A stretch of DNA of 64,000 nucleotides from a bacterium (GTDB taxonomy: Bacteria > Electryoneota > RPQS01), in the NCBI GenBank assembly GCA_023382385.1, contig JAHDVH010000002.1:262219-326218 (forward strand), written 5' to 3'. The notes below the pieces were generated by a model. It worked only from the letters and a program-made list of their open reading frames with translations, ran no database searches and was not told where the DNA came from. The first letter of the stretch is position 1. The number at the start of each line of letters is the position of its first letter. Made by a program: the position numbers and the translations under genes. Positions 1 to 64,000 of the stretch are shown piece by piece.

Positions 1-301
1 TCGGTCCCATGAAGACAGAACTGTTATAGACTTTATCTCCTTCCCGTTCAATCAGCCCCATAACCATGTGGCAGTTGCGTTCGCGGCAAAGCCGCTGCAG
101 CCACTTCGCACTGGGACCGTTGGGAAGTTCTTCAGCCAATTCAAGACTTTCGCTCCGTCCCCGTGCTTCATAGCCGGTGAGAGCGAGTTCCGGCAGCACC
201 CACAGGTCTGCCTTGCGATCTCCGAGTAATCTCTCAACTTGTTTTTGATTACCTTCGATGTCCCCGAATACGGGGTCAGTTTGCACGATGCCGAGAATCA
301 T
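1..301 (-). CDS. Nitrilase-superfamily carbon-nitrogen hydrolase, N-terminal part (runs off window)
   Basis: The reading frame opens with ATG at 301 and stays open to the window edge, giving about 100 residues. It begins MILGIVQTDPVFGD, as in the carbon-nitrogen hydrolase fold. The stretch LPELALTGY near residues 37-45 carries the expected catalytic glutamate of the Glu-Lys-Cys triad; the Lys and Cys lie outside the window. Family members hydrolyse amides or nitriles in the cytoplasm (omega-amidase, N-carbamoyl hydrolases); the substrate cannot be told from this fragment. It starts 23 bases after the stop of the lipoprotein gene and is probably the last visible gene of the minus-strand operon that begins near 4082. 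Confidence 0.8.
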   Translation of the reverse strand, partial: MILGIVQTDPVFGDIEGNQKQVERLLGDRKADLWVLPELALTGYEARGRSESLELAEELPNGPSAKWLQRLCRERNCHMVMGLIEREGDKVYNSSVFMGP

Positions 302-324
302 AGGTGTTCGTCAATGTACAGTGA

Positions 325-897
325 TTAGCCTCGAACGGTCTTCGCCGCCTCGGCAATGTATAGGGGTAATTGTTGCGGGGCTGTGACGGTCCATGACCGG
401 CGTCCAGCCTCAGTTAAAGTTGCGTTGTCAGGATTGGTTTCGCCTGCAGGCAATTTAGGGGCGCGCAGAATCAGCAACTCGCCGGCCTTGAGCGTCACGG
501 TCTGGCTCTTACCTCCGGTGTAGGGCGGCGACTTACGCAGCCAGGCGCTGGCACGGATTTCATACTCGCCCGGCGGAATGTTCAGCAGAGTGATTGTGCT
601 CGATGATGCGAGCGGAATTCGAGGCAGACGGTCCGTATCCTGCGCTCCTTTCAGTTTGACGAGCGACAACCATTCGCCTTCCCCTTCCGGCTTCGGGAAG
701 ACCACCAAACAAGCCGACTGACCGGCGCGCAGCACGGAACCTTTTGCATCCACCGACGTCGGGGTCTCGGTTGCCGGTGTTTCAGTCTTGGGGGCTTCAG
801 TCGTCGCCTGCGGTTCAGTTTTCTTGGAACCGCAACCCGCCAGCAACAGCGCCGTCATGCCCGTTAAGAGAAAAGCGATAGATGTGAGTCGTCTCAT
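325..897 (-). CDS. Putative lipoprotein, function unknown
   Basis: A 190-residue protein with a clear type II signal peptide: a basic start (MRR), a hydrophobic stretch and the lipobox LLAGC with the lipidated Cys at residue 22. A Thr/Pro/Glu-rich linker follows (about residues 25-50), then a beta-rich domain containing IPPGEYEIRASAW, which resembles small Ig-like or carboxypeptidase-regulatory folds. I do not recognise a named family. Its ATG overlaps the TGA of the upstream glycosyltransferase gene (895-899), so it is translationally coupled to the rSAM operon. It probably sits in the cell envelope, anchored by lipid. Confidence 0.75.
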   Translation of the reverse strand: MRRLTSIAFLLTGMTALLLAGCGSKKTEPQATTEAPKTETPATETPTSVDAKGSVLRAGQSACLVVFPKPEGEGEWLSLVKLKGAQDTDRLPRIPLASSSTITLLNIPPGEYEIRASAWLRKSPPYTGGKSQTVTLKAGELLILRAPKLPAGETNPDNATLTEAGRRSWTVTAPQQLPLYIAEAAKTVRG

Positions 898-1565
898 CAG
901 AGTTCCGAAGGGTTTGTTGTGAAGCGTTTCCAGTCTTCGATGGTGTCAATGTCGGTGAGCACAGGCAGAAGTTTGTGTTGAACCCCTGCCTGCTTGAGCC
1001 GCGCCAGCGTCTCAGGCAGCAGCCGCTCAGTGCTCCACGGCAGTTCCGCAAAAAGTTCGGGAACAATCTGCGTCATCCCGAGCAGATAATACCCGCCATC
1101 CGCCGCCGGACCGAGCACAATAGGATACTCTTCCAAGATACGAAATGCCTGCGAAAGATGCTCAGGTGTCAAAGCGGGGCAATCGGAGCCGACCAACACA
1201 ACACGCCGCGCTCCACTCTGAAACGCCCGAATAGCCGCCACGCACATTCGCTGGCCGAGGTCCCCTTCTGACTGCTGTGAAAAGAACGGTCGGGTTCCGA
1301 AATAGTTTTGCGCTTCTACGAAATCGAACGGCTCCGCAAAGGAGACTTCGACATCAATCTGCTCGGGCAGGTTGTCCAGCAGTTTGCGGCAGCAGGCCAC
1401 CAGTTTCAAATAGATTTCCAGCGCGCGCTCCGGACCGTCAGTGGACGCGATGCGCGTTTTGACCTTACCCGCTTCCGGCATCCTCGCCAGACAAACCAGT
1501 GTATCCGTGCTGAGTTCCCCGCGACCGCGAGGAGACGCATGGCGGGAGTTTGTGCCGCTCATCAT
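897..1565 (-). CDS. TIGR04282-type glycosyltransferase (rSAM/selenodomain-associated transferase 1)
   Basis: A 222-residue GT-A-like nucleotidyl/glycosyl transferase. Visible hallmarks are CLARMPEAGKVKTRI near the start (the signature-like phosphate-binding loop), VGSDCPALT (metal-binding Asp region), ADGGYYLLG and the late DIDTIEDW. The frame stays open to 1772, but ATG at 1565 is chosen because it forms an ATGA overlap with the stop of the radical SAM gene. Extra upstream codons would be antisense to nothing useful and overlap arsS by 200 bases. TIGR04282 proteins co-occur with the radical SAM/Cys-rich protein ArsS and are named in databases as arsenosugar-biosynthesis glycosyltransferases. 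The true sugar donor and acceptor are not shown by sequence. Confidence 0.85.
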   Translation of the reverse strand: MMSGTNSRHASPRGRGELSTDTLVCLARMPEAGKVKTRIASTDGPERALEIYLKLVACCRKLLDNLPEQIDVEVSFAEPFDFVEAQNYFGTRPFFSQQSEGDLGQRMCVAAIRAFQSGARRVVLVGSDCPALTPEHLSQAFRILEEYPIVLGPAADGGYYLLGMTQIVPELFAELPWSTERLLPETLARLKQAGVQHKLLPVLTDIDTIEDWKRFTTNPSEL

Positions 1566-2599
1566 TGCGCGACCGCTCCACCGCACGACGAACCCGCACC
1601 CGCCGTGCAACCGTAGCAATGGTTGCGGGTGACGATTTCGCGCCGATGCAACTCCCTGCTCCACTGGGAAATGTGCTTCGGCATGCCGTGATTGACCGTC
1701 AATCCGAGCATCTGATTGAAGTCGCAGTCGTAGAGAAATCCCTGCCAGTCCACGGAAATTTGCGTCCGGCACATGACCTTGCGCGCCGCGGCGGGATTAA
1801 ACGCCCAGACGAGTTCGGTCATATATGAATCATAATCACCTGACGTCAGCAGAAAATCGAGAAAACGTCCGATCGGCATATTCGTAATGCAATATAGGTG
1901 GTTGAACACCACGCCGTGCTCGTTCCAGAGAATCCACCTGTATTTCTCCTCAAGCTTGCGCTGATCCGGCGGAAGCGAGGCTCCGCCGGAATTGTATACC
2001 AACTGCAGCTCAAGTTCCTTCTGTTTCCCGTAGCCCACCGCATTCAGCAGACGAAGAGCTTCGATGGACTTCTCGAATACGCCTGCGCCGCGCTGCGCAT
2101 CGGTTTTCTCGGCAGTATAGCAGGGCAGCGATGCGATGATTTCGACTTCATGTTTCGCCAGAAACTCTGCCAAATCCTCCTGCCGTCGCGACAGCAGGAC
2201 CGTCAAGTTGCAGCGGTCAATTACGTGCAAACCGCGCGTCCGGCACTCCTGCACAAACCAACGGAAATCGGGATTCAGTTCGGGCGCACCTCCGGTGATA
2301 TCCACAATCTTGATCTCTGTGTCGTCCAGCACACGCAGACACTGCAGAAAAATCTCGCGCGGCATAATCTCTTTTCGGTCCGGTCCTGCGTCCACATGGC
2401 AATGTCCGCACGTCTGATTGCAAAGTCTGCCGACGTTGATTTGCAGCGTCTCAATCCCTTCCGCGCGAATCGAGGTCAGGTCGGATCCCGCGAGTTTGTG
2501 ATCGAACCGCACCCACGAGACATCCTCCTCGAGAATACGCAGTTGCTGTTCAGGATCAGCCAGCGGGTGCTTGACGGCCAGCAGCGACTTCAGTGTCAA
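1562..2599 (-). CDS. arsS: Radical SAM/Cys-rich protein (ArsS family, TIGR04167)
   Basis: A 345-residue radical SAM enzyme. The [4Fe-4S]-binding CxxxCxxC is at C60, C64 and C67 (CNQTCGHC), followed by HVDAGP as in the family. The C-terminal DUF3641 region ends with HCYGCTAGAGSSCGGAV, the 'selenodomain' Cys cluster (C328, C331, C339). Some relatives have selenocysteine there; here the frame ends with two consecutive TGA codons after ...AVAQ, so this is the all-cysteine form. The only start that covers the usual N-terminus is TTG at 2599. ArsS of cyanobacteria takes part in making arsenosugars from methylated arsenic. No arsM is visible in the window. It is translated between DUF547 (4-base gap) and the TIGR04282 gene (ATGA overlap). 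Confidence 0.9.
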   Translation of the reverse strand: MTLKSLLAVKHPLADPEQQLRILEEDVSWVRFDHKLAGSDLTSIRAEGIETLQINVGRLCNQTCGHCHVDAGPDRKEIMPREIFLQCLRVLDDTEIKIVDITGGAPELNPDFRWFVQECRTRGLHVIDRCNLTVLLSRRQEDLAEFLAKHEVEIIASLPCYTAEKTDAQRGAGVFEKSIEALRLLNAVGYGKQKELELQLVYNSGGASLPPDQRKLEEKYRWILWNEHGVVFNHLYCITNMPIGRFLDFLLTSGDYDSYMTELVWAFNPAAARKVMCRTQISVDWQGFLYDCDFNQMLGLTVNHGMPKHISQWSRELHRREIVTRNHCYGCTAGAGSSCGGAVAQ

Positions 2600-2603
2600 C
2601 GGA

Positions 2604-3341
2604 TCAATCTCCGGCGTGGTTGTTTCGTGAGTTCAGCGACCAGTCATAGTCCGTGTAACGAATCCGCGTGTCCTTCGTTACTTCAGGGTAATACATCTGA
2701 AACAGCGTGCGCACTCCGTCATCACCTCCGAAGTCATCGCGAAACCACTTGAAGATGGGAGAAATCCGCAGTTCACCGTTCTCGAACCGGTTCTCGTTCG
2801 GACGTTCGGTCAGAAAGTGCCGCTCCGCCTGCGCGAGCATACTGCTCATGCGGTGGTCGAGATACGCTTGCGATGGCAGCAGCGGACCGCCGCGCGCCGC
2901 GCCAACGATCGCGAAATGAATTCGCGGCTCCTTAAAATCCGCCCGCAGAATGTCGTGCTCGATCATCCCAAGCGATGCCTCGTGACCGAACAGTGTGACG
3001 AACTTCTTGTTCCACGGACTGGAAAAGAATCCACCGATGTCGCGGATCGAACCGAGCGGATAGTGATTGATGATCAGCTGCAAAGCTGCCGCGTTGTAAA
3101 GATTGATTAGAAACGCCAACTGCTCGCTCTTCGTAAATGCGCGGTATTGCTCGAAAGACACATCCGCAAACGAGGCTATGAAAGCATCCAGGCTGGCTCG
3201 ATTGTCTTTGAGTGCCGCATAGTCCACTTCGCCCGCCTGCACATACCTGTCCAGAATAGCCTGATAGTCTGCGTAGGTATGATCAAACGCAAAGCCGTTG
3301 GCGCACACGGCCAGCAGCACAGCCAGCACGAACCTACTCAT
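2604..3341 (-). CDS. DUF547 domain secreted protein
   Basis: A 245-residue protein with an N-terminal signal peptide (MSRFVLAVLLAVCANGFA), then the DUF547 fold: YVQAGEVDYAALK, FLINLYNAA, then GMIEHDILR and IHFAIVGAARGGPLL. In most DUF547 proteins the last motif reads like CAS.GCP; here both cysteines are glycine (positions 2885-2925), which is odd. A GTG four codons upstream (3353) is possible, but ATG at 3341 overlaps the TAG of the glycosyltransferase gene and gives a better signal peptide. DUF547 proteins are regular neighbours of arsS and the TIGR04282/04283 transferases. Their biochemical role is unknown. Confidence 0.85.
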   Translation of the reverse strand: MSRFVLAVLLAVCANGFAFDHTYADYQAILDRYVQAGEVDYAALKDNRASLDAFIASFADVSFEQYRAFTKSEQLAFLINLYNAAALQLIINHYPLGSIRDIGGFFSSPWNKKFVTLFGHEASLGMIEHDILRADFKEPRIHFAIVGAARGGPLLPSQAYLDHRMSSMLAQAERHFLTERPNENRFENGELRISPIFKWFRDDFGGDDGVRTLFQMYYPEVTKDTRIRYTDYDWSLNSRNNHAGD

Positions 3342-4082
3342 CAGCACTGTCACCCAGTTCCGGCTTTGGCCTGAACTTGGCCTGCATCTCCTCGGGAGAC
3401 TTGCCGCGATAATACGACCAGAGCGTATGCACGTTTGTGGCTACGGCACGCCATGTCCCGAGCTTTTCGTAACGTCGTGCGGAAGTAACCAGAGTATCTT
3501 TCAAAAGTAGCGTCCGTCCGCGTCGCGCGAGCTTGCTTTGAAACGCGAAATCCTCCATGATGGGCCAGTCGGGAAATCCACCAAGTTCGAGAAAGACTGC
3601 CTTGCGCACAAAAAGACCCTGGTCACCCCAGGGCATATGAAACAGGCGGGACCGCAGATTCGCACCCATCGCAATCGTACGCAGCCCGAACGTCGAGCGG
3701 TCAAACTTAAGACGAAACGCACCCCCCAGAAGTTCCGTGCGGTTGTGCAATACTTCGAGTATCTGTGCTACCCCGTGCACAGGAGGCTTAGAGTCCGCGT
3801 GCAGGAACCATAGAATCTCGCCGTGCGCGAGTTGCGCACCGATATTCAACTGTCGACCCGACCCGGCTCTGTTTCCACCACCTGATCCGCCCACGGCCGC
3901 GCAAAGTCCGCCGTGCCGTCTGTGCTCCCTCCGTCCACCACGATAATCTCGGGCTTGGGGGTTTCCAAATTGAGGATTTCCAGCAAGCGCGGCAGGCGTT
4001 GCGCCTCGTTCAGCGTCGGGATGACAACGCTCAGTGAATCAGACCAAGGCTTGGCGTGCGGGATGGCTCTTGCGGGCGGCAT
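3334..4082 (-). pseudogene. TIGR04283-type glycosyltransferase, interrupted by a one-base frameshift
   Basis: Two overlapping frames together make one family 2 glycosyltransferase of about 249 residues (rSAM/selenodomain-associated transferase 2). The first frame (4082 to 3846) holds SVVIPTLNEA and VVDGGSTDGT; the second (to 3334) holds GRQLNIGAQLAHGEILWFLHADS and WGDQGLFVRK. Frame one reads ETEPGR and then goes wrong. One extra C in the CCC run at 3857-3859 (plus strand) would join ETEPGR directly to GRQLNIG, which is the family pattern. This is either a sequencing/assembly error in a short homopolymer or a recent inactivating deletion. It is first in the minus-strand operon, with its stop overlapping the DUF547 start. 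Confidence 0.85.
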
Positions 4083-4110
4083 ATGTGTTCGCTATCTTAT
4101 TTTATCTCGA

Positions 4111-4140
4111 AATATAGCAAACATTCTGGAAAGCTGACAG
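4111..4140 (-). promoter_or_regulatory. Promoter of the arsS/rSAM operon
   Basis: Read on the minus strand: -35 CTGTCA (4135-4140), 18-base spacer, -10 TATATT (4111-4116). This would give a leader of about 22 bases before the ATG at 4082. The -10 is identical to that of several other promoters in the window. It lies in the 68-base divergent gap with the VTT gene. Confidence 0.55.
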
Positions 4141-4150
4141 AGGGGCAGTA

Positions 4151-4852
4151 ATGCGCAGTTACGCCAAACATCGCTGGGAAAAGTGGGCGATTCTTGTGGC
4201 GATGATTGCCGGATTACTCTATGTTTTCACGGCATTTCCGGTTGGCGATTGGTTGCAGGAACAGCTTGAGGCTATTCGCAGGATGGGCTGGCTGGGATAT
4301 GTATGGTTCGTGACTCTCTACGTTCTGCTTACCGTCGTTTGGTTTCCCGCCTCCATCCTCACCCTCGGAGCGGGCGCAGTCTTTGGAATCTTCAAGGGAA
4401 CGCTGCTTACCATCGCAGGAGCAACACTCGGAGCCGCAGCAAGCTTTCTGATTGGACGGTATCTTGTTCGTGAGACCGTTGTTCGCCGGATTGCAGGCAA
4501 TGCTCGCTTTAAGGCGGTGGATGAAGCGGTTGGACGCGAAGGCTTCAAAATCGTCTTGTTGACCAGACTCTCACCCGTGTTTCCGTTTGTTCTGTTGAAC
4601 TACCTCTACGCAATCACAAAGGTTCGTCTGGGGGATTATGTGATAGCGTCACTTATTGGCATGATTCCCGGCACCGTGCTCTACGTATACCTCGGGTCGT
4701 TGGCTGCCATGGCCGCCACCCGAACATTACCGGAAAGTAATGTCCGCCGAATCTTTACGATCGTCGGCTTGGGACTGACCATTTGGGTCACAGTTTACGT
4801 TACGCGTTTAGCGCGGCGTGCGCTGCGCGACGTGGAAGGAAAGCACGCATGA
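4151..4852 (+). CDS. TVP38/TMEM64 (VTT/DedA-like) family membrane protein
   Basis: A 233-residue integral membrane protein. Family hallmarks are FPASILTLGAGAVFG, the GATLGAAASFLIGRYL loop, LLTRLSPVFPF and GMIPGTVLYVYLGS. About five or six hydrophobic segments are visible, including re-entrant-like stretches. VTT proteins are scramblase-like or transporter-like proteins of the inner membrane; the substrate is unknown. The stop overlaps the start of the flavoprotein gene (ATGA at 4849-4852), so the two are coupled. The TVP38 plus MerA-like oxidoreductase pair is commonly found next to DUF547/ArsS/TIGR04283 genes, and here it diverges from them. Confidence 0.9.
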   Translation: MRSYAKHRWEKWAILVAMIAGLLYVFTAFPVGDWLQEQLEAIRRMGWLGYVWFVTLYVLLTVVWFPASILTLGAGAVFGIFKGTLLTIAGATLGAAASFLIGRYLVRETVVRRIAGNARFKAVDEAVGREGFKIVLLTRLSPVFPFVLLNYLYAITKVRLGDYVIASLIGMIPGTVLYVYLGSLAAMAATRTLPESNVRRIFTIVGLGLTIWVTVYVTRLARRALRDVEGKHA

Positions 4853-6360
4853 GTATCCCTGAAGATAAGTTGGTTTGGCCGGAAGATAGGCACAATCTCG
4901 AATTGCTTGCTCACGTTCATCCCGCGGAGTATCCGATTCCTCACCCTTCAGGCCGCTACAATCTCGTGGTGATTGGCGGCGGCACGGCGGGATTAGTCAC
5001 CGCTGCGGGAGCCGCGGCACTCGGTGCCAAGGTCGCATTGATCGAACGGAACCTGCTCGGCGGCGACTGTCTGAATGTCGGCTGTGTCCCTTCCAAGGCG
5101 CTGCTGCGCGCCGCACGTGCGGCGGCAGAGGTGCGCGACGCTAAACGCTTCGGCATCAACGTGCCGTCTTACTCCGTAAACTTCGCAGATGTCATGGAAC
5201 GCATGAGAAAGCTGCGCGCGCGCATCGCAGCCGTCGACAGTGTTCAGACTCTCAAAGAAAAAGGCGTGGACGTCTACTTCGGAGAAGCCCGCTTTCTGAA
5301 TTCCAGCGCAATCGAAGTCGGCGGCCGCAAATTGAATTTTGCCCGCGCCGTGATTGCCTCTGGCGCTCGTGCCGCGATGCCGGACATAGAGGAAATTGAG
5401 TCGGTTGAACCGCTCACGAATGAAACGCTCTTCGGACTCACCGAATTGCCGCGCCGACTTGCTGTGATAGGGGCGGGGCCGGTAGGAATCGAGATGGCGC
5501 AAGCCTTCGCCCGCTTCGGCAGCGTCGTGACTGTCTACGACCTGAACGAACGCATTCTGCACCGCGAAGACCCCGATGCCGCGGAACGTGTGAAGAAGTC
5601 TCTCGAAAAAGACGGCGTGCGCTTCCGCCTCGGAATTCGGAATATGCGCTGTTCCAATACAGCCGGGCAGAAAGTCGTGCACTGTGAGATTGGCACGCAT
5701 CAGGTCGAAGACTATTTCGACCAGGTTCTCGTCGGAGTCGGCCGTGTGCCCAATGTAGAGGGTATGAATCTCTATGCCGTACATGTGGAATATGACCGCG
5801 ACGGCATTCACGTCAACGACCGATTGCGCACGACAAATCCACACATCTACGCATGCGGGGACGTGGCGAGCCGTTTTAAATACACGCATGCCGCCGACGC
5901 GCTGGCCCGCATTGTCATCGGCAACGCGCTGTTTTTCGGTTCGCACCGCGCGAGTCAATTGAACATTCCGTGGGCACTCTATACCGACCCGGAAGTCGCC
6001 CACGTCGGCGTCTATGATCATTCCGATGACCGGCATCACCTCGCGACCATCAAACTTGAGTTTGCGCATCTCGATCGCGCAATACTTGACGATGCGGACG
6101 ACGGCTTCATCAAAATCACGCATGACAAACGCGGACAAATCAAAGGCGCCACCATCGTCGCGCCGCATGCAGGCGAACTGATCGGCGAAGTGGTCGTCGC
6201 TATGAATCACAATGTATCACTCAGCGGGTTGGCGTCTGATATTCATCCGTATCCCACACAATCCGAAATGCTTAAGAAGTGCGGAGATCTCTTCAGGCGA
6301 ACCATGCTCACACCGTCGGTCTCCAGACTCCTGAGCAATATCCTGAAGTGGCGCCGTTAA
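4849..6360 (+). CDS. MerA-like FAD/NAD(P)-dependent disulfide oxidoreductase
   Basis: A 503-residue class I pyridine nucleotide-disulfide oxidoreductase. The FAD-binding GGGTAG is at residues 43-48, the redox disulfide GGDCLNVGCVPSK has C74 and C79, the NAD(P)-binding GAGPVGIEMAQAF follows mid-protein, and ACGDVA is the second FAD motif. The dimerisation domain ends with HPYPT near residue 465, supplying the catalytic His. The start is ATG at 4849 overlapping the VTT stop; a frame extending to 4783 only overlaps that gene. It lacks the HMA domain and the C-terminal Cys pair of true mercuric reductase, so mercury reduction is unlikely. The N-terminal 40-residue extension before the Rossmann fold is typical of the TVP38-linked group. 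Substrate unknown. Confidence 0.88.
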   Translation: MSIPEDKLVWPEDRHNLELLAHVHPAEYPIPHPSGRYNLVVIGGGTAGLVTAAGAAALGAKVALIERNLLGGDCLNVGCVPSKALLRAARAAAEVRDAKRFGINVPSYSVNFADVMERMRKLRARIAAVDSVQTLKEKGVDVYFGEARFLNSSAIEVGGRKLNFARAVIASGARAAMPDIEEIESVEPLTNETLFGLTELPRRLAVIGAGPVGIEMAQAFARFGSVVTVYDLNERILHREDPDAAERVKKSLEKDGVRFRLGIRNMRCSNTAGQKVVHCEIGTHQVEDYFDQVLVGVGRVPNVEGMNLYAVHVEYDRDGIHVNDRLRTTNPHIYACGDVASRFKYTHAADALARIVIGNALFFGSHRASQLNIPWALYTDPEVAHVGVYDHSDDRHHLATIKLEFAHLDRAILDDADDGFIKITHDKRGQIKGATIVAPHAGELIGEVVVAMNHNVSLSGLASDIHPYPTQSEMLKKCGDLFRRTMLTPSVSRLLSNILKWRR

Positions 6361-6386
6361 GCGAGAATGTTAACCGCAAGCTCACA

Positions 6387-6412
6387 AAGGCCGCTTATCT
6401 GCGGCCTTCTTA
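6387..6412 (+). terminator. Intrinsic terminator after the flavoprotein gene
   Basis: Perfect 8-bp stem AAGGCCGC/GCGGCCTT (6387-6394 with 6401-6408), 6-base loop, then CTTATT. It lies 26 bases after the stop codon. Confidence 0.75.
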
Positions 6413-6534
6413 TTCCGCCAGTCTTGCCTCCCTGCAAATGTAATAATGTCAAGATACGGTTAGGATGTCCTCGAAGGGTCTGGTTCTTCAGGGCTTGGAA
6501 AGGCGGGTCAGCAACGGTGAACATCCGACTTGCC

Positions 6535-6563
6535 TTGTCAATGCAAGTTGCTATAGCTATATT
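6535..6563 (+). promoter_or_regulatory. Sigma70-type promoter for the lamin-tail protein gene
   Basis: -35 TTGTCA (6535-6540), 17-base spacer, -10 TATATT (6558-6563). Transcription would begin near 6570, about 34 bases before ATG 6604, which has a strong ribosome site GGAGGT at 6595-6600. Confidence 0.65.
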
Positions 6564-6603
6564 AAGTCGACTTGCTATGCTACTCTAAGATATTGGAGGT
6601 ATT

Positions 6604-8892
6604 ATGAATCGTTTCTGGATGATTTTTTCGGCCCTTATCGTGGCCGCGACAATGGCTTTCGCACAAGTTCCCGGCTCAGTCGTCATCACCGAAGTCATGT
6701 ACGACGACACCGCCTCGACGGACCTCGAATGGGTGGAACTTCACAACACCACAGGCACCGCGATAGATTTGAGTGACTGGGTGCTTGTGGATGACAGCGT
6801 CTATCCTGCCGACGGCGGCGAAGGCGCGATTCAGATTCCCGCCGGCACGTCCATCGCTGCGGGTGCGTATCTTGTGATTTCGCGAGACTTCACGGAGATT
6901 CCCGGCGCTGTGCAGTGTACGCAGATAACTGCCAGTTGGATTCTGGGAAACAGCGGAGACAATCTCGCATTGTATACCGCAGCCACCGGCGGGACGTTGA
7001 TTGACGGCTCATTGACCGTCTTCTTCCCAGACCTTGCCGGAACAAATCTCGGCAACTCGATTGAAAAGTGCGACCCCAACGCACCGTGGACGAGCGATGT
7101 CGCCGCATGGCATGAATCGACGAATCAATATGCGACGACCGGCCGCTATCGTCACTGCACACCGGGATTTGCCAATAGCCCCTGTGCCGACTTGATTCCG
7201 CCCACCATCAGCTACTGCCTGGCTTTGTCCAACACGGCAGTGGACGTGCTCTTCAGCGAAAATGTCGAACAGTCGTCCGCGGAAAATGTGGACAACTACA
7301 GCTTGAATCCCGGCGGGTATACGCCATCGCTTGCCCAGCGCGACCCCGTCAACTTTGCGCTGGTGCATCTGACTTTCGACCTGCTGCCGAATAACAGCTA
7401 CACCCTGTTTGCCAACGATGTGCTCGACCTGTTTGGCAATCCGGCCATCGATGTCACCTGTGAGTTCACAGTCAACGTGACCGTCGCTCCCGGCGATGTC
7501 GTCATCACCGAAATCATGTACGACGACACGGAAACGACTGATGCGGAGTGGGTCGAAATCCACAACACCACGAATAACCCGATAGACATTTCCGGTTGGG
7601 TGCTGACGGACGATGACGTCTATCCGGGCAATGGCGGCGAGGGAGTGATAGAAGTTCCCGCCGGCACCATTCTCGCGGCCAACGGCTTCGCAATTCTTTG
7701 CCGTGTGGACCTTCCCGAGATTAATGACGAGGTCATCTGCACACCGCTTATCGGTTCGTGGACGCTCGGCAACAACGGTGACAATCTGGCGCTCTTCACT
7801 GCGGCTTCCGGCGGCATGCTGGTAGACGGTTCGCTGTCGGTGAATTACCCCGACCTTGCCTTTTCCAATGCGGGCAATTCGATTGAGAAGTGCGACTATA
7901 CGTCCGGCTACTCGGGCGACCCCGCGGATTGGACTGAAACGAAAGTCCTGTTCGCTTCCAGCGGCCGTTATCGCCATATCACGCCCCATACTCAGGGCTT
8001 CTGTTGTCCGGATCCTGCCTTCGGCACAATCGAGTTAATCGTCGCCGGCCCTCCGACGTGGGCCTATCGGCTGGTGCATGTCGCCGGCTGCATTGACAAG
8101 GTCATCTTCACGAATTTCTGCACGGGCACAACTGGTTCGGTGGACGGCGAAGTGCTGAATGCCGGCTGGAGCGTGCTCCCCGACGGCGATGGCAATGACG
8201 GCGATTCGATTATCTTCGTCGCGGCGACACCGCTCAACGCCGGCTCGCTCGACGGCTTCCAGTTGAATCACCCGTGGTGTTCAGACTTCGTGAATTGGAC
8301 AGCGGGAGGAAACTCCGGAACAGTGGACGGTCCCTTGCCCGTCGAGCTGAACGGCTTCAGTGCTGTGGCCGGAAACGGCGAAGTTCTGTTGAATTGGAGC
8401 ACCGCTTCTGAATCCGGTCTCGACAAGTTCGAGTTACGTCGTGACGGACTATTGATTGCGCAAGTGGATGCTCGGAACAACGCGTCCGGCGCCAGCTACA
8501 ATTACACGGACGGCGGGCTGGTCAACGGGCAAATGTATTCCTACGAGCTGTCCGTCTTGTCGCTGAACGGCGATCGCGACGTGCTGGCCGTTTTGTCGGC
8601 CACACCGAACGCGAACAACTCAGTCGTCACCGAGTTCGCGCTCTATCAGAACTATCCGAATCCGTTCAATCCATCCACCTCGATTCGTTTTGATTTGGCT
8701 GAAGCATCCGACGTGACCTTGTCGGTCTATAATATCAGTGGTCAATTGGTCGCCGAGTTGGTGAACGGCCAATTGAACGCCGGCGCGCATTCGGTAAACT
8801 TCGACGGTGCGAACCTTTCGAGCGGCGTCTATCTCTATCGCCTGACCGCAGGTTCCTTCGCCGCACAGAGCAAGATGGTCTTGCTGAAGTAA
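6604..8892 (+). CDS. Secreted protein with two lamin-tail domains and a type IX-style sorting tail
   Basis: A 762-residue secreted protein. A signal peptide (MNRFWMIFSALIVAATMAFA) is followed by a lamin-tail (LTD) domain at about residues 23-175 (VVITEVMYDD...EWVELHNTTG), then an SbsA-Ig-like segment with VDVLFSENVEQ. A second LTD copy starts near residue 297 (VVITEIMYDD...EWVEIHNTTN). A Fn3-like module (VLLNWSTASESGLDKF) precedes the C-terminal sorting domain from residue 680: YPNPFNPSTS, VYNISGQLV, GVYLYRL and MVLLK. LTD domains in bacterial surface proteins often bind or accompany nucleases or adhesins, but no catalytic domain is visible. It is probably exported to the outer surface. Monocistronic, between its own promoter and a strong terminator. 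Confidence 0.88.
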   Translation: MNRFWMIFSALIVAATMAFAQVPGSVVITEVMYDDTASTDLEWVELHNTTGTAIDLSDWVLVDDSVYPADGGEGAIQIPAGTSIAAGAYLVISRDFTEIPGAVQCTQITASWILGNSGDNLALYTAATGGTLIDGSLTVFFPDLAGTNLGNSIEKCDPNAPWTSDVAAWHESTNQYATTGRYRHCTPGFANSPCADLIPPTISYCLALSNTAVDVLFSENVEQSSAENVDNYSLNPGGYTPSLAQRDPVNFALVHLTFDLLPNNSYTLFANDVLDLFGNPAIDVTCEFTVNVTVAPGDVVITEIMYDDTETTDAEWVEIHNTTNNPIDISGWVLTDDDVYPGNGGEGVIEVPAGTILAANGFAILCRVDLPEINDEVICTPLIGSWTLGNNGDNLALFTAASGGMLVDGSLSVNYPDLAFSNAGNSIEKCDYTSGYSGDPADWTETKVLFASSGRYRHITPHTQGFCCPDPAFGTIELIVAGPPTWAYRLVHVAGCIDKVIFTNFCTGTTGSVDGEVLNAGWSVLPDGDGNDGDSIIFVAATPLNAGSLDGFQLNHPWCSDFVNWTAGGNSGTVDGPLPVELNGFSAVAGNGEVLLNWSTASESGLDKFELRRDGLLIAQVDARNNASGASYNYTDGGLVNGQMYSYELSVLSLNGDRDVLAVLSATPNANNSVVTEFALYQNYPNPFNPSTSIRFDLAEASDVTLSVYNISGQLVAELVNGQLNAGAHSVNFDGANLSSGVYLYRLTAGSFAAQSKMVLLK
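6670..7960 (+). repeat. Intragenic duplication of the lamin-tail domain
   Basis: The DNA around 6676-7160 recurs at about 7496-7980. The opening 'gtcgtcatcaccgaa' and 'atgtacgacgacac' stretches are nearly identical, and the proteins share YDDT..T..EWVE.HNTT, then VYP..GGEG and GNSIEKCD. This points to domain duplication inside one gene. Confidence 0.75.
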
Positions 8893-8946
8893 ACTTGAAC
8901 CTCGTATCCTGACGCCGCTCGCGGCGGCAGGAGTGCATTGAACAAG

Positions 8947-8979
8947 ACCGCCCCGCACGACATCGTGCGGGGCGGTTTT
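8947..8979. terminator. Strong, probably bidirectional terminator between convergent genes
   Basis: Perfect 14-bp stem ACCGCCCCGCACGA/TCGTGCGGGGCGGT (8947-8960 with 8963-8976) followed by TTTTC on the plus strand. On the minus strand it ends in CTTGTTC. It separates the plus gene ending at 8892 from the minus gene ending at 9001. Confidence 0.8.
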
Positions 8980-9000
8980 CACATGGCCTAAGGTCGGGCT

Positions 9001-11286
9001 TTACGGCACGGCAGTTACGGAGGGCGACGTCGTCACAATCGTATCGCAATCTTGGCAGCACACGATATCGAAATTCACCCTGTATTCCTTGTCGCAATCC
9101 GCGCTTGGACATTCGTCGGTCGCTACCACGCGGAAGTAGTAATCTCCCTTCAGGCGCACGGCCATGGATCTCCCGTTCCTGAGCGTTGTATCCTTCTTGT
9201 GCTGCGACACCGGCTCGGCCTGCTTACCGTTCTTATCCGATGTCCACGCGGGCGTCTTGCCGTAGGCTTTGCCGTCGTCATTGGTCCCCTGCTTCTGCGG
9301 CTTCGGGGTATTGCTTGAGTTCAGAACCGCCGTCGTTGCCCCCTCATACGAATGCTGGTTCTTGAAATCTTTTGTCTTGGTGCGTGCGTCGCCTTCAGCG
9401 GCGGTAAACACCGGCCCGTCCGGGCCTGGTGCGCAGGTCCCGTCCCAGTGCGACTCCGTGTATTTCGAATGCACCGCCCAGCTTGTGTTGAAGACTCCCG
9501 GATTCCACTCCCACAGAATGTTGAAATAGAACCTGCAGCCCGCGCGGCACGTCTTGCTTCCGGGATTTTGCCCGGACGCCTTACAACTGACAAAACAGGA
9601 ATCAAACCCCGTGTTCGCGTTGAAATATGCAACCTCGATATCCTTGCAGCACGGCGAAGCAGGACTCTCGCTCCCTATGACCTGAAAATTCCCCGGAGCA
9701 TTGTCATCCACCTTCACACCGTATGTCGCGTCACTCTCCAGCGGCCACGGCTGCTCTTCGTTAAGTATCTTGCTTGCGAACAGCGGAATCGGCTTGACGA
9801 TATGCAACTGTGGCTCTCCAAGTTTGGATTCAAACTGCATGGCCGGGCCATAGCGCTCATCCACCGTCGAGAGCGGCCACCAGATATCCACCAGCGGCAC
9901 AGGCGTGCTGATATTTGTGGCCAGCAGCGTAAACGTGCGCATCGCAGGGTCATACGATGCGCTGAACTCGGCATACGGGCGCGACAGCACGTTCACCATC
10001 TTAATAACTGAGTACACCACACCTTGAATATCCGTCACGTTCGCCTGTATCATTCGCGGACCGACTCCGTATTGGTCGAAATCCACGATGATGTCCACGC
10101 CCTCGCGGCCCGGCAGTTCATCCGGCCCCAGCGACAGCAAATCCACCCAGAATCCCATCGAGTCAATCTGAATTTGCACGCTTGACCATTCGTCCCAATT
10201 CGCCGCGTCGCGCAGCATCACCGTATTCACGCCGTACAGCGGCGCATTGTCCGGCGGCCAGAAGAAGAACGGTGCGATGCCGAAGTGCGTCCCGTTCGTG
10301 CGGGCATAGACCGTAAACAGCTTCTTTGAATCCACGGCGGGCAACTCGATGGAGTTGTCATAGCTCTCCGCGTAAAGCTGATCAATACTGTCCGGATGAT
10401 TTCCTGCAAAGATGAAATAGCCGTCGAACGGCAGCGGAACCTGATTGACATCGGTCACCTGCGGATTCCAGCGCAACTCCACCGGACCACCGTGTGACGT
10501 TGCGTTGATCGTCAACTCTTCAATCGCCGCTTCGTGAATCTCGCTTTGTGTCGCCACAGGCATCGGTGGACCTTCAAACACATTACCCATGCAATCTCTG
10601 GTCAGCAGCCGTACTTCATAGAAACTGCTCGGCTCGAGTTCGCCGACCGCTCCCACCTGATTGGCTCGGCCACTGACTCCGCGGCGTACTGAAAGCAGGT
10701 TGAAAACCGGCACCTCACTGTGGCCCCCGTCGGGGTCTCCGTAGAACGTGTCGCCCTCCGGCATCTTCCTGACCTGAATTGCATACTCGACGCTTTCCGG
10801 ATTCTCATCCCATGGAATCGAGTAATAGAACATGTAAGGCGAACCGCTCGAATGAATCTGCGGAGCGCCCGGCGGCAAAGCCGCCTGACAGGCTTCGCCC
10901 CTGACTTTGATGCTGTCGCGCGGGCTGTTCTCGTCCGAGGAGAATATCTCGATAGTGCCGAAGTAGTCGCGGTCATGAAACGGGAAGAAATCAATCAGCA
11001 GCGACGTCACACCTCCCGGCGGCAACGGACTGGGATTCCACGAAACGATCCACGCCGGACTCGTGCTCGTCACGTTGAAGATGCACAGGTTGTCCGGCCC
11101 CGTATTCATAATCTCCACGGTTTGCTGCACCGGAACACCGACTCCTGTCGCCGCCCACTCGAGCGATGTTGCCGAAATCGTAATCTGGCCGCCGCACTGT
11201 GCCTGCACCCCCGCCGAGCCGCAAAACAATACAAGGACCGCCCACACGAATAGCCGCATAGTCAATTTCGTTGTTACTCTTCTCAT
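9001..11286 (-). CDS. Large secreted protein with a HYDIN/ASPM-like Ig domain, function unknown
   Basis: A 761-residue secreted protein. The start is placed at ATG 11286 (MRRVTTKLTMRLFVWAVLVL..., signal peptide ending near GVQA); the frame is open to 11349 but that adds no membrane or signal sequence. Residues about 30-130 resemble the ASPM/SPD-2/HYDIN 'choice-of-anchor' fold (ISATSLEWAATGVG, VEIMNTGPDNLCIF, SWNPSPLPPGG). Fibronectin-like segments follow (ELRWNPQVTD). The C-terminal third is Cys-rich (SPCCKDIEVAY, CFVSCKASGQ, CRAGCRFYF, IVCCQDCD). No YPNPFN sorting tail is present, unlike its neighbours, so it may be periplasmic or use another export route. It has its own promoter at 11359-11387. 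Confidence 0.8.
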   Translation of the reverse strand: MRRVTTKLTMRLFVWAVLVLFCGSAGVQAQCGGQITISATSLEWAATGVGVPVQQTVEIMNTGPDNLCIFNVTSTSPAWIVSWNPSPLPPGGVTSLLIDFFPFHDRDYFGTIEIFSSDENSPRDSIKVRGEACQAALPPGAPQIHSSGSPYMFYYSIPWDENPESVEYAIQVRKMPEGDTFYGDPDGGHSEVPVFNLLSVRRGVSGRANQVGAVGELEPSSFYEVRLLTRDCMGNVFEGPPMPVATQSEIHEAAIEELTINATSHGGPVELRWNPQVTDVNQVPLPFDGYFIFAGNHPDSIDQLYAESYDNSIELPAVDSKKLFTVYARTNGTHFGIAPFFFWPPDNAPLYGVNTVMLRDAANWDEWSSVQIQIDSMGFWVDLLSLGPDELPGREGVDIIVDFDQYGVGPRMIQANVTDIQGVVYSVIKMVNVLSRPYAEFSASYDPAMRTFTLLATNISTPVPLVDIWWPLSTVDERYGPAMQFESKLGEPQLHIVKPIPLFASKILNEEQPWPLESDATYGVKVDDNAPGNFQVIGSESPASPCCKDIEVAYFNANTGFDSCFVSCKASGQNPGSKTCRAGCRFYFNILWEWNPGVFNTSWAVHSKYTESHWDGTCAPGPDGPVFTAAEGDARTKTKDFKNQHSYEGATTAVLNSSNTPKPQKQGTNDDGKAYGKTPAWTSDKNGKQAEPVSQHKKDTTLRNGRSMAVRLKGDYYFRVVATDECPSADCDKEYRVNFDIVCCQDCDTIVTTSPSVTAVP

Positions 11287-11358
11287 GATTGAACCTGCTT
11301 TCTGCGCACAGTCGCGCGTGAACTCTTCCGCCGTTCCAGCGTTCCCCACCTTCCCTTA

Positions 11359-11387
11359 ATTATCGGCTCTGCTGGACGATTTGTCAA
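11359..11387 (-). promoter_or_regulatory. Sigma70-type promoter for the HYDIN-like protein gene
   Basis: Minus strand: -35 TTGACA (11382-11387), 17-base spacer, -10 GATAAT (11359-11364). This is the closest match to the bacterial consensus in the window and leaves a leader of about 65 bases. Confidence 0.75.
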
Positions 11388-11674
11388 GATACCCGATAAA
11401 AAAATCTAACTTTCTAAGCAGGTCATCGGTCTACTGAACTTACGTTAGCCTCTCATTCTTTTACACTTTGCTTTTTATTATCTTAGTCAATTTCCACCTC
11501 ACATATTTGGGGTCAATAATACTCAACATCCGTTATACACTCGAAAAATCAAGTATTTAATACTATACTTTTCAGCTTGACTTTTCGTAAAAAGTTGTGT
11601 ATATTAACCGTGTTCGTTTCAACACCTCCTCTCGCATTCTCCCGTTCACCTGCACCCCCATCGCATAAGCCGCA
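11388..11674. other. AT-rich gene-free region with palindromes
   Basis: About 290 bases between the HYDIN-like gene promoter and the terminator of the 11731 lipoprotein gene. No convincing ORF is seen on either strand. It holds the palindrome AGTATTTAATACT (11552-11564) and, just downstream, a good plus-strand promoter (11577-11605) with no gene in front of it. Confidence 0.5.
11577..11605 (+). promoter_or_regulatory. Orphan plus-strand promoter with an internal palindrome
   Basis: -35 TTGACT (11577-11582), 17-base spacer, -10 TATATT (11600-11605). The spacer holds the palindrome ACTTTT-CGTA-AAAAGT (11580-11595). GACTTTTCGTAAA is shared with the promoter at 49974-50002. Transcription would run antisense toward the end of the minus-strand lipoprotein gene; no coding gene follows. 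Confidence 0.55.
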
Positions 11675-11703
11675 AAAGAAAAGGCGACCCTCTTCAGGCC
11701 GCC
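11675..11703 (-). terminator. Intrinsic terminator of the 12288-11731 gene
   Basis: Minus strand: stem GGCGGCC/GGTCGCC with one G-T pair (11697-11703 with 11683-11689), then TTTTCTTTT. Confidence 0.65.
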
Positions 11704-11730
11704 TCATCCGGACTTCAGAATTTCCGCGAG

Positions 11731-12288
11731 CTACTTCTTCGTCTTCTTCCACGCATTGTAGTGCTCAACTAAGTTGCGCGCGCCTTCCACATTGGAGCTG
11801 ACTTCAGTCTTATAGCTGATCTCCTTGGCTCCCGCGGCCCACTCGACCACTTCAGCGTCTCCCATCGCAACTCCGTTGCCGTTATGCTCAAGCAGCGTCT
11901 CGTCCACCGCGCCCGGCAGCAGAAGAATTGGCGCACATTCACAATTGGCCGTGCGGTAGAGCTTCGCCGCACCCATGTCTGCGAACGTGAAGTCTACCCT
12001 GCCGCAGAGCACGCCGTCCTGCTCGAACAACTCCTTGCCTGTGATGTTCCAGTTCGCATTCTCGCCTTCGAGCGTCATCCCTTCGAGGTAGTCGGTCACC
12101 AGCGTGCCGAAATCCTTGAAAGAAACGTCGCGCTCGTCTTCGTCAGTCGAGTGGATGTTGTAATAAAAAACGGAGCCTGTGCCCGTTCCGTCGGGATTGA
12201 GCTTGAAAGTGTAGGTCTTTTGCTGCACCTGCAGACAGCCGACGGACAGCGCGGAGATTAGTAGTATTAAGGGGAGAAGTTTCTTCAT
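11731..12288 (-). CDS. Putative lipoprotein, function unknown
   Basis: A 185-residue protein with a type II signal peptide (MKKLLPLILLISALSVGC, lipidated Cys18). The mature part begins LQVQQKTYTFKLNPDGTGTGSVFYYNI, a beta-rich pattern seen in small envelope lipoproteins of this kind, and ends in a short Lys-rich tail (AWKKTKK). CGRVDFTF and CECAPILLL give three further cysteines. No family recognised. It lies 34 bases downstream of the second half of the split dehydrogenase and is followed by its own terminator, so it is probably the last gene of the minus-strand operon. Confidence 0.75.
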   Translation of the reverse strand: MKKLLPLILLISALSVGCLQVQQKTYTFKLNPDGTGTGSVFYYNIHSTDEDERDVSFKDFGTLVTDYLEGMTLEGENANWNITGKELFEQDGVLCGRVDFTFADMGAAKLYRTANCECAPILLLPGAVDETLLEHNGNGVAMGDAEVVEWAAGAKEISYKTEVSSNVEGARNLVEHYNAWKKTKK

Positions 12289-12322
12289 GGGACCTCGTGG
12301 GTGTGAGTATTTTCAAAACAAC

Positions 12323-13084
12323 TTATTGTCGTGCGGATCTGCGCAGTAGCGGTGTCGCGCGATAGCGTTCCTCGTGAAACCAGTTGAACAGCGCGTCCAT
12401 CACGGCTTCAACCCGCGCCAACCCAATCCGTTGACCCCACGCAATCGGCCCGTGCGGATAGTTGACTCCAAGTTTCATCGCTGTATCCAAATCTGCGGCG
12501 GGCGCCACGCCCTCCTGCAGTGCGTTGTAGGCTTCGTTGACCAGACACGCAACCGTGCGCACGAGCACTCCGGCCGGCGCATCGCCCACACGTGCGATTT
12601 TCAATCCGACCGATTCACACAGCGACTCGATCGTCGCCAGCACATTCGGCGTCGTCGCGGGAAGACTCATCAGTTCGGCAAACGTCGCGTGTTCAAACGG
12701 CGGAAGTAGCGACATCCCCACAAAGCGTTCGGGAGCAATCGAGTCGTCCAGCAAGTCACAGAGCGCGCTCGTCAGCGTCAGCGTGACAATCGGCGTCTCG
12801 CCCGGCAGCACATCTTCAAGATAGTGCAGCGCCTCAAACTTCGACGTGACATCTGTCGTGTAGCACTCCACCGCCACGTCAAAATCCCCCGCGTCGGCAT
12901 GCTCTTCCTCTTCGAGTATCCGAATTTTGGTGCGGCTCTTCCCTGCTTCAATCTCGTCCGGAGCAATGAGCAGCGTTGGCGAATGTCCGGCTTGTCGCGC
13001 ACGTTCCGCCAAAGGCAGCACGTCATCCAGCGGCCCCACAAACAGAATCCGCTCGATAGGATAGAGTTCAAGAGCCTCGCTCAT
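12323..13084 (-). CDS. 3-hydroxyacyl-CoA dehydrogenase-like protein (C-terminal half of a PaaH-type enzyme)
   Basis: A 253-residue protein. The C-terminal third is a 3HCDH helical domain: ACLVNEAYNALQEGV, then KLGVNYPHGPIAWGQRIGL. The latter matches the second, 'LNYPxGPLAWG' domain of PaaH-type dehydrogenases. The N-terminal part is a degenerate Rossmann-like segment with no GxGxxG (ILFVGPLDDVLPLAERARQAG), so it cannot bind NAD in the usual way. Its ATG overlaps the stop of the complete 3-hydroxybutyryl-CoA dehydrogenase upstream (ATGA, 13081-13084). The pair looks like a PaaH fusion protein split into two translationally coupled chains, likely forming one complex. Confidence 0.8.
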   Translation of the reverse strand: MSEALELYPIERILFVGPLDDVLPLAERARQAGHSPTLLIAPDEIEAGKSRTKIRILEEEEHADAGDFDVAVECYTTDVTSKFEALHYLEDVLPGETPIVTLTLTSALCDLLDDSIAPERFVGMSLLPPFEHATFAELMSLPATTPNVLATIESLCESVGLKIARVGDAPAGVLVRTVACLVNEAYNALQEGVAPAADLDTAMKLGVNYPHGPIAWGQRIGLARVEAVMDALFNWFHEERYRATPLLRRSARQ

Positions 13085-13953
13085 CCCTTGTCCCCGACGG
13101 AATAGTCGTAAAATCCCCGCCCCGACTTCTGCCCGAGATAGCCCGCATCCACCATCTGCTTTTGGATCGGATGAGGACGATAACGCGAATCACGGAAGTA
13201 AGCTTCCCAGACCGTGCTCGTCGCCGCGAAGTTGATATCAATCCCGATCAAATCCATCAACTGGAACGGCCCCATCTTGAACCCGCCACCCTCCCGCATA
13301 ATCCGGTCAATCGTCAGATGGTCGGCCAATCCTTCCCCCAGCGCGCGCAGCGCTTCACCGTAAAACGGCCGCGCCACGCGATTGACGATAAAACCCGGCG
13401 TGTCTTTCGTCACGACGGGCGTCTTCTCCAGTTCAATGGCATAGGCCGCGACACGCTCAACCACACTGCGGTCACTCTGATGGGCCGCCACCACTTCGAC
13501 CAGTTTCATTCGCGTCGCCGGATTGAAAAAGTGCATCCCGCACACGCGATGCGGAAACTTGGTTTTCGCCGCGATCTGCGTGACGGACAGCGAACTCGTG
13601 TTCGTCGCCAGCACACACTCCCCGCTGATGTGGTCGTCGAGTTGCGAAAACAGCTCAACCTTCAGGTCGAGCGATTCCGAAACCGCTTCGATTACCAGAT
13701 CCGGATCCTTGCATTCTTCCAGCAAATTGACAGTGTGAATCCGCTCAAGTGCGGCCTTCGCCGCCTCTTTCGAAAGTTTGCCCAGCTCGACCCCTTTGCT
13801 GAGGTCTTTCTCAATACGCTGCGGCGCACGCTTCAGGGCGTCGGGAAAAGCATCAAACAGATAGACCGTGCTTCCGGCCTGCGCGCAGAGCTGGGCAATA
13901 CCGGTGCCCATCGTGCCCGCGCCGAGCACGGCTACAGTTGAGAAGGTTGGCAT
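13081..13953 (-). CDS. 3-hydroxybutyryl-CoA dehydrogenase
   Basis: A 290-residue NAD-dependent L-3-hydroxyacyl-CoA dehydrogenase of normal length. The Rossmann motif GAGTMGTGIAQ is at residues 10-20. Catalytic-region motifs are ATNTSSLSVT, GMHFFNPATRMKLVEVV (catalytic His) and KDTPGFIVNRV, with the C-terminal 3HCDH domain FKMGPFQLMDLIGID and GRGFYDY. It oxidises 3-hydroxyacyl-CoA to 3-oxoacyl-CoA in butyrate, beta-oxidation or phenylacetate pathways. No thiolase or enoyl-CoA hydratase is nearby, so the pathway is open. It is coupled to the PaaH-like second domain gene. Confidence 0.9.
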   Translation of the reverse strand: MPTFSTVAVLGAGTMGTGIAQLCAQAGSTVYLFDAFPDALKRAPQRIEKDLSKGVELGKLSKEAAKAALERIHTVNLLEECKDPDLVIEAVSESLDLKVELFSQLDDHISGECVLATNTSSLSVTQIAAKTKFPHRVCGMHFFNPATRMKLVEVVAAHQSDRSVVERVAAYAIELEKTPVVTKDTPGFIVNRVARPFYGEALRALGEGLADHLTIDRIMREGGGFKMGPFQLMDLIGIDINFAATSTVWEAYFRDSRYRPHPIQKQMVDAGYLGQKSGRGFYDYSVGDKG

Positions 13954-13969
13954 TTAGAAGGGATTTAGA

Positions 13970-14000
13970 AGAAAGATAGGACAGAGAGTCAATCTCTGTC
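13970..14000 (-). terminator. Possible weak terminator or mRNA hairpin
   Basis: Perfect 8-bp stem GACAGAGA/TCTCTGTC (13980-13987 with 13993-14000), 5-base loop, followed on the minus strand by CTATCTTTCTTC. The tail is only moderately T-rich, so read-through into the dehydrogenase gene is likely. Confidence 0.4.
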
Positions 14001-14014
14001 TGAAAGTACCTGTG

Positions 14015-14557
14015 TTACTCGCGCGCGCCGTGTGCCTTCAAGAACTCGACAAACTCCGTGTTCTTCTTCCATTGCGCGACACGCAGCGGCGTCCACTTGT
14101 TCTCGTTCACGTCGTTCACGTCCGCCCCTGCGGCAATCAGTGCCGCAGCCGAAGAGAAGTTCCCCTTCAACGCGGACAGATAGAGCGGGGCCATCATGTT
14201 GTTATCTTTTGCATAGACGATTGCTCCGCGATCGACCAGCAGTCGCACCGTGACGCTGTCTCCGCCCATCGCCGCGTTATGCAGAGGTGTGAACCCGTCG
14301 TCATTCACAGAACTGACGTCGCTCCCCTGATCGAGCAGATACCTTACCACCGCGTTATGCCCGTGCATCGCCGCCAGATGCAGCGGAGTGTAGCCGAAAT
14401 CCCCGCCGTCGTTGACGTGCGAGCCATTGGCAAGAAACCACTTCACCGCCTCGAGGTCGCCCTCTTCGGCGGCGCGGAAAATGTTCTGATGATGCGGCAT
14501 CTGCGCAAACGCCGCCAGTGCGAAGCAAACCAAGCAGAGTGATGTCAATCGTTTCAT
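14015..14557 (-). CDS. Secreted ankyrin-repeat protein
   Basis: A 180-residue protein with a signal peptide (MKRLTSLCLVCFALAAFA) and about four to five ankyrin repeats filling the rest: NIFRAAEEGDLEAVKWFLANG, GYTPLHLAAMHGHNAVVRYLL, GFTPLHNAAMGGDSVTVRLL, a degenerate MAPLYLSALKGNF and a closing WTPLRVAQWKKN repeat. Each repeat keeps the TPLH and A..G patterns. Ankyrin proteins bind other proteins; a periplasmic partner is likely but not identifiable. It sits 22 bases downstream of the AlkD gene in the minus-strand run. Confidence 0.88.
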   Translation of the reverse strand: MKRLTSLCLVCFALAAFAQMPHHQNIFRAAEEGDLEAVKWFLANGSHVNDGGDFGYTPLHLAAMHGHNAVVRYLLDQGSDVSSVNDDGFTPLHNAAMGGDSVTVRLLVDRGAIVYAKDNNMMAPLYLSALKGNFSSAAALIAAGADVNDVNENKWTPLRVAQWKKNTEFVEFLKAHGARE

Positions 14558-14579
14558 TCGTGTGCCTGTTTTATCAATT

Positions 14580-15275
14580 TTAGTCTTTTGTCTTAATGGT
14601 CTTGCGCCCCGTCGTCAGCTTGGTGCGAACTTCACGCACCACAGCAGGCCTCAAGAGATGTTCATAGTCCTGCAAAAACTCTTCCACTTGTGATTTATGC
14701 GTGGAAATCGCCGAGCGCAGCCCCCACGACACGGCTTTGTAGATCATCGGCTCCCGCTCCTCGGCAAGAACTTCCAGCCGCTCAAACAACTCGTCCGCAA
14801 ACAGACCGTCCCGAATCGGGCGCACCAGCACCACCAGCGACGCGCGCCGTTTCCACAGCGACCGCGAGCGTGTCCAGCTTTCCGTCTTGGTCACAAGCTC
14901 CGGCCAGCGCACGAGAAAGAGCGACAGCAAATCACAGCACAAGCAGTCCACCAGCGCCCAGCCTTCGCAATCGTCCAGCCACTTGCTGAAAATCGTCCAG
15001 TGGCTCTTCTGAAAGTCCTTGCGCTTGCGCACGGCAATATCAACCGCAAGGCCTTTGGCTTCAAACACGTCCTGCGCACGGAGCGCGCTCAACGCTTCCG
15101 GCCAATTCTCCGGCAGGTCAATCAGCAACGCTCTGCCGATGCGCTCAACGTCCTTCTGATAGACTCCGAGCAGTTCATACTTGTCCGTGCCGAGATAGCC
15201 CGCGGGCGGCTGATTGCGCAGCTTCACCGCACGCAACTGCTTCAGAGCTTCGCGCGCAAACTGTGCGGAAGTCAC
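14580..15275 (-). CDS. AlkD-family DNA alkylation repair protein
   Basis: A 231-residue all-helical HEAT-like repeat protein of the DNA-7-methylguanine glycosylase (AlkD) family. The pattern YLGTDKYELLGV near the N-terminus, KWLDDCEGWALVDCLC and SRSLWKRRASLVVLV match the family's DNA-facing helices, including the Trp/Asp/Arg-bearing repeat. AlkD removes bulky or charged N7- and N3-alkylated bases. The ATG overlaps the stop of the thioredoxin gene by an ATGA, so it is cotranslated with an unrelated envelope protein. A second alkylation glycosylase gene (Tag) lies at 45805. Confidence 0.8.
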   Translation of the reverse strand: MTSAQFAREALKQLRAVKLRNQPPAGYLGTDKYELLGVYQKDVERIGRALLIDLPENWPEALSALRAQDVFEAKGLAVDIAVRKRKDFQKSHWTIFSKWLDDCEGWALVDCLCCDLLSLFLVRWPELVTKTESWTRSRSLWKRRASLVVLVRPIRDGLFADELFERLEVLAEEREPMIYKAVSWGLRSAISTHKSQVEEFLQDYEHLLRPAVVREVRTKLTTGRKTIKTKD

Positions 15276-16753
15276 TTCAAGAGTTCGGCCGTCTGCGCCG
15301 TGAGCACCTGCACCATTTGCGGATTGTATCCGACGTGGCGGTGCGCAATCTTACCGTCTTTGTCAATCACAAACATCGTGGGAATCCCGCGCACGCTGTA
15401 GGCTTCGGCCAGTTCATTCGTGCCGAACAGCACCGGAAGCGAGTAGCCCGCGTTCTTGATGAACGGCTCCACCTTGTCCGTGCCGCCGCGTTCCCAGACG
15501 TTGACGGCGTAGACTTCAACATTCCCGCCGCCGTTTTCTTTGTAGAACTTGTCGAGCAGCGGCATTGTCAGTTTGCACGGTCCGCACCACGTCGCCCAGA
15601 AATCCAGTACCACCACTTTCCCGCGCAAATCTGAGAGCTTGACCGTTCCGCCGCCCATCTTCTGCAGAGTGAAGTCCGGTGCCGGAACGTCCGTCCGGCC
15701 TTCGACGGCTTTCTGCTTCTGCTCCTGCGACAAATCTCGCTGCTGCAGTTTAGCCGCTTCAAGCAGTTGCTCGGTGCGGCTGGCTTCCACGGCGGTCAGC
15801 AACTCCGGCCAGCGCGCGTCATTCCGAATCGGAATCAAATCCTCGTCTTCCGTATACTGGTCGACGTCGCTCATGCCGAGCTTGGCGGCTTCAAACAGAT
15901 GCTGATACGCGGAATCCGCTTTGCCTGTCAGCGAAAATCCGCACGCGATATTATAGTGATTGATCGCGTCGGGCTGCAAGGCGACCGCTTTGCGCATCGA
16001 AGTCAAATAGCCGTCCCAATCACCCAACTCGCGGCACACCCGAGCGCGAACATCCCACCCGACCGTATTGTCGGGATTGTTCTTCAAGAACTCGTCGAGA
16101 ATCTTCAAGTGCGTCTTGAACTCACCCGGATACAGCATCAGCCGGCGGTGCACGGCTTCAAATTCGCCGGGCCGCTGCTTCTCCATCTCCACAAACAGCT
16201 TGTCGGCCTGCTGTATCTTGCCCGTGCGCGCCCACAGTTCACCCAGAAATGACGGCGCGTGCGGCAGACTGTTGTTCACCGAAATCGCGCGCAACAGCGC
16301 CGCTTCGGCCTTGCTGAAATCGGAATCTTCGTCCACCGGATACGCGGTGGCCTGCAGCAGCGCTCCCCAATAGCTATCCGGACTCACGGTCAGAATCTTG
16401 GCCACATAGCTCTGCTTGGTCGAGAGATTGGGTGAATAACGTCCCGCCATATACAAATCGAGTTCCGACTTGGGATTCTCCGCCGAGCGTTGTTCGTAAT
16501 ACTTGTACACTGCATCCGGATCATCGAGCGAAAGCAAGTCTCCCGCACGAATCTGCACTCCCGCGTCGAACGGATAGTTTTTCTGATAATCGCGCGCGAT
16601 GTCGAGCCGCTGCGGAAACGTGAGGGCCGTTTCGAGCTGTTCCCAGAGCTGCTGTTCGGCGCGGCTGGGAGTATACTTGGAGAGTTTGATGTCCGCGGCG
16701 TTCGCGGTCTGCAGCGTCATCGTCAGCAGCAGTAAGGCAAGAAAGTGTATCAT
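15272..16753 (-). CDS. TPR-thioredoxin (TlpA-like) secreted protein
   Basis: A 493-residue protein: signal peptide (MIHFLALLLLTMTLQTANA), about 320 residues of helical TPR-like repeats (LGELWARTGKIQQADKLF, HYNIACGFSLTGKADSAY), then a TlpA/AhpC-type thioredoxin domain. That domain shows APDFTL, LSDLRGKVVVLDFWATWCGPC (redox CGPC) and the cis-Pro in RGIPTMFVIDKDGKI. It probably reduces or shuffles disulfides in periplasmic proteins, possibly apocytochrome cysteines. It is tightly packed with the lipoprotein gene upstream (4-base overlap) and AlkD downstream (4-base overlap). Confidence 0.88.
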   Translation of the reverse strand: MIHFLALLLLTMTLQTANAADIKLSKYTPSRAEQQLWEQLETALTFPQRLDIARDYQKNYPFDAGVQIRAGDLLSLDDPDAVYKYYEQRSAENPKSELDLYMAGRYSPNLSTKQSYVAKILTVSPDSYWGALLQATAYPVDEDSDFSKAEAALLRAISVNNSLPHAPSFLGELWARTGKIQQADKLFVEMEKQRPGEFEAVHRRLMLYPGEFKTHLKILDEFLKNNPDNTVGWDVRARVCRELGDWDGYLTSMRKAVALQPDAINHYNIACGFSLTGKADSAYQHLFEAAKLGMSDVDQYTEDEDLIPIRNDARWPELLTAVEASRTEQLLEAAKLQQRDLSQEQKQKAVEGRTDVPAPDFTLQKMGGGTVKLSDLRGKVVVLDFWATWCGPCKLTMPLLDKFYKENGGGNVEVYAVNVWERGGTDKVEPFIKNAGYSLPVLFGTNELAEAYSVRGIPTMFVIDKDGKIAHRHVGYNPQMVQVLTAQTAELLK

Positions 16754-17493
16754 TCGTCCTGAAGAGATTGGGTTTTTCTAAGTTGCAGGCTGTCCACCAG
16801 CCCGTAACCTTCTTCTTCTATCGCGAGCAATTCGCGCACGATGCGGATTTCACCGGGCGGACCGATTTGTTCTTTCACCAGCCCGACTCCGTGCGCGAAC
16901 CAGCGCATCGTCTGCCAGTTCGCCAGCTCTCGTTCACGCAGATAGGCAGGTTCCTTCATCTCGTCGCGGTTGTAGCGCGCTTCGACGGAGTCTTTGACTT
17001 CCGGCAACGGAGTCGTCACTGTCATCAGACACTCCTCATAGCGGCCCGCCGGAACCGTCACCGTTTCAAACCCCGCCACGAGCGTTTCCGTACCGGGAGC
17101 GAAGTCCTGCCAAGCACTGTCCTCACTCACGCCGTCATCGAGCCATACCTGATTGAACTGACCAGTATGCAGACGGGATTCGAGCGACGTCATCGAGAGC
17201 ATCGTCACCGCCTCGACGATTCGCCCGTCCGATTGAAACTCAATCGCGCCGTAGGGCAGGTCGTCCCCTTTGACTTCGTAGACCTTCCATTCGCGCCCGC
17301 CGATATAGCGAAACGTCATGGTGTATTCGCGCGCTTCTCCATCTGCGGATTCGCGGTAACGCAACTTTCGCCCTTCGAGCAGCGGGAAGAAATCCGTGCC
17401 GCTGCGATAGACTTTCCGTTCCGGCAACTCTCCGCATCCGCCCCACAGCAGAGCGGCAGTCAGAGCAATCAGTGCGAGCGTAAGGATTCTCAA
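16750..17493 (-). CDS. Putative lipoprotein, function unknown
   Basis: A 247-residue protein with a lipobox LWGGC (Cys20) after a hydrophobic segment. The mature sequence has a beta-rich pattern (FFPLLEGRKLRYRESADGE, EYTMTFRYIGGREWKVYEV, TVPAGRYEECLMTV), typical of envelope proteins that report a mean value from text-like 'DUF3108' domains, though I cannot assign it firmly. Start is TTG at 17493, separated by one base from the stop of the 42-residue mini-gene (TAA, 17495-17497), so re-initiation after the mini-gene is plausible. The 3' end overlaps the thioredoxin gene by 4 bases. Confidence 0.7.
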   Translation of the reverse strand: MRILTLALIALTAALLWGGCGELPERKVYRSGTDFFPLLEGRKLRYRESADGEAREYTMTFRYIGGREWKVYEVKGDDLPYGAIEFQSDGRIVEAVTMLSMTSLESRLHTGQFNQVWLDDGVSEDSAWQDFAPGTETLVAGFETVTVPAGRYEECLMTVTTPLPEVKDSVEARYNRDEMKEPAYLRERELANWQTMRWFAHGVGLVKEQIGPPGEIRIVRELLAIEEEGYGLVDSLQLRKTQSLQDE

Positions 17494-17494
17494 T

Positions 17495-17623
17495 TTATTT
17501 CAGCAAGACCAATTTCTGTGTGGCGACGGATGCGCCGGCGGTCATCCGCAAAATGTAAACTCCCGTAGCCAGCGCGACGGTAACACAAACAAAACTGAGA
17601 ATCATAAAACCAAACGACTTCAT
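17495..17623 (-). CDS. 42-residue mini-gene: signal peptide joined to the end of a sorting tail
   Basis: ATG at 17623, stop TAA at 17495-17497. A strong ribosome site AAAGGAG lies 6 bases upstream (17630-17636). The peptide starts MKSFGFMILSFVCVTVALA, a normal signal peptide, and then continues directly with TGVYILRMTAG...TQKLVLLK, the closing strands of the type IX-style sorting domain. The YPNPFN core and the entire cargo are missing. It matches the ends of its neighbours (ATGIYLLR...TQKLLFLR at 17705; SGVYLYRLTAG at 8820). It is either the product of a large internal deletion in a cargo gene or a leader peptide for the lipoprotein gene one base downstream. Confidence 0.7.
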   Translation of the reverse strand: MKSFGFMILSFVCVTVALATGVYILRMTAGASVATQKLVLLK

Positions 17624-17704
17624 AGCGGCTCCTTTGAGGGTTGTAGTGCAAAGAAGAAGTCATTGGTCCGGTGGGACCCGTCCCGGCCCGGGGAATTCAG
17701 TGAG

Positions 17705-19693
17705 TTATCGCAAAAAGAGTAGTTTCTGAGTGGAGGTCAAGCCGGCAGTCCGGGCACGGAGCAGGTAGATTCCCGTTGCCTTTCCTGCTAAGTCTATGTT
17801 TATATTATGAATTCCGGCTGTGAAGCGTGAATTAGCGACCGTGCTAATGAGACGGCCCTGCACATTGAACACTTCCAACCGCAACTCAGTTTCCTGAGGC
17901 AATTCGAGGGTCACGACCGTATTGCTGTTGAAGGGGTTCGGGTAGGCAGGCGACATGACAAAGTGCGCCGGCAAACCGGGCCGCTCCTCGGCATCCAGAA
18001 CCGTGACCAGCACGGGAATCATCACGACAGTATCAGGGCAATCGTTACTGTGAACGACGAGTCGTCCGAAGAAATCATAGACCCCGTCGTCGGTCGTGTC
18101 GGCAAACACCGAGACCGCAATTTCAAGGCTGTCGCCTGCGGGAATGACGCCGCTGGCCGGTTCGACGGAAATCCACGATCCTTGCGGAGCGAGAGCGATA
18201 GCTTCAAGCGAAAAACTCAAGGCGCCGCTTCCGACATTTTCGAGCGGAAACATCACGCTGCCTGTCACGTGGTTTTCGACGATGATGTTAAGCGAAGAAT
18301 GCAGCGCATCGAAAGCCGGCTGACCGGGCGTGAAGTTGACCTCCGCGAGCGCGCTGTCTCCGACGACGACACTGAACGACGTGTCGCTCTCAATGCACAC
18401 GCCGTCCACCGTGATGTCATAGGTTCCGGCGGCCAGTTCGAGACGGTATCGTCCCTGCGCGTCCGTGATTGTGAAGCGGTCGTCACCTGCGGCTCGCACG
18501 CGTGCCCCAAAGACCGGCTGTCCGTCCGACAATCCGGTCACGATACCCTGCACACCGGCGGGCGGAGAGATGCGCAGCAGATAACCGTGCGTTTGCGTGG
18601 TATCTGTCGGGAGAATCATCGCCCCGCAGACAATCGCTCCACCGTCGGGAAGTTGACTGATGTTGTTGAACCCGGCTTCCGTACCAAGACGGCCATAGCG
18701 CCACGTCCAGAGATTACTTTGCTCTTCGTCGATGGCGCGCATCAGAAAGCTTGTGCGGCTCGACGAGTTCCCCGAGCGTCCGACAAACAGCATTCCGCCA
18801 AACCACGGCATCGCCGCGCGGAACTGATCGGAGAATCCGGGGGAAGAGAAGGTCAAGCTATAGGGCGCACCGTCGGCGGGCAACACAGTGGTGTAGCCAT
18901 AGCCTGAGGCATCCGCGCCGCCGCGGCCAATCAACCAGTAGTTGGAGAGCGGGTCGCGGGCCATCGAGTAGCAATAGTCGTTGTCGCCGCCGTTGAACAC
19001 CAGTCCGTTGCCGACTTGGTTGCCACTAAGATTGACTTCAAACGTCCATTGGTCATAATCGGAGAACTGCGACGCACGGGTGATGCCGCCGACAACGAGA
19101 TTGCCGTTTTCCAACTGCAGCACGCCGTTGGCAATATCCGTGCTGGCTCCGCCGAAGGTGCGACTCCAGACCGTGTCGCCGTTGGCTTCACAGAGCAGCA
19201 CCCACGCATCGGAGCTGTTGCCTTGCAAGCGGTATCCCACTGCAGCGAAGCGTCCGTCGGACAGTCGGGTGATATCCCGACCTTTGCTGAGACCGTTTCC
19301 CGGATTATACACCCGCTCCCAAAGCAAATCGCCGGTTGGAGCGTCGAATGCCAATAGCGTGATGCTTCGGCCGTCATTGTCGAAACCGACCGCAACGACC
19401 GTATCGCCACCCAGATGAATAATGCCTTCGAGAATTTCGTCGGCTTCGGTCATCGAATAGGTGCGCACGTAGAGGGATTCACCCTCCATTGTATAACCGG
19501 CCAACAGATAGTCATAGTTGGGATTGGACAGCGTGCCCGTCGCGCGGTAGCCGCAGGAGACGATGACATCACCGGGAGCCGCTACAACGTCGTAAAGATA
19601 ACAGCGGCCGTCCAATTGGAAACTGCGGGACCAAGTGGTATCGGGCTGAGCCCAGGCGAGGCATGGGAGGAGCAACAGCAGCAGTGCAAGCAT
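17705..19693 (-). CDS. Secreted repeat protein with a type IX-style sorting tail (paralogue of the next gene)
   Basis: A 662-residue secreted protein: short signal peptide (MLALLLLLLPCLAWA), then about 370 residues of propeller-like repeats with the pattern D..W.R.FGG....A..V.....G..V.GG (for example GDTVWSRTFGGASTDIANGV). A carboxypeptidase-regulatory-like domain (VQGIVTGLSDGQPVFGARV, RYRLELAAGTYDITVDG) covers about residues 385-455, followed by an Ig-like anchor segment. The sorting domain runs from about residue 582 (AYPNPFNSNTVV, VFNVQGRLIS, TGIYLLRARTAG, LLFLR). It lies 27 bases downstream of a paralogue with the same domain order; the two are a tandem duplication. Confidence 0.85.
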   Translation of the reverse strand: MLALLLLLLPCLAWAQPDTTWSRSFQLDGRCYLYDVVAAPGDVIVSCGYRATGTLSNPNYDYLLAGYTMEGESLYVRTYSMTEADEILEGIIHLGGDTVVAVGFDNDGRSITLLAFDAPTGDLLWERVYNPGNGLSKGRDITRLSDGRFAAVGYRLQGNSSDAWVLLCEANGDTVWSRTFGGASTDIANGVLQLENGNLVVGGITRASQFSDYDQWTFEVNLSGNQVGNGLVFNGGDNDYCYSMARDPLSNYWLIGRGGADASGYGYTTVLPADGAPYSLTFSSPGFSDQFRAAMPWFGGMLFVGRSGNSSSRTSFLMRAIDEEQSNLWTWRYGRLGTEAGFNNISQLPDGGAIVCGAMILPTDTTQTHGYLLRISPPAGVQGIVTGLSDGQPVFGARVRAAGDDRFTITDAQGRYRLELAAGTYDITVDGVCIESDTSFSVVVGDSALAEVNFTPGQPAFDALHSSLNIIVENHVTGSVMFPLENVGSGALSFSLEAIALAPQGSWISVEPASGVIPAGDSLEIAVSVFADTTDDGVYDFFGRLVVHSNDCPDTVVMIPVLVTVLDAEERPGLPAHFVMSPAYPNPFNSNTVVTLELPQETELRLEVFNVQGRLISTVANSRFTAGIHNINIDLAGKATGIYLLRARTAGLTSTQKLLFLR

Positions 19694-19720
19694 GAGGGAA
19701 CCTCGTTGCGGAAGTAGGTG

Positions 19721-21757
19721 CTATCTGAGAAAGAGCAGGCGTTGCGTTTGCGAGCGCAGCTGATCCTGCAGACGTACAAAATAAAGTCCTGAGGCAAGAC
19801 CGTTCGCGTCCCAAGTCAACTCGTGCACTCCTGCGGAAAGTCGGGTTGACCCTAAGAGGTCCGCAACATGGCGGCCCTGCAAATCAAAGACGGTCAAGGA
19901 GACCTCGGAGTCGCGGTCTAAAGCGAAACGGAGTCGCGTCGAACTGTTGAACGGGTTAGGATAGGCGGGGTAGAGTCTGAACTCGGACGGGAGCAGCGGT
20001 GTTTCATCAGCATCGAGAATGACTGCCAGCACTTGCAGCGTGCGCAAAGTTTCGGGGCAGGAGTTCGAACGCAGATACAGGAAGCCGAAGTAGTCGTAGG
20101 TGCCGTCGTCAAGAGTGTCGGCCAGCACCTGCACCTGCACGTTGAGCGTCTCACCGGGTGCCACACGGCCGCTTACAGGAATCGTCGTGAGCCAATCGCC
20201 TTCAGGCATCACGGCTTCCGTTTCGAACGAGAAGACGAGGTCGCCGCTGCCGCTGTTGTAGAGGGGCAAAACTGCGGCGCCGGGAATCCGGTTCTGCGCA
20301 AGCACGTTGACGGTGGTGTTATCCAGCGTCATGTGCGGCACACCGACGGTCAGGTCAGCAGACGTGTTCTCGTTGGCGATGACTTCGATGTTATACAACG
20401 TGTCACCGGTGAAACAGGGGCCGCCGCTGTAGACTGTGTAAATCCCCGCAGGCAGGGAGAGCGTGAAGCGTCCCGAGCTGTCGGAGATCGCATATTGCGG
20501 AAGTTCGGCGGCACTTATCTGCACACCGGCAATCAGTTCGTTCGTCGTGCGGTCGCGCACCACACCGGACACTCCCGACGGCGGACTCATGCGCCAAGCG
20601 AGTCCGCGAATGGCACCGTTGACATAGGCGCTGCCGCAAATCAGATAGCCTCCGTCAGAAAGAGCTTTAAGGTCCTCGAATTGACGACCGGGTTCGGTAC
20701 CGCGCCAACTCCAGATGGAGTCACCGTTTGCACCGACTGCCACCAGCCAGAGTGTAGCTGTGTTAAGTCCCGGGCCGGACCATCCGGCAAACAGGACTCC
20801 GCCTTCGAGGTAGGGTGCGGCCCCGCCAAGCTTCTCACTGGCAAATCCCGCAGAGTAATGTTGTTCCCACAAGACTGAACCCTGCGGACTCAAACGCAAT
20901 GCGTAACCATTATAGTCGGATGAAGTAACCCTGCGTTCTCCGGCAAGAATATAGTCTCCTGTTTCAGGTTCGCGAAACGCAGCACCCATTGTTTCATAGA
21001 GGGCCGGGTCGCCATAGACGGTCTGACTGACCGCTTGTCCGTTTGCATCTACCGTGACCCGCAGGAAATCGTAGAGATTCGTTGTGGGATTTCGAGTAGA
21101 GCCAAACAGCTCGAGCGTTCCGCCATCTCCGGGAAGGATGTTATCCGGGATGTCCATAGTTGTTGTGCCGTAGGTGTAGCTCCAAAGCGAGTCACCATTC
21201 TGAGCGCAGCGGATGAGCCAGAAATCCAGTTCGCGATTGGAGACGACACGGCGACCCAGCACGTAAAGTCCGCCGTCCGGGGCGGGCAGCAATCCGGCGG
21301 CTTCGCTTGCGCCGCTGCTGGGTGTGAAGGACCGCGACCACAGCAAGTCACCGGACAGCGAATAGACCGCTGCCAGCACGGTGGCAGCACTTTGGGCACG
21401 ACCGCACAGACCGAGATTGCCGTTCGGAAACTGACAAATTCCTGTGAACCGTTCTCCGGCGTTGGGAGCGCCAAAGGAACGCGTCCACAACGTGTCACCG
21501 AGCGGGTCGAGCCGCACGAGCAACGCGTCTTCGTTCGAGCCAGTGATGGAGTAACCGGCAACGGCGAAACCGCCGGTCGGCAGTTCGAGTCCTGCGGAAA
21601 ACGAGGTCGTTGTCCCAAAGCTGAAAACACGAGTCCACAGAGTGTCTACGTCGGCGCGCGCCGTGGAGACGAGGCAGACAATAAGCAGGGCAGCCGGAAG
21701 CAAATCCCGTTTCGGATGGAAGTGCATAGGAAGCAGGTCTTTGAAAGGGTTTAACAT
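19721..21757 (-). CDS. Secreted repeat protein with a type IX-style sorting tail (paralogue of the previous gene)
   Basis: A 678-residue protein of the same design as the 17705-19693 gene: signal sequence, propeller-like repeats (DTLWTRSFGAPNAGERFTGI, GDLLWSRSFTPSSGASEAAGL), a carboxypeptidase-regulatory-like domain (VSGVVRDRTTNELIAGVQI, FTLSLPAGIYTVY), an Ig-like segment and a sorting domain (AYPNPFNSSTRLRF, FDLQGRHVADLL, SGLYFVRLQ, LLFLR). ATG 21757 follows a GAGGAA ribosome site; an internal ATG at 21727 would give a more ordinary signal peptide. Transcribed from the promoter at 21786-21814, divergent from the next plus-strand gene. Likely a surface or released structural protein. Confidence 0.85.
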   Translation of the reverse strand: MLNPFKDLLPMHFHPKRDLLPAALLIVCLVSTARADVDTLWTRVFSFGTTTSFSAGLELPTGGFAVAGYSITGSNEDALLVRLDPLGDTLWTRSFGAPNAGERFTGICQFPNGNLGLCGRAQSAATVLAAVYSLSGDLLWSRSFTPSSGASEAAGLLPAPDGGLYVLGRRVVSNRELDFWLIRCAQNGDSLWSYTYGTTTMDIPDNILPGDGGTLELFGSTRNPTTNLYDFLRVTVDANGQAVSQTVYGDPALYETMGAAFREPETGDYILAGERRVTSSDYNGYALRLSPQGSVLWEQHYSAGFASEKLGGAAPYLEGGVLFAGWSGPGLNTATLWLVAVGANGDSIWSWRGTEPGRQFEDLKALSDGGYLICGSAYVNGAIRGLAWRMSPPSGVSGVVRDRTTNELIAGVQISAAELPQYAISDSSGRFTLSLPAGIYTVYSGGPCFTGDTLYNIEVIANENTSADLTVGVPHMTLDNTTVNVLAQNRIPGAAVLPLYNSGSGDLVFSFETEAVMPEGDWLTTIPVSGRVAPGETLNVQVQVLADTLDDGTYDYFGFLYLRSNSCPETLRTLQVLAVILDADETPLLPSEFRLYPAYPNPFNSSTRLRFALDRDSEVSLTVFDLQGRHVADLLGSTRLSAGVHELTWDANGLASGLYFVRLQDQLRSQTQRLLFLR

Positions 21758-21785
21758 ATCTCAAGTTCCTCTAACACAAGCTTTT

Positions 21786-21814
21786 AATATACAGAAACAA
21801 CACTCGGACTTCAA
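21786..21814 (-). promoter_or_regulatory. Sigma70-type promoter for the paralogous repeat genes
   Basis: Minus strand: -35 TTGAAG (21809-21814), 17-base spacer, -10 TATATT (21786-21791), leader about 22 bases before ATG 21757. Confidence 0.65.
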
Positions 21815-21892
21815 GCGTCTGAGGCGGATTTGCGAATCTGCTACAGATTCTCGGCGGAGACTGGCACAATTCTCCGAAGTGCAGGAAAATGC

Positions 21893-21921
21893 TTGAGAGT
21901 TGTTTTCTTTTGGTTTATATT
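21893..21921 (+). promoter_or_regulatory. Sigma70-type promoter for the 21959 gene
   Basis: -35 TTGAGA (21893-21898), 17-base spacer, -10 TATATT (21916-21921), start near 21928, about 30 bases before ATG 21959. Confidence 0.6.
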
Positions 21922-21958
21922 CCGTGAAATTCTACACTTTAGACCGCAAGGGCAACTC

Positions 21959-22927
21959 ATGAAACGAGTACTCTACTTTTTGCTGGTGCTGGCCGTCCCC
22001 TTTTCGGCCTCGCTGGGGTTCACGGTATCGGGATCGGTGACGGGCGCGCAGGGATTTGCGCTGGTGTTCGTGTATACGATTCCCGCGACGTTTGACACGT
22101 TCTACGTCACGATTGCCAATCCGTTTAACGGAAACTACTCGCAGGGCGGCTTGGATGAGGGCGGCTACGTGCTGTTCGCCTTTCAGGATTCCGATCTCAA
22201 TTTGACGCCAGGTCTGGACGAGCGCCGCGGATTTTACGGCGGCGAAGTGCCGGAAATCCTGCAGGTGTCTTCGGACTTAACGGGCATAAATATCGTGTTG
22301 TCTGCACCGAATGCCGGAGGATTTTCCGGTGAAATCACCTATGAGGGGACGGAAACGGGCGCGACATATGTGTTTGCTCACCGGAACGCGGATTTTTCGG
22401 GACTGCCGGCGGGAGTTGGGGTGTTGTTCAATCAGGACGGCAACGGAGCGTACACGGCATTGGTGGACAGTTTCGGGACGTATTATGCGTTCGCGTTCAT
22501 GGATTTGAATACGAACTTTCAGTACGACTTGGGCGAGCCATACGATTTTTATGGCGGCGCGGCTCCGCAGCCGATAGTGATTACGCAGGGTGGACAATAC
22601 CCGGACAATGTGAACTTTGTGCTGGAGGCCGTAAGCGCGGCGCCTCCAGTGCATCCGGTTGTGCAGGAGTTTCGTCTGGGTGCCCCCTATCCAAATCCGT
22701 TCAATGCCGAGACGACAATTCCCTTTACGCTTGACCGTCCGATGGAAGTGGAATTGACCGCCTATAACCTGCTGGGCCGTCAGGCGGTTACCTTAGCAAC
22801 GGGAGCTTTCTCTGCCGGTGAACATCGTGTGAGATTTGGCGATGCGTCGCTGGCGACGGGGGTCTATCTGATAGAACTGCGCAGCGGGCACAGGTCAATG
22901 ACAGTTCCAGTGGTGCTCTTGAAGTAA
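21959..22927 (+). CDS. Secreted beta-rich protein with a type IX-style sorting tail
   Basis: A 322-residue secreted protein. ATG 21959 follows AGGG and gives a signal peptide MKRVLYFLLVLAVPFSASLG; the longer frame to 21830 crosses the promoter and is rejected. Two repeats share the plan 'Y.F...D.....GL/G....YGG..P..I.' (FAFQDSDLNLTPGLDERRGFYGG; FAFMDLNTNFQYDLGEPYDFYGG), as in proteins annotated with 'EF-hand-like DxDxN' loops in surface repeats. The sorting domain starts near residue 240 (PYPNPFNAETTIPF, AYNLLGRQAV, TGVYLIELRSG, VVLLK). Function unknown. Followed by a terminator. Confidence 0.82.
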   Translation: MKRVLYFLLVLAVPFSASLGFTVSGSVTGAQGFALVFVYTIPATFDTFYVTIANPFNGNYSQGGLDEGGYVLFAFQDSDLNLTPGLDERRGFYGGEVPEILQVSSDLTGINIVLSAPNAGGFSGEITYEGTETGATYVFAHRNADFSGLPAGVGVLFNQDGNGAYTALVDSFGTYYAFAFMDLNTNFQYDLGEPYDFYGGAAPQPIVITQGGQYPDNVNFVLEAVSAAPPVHPVVQEFRLGAPYPNPFNAETTIPFTLDRPMEVELTAYNLLGRQAVTLATGAFSAGEHRVRFGDASLATGVYLIELRSGHRSMTVPVVLLK

Positions 22928-22954
22928 CGGCTGGCTAAGCAAGCCACTACATGA

Positions 22955-22987
22955 AGAGGCGGCCGAGGGGTTGCCTCTCTTTTTTTC
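22955..22987 (+). terminator. Intrinsic terminator after the 21959 gene
   Basis: Stem AGAGGC/GCCTCT (22955-22960 with 22973-22978), 12-base loop, followed by CTTTTTTT. Confidence 0.75.
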
Positions 22988-23044
22988 ACAAAGGGTGCAA
23001 AGTCAGCATGAGTCGAGAGTTCCTTCGGAATTATATATCGGGAA

Positions 23045-23074
23045 TTCAACATGTTGCTTGAAGACCACTATTAT
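23045..23074 (+). promoter_or_regulatory. Possible promoter of the PPC/clan CD protein gene
   Basis: -35 TTCAAC (23045-23050), 18-base spacer, -10 TATTAT (23069-23074). A weaker match than the others; the long leader (about 85 bases) ends with the ribosome site GAGGAG at 23153-23158. Confidence 0.35.
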
Positions 23075-23165
23075 TCATGAATTTGTTTCATAATGTGCCA
23101 AACTCTTGCGAGTCCGAGTCGGAGCCTGTACTTTGATGGTAGACCATCAAAAGAGGAGACGGGCC

Positions 23166-26100
23166 ATGAATACTCGGAAACTAATGTGGGGAATTGCCGC
23201 ATTCGGGTTACTGGCGGGCGGTTTCGCGACACTGGCCAATGACTTGGAGCGCAGAACGAAAGTCCTCTGGGAAGAGCTGTTGGGGACGGCGAGTATCGAA
23301 CGACAAATTGAACTCAAACAGGAGCTTGCTCGACTCACGTTGCCTGAAGAGCGGCTGGGACCTCGAGGCAGGCTTGACCAAGGGGGTGAGAACTGGTCTA
23401 ATGCGGTGATTCTACCTTCGAATCCTTCGATCACAGCGAGCGGCACGACCATTGGGTTTGCGAATGACTTCAATGTTGTTGGATTAGTTTTGCCTCCGGA
23501 TCCGTGCTGGACGGGCTATTTCAGCCCATCGCTCACTTGTGCGGGTCCGGATGTGGCCTATCGCTATACGGTCCCAATAACGGGAAGCTACCGTGTTCAA
23601 CTGTGCGCATCGAATTTTGACACAGGACTGCTCCTGTATCAGTACACAGGCGGGCCGCCGAACAATGCCACGGATTTCATCTGCGGCAATGACGATTTCT
23701 GCGGGCTGCGCTCGGAGTTCACCAGTCCGACGCTGTTCGCGGGTCAGGAGGTGCTGCTGGTTGTGGACGGGTGGAATCTCAGCGCAGGGATGTATGAAGT
23801 TGCCATTGAGCTTATAGCACTGTCCATTCCGCCGAACGATTTGTGCCCAAATGCGACAGTCCTCGAACCGTTTGTGGTGGTCAGCGGCACGACGGTGGAT
23901 GCCACACCGGACCCCGTTCCTGATTGCGGAACGTCTATCAGCGCACCGGGCGTGTGGTATCTGACGATCGGCACGGGCAATACGATGAGCGTACAGACTT
24001 GCCTGGGCGCAACGTACGACACGAAGCTCAATGTGTATTCGGGAAGTTGTTCGTTGCTGGAATGCGTGGGTGGCAATGACGACGCGTGCGGCCTGCAGAG
24101 CAGAGTGACGTGGTGCAGTCAAGCCGGACAGCCGTATTACATTCTCGTGCAGGGCTTCAGCGGGCAGACGGGGAACTTCACCTTGATGATTGAGGATGAC
24201 GGGGTGACCTGCGGGGGCGGAGGACCTCCAATCTATACGATTCCTGAAGTATATGCTCAACGCGACATTCTTGTTGGTCAGGACATTATCCTGCTTGCCT
24301 ATGCCACACCAGAGAACATGCTGGTCGCAGACTGGGAAGCCTATTCAACAACCGAGAAGCAGCCTCCCTACTTCGGTCTTCAATTGTTCGGCGGCATGTC
24401 AATAGACCCAATCTATCAGGACGGGGCTTGGCTGCAACTGAACGGAACAGTCGGTGAGATACCAAGTGAACCGGACAACACTATCAATCTGGTTTTCACT
24501 CCGATCAACTTTCTCACGCTTGTTCCGTCACTTCCGATAAACTTGGCGAATTGGCGTCCTCCGTCTTGGACGCCGAGCGCGCAATGTGATACCTGCAAAT
24601 TTGCAGTGTTTATTTCCGGTGGTTGGAAAGGCACAAGTTCCACACAGCGCGGGTCAACTGGCAGCTCAAACCGCGCGGACTATTGGGATGATATCGTAGA
24701 TTTCTACTGCTACAAGCGGTCGCATGGCTGGTGCGAGAATCGCACCAAGGTTTTCTATTACAAAGGAGAACGTCCGACGGGTCATTCACGCCGGACAGAC
24801 GTTCCTGCGGGAGTGGTTGATTCGTGCTGGGAGTCAAAGATTCAAGCACACTTCACGGCCATTTCATCGCAAATCGCCGCATGTAAGCGAGCGGGGAAAT
24901 GTCCGATGGTAGAAGTCATGGTGACGAATCACGGTGATCCGAGTTCAGGCGGAAATCAGGGCGGAATCACGATGGTGCATTCGGCAAGCGGAGAGGACAC
25001 GACATTTACTGGCCGCGAGTTTCGTCTTGCGATGCAACAACTGATTGATTCAGGGTTGTGCAATCTTGATGTCGAATTTGGACAGTGTTTCAGCGGTATT
25101 CTGGTTAACGAAGTTCGTGATAGCCTGAACACCCGCGGGTGCAATGTGACAGCCTCATCAGCCACAAACGACCAAAAGAAGACCCGCAGCCGTGCAGGTG
25201 ATGGGGGATATAATTATTGGCTCAATGCGAAAGTCTGCGCACTTAACGAAGGCCGGAGTCTGCATGAAGCAGTGAACATTGCGAATCGGACGTACGATCA
25301 GGTGCTTAACAACATGGCGGACGCTTCCGGAACGAGGGCGCAAGCGCAAGATGCGATCGCCGGTGACCCAGCTCGGCCTGCTGGAGTTCGTTCTACCGCT
25401 GCAGCAGAGGCGACAAGACTGCGAAATGACTCGACGGATGTGCGTTCTCGCGTCGGCACGCAGAGTTATTTCCGGTCATTCTGTTTGCCGAAACGCTGTC
25501 AATCAGACACGATACAGGTGACGCGCGGCGGACGCATCAATCTGACGTTCAGCGGTCCAGCGAAGAGTTGTGGGAACTGCGAAGTCTTGTGTCAGGACAC
25601 CACCGGGAAGTGGATACGGCAGGCAACTTGGAACTGGAACGTGCCGGGCTCGGCGGGATTTGTGAACGGACAGAACCAACGGCGAATTGATTCAGGCGGA
25701 GCAAGCAACGGCATTTATGTCATTCACAGCCGCAGCGACACGTTCTACGTTAAGGCCACCTCAATAAACCCACCATTGCCGCCCAATCTGGACACCAGCC
25801 CTTCCAATCCGGAAACGTTCGCGGGATTCGCAGTCGGCTGGACCAGCGGGACTTCGGAAGAATTCGGAGCCTATGCCGAGGTGCTGCGCGTGCTGTCTAA
25901 TGTGGATGATTTGGGATTTGATTTGTCTACCGCACCCAAATACCTCGGGCCGGGCGGAGTCGAGATTATTCAGGCTCACTTCGATGTCGCAGCTCAAAAT
26001 TACTGGTGGACGGAAATGAACCTGTATGTCGGAGTCTTGGGCGGGCAGGCGGGAACAGTAATCGGCTTTGAATGTCCTGATTGTGAAATACAGAATGGCC

Positions 26101-26471
26101 AAGTTGCTCTCTCCGGTGGAGACCAGGAAGTGGTGCTGAATGTGGGTTCCGTGAACAGTCTTGGATCGCATTATCTGAATCTTTTTGCGTCGTCAATCAC
26201 GGAGCTGGATTACTGGGGACTCGAGTCGGCGCACTCGACGGGCACCCCGCCACCGGTCGGGAATCTCGTGATTACTCGTGACGGAAACGATATCCGGCTT
26301 TACTGGACAGCGGTTCCGGTGGCAGTGAACTACATGGTGCAGTCGTCGCCCAGTATCAACGGTCCGTGGACAACCTTGACGACAACTGCTTCAACCAGCT
26401 ACACGCATCTGAATCAGGCCAATGACGCGACTACACAGCTTTACTATCAGGTGATTGCCGTTGGTCCGTAG
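23166..26471 (+). CDS. Large secreted protein: two PPC-type domains and a clan CD (caspase/legumain-like) peptidase region
   Basis: A 1,101-residue secreted protein starting at ATG 23166 behind GAGGAG, with signal sequence MNTRKLMWGIAAFGLLAGGFA. Two bacterial pre-peptidase C-terminal-like domains follow (about residues 80-220 and 220-360; paired motifs FICGNDDFCGLRS and CVGGNDDACGLQS). The middle region contains VTNHGDPSS with His589 and EFGQCFSGI with Cys641; the HG...QC.SG spacing fits the His/Cys dyad of clan CD cysteine peptidases (legumain, caspase, gingipain relatives). A Fn3-like C-terminus follows (IRLYWTAVPVAVNYMV). No YPNPFN tail. I infer a secreted peptidase or self-processing protein, but no activity is proven. 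Confidence 0.75.
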   Translation: MNTRKLMWGIAAFGLLAGGFATLANDLERRTKVLWEELLGTASIERQIELKQELARLTLPEERLGPRGRLDQGGENWSNAVILPSNPSITASGTTIGFANDFNVVGLVLPPDPCWTGYFSPSLTCAGPDVAYRYTVPITGSYRVQLCASNFDTGLLLYQYTGGPPNNATDFICGNDDFCGLRSEFTSPTLFAGQEVLLVVDGWNLSAGMYEVAIELIALSIPPNDLCPNATVLEPFVVVSGTTVDATPDPVPDCGTSISAPGVWYLTIGTGNTMSVQTCLGATYDTKLNVYSGSCSLLECVGGNDDACGLQSRVTWCSQAGQPYYILVQGFSGQTGNFTLMIEDDGVTCGGGGPPIYTIPEVYAQRDILVGQDIILLAYATPENMLVADWEAYSTTEKQPPYFGLQLFGGMSIDPIYQDGAWLQLNGTVGEIPSEPDNTINLVFTPINFLTLVPSLPINLANWRPPSWTPSAQCDTCKFAVFISGGWKGTSSTQRGSTGSSNRADYWDDIVDFYCYKRSHGWCENRTKVFYYKGERPTGHSRRTDVPAGVVDSCWESKIQAHFTAISSQIAACKRAGKCPMVEVMVTNHGDPSSGGNQGGITMVHSASGEDTTFTGREFRLAMQQLIDSGLCNLDVEFGQCFSGILVNEVRDSLNTRGCNVTASSATNDQKKTRSRAGDGGYNYWLNAKVCALNEGRSLHEAVNIANRTYDQVLNNMADASGTRAQAQDAIAGDPARPAGVRSTAAAEATRLRNDSTDVRSRVGTQSYFRSFCLPKRCQSDTIQVTRGGRINLTFSGPAKSCGNCEVLCQDTTGKWIRQATWNWNVPGSAGFVNGQNQRRIDSGGASNGIYVIHSRSDTFYVKATSINPPLPPNLDTSPSNPETFAGFAVGWTSGTSEEFGAYAEVLRVLSNVDDLGFDLSTAPKYLGPGGVEIIQAHFDVAAQNYWWTEMNLYVGVLGGQAGTVIGFECPDCEIQNGQVALSGGDQEVVLNVGSVNSLGSHYLNLFASSITELDYWGLESAHSTGTPPPVGNLVITRDGNDIRLYWTAVPVAVNYMVQSSPSINGPWTTLTTTASTSYTHLNQANDATTQLYYQVIAVGP

Positions 26472-26528
26472 CAGAATCGGGCCGCGAAAACGGTCCTAAC
26501 CTGAAAAATAGATTGGGGAGAAGAGACG

Positions 26529-26558
26529 GGGTAGTTTCGCGAGAAACTGCCCTGTTTC
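26529..26558 (+). terminator. Intrinsic terminator after the PPC/clan CD gene
   Basis: Stem GGGTAGTTTC/GAAACTGCCC with one G-T pair (26529-26538 with 26543-26552), GCGA loop, then TGTTTCTGTGTTT. Confidence 0.65.
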
Positions 26559-26648
26559 TGTGTTTATCCACAGCTGTCTGCCTCATGCGGGGTCGCGATT
26601 TTGTCTATATCATATTGTTTTATTTTTGTTTAATGGGTAATTTGCGGG

Positions 26649-26677
26649 TTGACTCTCGGGGCAATTTTTAGTAATTT
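26649..26677 (+). promoter_or_regulatory. Sigma70-type promoter for the aldehyde dehydrogenase gene
   Basis: -35 TTGACT (26649-26654), 17-base spacer, -10 TAATTT (26672-26677). Leader of about 70 bases. GGAGAA at 26741-26746 is the ribosome site for GTG 26753. Confidence 0.6.
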
Positions 26678-26752
26678 TCAATGCTCTCGACAACTTAGAG
26701 TTTGGTGAGCTGCAAATATCAGCTTACAAGTACAAGATTAGGAGAACAGATC

Positions 26753-28294
26753 GTGGCAACGGAAGCCAAAGACAACAAGAAGAAGGCCAGCCCCAACGGC
26801 GGCAAAGGCAAGACGAAAATTTATCAGAATTTTATCGCGGGCAAGTGGTGTGATTCGTCGAACGGCAAGATTTCGGAGAATCGCAATCCGGCGCAATGGT
26901 CGGACTTGATCGGAACATTCCCGCACAGCACGACGGAAGACGTGGATCGCGCAGTGAAGTCGGCGCAGAAGGCGTTCAAGACGTGGCGTCTGGTTCCGGC
27001 TCCGCACAAGGCGAAGTTGTTCTACAACTTGGTGGACATTCTGACCAAGCGCAAGGAGCAGTACGCCTTTGAGATGACTCGTGAGATGGGCAAGCCGATC
27101 TTCGAGACACGCGGCGACGTGCAGGAAGCAATTGACACGGCGATGTATGCCGTAGGCGAAGGCTACAGACTATTCGGCAAGACGGTTCCCTCGGAATTGC
27201 CGAACAAGTTCAACATGACCATCCGCTTTCCGATCGGCGTGTGCGGACTGATTACTCCGTGGAATTTCCCGATGGCCATTCCGTCGTGGAAGATCATTCC
27301 CGCGCTGATGTGCGGCAACACGGTAGTATTCAAGCCTGCGGAAATTACGCCGTTGTCTGCGCACAATCTGGTGGAAGCGATCCTCGACGCGGGATTCCCG
27401 CCGGAGATTATCAACATCGTGCACGGGTCGGGCCGCGAAGTCGGCACGCACATGGTGACTCATCCTGATATTCCGGTGATTTCCTTCACAGGGTCATCGG
27501 CAGTCGGCAGGATGATTGGCCGCGAAGCGAGCGGGATGCTCAAGCGCGTTTCGATGGAGTTGGGCGGCAAGAACGCGCAGATCGTGATGAACGACGCGGA
27601 CATCGATCACGCAGTGGATTGCGCGATCTGGGGCGGCTTCGGAACAACCGGACAGCGCTGCACGGCGTCATCACGAGTGATCGTCGAGGAAGGCGTTCAC
27701 GATCTATTTGTTGAGAAGTTCATCAAGGCCACCAAGAAGCTCAAGATCGGCTACGGCAACGACGCGGGCATCACGATGGGACCGTGCGTCAGCGAAGGAC
27801 AGCGCAAGACGGTGGCGGAATATGTGGAGATTGGCAAGAAGGACGGCGCGACATTGGTTTACGGCGGCAAGATGTTGACCAAGGGTGAGCACGCCGACGG
27901 CTGGTTCCATGAACCGACCATCTTCACCGATTGTAAGCCGAAGATGAGAATCTCGCAGGAAGAGATTTTCGGACCGGTGGTGTCGGTGCTGAAGGCCAAG
28001 AACTTTGACGACGCGATCAAGATCTGCAACGAGATCGACTACGGTCTGTCGAGCGCGATCTTCACGAAGAATATCGACAATGCGTATCGCGCGTTCCGCG
28101 ATTTGGAAACGGGCATCACGTACGTGAATGCGGCGACCATCGGTGCGGAAGCGCACATGCCGTTCGGCGGCATGAAGGCGACGGGCAACGGCCACCGTGA
28201 AGGCGGCTGGGAAGCCTATGAATTCTACTCAGAGACGAAGGCTTGCTACGTGGATTACTCGGGCAAGCTGCAGCGCGCACAGATCGACGACTGA
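26753..28294 (+). CDS. Aldehyde dehydrogenase (candidate alpha-aminoadipate semialdehyde dehydrogenase)
   Basis: A 513-residue NAD(P)-dependent aldehyde dehydrogenase. GTG at 26753, 7 bases after GGAGAA, is preferred to TTG at 26702. Motifs: [18 protein letters not shown] (cofactor loop), FTGSSAVGR, catalytic Glu in [10 protein letters not shown], catalytic Cys in [23 protein letters not shown], and a C-terminal [17 protein letters not shown]. The lysine-rich N-terminal 20 residues ([12 protein letters not shown]) look like a flexible tail. The subfamily resembles semialdehyde dehydrogenases. With a lysine 6-aminotransferase gene at 33877, oxidation of alpha-aminoadipate semialdehyde is a reasonable but unproven role. 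Confidence 0.88.
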
Positions 28295-28302
28295 GAACTG
28301 AG

Positions 28303-28330
28303 CACGGGCGGGGCGAAGGCTCCGCCCGTG
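28303..28330 (+). terminator. GC-rich hairpin between aldehyde dehydrogenase and DUF4256 genes
   Basis: 12-bp stem CACGGGCGGGGC/GCTCCGCCCGTG with one G-T pair (28303-28314 with 28319-28330), GAAG loop, no T-run. Could be a weak terminator or an RNA-stabilising stem; the ATG at 28343 is only 13 bases downstream. Confidence 0.4.
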
Positions 28331-28342
28331 ACTCCAGCATTC

Positions 28343-28918
28343 ATGCCTGAACCCGCGACCAAGAAACAGGAGCTTTCCGCGAAGCAGCGCGCCGAGTTGC
28401 TCATGGTGCTTTCAGAGCGATTTGAGGCGAACGAGAAGCGGCACAAGGGAATCAGGTGGGCGGACGTGGAAGCGAAACTGCTTGCGACTCCCGCGGCGCT
28501 GTGGTCGCTAAGCGAGATGGAGCGAACGGGCGGCGAACCGGATGTGGTGGGGTTTGACAAGAAGACGGGCGAGTTTATCTTCTTCGACTGTTCGGCAGAG
28601 AGTCCGACGGGCCGCCGCAGTCTCTGCTACGACCGCGATGCACTCGAAGAACGCAAGGAGAATAAGCCGAAGGGGAACGCGGTGGATGTTGCCGCGGCGA
28701 TGGGTATCAAGCTTTTGACCGAAGAGCAGTATCGGGAGCTTCAGAAACTTGGTGAATTCGACTTGAAGACTTCAAGTTGGCTGCAGACTCCGGTCGACAT
28801 TCGCAAGCTCGGCGGCGCAATATTCGGCGACCGCCGCTACGACAAGGTGTTCGTGTATCACAACGGCGCGCAATCGTATTATGCCGCACGGGGATTTCGC
28901 GGTTCGCTGAGAGTCTGA
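28343..28918 (+). CDS. DUF4256 family protein
   Basis: A 191-residue cytoplasmic protein matching the DUF4256 pattern: LSERFEANEKRHKGIRWADVEAKL, LWSLSEMERTGGEPDVV, TGEFIFFDCSAESPTGRRS, LCYDRDALEERK, and the late SSWLQTPVDIRKLGGAIFGDRRYDKVFVYHNGAQSYY. ATG 28343 is chosen; a GTG five codons upstream lies in the hairpin. No clear ribosome site. The family is widespread in environmental bacteria and its function is unknown. It is the first of a co-directional run of small genes reaching 33755. Confidence 0.88.
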   Translation: MPEPATKKQELSAKQRAELLMVLSERFEANEKRHKGIRWADVEAKLLATPAALWSLSEMERTGGEPDVVGFDKKTGEFIFFDCSAESPTGRRSLCYDRDALEERKENKPKGNAVDVAAAMGIKLLTEEQYRELQKLGEFDLKTSSWLQTPVDIRKLGGAIFGDRRYDKVFVYHNGAQSYYAARGFRGSLRV

Positions 28919-28929
28919 CTTCCGCGCAG

Positions 28930-29397
28930 ATGCACACTTTTTATGCCACGCTGATTGAGTTTAACACGTGGGCGAACAACAAGACGGTTGACTCGCTGAA
29001 GTCGTGTGGCGAGGTGCCGGAGAAAGGTGTCGAGCTGTTCTCGCACATCTTGCAGAACAACTGGTATGTGCTCGATTTGATTGAAGGCCGTGACGACGGC
29101 AGACGATGGTACGGCGCGGCGGACTACACGTTGGAAGAGTGCATCGAGACTATCCCCAGGATTGATCGGGCTTACAAAGAGCTGCTCGCAAGCGCTGGAC
29201 AGGCGGGACTGGAGAAGCCTGTGACTTTCGTGGATGCCGCTGGCAGAACTGTCACGCGGACCATCGCAGAACTGATTTTTCACACGCACGACCACTGCAC
29301 GTATCATCGCGGACAGATTGCGGCGCTGGTGCGGCAAGCGGGCGGAGAACCGGCCAAGACATGGTTTAACAGGTTTATAGCAGAGACGCGGACATGA
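28930..29397 (+). CDS. DinB-family four-helix protein (copy 1)
   Basis: A 155-residue DinB/YfiT-type four-helix-bundle protein. The metal ligands appear as His in ELFSHILQNNWYVLD and in HTHDHCTYHRGQIAAL. ATG 28930 is 9 bases after the DUF4256 stop; the frame opens earlier but overlaps that gene. DinB-fold proteins include thiol-dependent transferases (bacillithiol or mycothiol users) and damage-inducible proteins; no specific substrate is indicated. The stop overlaps the start of a paralogue (ATGA, 29394-29397) sharing the ending GQIA.LVRQAGGEPAKTWF, a tandem duplication. Confidence 0.88.
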   Translation: MHTFYATLIEFNTWANNKTVDSLKSCGEVPEKGVELFSHILQNNWYVLDLIEGRDDGRRWYGAADYTLEECIETIPRIDRAYKELLASAGQAGLEKPVTFVDAAGRTVTRTIAELIFHTHDHCTYHRGQIAALVRQAGGEPAKTWFNRFIAETRT

Positions 29398-29870
29398 GAG
29401 CCTACTATCAGCGGCTGTTTCATTTCGATCACTGGGCGAATGTTGAAGTCGAAAAATCGCTAAAGAGCTGCGCGGTTCCGCCACCGAAAGCAGTCGCGCT
29501 GCTAAGCCACTATTTGCAGGAGCAATGGGTGGCGCACAAACTCTTGACGACCGGAGTAGCCACGAACCGCAACGAGATTGCTACGCTGACGTTCGAGGAA
29601 TGTCAGGCTGAAATCCAAAGGCTCAACATCGCCTGGCGGGAGTATCTGGCAAATAAGCCGGACTTGCACTTTGACACAAGTTTCACCTACACGAACGCTG
29701 TCGGCAAGCCGACCGACCGCGTGGTGGGAGACCTGCTGACAGACATCGTCGATCATGGGACATATCATCGCGGGCAAATCGCCACGCTGGTGCGGCAGGC
29801 GGGCGGCGAGCCGGCAAAGACTTGGTTTACCAGATGGGTGAAGGAAACGAAACGCGGGACGACGGTATAA
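29394..29870 (+). CDS. DinB-family four-helix protein (copy 2)
   Basis: A 158-residue paralogue of the preceding gene with the same plan: FHFDHWANVEVEKSLKSC at the start, LLSHYLQEQWVAHKLL and DIVDHGTYHRGQIATL as metal-binding helices, then RQAGGEPAKTWF. The two copies share the end of the last helix almost exactly but diverge elsewhere, so duplication is not recent. Coupled to copy 1 through an ATGA overlap, suggesting a heterodimer. Putative thiol-dependent or metal-dependent enzyme; substrate unknown. Confidence 0.88.
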   Translation: MRAYYQRLFHFDHWANVEVEKSLKSCAVPPPKAVALLSHYLQEQWVAHKLLTTGVATNRNEIATLTFEECQAEIQRLNIAWREYLANKPDLHFDTSFTYTNAVGKPTDRVVGDLLTDIVDHGTYHRGQIATLVRQAGGEPAKTWFTRWVKETKRGTTV

Positions 29871-29904
29871 TTGCGGGCCAACGGTAGTCAAAAGAAGTAG
29901 TGAA

Positions 29905-30324
29905 ATGAATCTATCTGACATGTTAAAAGGCGCCCAGAGTATGCTTGGCGGTCAGCAGGAAGAGACTAACATCGCCGCGTTAGCAGGACCCCTGTTGGGC
30001 ATGCTTCAGAAGGAGAGCGGCGGAATCGGTGGACTGCTGGAGAAGTTTCAGAGCAGCGGTTTAGGTGATGTTGCTCAGTCGTGGGTCGGCACGGGCGACA
30101 ACCTTCCCATATCACAGGATCAGCTGATGCAGGTTTTCGGCGAGCAGAAGCTCGGTGCGATGGCTCAGGAGTCGGGAATGGATTTGAAAAAGTTCCTTCC
30201 AATCCTGATGGCCGCGCTTCCGATGATCATCGACAAGTTAACACCGGATGGCGAGGTTAACGACAAGAGCAACAATCTTCTCGAACAGGGCATGGGCTTG
30301 CTGGGGCAGTTCCTGAAGAAATAG
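29905..30324 (+). CDS. YidB/DUF937-like protein
   Basis: A 139-residue protein resembling YidB/DUF937: a Gly/Leu/Gln-rich sequence with GGIGGLLEKFQSSGLGDVAQSWVGTG, LPISQDQLMQVFGEQKL, then a C-terminal PILMAALPMIIDKLTPDGEVN and GMGLLGQFLKK. The GLGDVxxSWVGxGxN.PIS core is characteristic. E. coli YidB has no settled function; the fold is helical and probably cytoplasmic. ATG 29905 is preceded by the purine-rich stretch AAAAGAAGTAG. Confidence 0.85.
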   Translation: MNLSDMLKGAQSMLGGQQEETNIAALAGPLLGMLQKESGGIGGLLEKFQSSGLGDVAQSWVGTGDNLPISQDQLMQVFGEQKLGAMAQESGMDLKKFLPILMAALPMIIDKLTPDGEVNDKSNNLLEQGMGLLGQFLKK

Positions 30325-30335
30325 AAAGTCCGGCG

Positions 30336-31682
30336 GTGTGCAGAGTCTTTGTTTGCTGCTTCCTGTTGCTGTTCGGCGCAACCGTCGCAACAGCACAGGA
30401 AGTCTCCGTGCCGCTGGACAACGCAGGCAAGATCTTTGTCATAACGAGTGAGTTGGAAAACAAGCTCGGGCTGTTTCTGGAATATCCGGGCTTTGTCGAG
30501 GCACGGCTCTATCAGGCGAATGATAGTGCATATTTTCTCGAAATTCTCGAGCAACGGGATTCGAGTATCGTGCGCATGCGCGTCCCGCAAACTCTCGAAC
30601 AGGTCAGGGAACTGCGCAAGCAGGTTTCGAGTGCGATCGCGCAGCGTTCCCCGCAATCGATGTACGATCAGGATGGTCGCGGCGGGTTGATTATCAACAG
30701 CGCGATATTGTCTGCAGGGTTTTACGGCTGGGCCATTCCGGTAGCCTCGAAAGCCGACGGATCAGGCGCGGTTGCGCTCTACTTCTTTATTACGGCGGCG
30801 GGCGTGTTGGGTCCCTACTTCGCAACCGAGAACGCAGACATTTCGCGCGCGACGGCGATGATGGATTTTTACGGTGGCTCACGCGGCATTGCGCACGGCA
30901 TAGCACTGTATTACGCGTTTGACCCTGAAGAGGACAGCGAACGCGCGCCCTACGGCTGGGCCACCATCTTCAGTCTGGGCGAACGGATCGCATTGAATCA
31001 GTGGTCCGCGAAGTCCGGAATGACCGTTGGAAAGGCCGCAGTGATTGGAGTGGGAGGGGATTTCGGTCTGGGCATGAGTGCGATTCTGGTTTCCGGTCAC
31101 GAGTTGTGGAACCGTGAGCACCAAAGCGTGGCGGGGATTTCGATTCTGGGCGGTTCGTTGATTGGGATGATTGCCGGAACACAGATGGCGGATCAGGGGA
31201 GTTATACACGGGGAGACGCGTATGTGCTGCGCGGTATCGGAATCCTCGGTGCGGCATTGCCGGCGGCTCTCGCGGACGTAGGAGAACAAAGCGGCAAGAC
31301 GGCCGCGAACTTGGCGACGCTGGGCACAGTCATGGGGTTGGGTCTCGGGCACGGCCTGTTGCGCAACAAGGATTTCTCGAGTTCGCAAGGTTTGACAATT
31401 TTGCTGGCCGAGTTTGGCGGCGCTGCTTTGGGAACTGCGGTGGTAATCGCTGCCAAGCCGGACGATTCAGGTCCCTATTCGATGGCCGCCGCAGTCGGCG
31501 GGACTCTGGGATTCATGCTCGGATATGCGAACGCCAGCCGCTCAGGCCGCACGATTCGCCGGACGTCGGATTTGGAAATCCATTTCAATCCTCTGCCGCT
31601 GATGACCGAACTGCCGCGAGGCTCGAATGCGGAAACGGAACATCGCGCAGGGCAAGCGCTGTCGCTCACCTATAGGTTCTAA
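30336..31682 (+). CDS. Predicted exported membrane protein, function unknown
   Basis: A 448-residue protein with signal peptide (CRVFVCCFLLLFGATVATA; GTG start at 30336) and, from about residue 110, a glycine-rich set of hydrophobic segments (INSAILSAGFYGWAIPVAS, GISILGGSLIGMIAGTQMA, GIGILGAALPAALADVG, AAAVGGTLGFMLGYANAS). This alternation resembles repeats of membrane-associated glycine zippers. The C-terminal 60 residues look like a beta-strand (HRAGQALSLTYRF, ending in an aromatic residue), as in outer-membrane proteins. No family recognised. Confidence 0.7.
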   Translation: MCRVFVCCFLLLFGATVATAQEVSVPLDNAGKIFVITSELENKLGLFLEYPGFVEARLYQANDSAYFLEILEQRDSSIVRMRVPQTLEQVRELRKQVSSAIAQRSPQSMYDQDGRGGLIINSAILSAGFYGWAIPVASKADGSGAVALYFFITAAGVLGPYFATENADISRATAMMDFYGGSRGIAHGIALYYAFDPEEDSERAPYGWATIFSLGERIALNQWSAKSGMTVGKAAVIGVGGDFGLGMSAILVSGHELWNREHQSVAGISILGGSLIGMIAGTQMADQGSYTRGDAYVLRGIGILGAALPAALADVGEQSGKTAANLATLGTVMGLGLGHGLLRNKDFSSSQGLTILLAEFGGAALGTAVVIAAKPDDSGPYSMAAAVGGTLGFMLGYANASRSGRTIRRTSDLEIHFNPLPLMTELPRGSNAETEHRAGQALSLTYRF

Positions 31683-31684
31683 GT

Positions 31685-32176
31685 ATGAATGAACTTGCTT
31701 CGCATCTGAAACAGATTCAGAAGGCCTTTGAGGGCGACGCCTGGCACGGGCCGTCACTCATGGAGGCGCTGGACGGTGTGGACGCGCATATTGCCAAACG
31801 ACATTGGATTGACGGAGTGCATACGATTTGGGAGCTGGCGTTGCATACGGTAGCGTGGAAGCGCGCAGTGACCAAGTGGATAGAGGGAGACGATTCGATT
31901 CGCGTAGCGGACGACGAGAACTTTCCTCATCCTGAACAGGGCGACACGGCCGAGTGGCAGCACGTGCTGAACCAACTTCGAGTGGCCCAAGCCGAGCTTC
32001 TGACGACCGTTTCGCATTTCACGAACGAGAAGCTCTATCAGAATCCGCCGGGCCGCGAGACCGTTTATTCGGATTATATTTTTGGCATCGTTCACCACGA
32101 TCTCTATCATGCCGGCCAGATTATGCTGATCAAGCGCGCGGCGGAGAAAGAGATTCAGCGGAGCGGAATGAAGTAG
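31685..32176 (+). CDS. DinB-family four-helix protein (copy 3)
   Basis: A 163-residue DinB-superfamily protein, more distant from copies 1 and 2. Metal ligands: VHTIWELALHTVAWKR in helix 2 and GIVHHDLYHAGQIMLI in the last helix; the long PETEFPHPEQGDTAEW-like loop (DENFPHPEQGDTAEWQ) separates helices 2 and 3. It starts 2 bases after the stop of the membrane protein gene. It is the third DinB-fold gene within 3.3 kb. Function unknown beyond fold. Confidence 0.85.
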   Translation: MNELASHLKQIQKAFEGDAWHGPSLMEALDGVDAHIAKRHWIDGVHTIWELALHTVAWKRAVTKWIEGDDSIRVADDENFPHPEQGDTAEWQHVLNQLRVAQAELLTTVSHFTNEKLYQNPPGRETVYSDYIFGIVHHDLYHAGQIMLIKRAAEKEIQRSGMK

Positions 32177-32189
32177 ACGCGGTTTTAAT

Positions 32190-32477
32190 ATGCCGAATGA
32201 AGAATATCTCACAACTGCCGAAGCGGCCAAGCTCTTGAAAGTGAGCCGCGGCACGGTGTGTCTGCTGGCTCGCGAGGGGCGGCTGCCGGCCTTGCGGGTG
32301 GGCAAGCAGTGGCGGATTCCACATGAGGCACCGGAACTCTGGATGTATCGGCAGAAGCAGGCGGCCGTGCGAAATGCCAAAACGACCACACAACGGTCTG
32401 CGGCGCGGGCCAAGCGCTCCGGATTTGATGATTTATTGAAGTTGGCCGCGCCAATCAAACTGCGCAACAGACCTTGA
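32190..32477 (+). CDS. Excisionase-type helix-turn-helix protein (possible antitoxin)
   Basis: A 95-residue protein whose first 55 residues form a MerR/excisionase-like winged HTH (LTTAEAAKLLKVSRGTVCLLAREGRLPALRVGKQWRIP), followed by a basic, low-complexity linker (RQKQAAVRNAKTTTQRSAARAKRS) and a short hydrophobic tail. The next gene, a PIN-domain protein, starts one base after its stop. The linker and tail occupy the position where an antitoxin's toxin-binding tail would be. The pair could be a toxin-antitoxin module with an excisionase-like antitoxin; this pairing is less usual than VapB or Phd types. Confidence 0.85.
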   Translation: MPNEEYLTTAEAAKLLKVSRGTVCLLAREGRLPALRVGKQWRIPHEAPELWMYRQKQAAVRNAKTTTQRSAARAKRSGFDDLLKLAAPIKLRNRP

Positions 32478-32478
32478 C

Positions 32479-32928
32479 GTGCTGAAGTGCATTGACACAA
32501 GCATTCTGCTGGCGGCCACGGATACGACACATCCGCTGCACGCTCGCGCGGCAAAGTATTTGAAGAACTGCGCGGGGGACCCGTGGGTGACGTGCGTGTG
32601 CTATGAGAGTCTGCTCCGCTGGTGTGACGTGATTACTTCAAGCGAGCACTGCGCGGCGCCGCTCAAGCCACTGGTTGTGCAAGGTGCGCTCGACGCAATG
32701 TTAAAGCGCAGAGAGCCATTGGTGTTGTACGGCGACGAGCAAATCTTGAGACGGGCGCTGAAGCTGTCCGACCGGCACGCTGCGCTGAAAGACCACCTTC
32801 ACGAAGCACACGTTGCGGCGACGGCGATGGCGCATGGCGTGAACACGATTGTGACTGCGGACAGCGCGCCCTACATTTCGATTCGCGATTTGACGGTCGA
32901 AAATCCGTTTGAAACTTTGTTTGCCTGA
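32479..32928 (+). CDS. PIN-domain protein (possible VapC-like RNase toxin)
   Basis: A 149-residue PIN-domain protein, probable Mg-dependent RNase. Acidic residues are visible in LKCIDTSILLAATDTTHPLH (Asp6), CYESLLRW (Glu), and TIVTADSAPY (Asp); the usual third-helix Asp is instead within HEAHVAATAMAHGVN, where Glu stands in. GTG start at 32479, one base after the HTH gene stop. The C-terminal YISIRDLTVENP resembles the end of VapC-like proteins. Alternatively a housekeeping RNase. Confidence 0.82.
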   Translation: MLKCIDTSILLAATDTTHPLHARAAKYLKNCAGDPWVTCVCYESLLRWCDVITSSEHCAAPLKPLVVQGALDAMLKRREPLVLYGDEQILRRALKLSDRHAALKDHLHEAHVAATAMAHGVNTIVTADSAPYISIRDLTVENPFETLFA

Positions 32929-32933
32929 AGCTC

Positions 32934-33755
32934 GTGGCAAACTGGTTTGAGGTTTCGAATTTCGGGTTTCAGGAATTCTCCGCAGGGGGTGTGCGGACCT
33001 TTGCCGTGGTGGAAGGACAGCAGAGCGCGTTTCCCATAGTGCTCTTGCACGGCACGCCGGCCGCAAGTTTCATCTGGTCTACCACAATTGCGGCAATCGG
33101 CCGCTCGCGCCGATGTATTGCACTCGATTTGCCCGGGTGGGGCCGCTCGCTTGAGCGGAACGGTCGGCCGCAACTGGTTTTGTCGCGCGAAAGTTTGCGC
33201 AAATGGCTGAGTGATGTCGTGCAGGCACAGCAGATTCAGGAGTTCGACCTGCTGGGCATTGGCGATGGAGCACTGCTTGCATTGGAATATCTACAGGCGG
33301 AACCACAGCGGATTCGCAGACTTGGACTGATCAATACTCCTCTCAAGGCAGGTGCGAATCGCCGACTGATATGGCCGTGGCAAAAACCCGGCTGGCGGGC
33401 CGCGCGTCTGCAAAGCTGGATTGAACGCGACTCCGGACTGCCGGAAAAGACGAGACAGGCGATTGAGCCGCAGTTTCGGGAATTGTTGTCCGGCGGGTGG
33501 CATGCCGAACGCTCACCGGAGTTTCCCGTGCAGGAATTCCGCTCCGGATTTGCGGGATACAAGCGGTGCCTTCGCGAGTTTAAGGGAGAGACCCTGCTGG
33601 CATGGGGTGCAAACTATTGTTCTTACGACGAAGGGCAGGCTGCCGACTTCGCGCAGGGCAGAGAGGCTATCCTTTGGCAAGAAGCGGGCAACTTCCCGAT
33701 GTGGGAACAGCCCGAGGCATATTTAGCCGAGATTGTCGAGTTTTTCAGAGCATGA
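32934..33755 (+). CDS. Alpha/beta-hydrolase fold protein lacking the catalytic Ser and His
   Basis: A 273-residue alpha/beta-hydrolase fold protein. The oxyanion-side HGTPAASF and DLPGWGRS motifs are normal, but the nucleophile elbow is LLGIGDGALLALEY: residues 108-112 read G-I-G-D-G where G-x-S-x-G is expected, so the nucleophile position (110) is Gly. The C-terminal His motif reads AGNFPMWEQPEAY, with Asn253 where the catalytic His should be. Two of three catalytic residues are therefore missing, so this is probably a pseudoenzyme, ligand-binding or scaffold protein. GTG start at 32934, 6 bases after the PIN stop; may be co-transcribed. Confidence 0.85.
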   Translation: MANWFEVSNFGFQEFSAGGVRTFAVVEGQQSAFPIVLLHGTPAASFIWSTTIAAIGRSRRCIALDLPGWGRSLERNGRPQLVLSRESLRKWLSDVVQAQQIQEFDLLGIGDGALLALEYLQAEPQRIRRLGLINTPLKAGANRRLIWPWQKPGWRAARLQSWIERDSGLPEKTRQAIEPQFRELLSGGWHAERSPEFPVQEFRSGFAGYKRCLREFKGETLLAWGANYCSYDEGQAADFAQGREAILWQEAGNFPMWEQPEAYLAEIVEFFRA

Positions 33756-33876
33756 TTTTTCTTCATATAGACTACAATGCGCTGACCCAGCGCTGCACGG
33801 GTTCGACGGATCCTCCTTCGGGCATGGACAATTGTTGTTTTCGCCCATGAACTACTAATCGTAACCGGAGGATACC

Positions 33877-35226
33877 ATGTCTCACATCACACCGCAAAAT
33901 GTCCACGAGACGCTGTCGAAGTATATGCTTGCCGACGGCTTTGATCTCGTATTTGATCTTGAAAAGTCTCATGGCAGCTATTTCTACGATTCGCGTCACA
34001 ACCGCAAGTTTCTCGACCTGTTCAGCTTTTTCGCGTCCAGTCCGGTCGGCTTCAATCATCCGAGGCTAACGTCGCCGCAGATGATCGAGAAGCTCGGCAA
34101 GCTTGCCGTGAACAACATCACGAATTCGGACCTTTACACGGTTGAGATGGCCGAGTTTGTGGATACGTTCTTCAAGATTGCGATTCCGCCGCAGTTCAAG
34201 CACTCGTTTTTCGTGGCGGGCGGAGCGCTCGGCATCGAGAACGCGCTGAAGGCTGCGATGGACTGGAAGGTGCGAAAGAATTTCGCGAAAGGCTACCGCC
34301 GCGAAATCGGCAATCAGGTAATGCACTTCGAGGAGTGTTTCCACGGCCGCACGGGTTACACGATTTCGATGACCAACACGGCCGACCCGAACAAGTATAA
34401 GTACTTTGCGAAGTTGGATTGGCCGCGCGTGCTGAACCCGAAACTGCGTTTCCCGCTGACGGAAGGTCATCTGGAAGAAGTTGAGCGGAAGGAGAGGATT
34501 GCGATTGCGCAAATCAAGCAGCACTTCCACGAACGCAGGGACGAAATCTGCGCGATCATCCTTGAACCGATTCAGGGCGAGGGCGGCGACAATCACTTCC
34601 GTCCCGAGTTTTTGAAGAAACTGCGGATGCTGGCCAACGAGAACGACGCGATGCTCATCTACGACGAAGTGCAGACGGGCGTCGGCCTGACCGGCAAGAT
34701 GTGGGCATGGCAGCATTTCGACGCCGAGCCGGATATGTTCTGCTTCGGCAAAAAGAGTCAGGTCTGCGGCTTCATCGCGGGTCCTCGCATTGACGAAGTG
34801 GAAGACAACGTGTTCAATGTGTCATCCAGAATCAACTCGACGTGGGGCGGCAATCTGATAGACATGTACCGCTTCAAGACGTATCTCGAAATCATACACG
34901 ACGAGAATCTGGTCGCGCATGCGGCCAAGACCGGCGAGTCGGCGCTGTTCATGCTCCAGCAGCTCAGTGACGACTATCCGACGATGATTTCCAATGTGCG
35001 CGGGCGCGGCTTAATGTGCGCATTCGACCTGCCGAATCCATCGTTGCGCAACCGGATGGTGGACGCGCTCTACGAGCACGGCGTGTGCATGCTGCCTTCG
35101 GGCACGCATTCCATCCGCTTCCGTCCGCCGCTGAACATTTCGGAATCGGAAGTCGCGGAAGGCGTCGATGTCATCCGCAAGTGCGCGGGCGAGATTCTCG
35201 AACAGGTGCAGCTGCAGCCGGCCTAA
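33877..35226 (+). CDS. lat: L-lysine 6-aminotransferase
   Basis: A 449-residue class III PLP aminotransferase matching the L-lysine epsilon-transaminase family (TIGR03251). Hallmarks: FFASSPVGFNHP, FVAGGALGIENALKAAMDWK, GRTGYTISMTNT, EPIQGEGGDNHFR, IYDEVQTGVGLTGKMWAW, and PLP-Lys in CFGKKSQVCG (K292/K293). The end SGTHSIRFRPPLNISESEV is also typical. It moves the 6-amino group of lysine to 2-oxoglutarate, giving alpha-aminoadipate semialdehyde. A clear ribosome site GGAGG precedes ATG 33877. It may work with the aldehyde dehydrogenase at 26753. Followed by a strong terminator. Confidence 0.93.
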   Translation: MSHITPQNVHETLSKYMLADGFDLVFDLEKSHGSYFYDSRHNRKFLDLFSFFASSPVGFNHPRLTSPQMIEKLGKLAVNNITNSDLYTVEMAEFVDTFFKIAIPPQFKHSFFVAGGALGIENALKAAMDWKVRKNFAKGYRREIGNQVMHFEECFHGRTGYTISMTNTADPNKYKYFAKLDWPRVLNPKLRFPLTEGHLEEVERKERIAIAQIKQHFHERRDEICAIILEPIQGEGGDNHFRPEFLKKLRMLANENDAMLIYDEVQTGVGLTGKMWAWQHFDAEPDMFCFGKKSQVCGFIAGPRIDEVEDNVFNVSSRINSTWGGNLIDMYRFKTYLEIIHDENLVAHAAKTGESALFMLQQLSDDYPTMISNVRGRGLMCAFDLPNPSLRNRMVDALYEHGVCMLPSGTHSIRFRPPLNISESEVAEGVDVIRKCAGEILEQVQLQPA

Positions 35227-35267
35227 GTATAAGCGTTGTCACACGAAACTGACCGGTGCAAATCTTC

Positions 35268-35309
35268 AGGCCGGGGGCCCTCGCAGGAGGGCTCCGGCCT
35301 TGTCTTTTT
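35268..35309 (+). terminator. Strong intrinsic terminator after the lysine aminotransferase gene
   Basis: Long GC-rich stem (AGGCCGG...GGGCCCTC at 35268-35282 with GAGGGCTCCGGCCT at 35287-35300, one bulge), then TGTCTTTTT. It lies immediately before the ATG of rsmI at 35316. Confidence 0.85.
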
Positions 35310-35315
35310 ACAGGC

Positions 35316-36038
35316 ATGACCGAAGAGCAGGCAGCACAATTCCCCACTGGGTCGTTGGCGGTCGTGGCCACGCCGATCGGGAATCTTGGCGACCTGTCGT
35401 TTCGCGCAGTGGAAACGCTGAAGCGCGCGGACCTGTTGCTGTGCGAGGACACGCGGCACTCCAAGCGGCTGCTGGACCGCTATCAGATTCAAGTTCCCAC
35501 AACCAGCTACGGTGCGCACAACCTGAAATCCAAACTCGCGTGGGTCTTGGAGCAGTTGGGGCAAACCAAGCGTGTCGCTCTGATCAGCGATGCCGGAACT
35601 CCCGGAATTTCCGACCCGGGAACGATGCTTGTGAGTGCGGTGCTTGCGGCAGGTTACGAAGTTTTCACCGTGCCCGGTCCGGCGGCTTTGATTCCGGCGC
35701 TCGTGCTGTCCGGCATGCGAACGGACAGATTTGTCTTTGAAGGATTCCTGCCGCACAAGAAGGGCCGCCAAACCAGACTGAAGCTCTTGGCTTCCGAACC
35801 GCGGACGATTGTGCTCTACGAGAGCGTCCACCGGATTCAGAAGACACTCGCGGAACTGCAGGAGTATCTCGGCAACCGAAGAGTAGCCGTCTGCCGCGAG
35901 CTGACCAAACTGCATGAAGAGATTGTGCGCGGCAGTTTGAGTGATGCGATTGCGCACTTCGAAAAGCATGAACCGCGCGGCGAGTTTGTGGTGGTGGTCG
36001 CGGGGACGGATGACTCAAGCCCCGACGTTGACGACTGA
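35316..36038 (+). CDS. rsmI: 16S rRNA (cytidine-1402-2'-O)-methyltransferase
   Basis: A 240-residue tetrapyrrole-methylase-fold protein. RsmI markers: LAVVATPIGNLGDLSFRAVETL, LLCEDTRHSKRLLDRYQI, ISDAGTPGISDPGTMLV, VPGPAALIPALVLSG, EGFLPHKKGRQTRL and VCRELTKLHEEI. It methylates C1402 of 16S rRNA (with RsmH) in the P-site. ATG 35316 is chosen; upstream frame to 35256 crosses the terminator. Normal length. Followed by lgt on the same strand. Confidence 0.93.
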   Translation: MTEEQAAQFPTGSLAVVATPIGNLGDLSFRAVETLKRADLLLCEDTRHSKRLLDRYQIQVPTTSYGAHNLKSKLAWVLEQLGQTKRVALISDAGTPGISDPGTMLVSAVLAAGYEVFTVPGPAALIPALVLSGMRTDRFVFEGFLPHKKGRQTRLKLLASEPRTIVLYESVHRIQKTLAELQEYLGNRRVAVCRELTKLHEEIVRGSLSDAIAHFEKHEPRGEFVVVVAGTDDSSPDVDD

Positions 36039-36101
36039 CGCCGCCGAACAAGGCGCGTCACCTTTCAAACACTTTCTTACTTCTTACTTTTAGCACCTCT
36101 C

Positions 36102-36917
36102 TTGTATCCTGAACTTTTCAAAATTGGTCCGTTCGTGCTGCACAGCTACGGCTTGATGCTGGCGCTGGCGTTCGGATTCGGCATCTGGATTGCCTCGAAA
36201 CGCGCACCGCAGCGCGGCATTTCGGGCTCTACGGTAATGGATGTGTCGGTGGCGTCGCTGCTCTTTGGTTTGGCGGGCGGCCGGATTGCTTATGTGATTA
36301 CGCATTGGGAAGAGTTTGAAGACCGCTGGATTGATATTGTCTCGCCCATCCAGAGCGATGGAACCATCGGAATTGCGGGATTGGTGCTTTTGGGTGGAGT
36401 GGTGGCGGGTTTCGGCGGCGCCTATTGGATGACTCGACGGCGCGGCGCGCGCTTTCTGACTTTGACGGATATCATGATTCCGTCGCTCGCTCTGGGCATA
36501 GCTTTCGGCAGAATCGGCTGTTTCCTGAACGGCTGCTGCTTCGGCACGGAATGTCATGCGCCGTGGGGAGTGGAGTTTCCCACATCAAGTCTGGCGGGGT
36601 CTGTCTTTCCGCACATGAGCATCCATCCGACGCAACTCTACGAAGCACTCGCGATGCTTGCTCTTTTTGGATTTCTGTTGTGGCGGGATCGAGTTCCTCT
36701 GCGCGAAGGCGTGCTGACCGGATGGTTTCTCGCACTCTACGGCCTATGGCGCTACTATGTTGAAGGCCTGCGCTGGTACGAATCGGGCATGGTGTTCGGA
36801 CAGTTGGGAGCACACCGCATCACCTTTTCACGGATTATCTCGGTGCTCATGGTCGTTGCCGGAATCTACTTGATACGTCGCAAATCCGCGGAGGCAAAGA
36901 CTCCACGTGCTGATTAG
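36102..36917 (+). CDS. lgt: Prolipoprotein diacylglyceryl transferase
   Basis: A 271-residue inner-membrane enzyme with about seven transmembrane helices. Hallmarks: LHSYGLMLALAF (catalytic-region HSYG), LFGLAGGRIAYVITHW, AFGRIGCFLNGCCFG (Lgt signature) and HPTQLYEALAMLALF. It transfers diacylglycerol from phosphatidylglycerol to the Cys of the lipobox, which the several lipoproteins in this window need. TTG start at 36102 after a pyrimidine-rich leader without a clear ribosome site. The stop overlaps the start of tmk by 11 bases. Confidence 0.93.
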   Translation: MYPELFKIGPFVLHSYGLMLALAFGFGIWIASKRAPQRGISGSTVMDVSVASLLFGLAGGRIAYVITHWEEFEDRWIDIVSPIQSDGTIGIAGLVLLGGVVAGFGGAYWMTRRRGARFLTLTDIMIPSLALGIAFGRIGCFLNGCCFGTECHAPWGVEFPTSSLAGSVFPHMSIHPTQLYEALAMLALFGFLLWRDRVPLREGVLTGWFLALYGLWRYYVEGLRWYESGMVFGQLGAHRITFSRIISVLMVVAGIYLIRRKSAEAKTPRAD

Positions 36918-37524
36918 TTTCGAAGGGATTGACGGGTCAGGCAAGTCGACGCAGCTGACACTGACAGAAGCATGGCTGACAGGGCTGGGTTACGATGTTT
37001 TGCTGACCCGTGAGCCGGGTGGCACGGACGCAGGTGAAGCGATTCGGAAGCTGTTGCTTGACCCCGGCAGCCATCTGACGGCACGGGCAGAGTTCTTGCT
37101 CTATTCGGCATCTCGGGCGCAACTTGTGGAACAGGTGCTCCTGCCGCATTTGAGAACCCCGCGCGCCGTAGCATTGGTGGACAGATATGCCGATTCCTCT
37201 ACGGCTTATCAGGGTGCGGGCCGGAAGTTGGGGGTCGAACCGGTGGAGGCGGTCAATGAGTTCGCCACCGGGAACCTCTTGCCGGATCTGACACTCTACT
37301 TAGATGTGGACTATGAAACGTCTATCGCCCGCCGCGCTACTGCCGGCGGCGCACCGGATCGTCTGGAGCAGAATCCGCGCGAGTTTTTTGAAGCCGTGCG
37401 CGCAGGCTATCTCGATCTCTGCTCCCGTCATCCCGATCGAGTGGTGCGCATTGACGCGCGCCGTGGGGAAGAAGAAGTGTTTTCTCAGGTCCGGGCGGCC
37501 ATCAGCGCCCGGTTGCCCAATTAG
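36907..37524 (+). CDS. tmk: Thymidylate kinase
   Basis: A 205-residue dTMP kinase. P-loop FEGIDGSGKSTQL (residues 5-17), REPGGTDAGEAIRKLLL (dTMP-binding), VDRYADSSTAYQGAGR (DR[YH]..S motif) and TLYLDVDYETSIAR, RLEQNPREFF. GTG start at 36907 inside the end of lgt. It converts dTMP to dTDP in DNA precursor synthesis. Confidence 0.94.
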   Translation: MLISFEGIDGSGKSTQLTLTEAWLTGLGYDVLLTREPGGTDAGEAIRKLLLDPGSHLTARAEFLLYSASRAQLVEQVLLPHLRTPRAVALVDRYADSSTAYQGAGRKLGVEPVEAVNEFATGNLLPDLTLYLDVDYETSIARRATAGGAPDRLEQNPREFFEAVRAGYLDLCSRHPDRVVRIDARRGEEEVFSQVRAAISARLPN

Positions 37525-37544
37525 GCCATTAACCAGATAGTATT

Positions 37545-39224
37545 ATGAAGAGACGTTTGATCCTGCTGCTGATTTCGCTGCTGCCGCTCGCGGCGGTTGC
37601 CGAAGTGCGCCCCATGTCAGCGGATGAATTGTACGCGAGAATTCACCATAACATGGGGCTGTTCGGGGACATTTTCCGCGAGATCAGCATTCGCTACGTT
37701 GATCAGGTGGATCCCAATGAATTCATGCGTGCAGGCATCGAGGGAATGCTTCGGACGCTGGATCCGTATACGGTCTATATTCCCGAAGAAGACACCGATG
37801 ATCTCGACGTCATAACCTACGGCAAGTATGGTGGCGTTGGCCTCGAAATTGGCGTGCGCGGTGAAGACAAGGTCTTGACGGTCATCAGCGCGATGGAGGA
37901 TTCACCTGCTCAGCGCGTCGGCATCCGCAGCGGAGACCGCGTGATTGCGGTGGACGGCAATTCCACAAAGGGCATGTCAACCCGCGAAGCCTCGCGTTAC
38001 TTGCGCGGCGAACCGAATTCTTTGGTATCGCTGACGATTGAACGCACGGGAACTCCCGAGCCGATTGAGTTTGTGCTGACACGCCAGATCATTGACATCA
38101 AGGACGTTCCCTATAGCGGGTTCATCGAGCCGGGCATCGGATACATCAAACTTGCCCACTTCTCGACGCGCGCACAGAGCGAACTGGATGAAGCGCTTGT
38201 GGATTTGCAGAGCAAGGGCATGAAAGCCCTCGTGCTCGATCTGCGCGGCAATCCGGGCGGACTGATGAATGCGGCGGTGGGAGTTCTGCAGAAATTTTTG
38301 GACAAAGGCGAAGTGGTCGTCTCGACCAAGGGCCGCACACCGGATGCAAATCGCACTTTCAAACTGGGCAGCGATCCGGTAGCGAAGAGTGTACCATTGG
38401 CTGTGTTAGTTGACGGGGGTTCGGCGTCGGCGTCGGAAATCGTCGCCGGTGCGATTCAGGATTTGGATCGCGGTGTGCTGATCGGCGAGCCGACTTTCGG
38501 CAAGGGACTTGTGCAGTCTGTGATTTCCTTCGAAACGGGCGAAGCTTTGAAACTGACCACCGCGAAATACTTCACACCTTCGGGGCGGTTGATTCAGAAG
38601 GTGGACTACTTCGGGGAAGACGATTCAAGCTCTGTTGTTCAGCCACTCGACGAAGTGCCCGACTCAGGCTATGTGACGCGCAACGGCCGGAAGGTCGAAG
38701 GCGGAGGAGGGATTGTGCCGGATATTCTGGTGGAGACTCCTCAGCCCGGACAGCTTGGTGTCGAACTCTGGCGACAGGGCAAGTTCTTCGATTTTGTCAC
38801 GGAGTATATGGCCGACTCTCCCGAACTGAGTGACGCCAGCGTTTCCGACGAAATGCTCGAGCAGTTCCGCAACTGGCTGGTCGAAAAGGGATTCTCCTAC
38901 GCGGCGGACGGCGAGAAGGAACTGTTGTCATTGCGCGAGATTCTGGCAGACTTCGATCTTGCCGAGAATGCGGAAGCGGATTTTGCGCATCTCGAGTATT
39001 ATCTTGAACTCGTCCGCGACCGTGACTTTGACATGGAACACGAGTTTATCCGTTCGAGTCTCTCCACGGAGCTGGCCAACTCACTTTACGGAAGCGCGGG
39101 CCGTATCGAAGCAAGTTTTGACCACGACCCGCAGATTTTGCGCGCGGTCGAAGTGCTCAAGAACAATGTCGAATACGACAAATTGCTGGCGGTTACGGAC
39201 ACCACAAATCAATCCCGCGAATAA
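37545..39224 (+). CDS. S41-family C-terminal processing peptidase with PDZ domain
   Basis: A 559-residue secreted serine peptidase. Signal peptide (MKRRLILLLISLLPLAAVA), N-terminal helical region, PDZ domain (VGLEIGVRGEDKVLTVISAMEDSPAQRVGIRSGDRVIAVDG), then the S41 core: GYIKLAHFSTRAQSEL, ALVLDLRGNPGGLMNAAV, the catalytic Ser region GGSASASEIVAGAI (residues 291-304) and the catalytic Lys in GEPTFGKGLVQ. The C-terminal 140 residues are an extra helical region found in longer CtpA forms. It cleaves periplasmic proteins at nonpolar C-termini. Confidence 0.9.
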   Translation: MKRRLILLLISLLPLAAVAEVRPMSADELYARIHHNMGLFGDIFREISIRYVDQVDPNEFMRAGIEGMLRTLDPYTVYIPEEDTDDLDVITYGKYGGVGLEIGVRGEDKVLTVISAMEDSPAQRVGIRSGDRVIAVDGNSTKGMSTREASRYLRGEPNSLVSLTIERTGTPEPIEFVLTRQIIDIKDVPYSGFIEPGIGYIKLAHFSTRAQSELDEALVDLQSKGMKALVLDLRGNPGGLMNAAVGVLQKFLDKGEVVVSTKGRTPDANRTFKLGSDPVAKSVPLAVLVDGGSASASEIVAGAIQDLDRGVLIGEPTFGKGLVQSVISFETGEALKLTTAKYFTPSGRLIQKVDYFGEDDSSSVVQPLDEVPDSGYVTRNGRKVEGGGGIVPDILVETPQPGQLGVELWRQGKFFDFVTEYMADSPELSDASVSDEMLEQFRNWLVEKGFSYAADGEKELLSLREILADFDLAENAEADFAHLEYYLELVRDRDFDMEHEFIRSSLSTELANSLYGSAGRIEASFDHDPQILRAVEVLKNNVEYDKLLAVTDTTNQSRE

Positions 39225-39233
39225 GCGAGGCAT

Positions 39234-40031
39234 GTGGAGTCGTATCTAATCCTGTTCGCCGTCGGTGTCTTTGTCGGGGTGCTGGGCGGCTATCTGGGAA
39301 TCGGCGGCGCACTGGTGATCACGCCGGTGCTGCTGGCCATGAGTGCGGCCGACAAGATTCCCGAGACTGTTCGGTATCCCCTGGTTTTCAGTTCGACGCT
39401 CTTTGCTATTCTGGGGACTTCAATATCGGCGGGTTGGACTTACGCGCGAGCGGGCCGCGTCTACTGGCGCGGATTTAGAGTACTTTCGATTCTGGTTCTG
39501 CTCTTTTCATTTGCGGGGTCTTCGCTTGCGGCTCGTTCGTCGCCGGATGTTCTGCGCACGGTGTTCGGACTTTTCGCACTGTTGAGCGCAGGGATCCTCA
39601 TCTCGCCGCTGAAGGGACATCCGGGCGGAGAATTTCATTTTCATGTGCTGCCGTTTGCCATATTGGGAGCCGCCACCGGATTCCTGTCCGCGTATATCGG
39701 CGTGGCGGGCGGGGTGCTGATGGTTCCGGTGCTGCTGTTCATGATTAAACTGCCGCCGGAACTTGCCGTCGGAACGAGCAGCATGGTCGGTGTCGTGACG
39801 TCGTTGGCCGGAATGCTCGGCTACGTATACAACGGCTGGAATGTCGCAGAGTTGCCCGCAGGCTCCATCGGTTATGTGTATCCTGCGTACGCGCTCCCGA
39901 TTTTGCTCGGCACGCTGGTCGGCGGCCCGTTCGGCAGCAAGCTGAATCAAAGCAGCAGCGTGCGCCTGTTCCGCTGGCTATTCGCCGCCTATCTGGTCTT
40001 CATCGCGGTTCGCATGTTGTGGCCGCAGTAA
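39234..40031 (+). CDS. TauE/SafE (TSUP) family permease
   Basis: A 265-residue membrane protein with about eight transmembrane helices. The TSUP repeats are visible: VGVLGGYLGIGGALVITPVLL in the first half and TGFLSAYIGVAGGVLMVPVLL in the second. Family members move sulfite, sulfonates or other organosulfur anions out of or into cells; the substrate is unknown here. GTG start 39234, 9 bases after the S41 gene stop, no strong ribosome site. Confidence 0.88.
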   Translation: MESYLILFAVGVFVGVLGGYLGIGGALVITPVLLAMSAADKIPETVRYPLVFSSTLFAILGTSISAGWTYARAGRVYWRGFRVLSILVLLFSFAGSSLAARSSPDVLRTVFGLFALLSAGILISPLKGHPGGEFHFHVLPFAILGAATGFLSAYIGVAGGVLMVPVLLFMIKLPPELAVGTSSMVGVVTSLAGMLGYVYNGWNVAELPAGSIGYVYPAYALPILLGTLVGGPFGSKLNQSSSVRLFRWLFAAYLVFIAVRMLWPQ

Positions 40032-40065
40032 ATTTCCACTTCTCACTTCTTTATTCCCGTTTTCC

Positions 40066-40929
40066 ATGCAAACCCTCGATTTGAAACTAATCGGTCGCGG
40101 CAAAGTGCGCGACATCTATGAATACGACGACCGGCATCTCGTATTCGTCACCTCGAATCGCGTGTCCGCTTTCGATGTGGTCCTTCCCACGCCCATTCCC
40201 AACAAAGGAACCGTGCTGAACAGGCTCACAACGTTTTGGATGCAGAAGTTTTCCCACCTGTGCGGAAATCACATCGCCGGGCAGGATTTCAGTGGCTTCG
40301 CACGGGAGTTTGCGGCATCACTTCCCGGAACCGCTGCGGGACAGGTGGAAGTCGTGAAGAAGGCCGAGATGCTGCCGGTGGAATGCGTGGTGCGCGGATT
40401 CATCACCGGTTCAGGTTGGAAGGACTATCAGAAGACCGGCGCAGTCTGCGGTCATAAACTGCCTGAGCAGCTTCGGCATTGTGAACAGTTCCCTGAACCG
40501 CTCTTCACACCTGCCACGAAGGCCACCAGCGGCCATGACGAGAACATCGACTTCGCGCGCATGAAAGATATTGTGGGAACGGAACTCGCCGTTAAGCTGC
40601 GTGATTTGTCTATGCAGGTGTATTCGGAGGGCCGTGACTATGCGAAACAACGCGGGATCTTGATTGCCGACACGAAGTTCGAGTTCGGTCTTATTGATGG
40701 CGAGTTGGTCCTCTGTGACGAGGTGTTGACGCCCGACAGCTCGCGCTTCTGGCCTGCGGACGAATATGAGCCGGGTCACGACCAGCGCAGCTATGACAAG
40801 CAGATTGTGCGTAATTATCTTGAGACTCTTGGCTGGGACAAGTCGCCTCCCGGACCGGAACTGCCACCCGAAATCGTGCAGCAGACGGCGCAGGCCTACG
40901 AAGAGATTGCTGCCAAGTTGATGGCGTAG
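40066..40929 (+). CDS. purC: Phosphoribosylaminoimidazole-succinocarboxamide synthase
   Basis: A 287-residue SAICAR synthetase. Markers: IGRGKVRDIYEYDDRHLVFVTSNRVSAFDVVL (nucleotide loop), IPNKGTVLNRLTTFWMQ, VECVVRGFITGSGWKDYQKTG, GILIADTKFEFGLIDGELVLCDEVLTPDSSRFWPADEYEPG and the C-terminal YDKQIVRNYLE. It ligates aspartate to CAIR in purine synthesis. ATG 40066 is preceded by a 34-base pyrimidine-rich leader lacking a Shine-Dalgarno. No other pur gene is adjacent. Followed by a strong terminator. Confidence 0.95.
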   Translation: MQTLDLKLIGRGKVRDIYEYDDRHLVFVTSNRVSAFDVVLPTPIPNKGTVLNRLTTFWMQKFSHLCGNHIAGQDFSGFAREFAASLPGTAAGQVEVVKKAEMLPVECVVRGFITGSGWKDYQKTGAVCGHKLPEQLRHCEQFPEPLFTPATKATSGHDENIDFARMKDIVGTELAVKLRDLSMQVYSEGRDYAKQRGILIADTKFEFGLIDGELVLCDEVLTPDSSRFWPADEYEPGHDQRSYDKQIVRNYLETLGWDKSPPGPELPPEIVQQTAQAYEEIAAKLMA

Positions 40930-40972
40930 TCTTCGGTCGCGGACGTCCGCATTGTCAATTCGTGGAAAAGTC

Positions 40973-41006
40973 AAGCGCGAGTCCCCCCTCGGACTCGCGC
41001 TTTCTA
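40973..41006 (+). terminator. Strong intrinsic terminator after purC
   Basis: Perfect 12-bp stem AAGCGCGAGTCC/GGACTCGCGCTT (40973-40984 with 40991-41002), 6-base loop CCCCTC, then TCTAT. The minus-strand T-run is poor, so plus-strand. Confidence 0.75.
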
Positions 41007-41087
41007 TGGGAACTCCTGCTCCCCCGCAGAAGCAGGCATTTGCTGTTGTTTCCGGCAGGTCAAGAAACCTGCTCGGAGAAGTTGTCG

Positions 41088-41525
41088 TTACTTCGTGACC
41101 TTGATGGTGCGGCTCTTGGCCTCTTCAGCCTTGGGCAGCGCGACCTTCAGCACGCCGTCAGAGTAATTGGCGCTGACGCGGTCGGCGACGATGTTGTTCG
41201 GCAGACTGAAGCTGCGCTCGAACTTGCCGTAGCTGCGCTCGACGCGTATGAAGTTGTCCTTCTCTTCATTCACCACGCGGCGCTTCTCGCCCGAAATGGT
41301 AAGCACGTTGTTGTTCAGCGTGATGGTGATGTCCTCTTCACGCATTCCGGGAAGTTCGGCGTGAATCTCATAGGAATCGGAATTTTCGGCGATGTCCACA
41401 TCGGGAGCCCAGCTCCGCATGATGCCGCCGCGATTCCAGCCCATCATGTCATTCAGGACTTCGTCCAGATTCGGGAACGGGTAGTTCTGTTCCACATTGC
41501 GCGGGATGTACTTGGTGATCTTCAT
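41088..41525 (-). CDS. Hsp20/alpha-crystallin small heat-shock protein
   Basis: A 145-residue small heat-shock protein. Alpha-crystallin domain from about residue 40: SWAPDVDIAENSDSYEIHAELPGMREEDITITLNNNVLTISGEKR, with the closing GVLKVALPKAE (IxI-like end). ATG 41525 follows GGAGAC; the frame open to 41621 adds a stretch without homology. It binds unfolding proteins without ATP. Single minus-strand gene between two plus-strand operons; the inverted repeat at 41691-41725 lies upstream and could regulate it. Confidence 0.9.
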   Translation of the reverse strand: MKITKYIPRNVEQNYPFPNLDEVLNDMMGWNRGGIMRSWAPDVDIAENSDSYEIHAELPGMREEDITITLNNNVLTISGEKRRVVNEEKDNFIRVERSYGKFERSFSLPNNIVADRVSANYSDGVLKVALPKAEEAKSRTIKVTK

Positions 41526-41690
41526 GGTTGTCTCCTGAGATATTTGGTTAAGTTGTTTGCTTGGTTCTGCCTTCGTTGGCATGTTCACTGACCCATAAGG
41601 CAAGCGTAATGCCAGTAACATAAATTACTGTTTATAGAAAAATTATCTGAATTCTCGCGCTTGATTTCTCTGCAAAGTTGGCGGAGGCAT

Positions 41691-41725
41691 CTGCCAGAAT
41701 GATAGGGCTTATGACATTCTGGCAG
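41691..41725. promoter_or_regulatory. 11-bp perfect inverted repeat between hsp20 and zinc-ribbon genes
   Basis: CTGCCAGAATG (41691-41701) and CATTCTGGCAG (41715-41725), spacer 13 bases. It lies about 165 bases upstream of the Hsp20 start and 103 bases upstream of the membrane-protein start, so it could be an operator for either divergent gene. It is not the CIRCE element and lacks a T-run. Confidence 0.45.
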
Positions 41726-41827
41726 GCATGTGTCAGAGTCGCATGAGGTTGCATATTCACAAGCGAGTGGCTATCTTGACAGATTGGAACCGCACTTGGA
41801 GTTTCCTCACACACCCCGCGTAGCACC

Positions 41828-42595
41828 ATGATTTCAAAGAAGCTCTGCCCCCACTGCCTCAAAGTCATCTCCTTTAAGCATCGTTTCAAGCGCAAATGCC
41901 CTCATTGCTTTCGTGAGCTTCGACGGCACAGCGAGCAGCAACGCACCCTGCTTGGCACATGGTTCGAAGACCGCGGCAAGTGGTGGTGGTTTTTTATCTT
42001 GCTTGTGCTGTTTGTCGTGGGAGCGATGGTTGGACAGTTGGCGGGGCGACACTCTGACCTGCTGAACTTCATTAGCGGCCACCCGATCATGTTCGTGCTC
42101 ACGCTCGTGTATCTGGCCGCGTTCTGCTCGATCATTTCGAGAATCTACTTCCCATTGATGATTGGAGCGCCGCGGATTTTGCGCCGCGAGCGTCCACAGG
42201 TTCGCTCCTACAAGATTTTTACTGCCGTCGGCATCGGTCTGGGATTGTTGCTTTCGATAGCGGTGGTCGGCACGCGAGACTACTTCGTTCTACTTCCCGC
42301 AAGCGTTCTGCTCTTCACATTGCCCATTGCGCTGATGTGGGCCTATCTTGCACTGGTGCTGCAGGAGCCGGACTACGAAGACGAGCGCGTGTGGTCTTAT
42401 TTGACAGAACTCGGTGCGGCGGACCGCCTCGACCACCGCCATCGCGGTTACTATGTGCTGGTGATGGTGCCTGTTGCGGCCTTGATTTTCTATTGGATGA
42501 TGCAGAATCAGTGGATTTATCACTGGTTTTCGGATTCTGTTCTCGTCTCCATGTTCCGTGAACTTTACATGCGCGCGACGGGCCGCTGGGAATAG
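41828..42595 (+). CDS. Zinc-ribbon multi-pass membrane protein
   Basis: A 255-residue protein with an N-terminal zinc ribbon (CPHCLKVISFKHRFKRKCPHC: two CPHC pairs at residues 7-28) and about five transmembrane segments (WWWFFILLVLFVVGAMVG, MFVLTLVYLAAFCSII, IFTAVGIGLGLLLSIAV, LPASVLLFTLPIALMWAYLAL, VLVMVPVAALIFYW). Family unknown. ATG at 41828, no Shine-Dalgarno. The following corA starts 2 bases after its stop. Confidence 0.75.
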   Translation: MISKKLCPHCLKVISFKHRFKRKCPHCFRELRRHSEQQRTLLGTWFEDRGKWWWFFILLVLFVVGAMVGQLAGRHSDLLNFISGHPIMFVLTLVYLAAFCSIISRIYFPLMIGAPRILRRERPQVRSYKIFTAVGIGLGLLLSIAVVGTRDYFVLLPASVLLFTLPIALMWAYLALVLQEPDYEDERVWSYLTELGAADRLDHRHRGYYVLVMVPVAALIFYWMMQNQWIYHWFSDSVLVSMFRELYMRATGRWE

Positions 42596-42597
42596 AC

Positions 42598-43692
42598 TTG
42601 GCGCAGCAGAAGTCACACTCGCATCGTCGGAGACGCGCGGCTCCCTCACCGCACAAGGCAGGAATGCTGCCCGGCAGCGTCGTGTATGGCGGTCATGCTC
42701 AGTCTACGGGAGCTACCTTGCGCGCGGTGTGCTATGACGTCGAGAATTATGAAGACGTCTTGCTTTCCGGACCGCAGGAGATTCCCGCTTTTCTGGCAAA
42801 GCCGGGAGTGAAGTGGATTGATTTGATTGGGTTGGCCGAGACGAGCACGCTGGAGATAATCGGTCGCACGTTGCGTCTGCACCCGCTGCTGATTGAAGAC
42901 ATTGCCAATACCAGCCAGCGCACAAAACTTGAAGAGGACGGCGACCAACTCGTCGTCTTTCTGCGGGACTTCGAGCGCAACAAAGAGACTCAGACTCTCG
43001 AAGACACGCAGGTCGCGATTGCGCTCGGGGAAGGATTTATTTTCACCTTCAATGAGACGCCGACGAGCGAACTCGAAGTCATCCGCGAGCGGCTGCGCGT
43101 AGGACAGGGTCAGGCGCGGTTGAACGGCGCGGACTATCTGCTCTACCGCATGCTTGACATGCTGGTTGACCAGTACTTCGTCGTGCTGGATGAAGTGAAC
43201 AGCCGGCTCGAGTCCGTACAGGTTCGTGTGATGGAGACGCCGGGCGATCGCAACCTCCTTCCGGACATCTTCGAGGCACGGCAGGAACTATTGCATCTGC
43301 GCGCGAGTATACTTCCCCTGCGCGACGTACTGAGCGCGCTGGAGCGTCGCGAATCTCCGATTATACAACCATTGACGCGCGCTTACTTCCGTGACGTGTA
43401 TGACCATACGTTGCACGTCGCCGAATCCATTGACACACTGCGCGAACTGCAATCCGCCTCGCTCGAGGTTTATCTCTCGCGGCTGTCCCTGCGGCAGAAC
43501 GATGTCATGCGCATTCTGACGGTCATCTCGACCATCTTCCTGCCGCTGACTTTTCTGGCCGGCATATGGGGCATGAATTTTCGGAACATGCCTGAACTCG
43601 AGTGGCACTACGGCTACTTCGCCGCGCTCGGGGTCATGGCCGTCGTTATGATTATAATGCTGCTCTTCTTCAAGCGACGATCATGGCTTTAG
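42598..43692 (+). CDS. corA: CorA-family magnesium/cobalt transporter
   Basis: A 364-residue CorA channel protein. Cytoplasmic domain with IDLIGLAETSTLEIIG, HPLLIEDIANTSQRTKLEED, and the long helix region; two C-terminal transmembrane helices, the first ending in the signature GMN (GIWGMNFRNMPELEW). N-terminal 20 residues are His/Arg-rich (SHSHRRRRAAPSPH), an extension. TTG start at 42598. It conducts Mg2+ or Co2+ as a pentamer. Follows the zinc-ribbon gene by 2 bases. Confidence 0.92.
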   Translation: MAQQKSHSHRRRRAAPSPHKAGMLPGSVVYGGHAQSTGATLRAVCYDVENYEDVLLSGPQEIPAFLAKPGVKWIDLIGLAETSTLEIIGRTLRLHPLLIEDIANTSQRTKLEEDGDQLVVFLRDFERNKETQTLEDTQVAIALGEGFIFTFNETPTSELEVIRERLRVGQGQARLNGADYLLYRMLDMLVDQYFVVLDEVNSRLESVQVRVMETPGDRNLLPDIFEARQELLHLRASILPLRDVLSALERRESPIIQPLTRAYFRDVYDHTLHVAESIDTLRELQSASLEVYLSRLSLRQNDVMRILTVISTIFLPLTFLAGIWGMNFRNMPELEWHYGYFAALGVMAVVMIIMLLFFKRRSWL

Positions 43693-43780
43693 CCAGGCAT
43701 CTGCCTCGCTTCTGCGCAAATCCGTAAGCACTTTTTCAACTTTTCCATTTCTTCATCTTCTCTCTTAGAATTCTCCTCAC

Positions 43781-45808
43781 ATGCCTCGAACAACTCGCGC
43801 TCCAAAAAAAGTTCCCGTTTCGATTCACGATTTCAAGAAACTGGTCATGCCCAAGTCCCTTGCGGTGTCGCCCGACGGCAAGCAGGCTGCATACACGCGC
43901 TCGTGGATTGACGAAGCGAAGAACAAATCTTTCGCAAATCTGCATCTTCTGAACCTAACGACAGGCAAGACACGGCAATGGACCTTCGGTGATCACACCG
44001 ACCGTAATCCGGTCTGGTCGCGCGATGGCAAGAGATTGACCTTCTTCCGCCACGAAAAGGGGGAAGACAGAATATACTGTCTGCATATGGACGGCGGTGC
44101 GCCGGAGCTATTGTGGAAGGGGCGCGGTTCACTGGCCGGAATGGAATGGGCGTGCGGAGACACCTGTTTGGTCGTAAAATTCCGCAAAGCCGATCCCGAT
44201 CCCGAAGCCGAGAAGGCCATCGCAGAAGGCAAAGAACCGGAAGGCAAGGCTCCGATTGTGCGCCGGATTACACGGCTCTCCTACCGTTTGGACGGCGCAG
44301 GTTTCTTCCCGCAGGACCGCTTCCATTTCTACAAGCTTGAACTTGCATCCAAGTCATGGTCACAGTTGACGCGCGGGCAGGCCGATGACGGAGCCTTTGC
44401 GGTGTCTGCGGATGGAACGATCCTCGCCTACGTGACAAATTCCCACCGTGACCCCGATCAGCATCCGTACGACAATGACATTATCTTTTTGAATCTGAAA
44501 AGCGGAAAACGCAAGATGTATCCCGGTCCGCAAGGCGAAAAGAGCACCTTGAGTTTTTCGCCGGACGGCAAGTGGCTGGTCTATCTGGGACATCATAATA
44601 AGAAAGACGCATGGGGAGTTGAGCCGATTCATCCGTGGCGCGTGGACTTGCGCAACGGCAAACTCAAGAATCTCACACCCAACTTCGACCGTCAAGCCGA
44701 AGATTTGTCGCTCTCGGACATCGGATTTGATTTTGAATCATCGCGCGTAACGTGGAGCCGCGACTGCAAGAGCATCTTCTATCCGATCTCGGATCGCGGC
44801 GACGTGGCCATTGTGCGCACTCCGGTTGCGGGCGGTGAGCCAAAGAAGTTCTGGGCCGCCGCCGGACAAGCTCCAATCTATGATCTGAAGAATAACACGA
44901 TGGTCGTCGTGCATGCGGGCTTTCGCGCGCTGGGCGACCTGCACATCTGCGAAGACGTCTCCAAAAAGGGCGCGCGCTTCCGCAAACTGCTGACTCACAA
45001 TCACGGATATCTCAATTCGATCGAGATGTCGAAGGTTCAGGAAGTCCGCGTGCCCTCGACCGACGGCGCAAGAGTGCACACCTTCGTTTTTACGCCGCCC
45101 AACTTTTCGCCGCGCAAGAAGTATCCTGCGATCGTCTACATTCACGGCGGCCCGCGCACTCAATACGCTCGCGTGTTCTTCCACGAAATGCACTTTCTCG
45201 CTGCGCAGGGCTACGTCGTGGTCTGTCCCAATCCGCGCGGAAGTCAGGGCTACGGACGCGCGTGGGCCGAATCCATCGTCGCGGCATGGGGCACAAAAGA
45301 CTGGGAGGATGTGCAGGCGGTGACGGACTGGATATCGGAACAAAAATACGTCTTGCGCAACCGCATCGCTATTTGCGGCGGAAGCTACGGCGGTTATATG
45401 ACCAATTGGGCTCTCGGCCACACGCGCCGTTATCGCTGCGGAGTCACCGACCGTTCGGTCGTCGAACTGAAGACTTTCGCCGGTTCATCGGACATCGGAT
45501 ACTTCGACCACATGGAGTTCGGCGGATTCTATTGGCAGAATCCGGAAGGCTACACCACCATGTCCCCGCTCACGTATGCCGAGAATATCAAAGACCCGCT
45601 GCTGATTGTCCATAGCGAAAACGACCAGCGCTGCGCGATTGAGCAGGCCGAGCAGCTGTTCGTTGCATTGAAGGTGCGCGGCCGCACCGTGGAATTCCTG
45701 CGCTTTCCCGAAGAGTCGCACGGGTTGTCGCGCGGCGGACGTCCGGACAGGCGCGTCGTGCGCATGGAGGCCTATCTTGAGTGGTTCAACAGGTATCTCA
45801 AGAAGTGA
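43781..45808 (+). CDS. S9-family peptidase (acylaminoacyl/prolyl-oligopeptidase-type)
   Basis: A 675-residue serine peptidase. N-terminal beta-propeller with repeats of WSRDGKRLTFF, FSPDGKWLVYL and TWSRDCKSIFY, then an alpha/beta-hydrolase domain: IVYIHGGPRTQYA, catalytic Ser535 in CGGSYGGYMTNW, Asp in HSENDQRCAIEQ and His in EESHGLSRGG. No signal peptide, so probably cytosolic. ATG 43781 follows an AT- and pyrimidine-rich leader without a Shine-Dalgarno. The GTGA overlap couples it with tag. Confidence 0.92.
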   Translation: MPRTTRAPKKVPVSIHDFKKLVMPKSLAVSPDGKQAAYTRSWIDEAKNKSFANLHLLNLTTGKTRQWTFGDHTDRNPVWSRDGKRLTFFRHEKGEDRIYCLHMDGGAPELLWKGRGSLAGMEWACGDTCLVVKFRKADPDPEAEKAIAEGKEPEGKAPIVRRITRLSYRLDGAGFFPQDRFHFYKLELASKSWSQLTRGQADDGAFAVSADGTILAYVTNSHRDPDQHPYDNDIIFLNLKSGKRKMYPGPQGEKSTLSFSPDGKWLVYLGHHNKKDAWGVEPIHPWRVDLRNGKLKNLTPNFDRQAEDLSLSDIGFDFESSRVTWSRDCKSIFYPISDRGDVAIVRTPVAGGEPKKFWAAAGQAPIYDLKNNTMVVVHAGFRALGDLHICEDVSKKGARFRKLLTHNHGYLNSIEMSKVQEVRVPSTDGARVHTFVFTPPNFSPRKKYPAIVYIHGGPRTQYARVFFHEMHFLAAQGYVVVCPNPRGSQGYGRAWAESIVAAWGTKDWEDVQAVTDWISEQKYVLRNRIAICGGSYGGYMTNWALGHTRRYRCGVTDRSVVELKTFAGSSDIGYFDHMEFGGFYWQNPEGYTTMSPLTYAENIKDPLLIVHSENDQRCAIEQAEQLFVALKVRGRTVEFLRFPEESHGLSRGGRPDRRVVRMEAYLEWFNRYLKK

Positions 45809-46392
45809 GCAAAGCTCCCAAGCGCTGCGGCTGGCCGGCGGACGATGAGCTGATGATTGCCTACCATGACACCGAGTGGGGCGTGCCGGTGCATGACGAC
45901 CGCAAGCACTTCGAGTATCTTATTCTCGATGCCTTTCAAGCCGGACTTTCGTGGCGCACGATTCTCCACAAGCGGGAGAATTTCCGCAAAGCTTTCGCCA
46001 ATTTTGACTACAAGAAGGTCGCGAAGTTCGGGGACAAGGAGTTCGAGCGGCTCATGAATGACGCGGGCATCGTGCGCAACCGCCTGAAGATTCTCGCCGC
46101 GATTCAGAATGCGCGCGCCCTGCTGGAAGTGCAGAAGGAGTTCGGCAGCTTCGACGCCTACATCTGGCAGTTCACGAAGGGCAAACAACTCGTGAACAAA
46201 TTCAAGTCCATGTCCGAGCTTCCTGCCAAGACCGCCGTGTCGGACGCGATGAGCAAAGATATGTTGAAGCGCGGATTCAAGTTTGTCGGCTCCACCATTT
46301 GCTACGCCTACATGCAGGCCGCAGGCATGGTCAATGACCACGCCGTGAGCTGTTTCAGACACAAGGAATGCGCGGCGCTGGCGAAGAAATGA
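45805..46392 (+). CDS. tag: DNA-3-methyladenine glycosylase I
   Basis: A 195-residue Tag family glycosylase. N-terminal zinc-binding Cys and His appear in KRCGWPADDELMIAYHDTEWGVP, followed by FEYLILDAFQAGLSWRTIL, ERLMNDAGIVRNRLKI, FKFVGSTICYAYMQAAGMVNDHAVSCFRHKEC, the last supplying the C-terminal zinc His/Cys. GTG at 45805 overlaps the peptidase stop. It excises 3-methyladenine from DNA. A second alkylation glycosylase of another fold (AlkD) is at 14580. Confidence 0.93.
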   Translation: MSKAPKRCGWPADDELMIAYHDTEWGVPVHDDRKHFEYLILDAFQAGLSWRTILHKRENFRKAFANFDYKKVAKFGDKEFERLMNDAGIVRNRLKILAAIQNARALLEVQKEFGSFDAYIWQFTKGKQLVNKFKSMSELPAKTAVSDAMSKDMLKRGFKFVGSTICYAYMQAAGMVNDHAVSCFRHKECAALAKK

Positions 46393-46409
46393 AATAGATT
46401 GGACTGTGT

Positions 46410-46964
46410 ATGAAGATCGCATTGATACCCGGCTCCTTGCGAGCCGGTTCTTACAATAGGAAACTGATAGCTGTCGCGGAAGGGCTGCTGAACGCGCACG
46501 GCGTGTCGACAGACTTGCTGGACTTGAAGAAATTTCCGGTTCCCCCCTATGATGGCGACCTCGAAGCTATGAGCGGACTGCCCGAAACAGTCATAAATCT
46601 GAAATCACGCATCGCCGAAGCGAGCGCCGTCGTCATCTCAAGCCCCGAATACAGCGGCGGCATTCCGGGAATGCTGAAGAACGTTCTCGATTGGACGTCG
46701 CGCGGCGGCAAGAGTCCGTGGGTGGGAAAGGTCGTGCTGTTGATGGGAGTCAGTGACGGACCGTGGGGCACGAACCGCATGCTGCCGGCTTTCAGGCATT
46801 CCATGTCCATCATGGGCGCATTCGTCCTGCCGCAGACCGTGACGATTCCCTACGCGGGAAAAGTCTGGAGTGATGACGGCACGCTGCTCGACGATACGCT
46901 TCCTCCTCGCGTGGACAAAGTGCTCGAGCGGCTGCTTGAGTTTACAAAGAAGATGACCGGCTAA
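46410..46964 (+). CDS. NADPH-dependent FMN reductase-family protein
   Basis: A 184-residue flavodoxin-fold protein. FMN-binding motif IPGSLRAGSYNRKL at residues 6-20, SSPEYSGGIPGMLKNVLDWTSR, and GVSDGPWGTNRMLPAFRHSM. The family reduces FMN, azo dyes, quinones or chromate with NAD(P)H. No neighbour suggests a specific substrate. Starts 17 bases after tag. Cytoplasmic. Confidence 0.9.
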   Translation: MKIALIPGSLRAGSYNRKLIAVAEGLLNAHGVSTDLLDLKKFPVPPYDGDLEAMSGLPETVINLKSRIAEASAVVISSPEYSGGIPGMLKNVLDWTSRGGKSPWVGKVVLLMGVSDGPWGTNRMLPAFRHSMSIMGAFVLPQTVTIPYAGKVWSDDGTLLDDTLPPRVDKVLERLLEFTKKMTG

Positions 46965-46986
46965 GTTTAACAGGTTCGGTTCGCTC

Positions 46987-47979
46987 ATGCAGAAAGTCCT
47001 TCGCTGGACATACAGAATTGTTCTCTTTCTTGCGGCAGTCGTTATTCTGACTGTCTTGCGCGAGCTTGTGCTGTGGTTTCAGTTCTTCCGCGAATTCGGC
47101 ATGTGGGCGGCCTGGCTGTATGTCGGAGCCGCAGCCGCACTGGTCGCCTACTTCGTCGTCCTTCCGCTTTGGCGAATCTTCACACTCCCCAGTTTCGGGA
47201 TGCCGCTGAATGCCCCGACCGACCGTCAGAAACGGCAGGCTCTCGAGCGGCGCGGCAGATTACTCGGGCTGACGCGCCACGATGTCAAGCAGCGCAGTGA
47301 CGCGGAGTTGATGGAACATATTCAGCGTGAAGTTGCGGCTCGCAGACCCGAAGCGGACGCCTTGCGCAGGAAATACGTCACTGCGGTGTTCATCGGCACG
47401 GCCGCATCGCAAAGTGCCGTCATTGACCTCTTTCTGGTCGTTTCGGCGGCATTGAAACTGACGTGGAAAACTCTGCAGCTCTACGGCGCTCGCGTCCCGC
47501 TGCACGACACACTCGCGATTCTCAAAGATATTGCCATCAGCGGTGCGGTCGGAGCGAGCGAACTTGCGGAAACGGGAAGCAATCTGCTCGTCCAGATTTT
47601 TATGAAAGGCGGAGCGAAGCTGCCGGGACTGAATATCATCACGGAGTCGGCGGCGGACGGATTCGTGAACGGCTATCTCGTCTGCCGTATCGGACTGGTC
47701 ACCGAAAATTATTGCACGATTGCCTACACAGACGCCTCGGCGCACTGGAAACCCTCAGCCAAAGCGGTGTCTCGAACGCTCACCGATGTGTTGCAGGAGT
47801 CGCGCGACCAAATCTTGAAGTCCTTCGGCCCCGTCTATGGAGGAGCCGTCAATCTCTTCCTCGGCTGGCTGAAAACGGAAGTAGATCCTGCGGAAGACCG
47901 GCAGGAAGAATCAAAAAACTATCTTAACAAACTCACAGAATTTATTAACAAGTGGCGATCCGGACCAGAGACAACATAA
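46987..47979 (+). CDS. DUF697-like membrane protein
   Basis: A 330-residue protein with two N-terminal transmembrane segments (RIVLFLAAVVILTVLRELVLW, WAAWLYVGAAAALVAYFVVLPLW), a charged helix, and a DUF697 (YcjF-like) domain with VFIGTAASQSAVIDLFLVVSAALKLTW and GGAKLPGLNIITESAADGFVNGYLVCRIG. Function unknown; often next to GTPase genes. Its 3' end overlaps the start of bipA by 28 bases, so the two are coupled. Confidence 0.82.
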   Translation: MQKVLRWTYRIVLFLAAVVILTVLRELVLWFQFFREFGMWAAWLYVGAAAALVAYFVVLPLWRIFTLPSFGMPLNAPTDRQKRQALERRGRLLGLTRHDVKQRSDAELMEHIQREVAARRPEADALRRKYVTAVFIGTAASQSAVIDLFLVVSAALKLTWKTLQLYGARVPLHDTLAILKDIAISGAVGASELAETGSNLLVQIFMKGGAKLPGLNIITESAADGFVNGYLVCRIGLVTENYCTIAYTDASAHWKPSAKAVSRTLTDVLQESRDQILKSFGPVYGGAVNLFLGWLKTEVDPAEDRQEESKNYLNKLTEFINKWRSGPETT

Positions 47980-49790
47980 GAAACGTCGCGATTATCGCGC
48001 ACGTCGACCACGGCAAGACCACGCTCGTCGATGCGATGCTGCATCAGGCGGGGGTCTTTCGCGAAAATCAGCACGTCGCCGAGCGTGTGATGGACAAGCT
48101 CGACCTCGAGCGCGAAAAGGGCATCACGATTCTTTCCAAGAACACCACCATCAAGTGGCAGAATAACCTCATCAACATTCTGGATACGCCGGGCCACTCC
48201 GACTTCGGCGGTCAGGTGCAGCGCGTGCTTAGAATGGTCGACGGCTGCCTGCTGCTCGTGGATGCCAGTGAAGGCCCGCTTCCGCAGACAAGATATGTGC
48301 TTTCCAACGCGCTCGAACTCGGGCTGTCCCCCATCGTGGTCATCAATAAGATTGACCGACCCGACGCGCGCATCGGGCAGGTGCTCGACGAAGTGCTCGA
48401 ACTCTTTCTCGATTTGGATGCCAGCGAAGAGCAGTGTCACTTTCCCGTCGTTTACACCAACGCCAAGATCGGCACCGCGACGCTCGATCTGAGCACGGAA
48501 GGCGAGAACTTGATGCCGCTCTTCCGCTTGATCTTCGATAAAGTCCCGCCGCCGCAATACGATGATGCCGCTCCGCTTCAATTGCAAATCACGACGCTCG
48601 ACTACAGCGACTACGTGGGCCGTATCGGCATCGGACGTATCGCCAACGGAACCATCAAGCAGGGAGAGCAGGTCGTCCTGATCAAGAATGACGGTGCCAA
48701 GTCTCAGGCGAAAGTCGCGCAACTCTACATCTATGACGGGTTGGCCCGCGTGGACGCCAAGAGTGCGTGGGCGGGTGAAATCGTCGCGCTCGCCGGTCTG
48801 GAAAATATGGACATCGGCGACACCGTGACCTCCATCACCGATCCGCGCCCGCTTCCGCCGTTGAAGATTGACGAGCCGACGCTCGAAATGGTGTTCAGCG
48901 TCAACACGTCGCCGTTTGCAGGTCGTGAAGGCCAGTATGTCACCACGCGCCAGATTCGCGACCGGCTCTTCAAGGAGATTCAGGGTAATCCCGCACTGCG
49001 CGTCGAAGACGCCGAAAACATGGACGGCTACCGCGTCTACGGGCGCGGGGAATTGCAGATGGCCATTCTGATTGAAACCATGCGCCGCGAAGGCTACGAG
49101 ATGAATGTCGGACGGCCGCGTGTGCTCTTCAAGAACATCGGCGGCCAAAAGATGGAACCCTACGAAAGCGTCTTGATGGACTGCCCCGAGGAATTCGTCG
49201 GCGTCGTCACCAGCACGCTCGGGATGCGCCGCGGCCGTATGACACACATGACCGACCACGCCACCGGCTGGGTGCGGCTGACCTTTGAAATTCCCATGCG
49301 CGGTTTAATCGGCATTCGTCCGATTCTGCTCACCATGACGCGCGGAACGGCCATCATGAATTCGCATTTTCTTGACTATCGTCCGGTGGAAGGCGACGTC
49401 ACGCAGCGCGCGACCGGCGTGCTGGTCGCCGACCGTGAAGGCCGCGTCACGGCGTATGCGCTGAACAGCTTGCAGGATCGCGGCGAAGTCTTCGTCGCAC
49501 CCGGCACGCACGTCTATGAGGGCATGGTCTGCGGTGAAAACTCGCGCGACAACGACCTCGTCGTGAACATCGTGCGCGAAAAGAAACTGACCAATATGCG
49601 CGCTTCGGGCAGCGATGAGAATTACAAGATCGCCCCGCCGCGGCCGATGTCGCTGGAAGAAGCTATTGCCTTCATCAACGACGACGAGTTGGTCGAAGTC
49701 ACTCCGCAGTCCATTCGCCTGCGCAAGATTTATCTGAAGGAAGAAGAGCGCAAGCAGGCGGCCAAGCGCGCCGCCCTCGCCACGGCTTAG
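47952..49790 (+). CDS. typA: GTP-binding translational factor BipA/TypA
   Basis: A 612-residue ribosome-associated GTPase of full length. G1 [18 protein letters not shown]2/G3 region [26 protein letters not shown]4 NKIDRPDAR, then EF-G-like domains and the BipA C-terminal domain ([22 protein letters not shown]). It binds 70S ribosomes and helps large-subunit assembly, especially in cold or stress. GTG 47952 lies inside the DUF697 gene and gives the normal N-terminus. Followed by a terminator. Confidence 0.95.
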
Positions 49791-49813
49791 CTGCTCCGCA
49801 CATCTTGAATAAT

Positions 49814-49846
49814 AAAGCCCGTGCATTTCTGCACGGGCTTTCGTTT
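49814..49846 (+). terminator. Intrinsic terminator after typA
   Basis: Perfect 11-bp stem AAAGCCCGTGC/GCACGGGCTTT (49814-49824 with 49831-49841), 6-base loop, then CGTTT. Confidence 0.8.
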
Positions 49847-49959
49847 CTACTCTGCGCCCCTCTCCCCACTTCGACTTTTCCTGACGACCTCCCAGGCTTC
49901 GGCTGAGACATCATGCAACCCGATCTCTAACTTCTTTTTGCCCAAATGTTTACAACATT

Positions 49960-49988
49960 TTTACGAAAAACACTGGACTTTTCGTAAA
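49960..49988. promoter_or_regulatory. 10-bp perfect palindrome over the -35 of an orphan promoter
   Basis: TTTACGAAAA (49960-49969) and TTTTCGTAAA (49979-49988) with a 9-base spacer. The second arm covers the last base of the -35 box and the first part of the spacer of the plus-strand promoter at 49974-50002, the geometry of an operator. Confidence 0.55.
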
Positions 49989-50002
49989 TATTGTATTATA
50001 TT
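49974..50002 (+). promoter_or_regulatory. Orphan plus-strand promoter
   Basis: -35 TGGACT (49974-49979), 17-base spacer, -10 TATATT (49997-50002). It shares GACTTTTCGTAAA and the same -10 and spacing with the promoter at 11577-11605. The nearest downstream gene is on the opposite strand. Confidence 0.55.
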
Positions 50003-50216
50003 AGCACCAGCTAACCAACCAAAGCACCGAACCGGAGGAACCGGGCAGACTGGCCAACTGTGGCCCGCCCACGCTTCTGTGCTCTGATGACTCAGCAACC
50101 ACCTCTCGTCTTGAACCAACTTAAGTAACTCCGACCGCGGGGCGAACACAAGCCAGCGCAATACAGACGAATCCTTCACCCCATGGCGGGTGTCAACCCG
50201 CCGAGATCCTTCTCGC
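50003..50216 (+). ncRNA. Candidate untranslated RNA downstream of the orphan promoter
   Basis: About 210 bases after the orphan promoter, with no plausible ORF: the GGAGGA near 50035 has no start codon at a usable distance. Possible stems: CGGGC/GCCCG (about 50042-50067) and the perfect GGCGGGT/ACCCGCC (50185-50191 with 50196-50202), followed by the small stem GAGA/TCTC. There is no U-run, and the final stem could also be the 3' end of the convergent ABC permease transcript. No match to RNase P, tmRNA, SRP or 6S could be recognised by eye. Confidence 0.25.
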
Positions 50217-51551
50217 TTAGCCCAGCTCTGTCGCCAGTCTCCGCCTGAAGATCAGTACGGCAATCGCGGTCATCAGCGCACCCATCGCTAAACAAACTCC
50301 GCATTCCAGCGCAATGCCCGCCAGCCCCTGATCCCGCCAGAAAATATCGTTGAATCCCTGCATGGCCCAATACACCGGCGTCACCTGACTGAGCGTCCGG
50401 ATGAAATCCGGCAGCATGAAACTCGGAAACATCGCACCGCCGATCGCCGACATGCTGAGAATGATCACCACCTGAATCCCGCTTGCCTGTTCTTCGGTGC
50501 GCGACAGCGCCGAGATAATCAGTCCCACGCTGCTCATCACCACCGCGCACACGACAATCATCACGAGCATCGGCAGCAGGTGTTCCCAAATCTGGAGACT
50601 GAAAATCAGCCAGCCGTAAATCATCATCGCAAAAAGCTGCACGCTGCCCAGCGTGACAGCATACAGCAGCTTCGAGAGCAGGATTTCTCCTGCGGTCGCG
50701 CCCATCAGCAGCAGCCGCGTCGCCGTGCCGTAGTTCATCTCGCGCAGCAGCGACGCCGCAATCGCGCCAACTCCGAACAGCATGAACATCACGGCCGTTC
50801 CCGCGGTCGTATGCGACACAGACGGATTGACCACCTGCTGACCGACCACCTGCGTGCGCTGAATCTGATTCACTTTGTCAAACGCCGCACCCATGTTGAA
50901 GCCGCCGCTGTCCGCCGCCGAATCGCTTTCACCCAGCAGCATCTCTTCGGGCAGCATCTCCTGAAACGTTCTTCCGCTCTCCGGCAGCTGCACACCGAGA
51001 TTCTTCTCAATCGCCGCTGCAAGGTCCTGATTGAAACCGAACGTCGAAGTCGAATCGAACATCCCCGACATCATCGCCGACGGCATCAGCATCGGAAACG
51101 TCTCGAATGACGTCTTCTGCATCAACCCTAAGAGCACTCCCGCCGTCACCGGATCGCGGGGATCTTCCAGAATCTGCGCACGAATCTCGCCGTTCTTAAT
51201 CCCCTCAGTGAAACTCTCCGGAAGCACCAACGCGACCGAGTAACTGCCTTTCTGCACGAGCGACGCCGCGCGTGAGCTGTCAAGCTTCACCGTGTCTTTG
51301 CCTGCTTTCTCCAGCAGTTGAAGTTCATCGAGCGCGTTCAAGGCCTTGACAAATCTCTCTCCCGCCTTGCCCGAGTCTTGGTTGACCACGAGCACTCTCA
51401 ACTCACTAAGTCCGCCCTTCCCCTGCCCTCCGAACACAAACCCGAACACCAGAATCATCACCATCGGCACGACGAACGTCAACCCGATGGCCACCGGGTC
51501 TGTCAGGAAGATCGCGAGATCTTTGCGGGCCAGATGCCAGATACGTTTCAT
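50217..51551 (-). CDS. ABC-2 type exporter permease
   Basis: A 444-residue ABC-2 permease. One N-terminal transmembrane helix (IGLTFVVPMVMILVFGFVFG), a large extracytoplasmic domain of about 190 residues, and five C-terminal helices (TAVMFMLFGVGAIAASLLRE, LLPMLVMIVVCAVVMSSVGLII, GIQVVIILSMSAIGGAMFP, and so on). It starts with a 4-base overlap of the ATPase gene. It pairs with the ATPase at 51548; drug, lipid or polysaccharide export is possible. Substrate unknown. Confidence 0.9.
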   Translation of the reverse strand: MKRIWHLARKDLAIFLTDPVAIGLTFVVPMVMILVFGFVFGGQGKGGLSELRVLVVNQDSGKAGERFVKALNALDELQLLEKAGKDTVKLDSSRAASLVQKGSYSVALVLPESFTEGIKNGEIRAQILEDPRDPVTAGVLLGLMQKTSFETFPMLMPSAMMSGMFDSTSTFGFNQDLAAAIEKNLGVQLPESGRTFQEMLPEEMLLGESDSAADSGGFNMGAAFDKVNQIQRTQVVGQQVVNPSVSHTTAGTAVMFMLFGVGAIAASLLREMNYGTATRLLLMGATAGEILLSKLLYAVTLGSVQLFAMMIYGWLIFSLQIWEHLLPMLVMIVVCAVVMSSVGLIISALSRTEEQASGIQVVIILSMSAIGGAMFPSFMLPDFIRTLSQVTPVYWAMQGFNDIFWRDQGLAGIALECGVCLAMGALMTAIAVLIFRRRLATELG

Positions 51552-52459
51552 GCGTCGCGCAGCTCCCGTCCGGTGAGTTCGAGAAACAACATTTCCAGAT
51601 TCGGCGAAACCACTTCCACGCGCTGCGCCCCGCGAAACTCCGCAAGCTGCGCGAGTATCTCCGCCAATCCGTCATTGGATTGCGGAACATAATCCACTCG
51701 CAGACCGGAGCTTCGGCGCGACGCTCCGTGCAGGTCCGGCGCCTTCTCTTCCTCGCTCCGCAGCATGACCCGCACGAAACGCGGCGTCTTGACCAGCGTA
51801 ATCAACTCCTCAAGAGATCCAAGTCCCAGGACTTTTCCGTGGTCGAGAATCGCGATCGTTCTGCACAAGCGTTCGGCCTCTTCCATATAGTGCGTCGTAT
51901 ATAAAATCGTCACGCCGCTCTGATGAAGTGATTCGAGCAGCTCGAAGATACTCGCGCGCGACTGCGGATCGACTCCGACGGTTGGTTCGTCAAGCAGCAG
52001 CACACGCGGTTCGGCAAGTAACGCGACTCCCAGATTAAGCCTCCGCTTCATTCCGCCGGAAAACCCCTTGACCCGCGACTTTCTGCGATCCGAAAGCCCG
52101 ATCTGCTCCAGCACGTGCTCCACGCGTTGAGCAAGAGTCTTGCCAGACAGGCCGCGCAGTTTGCCGAACAGTTCGAGATTGCCCTGCGCCGTGAGCATGT
52201 CGTAGAGTGCGATATCCTGCGGAACCACTCCGAGCGCGAACGGAATTTGCCAACGCTCAAGTTTGCTGTCCAGAATGCGCAGCTCTCCGCCGTCCGGCTC
52301 GAGCAGCCCGCACAGCACTCGCATCAGCGTAGTCTTGCCCGCGCCGTTAGGGCCGAGCAGTCCAAAGAAATCGCCCTGCCTGATGCTTAGTGAAACATCC
52401 TGCAGGGCCTGCACATCTCCGAAACTCTTCGAGATATGTTTGACTTCAATTGCGTTCAT
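51548..52459 (-). CDS. ABC transporter ATP-binding protein
   Basis: A 303-residue ABC ATPase. Walker A GPNGAGKTTLMRVL, signature FSGGMKRRLNLGVALL, Walker B VLLLDEPTVGVDPQ, H-loop TTHYMEEAERL. It belongs to the DrrA/CcmA-like exporter group and is followed by its permease. A C-terminal extension of about 90 residues is typical of that group. It starts 3 bases after the HerA-like gene stop. Confidence 0.92.
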   Translation of the reverse strand: MNAIEVKHISKSFGDVQALQDVSLSIRQGDFFGLLGPNGAGKTTLMRVLCGLLEPDGGELRILDSKLERWQIPFALGVVPQDIALYDMLTAQGNLELFGKLRGLSGKTLAQRVEHVLEQIGLSDRRKSRVKGFSGGMKRRLNLGVALLAEPRVLLLDEPTVGVDPQSRASIFELLESLHQSGVTILYTTHYMEEAERLCRTIAILDHGKVLGLGSLEELITLVKTPRFVRVMLRSEEEKAPDLHGASRRSSGLRVDYVPQSNDGLAEILAQLAEFRGAQRVEVVSPNLEMLFLELTGRELRDA

Positions 52460-52462
52460 GTT

Positions 52463-53905
52463 TCACTTCTTTCCTCCGAACAGACCTCCCAGAATTCCCC
52501 GAATCAGTGAACGTCCCGCCTGCGACGCGGCGGCGCGCGCGGCGGATTTCACCATCGCGGTCATCACATCATCCGGCTTCCGGCCCGCAGCTTTGGGTTT
52601 GCGAATCTCTTCGGCCGGAGCTGCCGCAGCAGACTGCTCCGCCTTCTGCTTCAGCATTTCGTATGCCGACTCGCGGTCAATCGTCTTTTCATAGACTCCT
52701 GCGACAATCGACGACTGCATTGTGACAAGTCGCTCACGTTCATCGAGCGGCCCGATGCGCGAAAACGGCGGCATGATATAAACTCGTTCGGCGGGCGCGG
52801 GGGAACCCTTTTCATCCAGAAAACTGACAATCGCTTCACCGATACCGAGTTCAGGAATCGCCTGTTCGAGATTCAGCTCAGGATTCGCGCGAAACGTCTC
52901 AGCCGCCGCGCGCAATTTCTTCTGTTCGTTCGGTGTGAAGGCACGCAGCGCATGCTGCACGCGATTGCCAAGTTGAGTCAGAACCTTTTCCGGAACATCC
53001 ATCGGATGCTGCGTCACGAAAAACACGCCGACCCCCTTTGAGCGTATCAGCCGCACGACCTGTTCAACTTTGTCCAGCAAGGCGGCGGGCGCGTCGTCGA
53101 ACAGCAGATGCGCTTCGTCGAAGAAGAACACCAGCTTGGGCTTTTCGAGGTCCCCGACTTCCGGGAGCTGTTCGAAGAGTTCGGAGAGCATCCACAGCAG
53201 CAGCGTGGCGTAGACTTTGGGCGAGCGAATCAGCTGCTCGGCATGCAGGATGTTGATGATCCCGTGACCCGCGCTGTCAGTTTGCAGCAAATCGGAAAGC
53301 TCGAACGCCGGCTCACCGAAGAATTGGTCACCGCCCTGCTCTTCGAGCATCAGCAAGGCCCGTTGAATCGCGCCGACGCTGGCGGGCGTGACATTTCCAT
53401 ATTGTGTCGTAAGGTCTTTACGGATTTCTCCAACATGTGCGAGCATCGAGCGCAGGTCTTTCAAATCGAGCAGCAGCAATCCCGCGTCGTCGGCGTAGCT
53501 GAAGAGAATCTGCAACACACCGGCCTGAGTTTCGTTCAGCGCAAGCAATCGTGAGAGCAGCAGCGGTCCCATCTCGGAAATCGTCGTGCGCACGGGATGT
53601 CCCTGCTTGCCGAACACGTCCCAGAAGATGCAAGGATTCGCGGAGAACTCGTGAGATGGCACGCCAATCAGGTTCAGCCGTTGTTGGAATTTTTCCGAAG
53701 ATTTTCCGGCAGTTGCCACTCCCGAGAGGTCGCCTTTGACATCCGCGGCAAACACGGGAATGCCCGCGCGCGACATGCGTTCGGCCATGACCTGCAGGGT
53801 GACAGTCTTGCCAGTTCCGGTGGCTCCGGTCACCAGCCCGTGACGATTCAGCAGCTTGGGGAGTACTGAGAACTCTCGAGAGTCGCGAATAGCTATGGGA
53901 AGCAT
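52463..53905 (-). CDS. HerA-like ATPase (DUF853 family)
   Basis: A 480-residue ATPase. Walker [17 protein letters not shown] (residues 25-40), [14 protein letters not shown], Walker [17 protein letters not shown], a sensor-like [29 protein letters not shown] and a C-terminal Ala/Lys-rich tail ending FGGKK. DUF853/YjgR-type proteins resemble the HerA/FtsK DNA pumps; their role is unclear. Cytoplasmic. Its gene is closely followed (3 bases) by the ABC genes, so it may share their transcript. Confidence 0.88.
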
Positions 53906-53948
53906 GAGAAGATGGATTGAGAAGTATTAAAGAGTTAATGAACGCGTC

Positions 53949-55028
53949 TCAGCTGTCAAAGTCATCGCCGGAACTGGGGCTGCCGGGAACCTTGGATTTC
54001 CACAACACACGTCCGGTCTGATCAACATAGCCCCAAAGTCCGCCCGGCCACGTAACGCGCGCGACACCGTCATGAAATTCCTCGGCGACATTGAACTCCA
54101 CATTCAACACGAGCTTGTTGCTCTTGTCAATATATCCCCAGCCATTGCCGATACGCACGGCGGCAAGACCTTCGCTGAAACTGAACGCCGCGACGTAGGT
54201 TGCAGGAATCACAATATTGCCTTCATAGTCCACATGTCCCCACTTGTCGCCCTGTTGCACGAGAATCAAGCCGTCCTGCGGAGTTTTTGCATGCAGGGTA
54301 TTGATTTGGAATTTGATTCGACCCTTTCTGTCAATCAGCGCATAGTCTACATCCGGCTGCGTGCCAACGCGCACCAGACTATGGCCGTCGACAAAAGCAT
54401 CTCCCCAAACAAATTGCGGTTTGAACACCCAGTTGCCCGTCGTATCAATGAAGCCCCACTTGTCACCGTCGGCGACGGCGGCAAGGCCTTCTGAGAACTC
54501 ATGCGCGTTGGTGAATTTGTGGGGGATAACGGTTTCGCCACGTTCATTGATAAACCCGAAGAGCTTGTTGGAGTCGGGCACGGCGGCCAAGCCTTCGCTG
54601 AACGATTGCGCGAGTTTGCTGTATTTCGGTTCGACAACCATTTTTCCGGTCTTGTCCACATAGCCGAACTTGCGGTCTACGCGAACGGCACCGAGTCCGT
54701 TGGCGAAGCGGCGCGCGCGCTCGTAGGCCGGCTCGATCACCACCGCTCCGCTGACATCCACGTAACCCCACTTGTCCCCGAGCTTGACTCGCGACATACC
54801 TTCAGTCATCTGGTCGGCAAAGTCGAATTTCGGCTCAACGGCCAAGTCGCCGTGTTCGTCGACAAAGCCCCAGCGATTATTCTCGAAAATCGGATAGAGT
54901 TTGTGGGCAATTGAAGCGGGCCTGTGCGGTGCTTGAACGGGGGCCGGAGCGGCGGGTTTGTCTTTCGCCTTGCAGCCCAAAACCAGCGCAGCGAGCAGGA
55001 AAATGGTCACGTATCTGTTCAAAATCAT
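53949..55028 (-). CDS. WG-repeat lipoprotein
   Basis: A 359-residue protein with a lipobox VLGC (Cys19) after a hydrophobic segment, an Ala/Pro linker, and about eight WG-repeats: NRWGFVDEHGDLAVEPKFDFA, DKWGYVDVSGAVVIEPAYERA, RKFGYVDKTGKMVVEPKYSKL, KLFGFINERGETVIPHKFTNA, DKWGFIDTTGNWVFKPQFVWG and so on. These beta-propeller-like repeats mediate protein binding in envelopes of many bacteria. ATG 55028 is preceded by TATA, with no strong ribosome site. Confidence 0.88.
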   Translation of the reverse strand: MILNRYVTIFLLAALVLGCKAKDKPAAPAPVQAPHRPASIAHKLYPIFENNRWGFVDEHGDLAVEPKFDFADQMTEGMSRVKLGDKWGYVDVSGAVVIEPAYERARRFANGLGAVRVDRKFGYVDKTGKMVVEPKYSKLAQSFSEGLAAVPDSNKLFGFINERGETVIPHKFTNAHEFSEGLAAVADGDKWGFIDTTGNWVFKPQFVWGDAFVDGHSLVRVGTQPDVDYALIDRKGRIKFQINTLHAKTPQDGLILVQQGDKWGHVDYEGNIVIPATYVAAFSFSEGLAAVRIGNGWGYIDKSNKLVLNVEFNVAEEFHDGVARVTWPGGLWGYVDQTGRVLWKSKVPGSPSSGDDFDS

Positions 55029-55352
55029 TATAGTTCCGAGTTACTTGGACGAATTTGGTTTTGTTCAATTTACAGAGAACACTCGCGGAATACAAGATTT
55101 GGAGTTACTTGTATTAAAATATGACAAAGAGAGGCATGTTTATAAGGAATTGGTAAAAGACGGAACTTTTGGGGAGGGTCAACAGCGTAAATTCTGTAAA
55201 ATGATAATTCACCGAATTTGAGCATCTGGCAGGGTTTTTCAAAAAATTTGTTGACATAGTTCCACGGGTAATGCAAGTGAGGATATATAATTCGTATATT
55301 TGATAGGCCTTGAAATGCAAGCAGTTAACCATCCAGAAAGTGCAGGTTGGCT
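55029..55352. other. AT-rich divergent intergenic region
   Basis: About 320 bases between the WG-repeat gene and the sorting-tail gene, presumably with promoters for both. Direct repeat GAGTTACTTG at 55038-55047 and 55102-55111. A consensus TTGACA (55251-55256) has no -10 at usual spacing (the nearest TATAAT is at 55286-55291, 29 bases off); TATATT at 55295-55300 has no clear -35. No ORF. Confidence 0.5.
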
Positions 55353-58040
55353 ATGAGAAGATTATGTATTGTTATTTGTTGTCTTGCGATTGCTGCAGGT
55401 TCCGTCTTTGCAGCCGAAGGGACTGTTGAGAGTATGGGCAAGAGGTCGGCCCAGCCGGCAGGAAAATTGGTCCCGAATGTATCGGTTGACCAGTATCCGA
55501 CCTTGTCTCAGCAGGACTTGGAGAGACTGATCTCCTCGCTGAAGGTCGAGGGAGAGATTCTTAAGAGTCACCCTGCGATTCAGGAATTCCAGAGACGTGC
55601 CGCATTAAATGGCACGCGCGAAGGCCGCCGTTCGTTGGATCAGGGCGCGGACTACTGTCCGGCGACCGTGATTCCGGGGCTGCCCTACGTCGATGCAGGG
55701 ACGACCGCCGGGATGGCGAGTGATTTTGGCTGCGATGGAAATATCGGGCCGGACGTGGTCTACTCATTTACGCCAGCGGCAAATATGACGGTCGAAATCA
55801 CTACCTGTAACTACTACGAGTATGACACTCGTCTGGAGCTTTATCAGGGTGATTGCTCAGGATTCTCGATTGCCTGTAACGACGATTATTGCGGTCTCGC
55901 ATCCAGAATCGTCGCGAACCTCACTGGTGGTCAAGAGTACACGATCATTGTAGACGCATACTGGGACGGTTTCGGCGGCTACGAACTGTATGTCGGCGAG
56001 GTCGCACCGATCGTGTTCGGCCGTTGCTGCTACAACAACAGTCTGTATTGCGTGGATGGTATTGAGCAGTTTGACTGTCAATACTGGTACGGCGGGGTCT
56101 GGACCGCGAACGAGACATGCAACAACCCGTGCCCGCCGCCGCCGCCGCCGCCCGGGGCATTGCGCGTGATAACGGTTCCGGTGCCGAGCGGTCTGGGTGT
56201 CTCGATTTCGGCAGATTGCCGCGGCGACCTTTACTACACGAACTATGGTGAAGGCGTGCTGCATCAGATGAATTCATTTGGTGTGCTGATCAGTTCAAAC
56301 CCGATCGTAGACGCTTCGGGCGCCCCGCGCTACATTGACGAAATGGGCTGGGACGAGAGCCGCCAGGTCTTCTGGGGTGGCGAGCTTGGCACGAATGCGA
56401 TCTGGACGGTGGACCGCAACGGCCTCGCAACGTATCAGTTCCCGGGCATGGGCGGCTATACGTTGACCGACGGTTTGGATTACGACGGCACGGACGGAAC
56501 GGTCTGGCATTCGACGGACGTCAGCGATTATATCACGCATTTCAGCGCGACCGGTTTGCTGCTCGGAACATTGACATTGTTGGACGAGAACGGCAATCCC
56601 GAAGGCGTGATTTCGGGTGTTGAAATGGGCGCGGGCGGCACGGTCTGGGCCGGAAACAGCCCGATCGACGACGTGCGCCGCTGTAACAAGTCGACGGGTG
56701 CCTTCATCAGCCGATTTGACGCCGGTCAAGTGCGTTGCGAAGGTATGGAGTGCGACGCGATTAACTTCGCTCCGCAGACGGTTCTATGGGTAAAGGACGC
56801 TTACAATAACACCGTGACCGCTTTCGAAATTGAAGCTGGAACGTGTGTGTGCGCGGAACTGCCGGACACCTGCCAGTTCCCGTATGAGGAAGTGGATCAC
56901 GGTGATCTCGCGGCCTGCAACTATCCGACGCTGGTGAACAATCCTGCTCACGGATTGTCGGGCATCGCGTGGCTCGGCCCGATGGTCGACGGCGAAGTTG
57001 CTCCCGAGATTCTGAATCAGGATCAGCTTCCGGAAGACGACGGCGTGTTCTTTGCGAATCTGCCGTGGACTCCCTGCGAATATGAAGACCTGCGCGTGGT
57101 GGTAACGGCTGGTCCGGAATATGCTCGTTATGCCGAGTGCGGCGGCCGTTTGTATTTGAATGCCTGGAAAGACGGCAATCTGGACGGCGATTTCTGCGAT
57201 GAAATCATCTGTCAGGATGTTCCGCCGATCGTCACGGCGAGCGAGTGGATTATTCAGGATGTGCTCGTGGTTCCGGGCGCATGGCCGTTCCGTGTGCTTG
57301 ATCCGGGCGTACTTGACCTCGGTGTGTACGACGGCGTGTTCCGCTTCCGTCTGACCTCGACTCCGGTCGGTCGCTTCGGCTTCGGCCAAGCAGTTGCCGG
57401 CGCTTGCTCAGAGCAGTGCGGTACGTTCGCGTTTGACTTCCTCGGCGAAGTGGAAGATTACATCATCGCTGACGGACAGTTGGATGTCGAGCTTTCGAGC
57501 TTCGACCTCGTGCCGGGCAACGGCAGCGTGACGGTGAACTGGAGCACGGCGAGCGAGACGGACAATCATCACTTCCTCGTGCTGCGTGACGACCAGATGA
57601 TGGCGCAGATTGCCTCACAGGGCAACTCGGCGGCTGGCTACAGCTACACGTGGACTGACGCGAACGTGACCAACGGCACGAGCTACAGCTACAGTCTGGT
57701 GGCGGTGGACGTGAACGGCGCTCAGGAAGTCCTCGCGACGGCCTCGGCGACACCGCGCAGCGACGCGGGTGTGGTGAGCGAATACGCGCTGCATCAGAAC
57801 TTCCCGAACCCGTTCAACCCGACAACGTCGATTCGCTTCGACCTGCTGGACGCGGGCTTCACGACGCTGAAGGTGTTCAACATTCAGGGTCAGGAAGTGG
57901 CGACGCTGATCAACGGCTTGCAGAGTGCGGGTTCGCATACGGTGAACTTCGACGCGACGGGTCTGCCGTCGGGTATGTATGTCTACCGTCTGAATGTGAA
58001 CGGCTACTCGGCACAGCAGAAGATGATGCTGCTGAAGTAA
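55353..58040 (+). CDS. Secreted protein with PPC domain, propeller-like middle and type IX-style sorting tail
   Basis: An 895-residue secreted protein with signal peptide MRRLCIVICCLAIAAGSVFA (ATG 55353). Domains: PPC-like (about residues 100-210, GPDVVYSFTPAANMTVEI, IACNDDYCGLAS), a Cys segment and a CCG-coded proline run (PPPPPPP), then an SMP-30/propeller-like region (ISADCRGDLYYTNYG, EMGWDESRQVFWGG, GLDYDGTDGTVWHS). A GEVEDY motif sits near residue 697, followed by an Ig/Fn3-like module (VTVNWSTASETDNHHFLVL). The sorting domain runs from residue 812 (FPNPFNPTTS, VFNIQGQEVATLI, GMYVYRL, MMLLK). Its last 300 residues resemble the 6604 gene. Function unknown; a surface-exposed or released protein. 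Confidence 0.88.
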   Translation: MRRLCIVICCLAIAAGSVFAAEGTVESMGKRSAQPAGKLVPNVSVDQYPTLSQQDLERLISSLKVEGEILKSHPAIQEFQRRAALNGTREGRRSLDQGADYCPATVIPGLPYVDAGTTAGMASDFGCDGNIGPDVVYSFTPAANMTVEITTCNYYEYDTRLELYQGDCSGFSIACNDDYCGLASRIVANLTGGQEYTIIVDAYWDGFGGYELYVGEVAPIVFGRCCYNNSLYCVDGIEQFDCQYWYGGVWTANETCNNPCPPPPPPPGALRVITVPVPSGLGVSISADCRGDLYYTNYGEGVLHQMNSFGVLISSNPIVDASGAPRYIDEMGWDESRQVFWGGELGTNAIWTVDRNGLATYQFPGMGGYTLTDGLDYDGTDGTVWHSTDVSDYITHFSATGLLLGTLTLLDENGNPEGVISGVEMGAGGTVWAGNSPIDDVRRCNKSTGAFISRFDAGQVRCEGMECDAINFAPQTVLWVKDAYNNTVTAFEIEAGTCVCAELPDTCQFPYEEVDHGDLAACNYPTLVNNPAHGLSGIAWLGPMVDGEVAPEILNQDQLPEDDGVFFANLPWTPCEYEDLRVVVTAGPEYARYAECGGRLYLNAWKDGNLDGDFCDEIICQDVPPIVTASEWIIQDVLVVPGAWPFRVLDPGVLDLGVYDGVFRFRLTSTPVGRFGFGQAVAGACSEQCGTFAFDFLGEVEDYIIADGQLDVELSSFDLVPGNGSVTVNWSTASETDNHHFLVLRDDQMMAQIASQGNSAAGYSYTWTDANVTNGTSYSYSLVAVDVNGAQEVLATASATPRSDAGVVSEYALHQNFPNPFNPTTSIRFDLLDAGFTTLKVFNIQGQEVATLINGLQSAGSHTVNFDATGLPSGMYVYRLNVNGYSAQQKMMLLK
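56133..56152 (+). repeat. (CCG)n trinucleotide tract coding a proline run
   Basis: Six to seven CCG units at about 56133-56152 inside the sorting-tail gene, coding a proline hinge between the PPC-like and propeller-like domains. Slippage would change the length by whole codons. Confidence 0.6.
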
Positions 58041-58072
58041 GCACATCTTTCTTCAGATAGTCTCTGACGATT

Positions 58073-58104
58073 CGGGGCGGTCCGCAAGGGCCGCCCCGTT
58101 TTGT
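58073..58104 (+). terminator. Intrinsic terminator after the 55353 gene
   Basis: Stem CGGGGCGGTCC/GGGCCGCCCCG with one T-G pair (58073-58083 with 58088-58098), GCAA loop, then TTTTGTT. Confidence 0.8.
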
Positions 58105-58122
58105 TCAACGCATCGTGACGTA

Positions 58123-58156
58123 AACAGGGCTTGCCGATTCGGCAAGCCCTGTTGTT
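58123..58156. terminator. Second, probably bidirectional terminator
   Basis: Near-perfect 15-bp palindrome AACAGGGCTTGCCGA/TCGGCAAGCCCTGTT (58123-58137 with 58139-58153). The plus tail is GTTTCC and the minus tail TTTACG. It separates the plus gene from the convergent ResB gene. Confidence 0.7.
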
Positions 58157-58180
58157 TCCGGGACCCAGCCTTAGAAAAGA

Positions 58181-59779
58181 TCAGTAGTGATCAATTTCAG
58201 GCTGAACGACCATGTTGACTTCGCAGCCGGGCTGATCGGCGATTGCTTTAAGGTCATGCTCGAAGCCGCGAATCATTTTCTTGCTGAAGGCGTAGACGCG
58301 CGTGACGGGAGCTTCGGCGGTCGGAAGCTGCACGTAGACGATGCGATGAATCATGTAGAAGCAGAGAATCAGGCCGATACTTGCCACGGCAAAGCCGAGC
58401 CACAGGAATTCAGTTCCGAGCGTGCGACGGACTTCGAAGATAGTCGCGATTCCGGCTTCAGCGCGGGGATTAACGATGTCGGTAGCTTCGTAGAGGGAAT
58501 TGCCGATGGTAATCTGATGCCCCTTCATCTGGAGGAAGGACCAGATGGTCCGTTCAAAGCCGTTGGGACCCTGCGCGAGCATTTCCACTGCGGGATTCTG
58601 CATCGTGGCGCTGGCGGAATAGGCCATGCGGCGTGCGTCGAGCTTGAAGTCTGGCAGCAGTTTGCCGGCGGTGATCTTGATGGTGTCACCGGGAATGTCC
58701 ACGCTTTCGCCTTGCTTCAGCGGGATGCTGTGCAGGAGATTGCCCAGGGTATCGGAGACAGTCAAGGTAATCTGGTCATAGGAGGCAATCACGCGCGGGC
58801 GGTCGGGGTCGTAAGAGCTTTGATAGAGACGAAAGCCCGCGTAACGCAGAGGTGTATTGACGGAGATTTGCTTCTTGTCGACCTCCTGCCCGTCTTCGAG
58901 AATGGTGACGCTGCTGATATACTGCTTGATGTTTCCGCCAGTGGAGCGAATATCCCAGTCGTTGGAAATCCACTCTTCCTCCATAGAGACAAACTCGGTG
59001 CCGCCCATCTGACTACGGCGTTCGATGCGCCATGAATTGGGGCTGTCTTTTTCAACGAGACGGCCAATCCACTCATTGTCGACGAGCACCCATTGACCGG
59101 GCTGAAGCGGATAGTATTCAATTCGAAAGCTGTCGATGCGAACTTCGAAGGGCATGCCTTCGACCGAGACGGTATCTCCTGCATATCCGCCCGCGCGCGT
59201 ATGTTCCCCGCCGAATGATCCGACGAGTCCGCCGATGGCAATGAGGAGCAAACCGATATGTGTCATCAACGGCCCCCAGAGCGCGGGACGACCCGACTCA
59301 CCAACCCAGACGCCTTCGTAGTTGGCGCGCGTGGAAAAGGATTTGGAGAGCCGGTCTATCAGATTCTTGGCGGTCTCGGAAGTGGTGAGATAGATGTGAG
59401 CGGTGCGTTCGTTGACGACACGCGGGTCAAGCTCCGGCTTGCGGCTCCACATCCGCCAGACAATGGGCGTGCGTTCGAGCACACAGGCGAAGAGCGAGAG
59501 CGACAGGACGCCGATCAACAGACGGTACCACCACGAGCTGAACGGCCTGTCCATTTCGAGTGTTTTGTACACCAGTTGTCCGAAAGCACCCGCCGCATTG
59601 CCCGGTTCCTGCTTCATCCAGAGCGGGTCCACAAGTTCGCCGCTGAAGAGAGACGCAAGCGAGAGCACGCCGAGGACAATCAGAATCCAGATGGCAAACT
59701 TCATGGTGGAGAGCATGGCCCACCACTTTGGTTTGCGGCTGACGTGCGGAGTGCTGTTATTAGGAGTGGTTGTGTTCAT
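58181..59779 (-). CDS. ResB-family cytochrome c biogenesis protein
   Basis: A 532-residue membrane protein of the ResB/Ccs1 family. Three N-terminal hydrophobic segments (FAIWILIVLGVLSLASLF, YRLLIGVLSLSLFACVL, LMTHIGLLLIAIGGLVGSF), a large periplasmic domain (GEHTRAGGYAGDTVSVEGMPFEVRIDSFRIEYYP and later), and a C-terminal helix (EFLWLGFAVASIGLILCFYMIHR). With CcsA it handles heme and cysteines of apocytochrome c in system II maturation. It starts 6 bases after CcsA and the pair follows the gene for a seven-heme cytochrome. Confidence 0.88.
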   Translation of the reverse strand: MNTTTPNNSTPHVSRKPKWWAMLSTMKFAIWILIVLGVLSLASLFSGELVDPLWMKQEPGNAAGAFGQLVYKTLEMDRPFSSWWYRLLIGVLSLSLFACVLERTPIVWRMWSRKPELDPRVVNERTAHIYLTTSETAKNLIDRLSKSFSTRANYEGVWVGESGRPALWGPLMTHIGLLLIAIGGLVGSFGGEHTRAGGYAGDTVSVEGMPFEVRIDSFRIEYYPLQPGQWVLVDNEWIGRLVEKDSPNSWRIERRSQMGGTEFVSMEEEWISNDWDIRSTGGNIKQYISSVTILEDGQEVDKKQISVNTPLRYAGFRLYQSSYDPDRPRVIASYDQITLTVSDTLGNLLHSIPLKQGESVDIPGDTIKITAGKLLPDFKLDARRMAYSASATMQNPAVEMLAQGPNGFERTIWSFLQMKGHQITIGNSLYEATDIVNPRAEAGIATIFEVRRTLGTEFLWLGFAVASIGLILCFYMIHRIVYVQLPTAEAPVTRVYAFSKKMIRGFEHDLKAIADQPGCEVNMVVQPEIDHY

Positions 59780-59785
59780 GCTGAG

Positions 59786-61027
59786 TTAGGCGTAGGCGTG
59801 CAGTCCGCCGAAGAAGTAGTTGCCGAACAGCGAAAGCATCATCATGGCGAAACCGATGAGCGAGAGAACGGCAGTGCGCGGCCCGGACCATCCGCGCTGA
59901 TAGCGGGCGTGCAGGAAGGCACTGTAAAAGAGCCAGATGATGAGCGCGCCGACTTCCTTCGGGTCCCAGCTCCAGAAGGAACCCCAGGCGCTTTCGGCCC
60001 AGATAGCACCGGCGAAGAGCGCACCGAGGGTGTAAAGCGGATAGCCGAGCGCGACGGCGCGGTAGTTCACTTCATCGAGCAGTCTGCCGTCAAGATGGAG
60101 TTTGCCGGCAACTTTGCCGAAACCTAATGCGGTATGCAGGAGAAATGCTCCGATAGTTCCGAAGACGAGCGTGACGCCGAAGAATTCAAAAATGCGCAAG
60201 GGGCTGTCGGGAGTCAGGCCGAGTTTGCCGGTGCTCATGAGGATTCCACCGGCCAGCGCTCCGAGAAAGAGTCCGGAAAAACCGATGGCGGTCCAGTAGC
60301 GCGTTTCGACGGATGGAGTGCTTTTGAAGAGATAGTTCCAGACAAAGCCTGCGGGAACCAAGTAAATACCGAGCAGCATCAGCACATTGCCGCCGCGCAT
60401 GGGAGCACCGAGCAACTGCATGGTGGATTGGTTCGCAAACGCATCGCTGACGTTGCCGATGACAGCAATAATCAAGGGAATAAAGACCAAGACGCGGAGT
60501 GGGACGCGAACGGAGGGCTGGAAGGGTCGCTTGGCTTCTTCTTCACTGCGCACGGCGAGCAGATAAACAAAAGAGACGGCCGCAGCAACGGCGAATGCTC
60601 CGGCACCGACAGACGCGAGAGTCACGTGAATGATAAGCCACGAGCTGCGCAGCGCGGGCATCAGTTGCTGGCTGGGATCTTTCGGCAGCAACGACGCCGC
60701 GACCATCAGCATGATGACGACCGGAGAAATCAGCGCGCTGATTACCCAATTCTTGTAACGCCACGTGAGGAAAGCGAAACTCAGCACAGCCATCCAGCTC
60801 ATGACCGCCATGTATTCGTACATGTTGGACATGGGAAAGTGACCGGTGTGATTCCAGCGCCAGAAGAAGGCAATCGTCTGCGGAATGAAGCCTGCAGCGA
60901 AAGCTACAGAGCCGAGTTTGGTCCAGAAGGGCTTGCGCGCGGCAAGCCAAATTGTGAAGGAGAGCCAACCAACAAGATAGGCCCAGAAAGCAAACCAGAA
61001 GAGTTGTACGTCAAGTGTGGGTGCCAT
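59786..61027 (-). CDS. ccsA: Cytochrome c biogenesis protein CcsA (heme lyase, system II)
   Basis: A 413-residue multi-pass membrane protein with the tryptophan-rich WWD signature near residue 346: WGSFWSWDPKEVGALIIWLFYSAFLHAR. Conserved His and hydrophobic helices (WLIIHVTLASVGAGAFAVAAAVSFVYLL) fit the heme-handling CcsA/ResC family. It exports or attaches heme to CxxCH motifs together with ResB (58181-59779). ATG 61027 has weak ribosome site GGTGTCCT. The multiheme cytochrome at 61229 is the obvious client. Confidence 0.9.
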   Translation of the reverse strand: MAPTLDVQLFWFAFWAYLVGWLSFTIWLAARKPFWTKLGSVAFAAGFIPQTIAFFWRWNHTGHFPMSNMYEYMAVMSWMAVLSFAFLTWRYKNWVISALISPVVIMLMVAASLLPKDPSQQLMPALRSSWLIIHVTLASVGAGAFAVAAAVSFVYLLAVRSEEEAKRPFQPSVRVPLRVLVFIPLIIAVIGNVSDAFANQSTMQLLGAPMRGGNVLMLLGIYLVPAGFVWNYLFKSTPSVETRYWTAIGFSGLFLGALAGGILMSTGKLGLTPDSPLRIFEFFGVTLVFGTIGAFLLHTALGFGKVAGKLHLDGRLLDEVNYRAVALGYPLYTLGALFAGAIWAESAWGSFWSWDPKEVGALIIWLFYSAFLHARYQRGWSGPRTAVLSLIGFAMMMLSLFGNYFFGGLHAYA

Positions 61028-61196
61028 AGGACACCTGCTTAGTTATTGTGAATTAGTGAAGGACAACGTCAGTAATTTCGGAAAACGTTCGCGTATAGTC
61101 AAGCAGTATTGGCGTTTATTTGTCACATTCATGCAAATCAGTTTTACCGGAAGACAGCGGATGTTCAGACATAACATGGAATGAGACTGCACATAT

Positions 61197-61249
61197 CCGA
61201 TTCGCGAAAGAAAAAGCATTCCTCTTGGTTATTTGGGCCTGCGAATCGG
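61197..61249 (-). other. Long-range inverted repeat at the end of the cytochrome gene
   Basis: CCGATTCGC (61197-61205) and GCGAATCGG (61241-61249), 35-base spacer. One arm lies inside the last codons of the cytochrome gene, the other in its 3' region. On the minus strand the spacer contains CTTTTTCTTT; the usual order (stem then T-run) is reversed. Confidence 0.35.
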
Positions 61250-62359
61250 AGTAGGCAGAAGTTCCTTGCCGGAGCTGTACGTATCGGCACGGTGGCACTC
61301 GATGCAGGCTTGAGTGAATCCGTGAGTGCGAGTCTCCTGCTCATGGCACTTCACACAAAGCTGGCGTTCAGTAGTGCCGGAGTTAAAGGGATTCGGCAAT
61401 GGAAAAGAACCCGAAGGAAAGCCATCCTGCAGAAGGTTGACGACGCGAAAGTCCCAACGCCCCAGGTCTACGGCACTGGAGCCGTGTGCGCGATGGCAGG
61501 AAATGCACGTGATTTCGCTGCGATGATCTGGTCCGTTGGTGCTGTTTATCGTGACATCGCTGCTTTCAAATGGAACTTGCGGCAAGTAGGCAGTTAGGGG
61601 ATTTCCCCCTGTGGGATCAGCGGTTCCATTGTAGTGCTCATATGATGCGCGCGTGCCTCCACTCAATGGACCACGCACAGGGTGCTGGAAACCAGTCTTG
61701 GTTTCTTCGTGATAGAGTCCATGGCAGTTGCGACACCAGTTTGTCCAACCGGACTTGTAGGCAGTATGCAGCGATTGTGATTCAGCGGCGCCTTGCAACG
61801 GAATACCGTCTGCAACAGGGGCGGGGAAACTAAAGACAAAGTCACCGGCAGGGATGCGGCCCACTCCATGAAGCAAACGGAAGTTTTCGTTGCCGTGGGG
61901 ATCGTGACAACTTGTGCAACCGAGGGAAGCGGAAGGGTAGGAACCGCCGGGCGAGAGCTGATGCACAGGATCGCGCGTGGAGTTTTGCGACGGAGCGTCA
62001 CAGTTGTGCACGCCGTGACTGCCGGAGAGCGGAAACATCGCACCGTTCGGTGCATCGTTGATGTTTGGAGCACCCGTGAAGATGAAGTTTCCGCCGCCGC
62101 GCTCGGGAGAGGGGTGCATGAGATTGTCGGCCCAAACAGCACCGTTGCCCGCAGCGTGACAACTCAGACACATGTCGGAGGGAGAGTTAGCTCTCAGTAA
62201 ATAGTTGTTCTCGTACGTGGGCATGACGGGGAAACCGTCCGCGAGCGTGTGCATGGCATGACAGACTGAGCAGGAACCGACGCCGCCGGAATGCACCGCC
62301 TGCGCTTGCGCGCTTGACGAAATGAGCGTCGCGAGAAGTAGAGATTTGAATATATTCAT
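61229..62359 (-). CDS. Heptaheme cytochrome c
   Basis: A 376-residue exported protein (signal MNIFKSLLLATLISSSAQA) with seven CxxCH heme-binding motifs: CSVCH, CLSCH, CTSCH, CRNCH, CISCH, CVKCH and CIECH. Pairs of CxxCH with intervening His (CTSCHDPHG, CISCHRAHG) follow the 'doubled CXXCH' pattern. It probably conveys electrons in the periplasm. Followed by CcsA and ResB, and preceded by the two-component system, a natural functional set. Redox partner unknown. Confidence 0.9.
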   Translation of the reverse strand: MNIFKSLLLATLISSSAQAQAVHSGGVGSCSVCHAMHTLADGFPVMPTYENNYLLRANSPSDMCLSCHAAGNGAVWADNLMHPSPERGGGNFIFTGAPNINDAPNGAMFPLSGSHGVHNCDAPSQNSTRDPVHQLSPGGSYPSASLGCTSCHDPHGNENFRLLHGVGRIPAGDFVFSFPAPVADGIPLQGAAESQSLHTAYKSGWTNWCRNCHGLYHEETKTGFQHPVRGPLSGGTRASYEHYNGTADPTGGNPLTAYLPQVPFESSDVTINSTNGPDHRSEITCISCHRAHGSSAVDLGRWDFRVVNLLQDGFPSGSFPLPNPFNSGTTERQLCVKCHEQETRTHGFTQACIECHRADTYSSGKELLPTPIRRPK

Positions 62360-62370
62360 GAGTATTGGGG

Positions 62371-63078
62371 CTATCCTTCAGCCGCCGCACTTGTGAACTT
62401 GTAGCCCGCCGCGTACACGGTATGAAGATGGCGGGGATTGCGCGCGTCATCTTCGAACAATTTGCGCAGGCGGACGATCAAGTTGTCAATCGTGCGAGTG
62501 GACGGATAGCGGTCATATCCCCAGACAGTTTCGATTATCTCGTCGCGCGTGACGACGTTGCCTTCACGCTCGGCGAGCAGTTTCAGGAGCATACACTCTT
62601 TTTGCGTCAGGGCGACGGGGCCGGCGGGAGTTTCCGCGGAATAGGCTTCGAGATTGACAACCGACGATCCGATTTTGAGCAACGCGCCGCGCTCGGGAAT
62701 CTGACGATACCATTCATTGCGGCGGAAGATGGCGCGGACGCGTTGAATCAACTCGCGGATGCTGAACGGTTTGGTGATGTAGTCGTCGCCACCAAGCTCA
62801 AGGCCACGGACGCGAGCATCATCACTATCGCGGGCGGTCAGAAAGAGGATCGGAACATGATTCCCTTTCGCTCTGACACGTTCGCAGACGTCAAATCCGC
62901 TGGCGCCGGGCAGCATGACGTCCAGCAATACTAAGTCGTGCTTTCCGCTCAGAATTTCCGAGATTGCCGTGATACCATCGGCGACATGGGCCGTTTCAAA
63001 GCCCTCGGCTTCAAGATTCAGTTTGAGCCCCGCGGCAATGTGGGCTTCATCCTCGACAATCAGGATGCGATCAGACAT
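62371..63078 (-). CDS. OmpR-family response regulator
   Basis: A 235-residue two-component regulator. Receiver domain: acidic pocket VEDE (Glu9/Asp10), phospho-acceptor Asp53 in LVLLDVMLPGASG, Lys103 in DDYITKPFS; C-terminal winged helix (EGNVVTRDEIIETVWGYDRYPSTRTIDNLIVRLRKLFE). Its stop is 11 bases ahead of the cytochrome gene; its start overlaps the kinase stop. It likely controls the envelope/cytochrome genes nearby. Confidence 0.93.
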   Translation of the reverse strand: MSDRILIVEDEAHIAAGLKLNLEAEGFETAHVADGITAISEILSGKHDLVLLDVMLPGASGFDVCERVRAKGNHVPILFLTARDSDDARVRGLELGGDDYITKPFSIRELIQRVRAIFRRNEWYRQIPERGALLKIGSSVVNLEAYSAETPAGPVALTQKECMLLKLLAEREGNVVTRDEIIETVWGYDRYPSTRTIDNLIVRLRKLFEDDARNPRHLHTVYAAGYKFTSAAAEG

Positions 63079-64000
63079 GCAGTTCGTCCTGTGCGGCGGG
63101 GATGGTTACAACAAACTGTGAGCCTTTGCCCTTGCCCGCGCTGTGCGCACTGACGGATCCGCCCATTGCCTGCACAATCTCCTTGACTAAGTAGAGTCCG
63201 AGACCGACGCCTTGATTGGCGCGGGTATCTTCATTGCCGATGCGGTAGAAGCGTTCAAAGATGCGTTTTGTTTCATCGGGTTCGAATCCCTGTCCTTCGT
63301 CGGTGACGGTCAATTCGATTTTCCCGTCGCGGCGGGCGAGGTAGACGTCGATCATGCCGCCGGCGGGAGAATACTTGACGGCGTTATCAACAAGATTCTT
63401 AACAACGAGCTGCCAGCGGCGCGGGTCGGCCATAGCCATGAGTCCGTACTCGGTGTCGACGTTTAGTCGATGCTTGCCTGAAAACTGAATTCGATCCTTC
63501 AACTCATTGACCGCGCGCACGGTTTCCTCGCTGATGTCCACGCGTTCGAGGGGCAATGCGGCGCCGGGAGTCAGCACGCGCTGCGCCTGCAAGAGCCGAT
63601 CGATCAGGTCGTTCAAACGATTCAGATCCAGCGACATCACGGCAAGCAGCTCGGCCCGTTTTTCTTTTGGCAACTCACGGTCACGGAGTGTATCAAGATA
63701 CATGCGAAGCGAGGTGATCGGGGTCTTCAGCTCGTGCGACGTTGCAGACAGGAACACGGATTGGCGATGCTCGATATCAAGTTCTTCGCGAAGCGTGCGA
63801 AACATATAGAGCACCGCGACGAGCACGAGCAGGCCGAAGAAGGCTCCTTCCGAGATAAACATGCGCATCCGCCTATGGACGAACTCCCGAAGGTCGGCGC
63901 GCGCGGAGGGTTTCACTTCGATAGCTCCGGCAGGAGTGATCTCAAGATCGCGGAAGGTTGTCGCAAGCCAAGCATCAAACTCCGAACCCAGAGTATTACG
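63071..64000 (-). CDS. Sensor histidine kinase, C-terminal part (runs off window)
   Basis: The frame is open to the window edge (309 visible residues); N-terminus missing. One transmembrane segment (FFGLLVLVAVLYMF), HisKA dimerisation domain with the phospho-acceptor His in SATSHELKTPITSL (about residue 89 of the visible part), then HATPase: VKNLVDNAVKYSPAGG (N box), DEGQGFEPDE (G1), and NQGVGLGLYLVKEI (G2). It overlaps the response regulator by 8 bases. An internal GTG at 63916 is an unlikely start because the preceding frame, with LGSEFDAWLATTFRDLEIT, is well-formed protein. Confidence 0.92.
   Translation of the reverse strand, partial: RNTLGSEFDAWLATTFRDLEITPAGAIEVKPSARADLREFVHRRMRMFISEGAFFGLLVLVAVLYMFRTLREELDIEHRQSVFLSATSHELKTPITSLRMYLDTLRDRELPKEKRAELLAVMSLDLNRLNDLIDRLLQAQRVLTPGAALPLERVDISEETVRAVNELKDRIQFSGKHRLNVDTEYGLMAMADPRRWQLVVKNLVDNAVKYSPAGGMIDVYLARRDGKIELTVTDEGQGFEPDETKRIFERFYRIGNEDTRANQGVGLGLYLVKEIVQAMGGSVSAHSAGKGKGSQFVVTIPAAQDELHV

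Follow-up and report, generated by a model that had tools for sequence, protein, structure and literature searches.

What is a reading frame that encodes a signal peptide and the end of a sorting domain with nothing in between, and why does it stand directly in front of a lipoprotein gene? The window analysed here, to which all positions refer, is the whole 64,000-nucleotide stretch of bacterial DNA that contains this mini-gene. The searches covered 61 genomes. Hereafter, G000 denotes the window's genome, G001 that of a sister species (the only other member of the genus searched) and G006 that of a member of the same family.

Structure of the 42-codon frame

The mini-gene MKSFGFMILSFVCVTVALATGVYILRMTAGASVATQKLVLLK comprises 42 codons from ATG to TAA on the minus strand (17623 to 17495). 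The frame at 17495-17623 noted in a preliminary description is thus real, and its strand, which had not been given, is minus. The strong ribosome site AAAGGAG claimed there was located at 17629-17635 (minus), 5 nt upstream of the ATG. In the window, SD-like sequences precede 7 of 32 first ATGs of long ORFs and 3 of 309 internal ATGs, which indicates that a minority of the genes here do make use of SD sites. With a value of 0.60 (27th percentile of 42-codon windows), the GC3 of the mini-gene is unremarkable.

The first 19 residues, MKSFGFMILSFVCVTVALA (17567-17623, minus), form a signal peptide with an AxA at its end, the cleavage site being assigned by inspection. Joined directly to it is the terminal beta-hairpin of a type IX sorting domain, TGVYILRMTAGASVATQKLVLLK. 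The tail segment (17498-17572, minus) shares two codons, LA, with the signal peptide, and these mark the presumed deletion junction. Against TIGR04183 (T9SS type A sorting domain), the last 24 residues cover positions 47-70 of 72 with 19.6 bits and an E-value of 6.7e-4, which bears out the earlier reading of the frame as a signal peptide plus the last sorting-domain strands only. This score lies under the curated cut-off of 23 bits because two thirds of the domain are missing; PF18962 gave 13.5 against 27 bits. In the modelled sorting domain of the neighbouring cargo protein p1 (mean pLDDT 84.5), the segment aligned to the tail spans the final two strands, 69-76 and 81-88, and the mini-gene has the terminal hairpin (motifs D and E) with its GxY and the C-terminal QK...K. 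Compared with the type A domain as described by TIGR04183 and PF18962, the mini-gene therefore has the last 24 positions, the final two beta-strands and the C-terminal lysine, whereas the earlier predicted strands are gone and both curated cut-offs are missed. As had been stated before, neither a cargo nor YPNPFN is present in the 42 codons, and the complete beta-sandwich is likewise absent from them. The predicted fold of the 42-mer alone is one long helix, which says little, given a single sequence that includes a signal peptide.

No other case of a signal peptide joined to the hairpin was found among the short T9SS-tail frames listed for G000, G001, G006, G022, G025, G028 and G037. The other frames listed are pieces at contig ends, decayed fragments and small proteins whose domain is complete. 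One decayed tail lies in the window's own genome: L047 (G000:C2:591724-591903) carries about 60 sorting-domain residues in a 73-codon frame, with neither signal peptide nor cargo.

Loss of a third tandem cargo gene

Two intact tandem type IX cargo paralogues precede the mini-gene on the minus strand, namely p1 (17705-19693, 662 aa, with orthologues in G001 and G006) and p2 (19721-21757, 678 aa, with an orthologue in G001). The best match to the mini-gene beyond the window, among the 61 genomes, was found in G001, where residues 17-42 are 81% identical to part of a 692-codon open frame ending just before the lipoprotein gene. The gene order in G001 is p2, p1, p3, lipoprotein and TPR-thioredoxin, and in G006 it is p1, p3, lipoprotein and TPR-thioredoxin. 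The window keeps p1 and p2, and the mini-gene stands where p3 would be.

The third gene, p3, has 662 codons in G001 (MKSFGC start, LATGVYLLRVTTGAHVATQKLVLLK end) and 665 codons in G006 (MKSFGF start, LASGVYLLRVEAADFVSTQKLVLLK end). It shows weak carboxypeptidase-regulatory-like and Ig-like matches in addition to the T9SS tail. The two copies are 43% identical (485 bits), whereas p3 reaches at most about 32% against p1 and p2; thus p3 is an orthologue group of its own. An MKSFG start and a TQKLVLLK end are common to the full-length p3 genes and the mini-gene, and the mini-gene signal peptide is homologous to the first 19-20 residues of p3 (MKSFGCLALLL...ARA in G001, MKSFGFLLLAL...AHA in G006). 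The stop codon also stands one base before a TTG in all three genomes: the sequence reads CTGAAATAA-C-TTG in G001, CTGAAATAG-C-TTG in G006 and CTGAAATAA-A-TTG in the window. The mini-gene hence resembles full-length p3 in position, leader, start codons, signal peptide, tail and the stop-N-TTG junction, and differs from it by the loss of about 620 codons from the signal peptide to the tail hairpin.

A chance ORF was considered for the mini-gene and rejected on the basis of synteny, a tail 81-84% identical to that of the full-length gene in G001, and conservation of the leader and the ATG-proximal codons. Relocation of the cargo gene was likewise rejected, as the p3 body stands at no other place in the window's genome. 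In the whole-genome search more than 100 places shared the sorting domain, and the body of G001 p3 was not found among them or elsewhere in that genome; the best whole-body match was p1 (27%), and the rest were partial or fell in shared C-terminal domains.

Full-length, syntenic p3 genes exist in G001 and G006, and the window's genome has no p3 body at any other place; the mini-gene is therefore the product of an in-frame deletion. Given the assembly, it is close to certain that about 620 codons were removed in frame from a p3 gene of about 660 codons. The internal-deletion relic proposed in the preliminary description thus agrees with the relatives, in which full-length cargo genes with the same start, tail and 1-nt junction occupy exactly this place. 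An assembly error, in which the strain has the full gene and the contig skips it, seems very improbable: any homology at the junction spans only a few bases, too short to mislead an assembler, and the missing body lies on none of the 7 contigs of this 98% complete assembly.

The junction falls at LA (codons 18-19), two residues that align on one side with the signal peptide's end and on the other with LATG in the tail. This position would fit what a short-repeat deletion leaves behind, and the mechanism may have been of that kind. No microhomology was found at the presumed junction when the relatives stood in for the parent: the only repeat of at least 6 nt in G001 (CGCTCT) lies elsewhere, and G006 has none. 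No comparable relics of type IX cargo genes were found in the open-access literature. The locus is a snapshot of how a secreted-protein gene can be emptied of nearly everything it encodes and still keep what is relevant to its neighbours: leader, ribosome site and stop/start junction.

Probable translational coupling to the lipoprotein gene

The lipoprotein gene (16750-17493, minus) encodes 247 aa with a lipobox-like WGGCGEL. It starts with TTG 1 nt past the mini-gene stop and has no SD; the arrangement TAA, then A, then TTG confirms the one-base distance reported earlier. A TPR plus AhpC/TSA-thioredoxin (TlpA/ResA-like) gene follows (15272-16753, minus) with an ATGA overlap, and a 231-aa gene (14580-15275, minus) overlaps the latter by GTGA, so that 4-nt overlaps chain these three genes over 14580-17493. 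Neither an intrinsic terminator in the region nor a sigma-70 promoter near the lipoprotein start was found.

Based on the spacing, the missing lipoprotein SD and published precedent, the p3 remnant now probably serves as a leader cistron for termination-reinitiation coupling to the lipoprotein gene. The in-frame deletion joined the last signal-peptide codons of p3 to the LATG codons of the terminal hairpin, and it spared the ribosome site, the conserved leader and the stop-N-TTG junction in its exact form. Ribosomes would load at the AAAGGAG/ATG of the mini-gene, terminate at its TAA and start anew at the TTG, a single base downstream. The lipoprotein and, via the 4-nt overlaps, the thioredoxin-like gene would thereby stay expressed.

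Several features expected of a coupled leader are seen: the mini-gene has its own AAAGGAG, the stop-to-start spacing is +1 nt, and the downstream lipoprotein gene is without an SD. The last feature is weak evidence, because about 70% of long ORFs in the window have no SD near the start. A short distance matters greatly for reinitiation; in Haloferax volcanii, a native gene pair spaced by +1 nt has served as a coupled pair, and in E. coli the last 15 nt of the upstream gene can suffice for coupling (PMC10666635). Like known coupled leader cistrons and gene pairs (PMC10666635, PMC12548453), the mini-gene is a short upstream ORF with its own ribosome site that ends at the next start at a very short distance. 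It departs from them in that the next start is a TTG at +1 nt, where overlaps of -4 or -1 nt are common, in its descent from a decayed secretion cargo, and in that its coupling is putative. With one instance at hand, the mini-gene is real and its origin well explained, and a function for it is plausible but unproven. If the coupling holds, it shows how a dead gene can have its ends protected from loss by the architecture of its operon.

Homologues of the lipoprotein are present in 10 of the 11 family genomes compared. In family members beyond G006, the gene stands mostly behind unrelated genes or a gap; the coupled arrangement thus characterises the group formed by the window, G001 and G006, and coupling is not essential to the lipoprotein gene in general. 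In G007-G010 (L036, L039, L040, L041), CTTACATTCTTG or a close form of it occurs a few bases upstream of the lipoprotein start; two of the four (G009 and G010) have TTGACT in front of it. This combination looks like a promoter of the gene's own, which would leave a very short leader or none. When genome contigs were scanned with the lipoprotein alone, no matches were obtained; a scan with the lipoprotein and a dehydrogenase-like neighbour recovered related MAGs labelled KSB1, Calditrichaeota or just bacterium. As a separate observation, the lipoprotein of G001 may start either at the TTG beside the p3 stop or at a GTG/ATG about 10-18 codons further in (L033:12772-12860).

Constraint on the tail and conservation of the leader

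Of the 25 tail codons compared between the window and G001, 9 are identical, 12 synonymous and 4 replaced, corresponding to a dN of 0.16 and a saturated dS of 2.3. Over the same stretch and between the same two species, intact p1 and p2 have 13 and 6 replacement codons, respectively. In simulations of unconstrained change, the probability of at most 4 replacements and no stop drops below 0.05 from about 0.2 substitutions per site upward. Thus, for the greater part of the time since the window and G001 split, selection has acted on the amino acids of the tail. This leaves two options, a recent deletion or a peptide on which selection still acts.

The first of these options leads to a rather doubtful but still appreciable alternative, in which a late deletion on the window branch left a functionless remnant whose frame and tail have not yet decayed. 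The deletion is indeed seen in one species only, and only two tail replacements (L to I and V to M) are clearly on the window branch. Moreover, the simulated bound allows up to about 0.2 neutral substitutions per site after the deletion, about 17% of the branch if half of the dS of about 2.3 to G001 falls on it. However, the exact junction, the SD and the leader are all kept in a dense operon, and the translation of the lipoprotein would need a separate explanation if the remnant were neutral.

If the peptide is still selected, it may be the product itself that matters. After cleavage, a 23-residue hairpin, TGVYILRMTAGASVATQKLVLLK, could engage the type IX translocon or sortase in the periplasm as a decoy or competitor. 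This reading, in line with the small secreted peptide also suggested in the preliminary description, we regard as improbable. Both partners are encoded in the window's genome, SprA (714 bits summed) and PorU (650 bits) each scoring over the cut-off. In Porphyromonas gingivalis, surface export of GFP fusions requires the 22 C-terminal residues of the HBP35 sorting domain (PMC3120885), and others have described this C-terminal segment as sufficient (PMC5445135; PMC4804311); the part retained in the mini-gene matches these 22 residues (PMC3120885; PMC4804311). The amino-acid conservation of its tail also exceeds that of the intact p1 and p2 tails, although this conservation may predate the deletion. 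In a later study, the beta3-beta4 loop and the folded sandwich to which it belongs proved important as well (PMC11285876), and both are missing from the mini-gene. Nor was any other clean signal-peptide-plus-tail ORF seen among the short frames examined. More improbable still is an elaborate form, in which the gutted cargo would have become a selected secreted hairpin of 23 residues, made in a fixed ratio with the lipoprotein, which binds to the translocon or sortase and thereby adjusts cargo traffic. The mini-gene is at any rate a natural minimal construct, consisting of a signal peptide and the terminal hairpin, for the minimum requirement of type IX export.

The leader between p1 and the mini-gene (17624-17704, minus) contains GGGACGGGTCCCACCGGACCAATGACTTC, and within the 80 nt upstream of the mini-gene stands GGGRYGGGTCCCNCCGG...CAAATG, which is conserved in G001 and G006 as well. 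Exact occurrences of the core motif CGGGTCCCNCCGG were found once in G000 and once in G006, both at the leader of p3 or the mini-gene. One leader arm, CCAATGACTTC (17656-17666, minus), is complementary to the start region of the mini-gene, where its partner GAAGTCGTTTGG (17610-17621, minus) covers codons 1-5. This leader/start-region duplex is energetically more favourable than those formed by shuffled leaders (p = 0.003 for the window, 0.012 for G001 and 0.13 for G006). The consensus fold also pairs the start region with the leader, with no two-sided compensatory change. The total folding energy is ordinary, and no Rfam match was found in the leader up to an E-value of 1. The leaders of p3 and the mini-gene may therefore be regarded as candidate RNA elements that sequester the start site, which is a lead rather than a result. 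In the window (17610-17684, minus) as well as in the relatives (L033:10712-10804; L034:12148-12232), CCAATGACTTC, which reads CCAAATG.TCTTC in the relatives, stands behind a small GGGACGGGTCCC hairpin.
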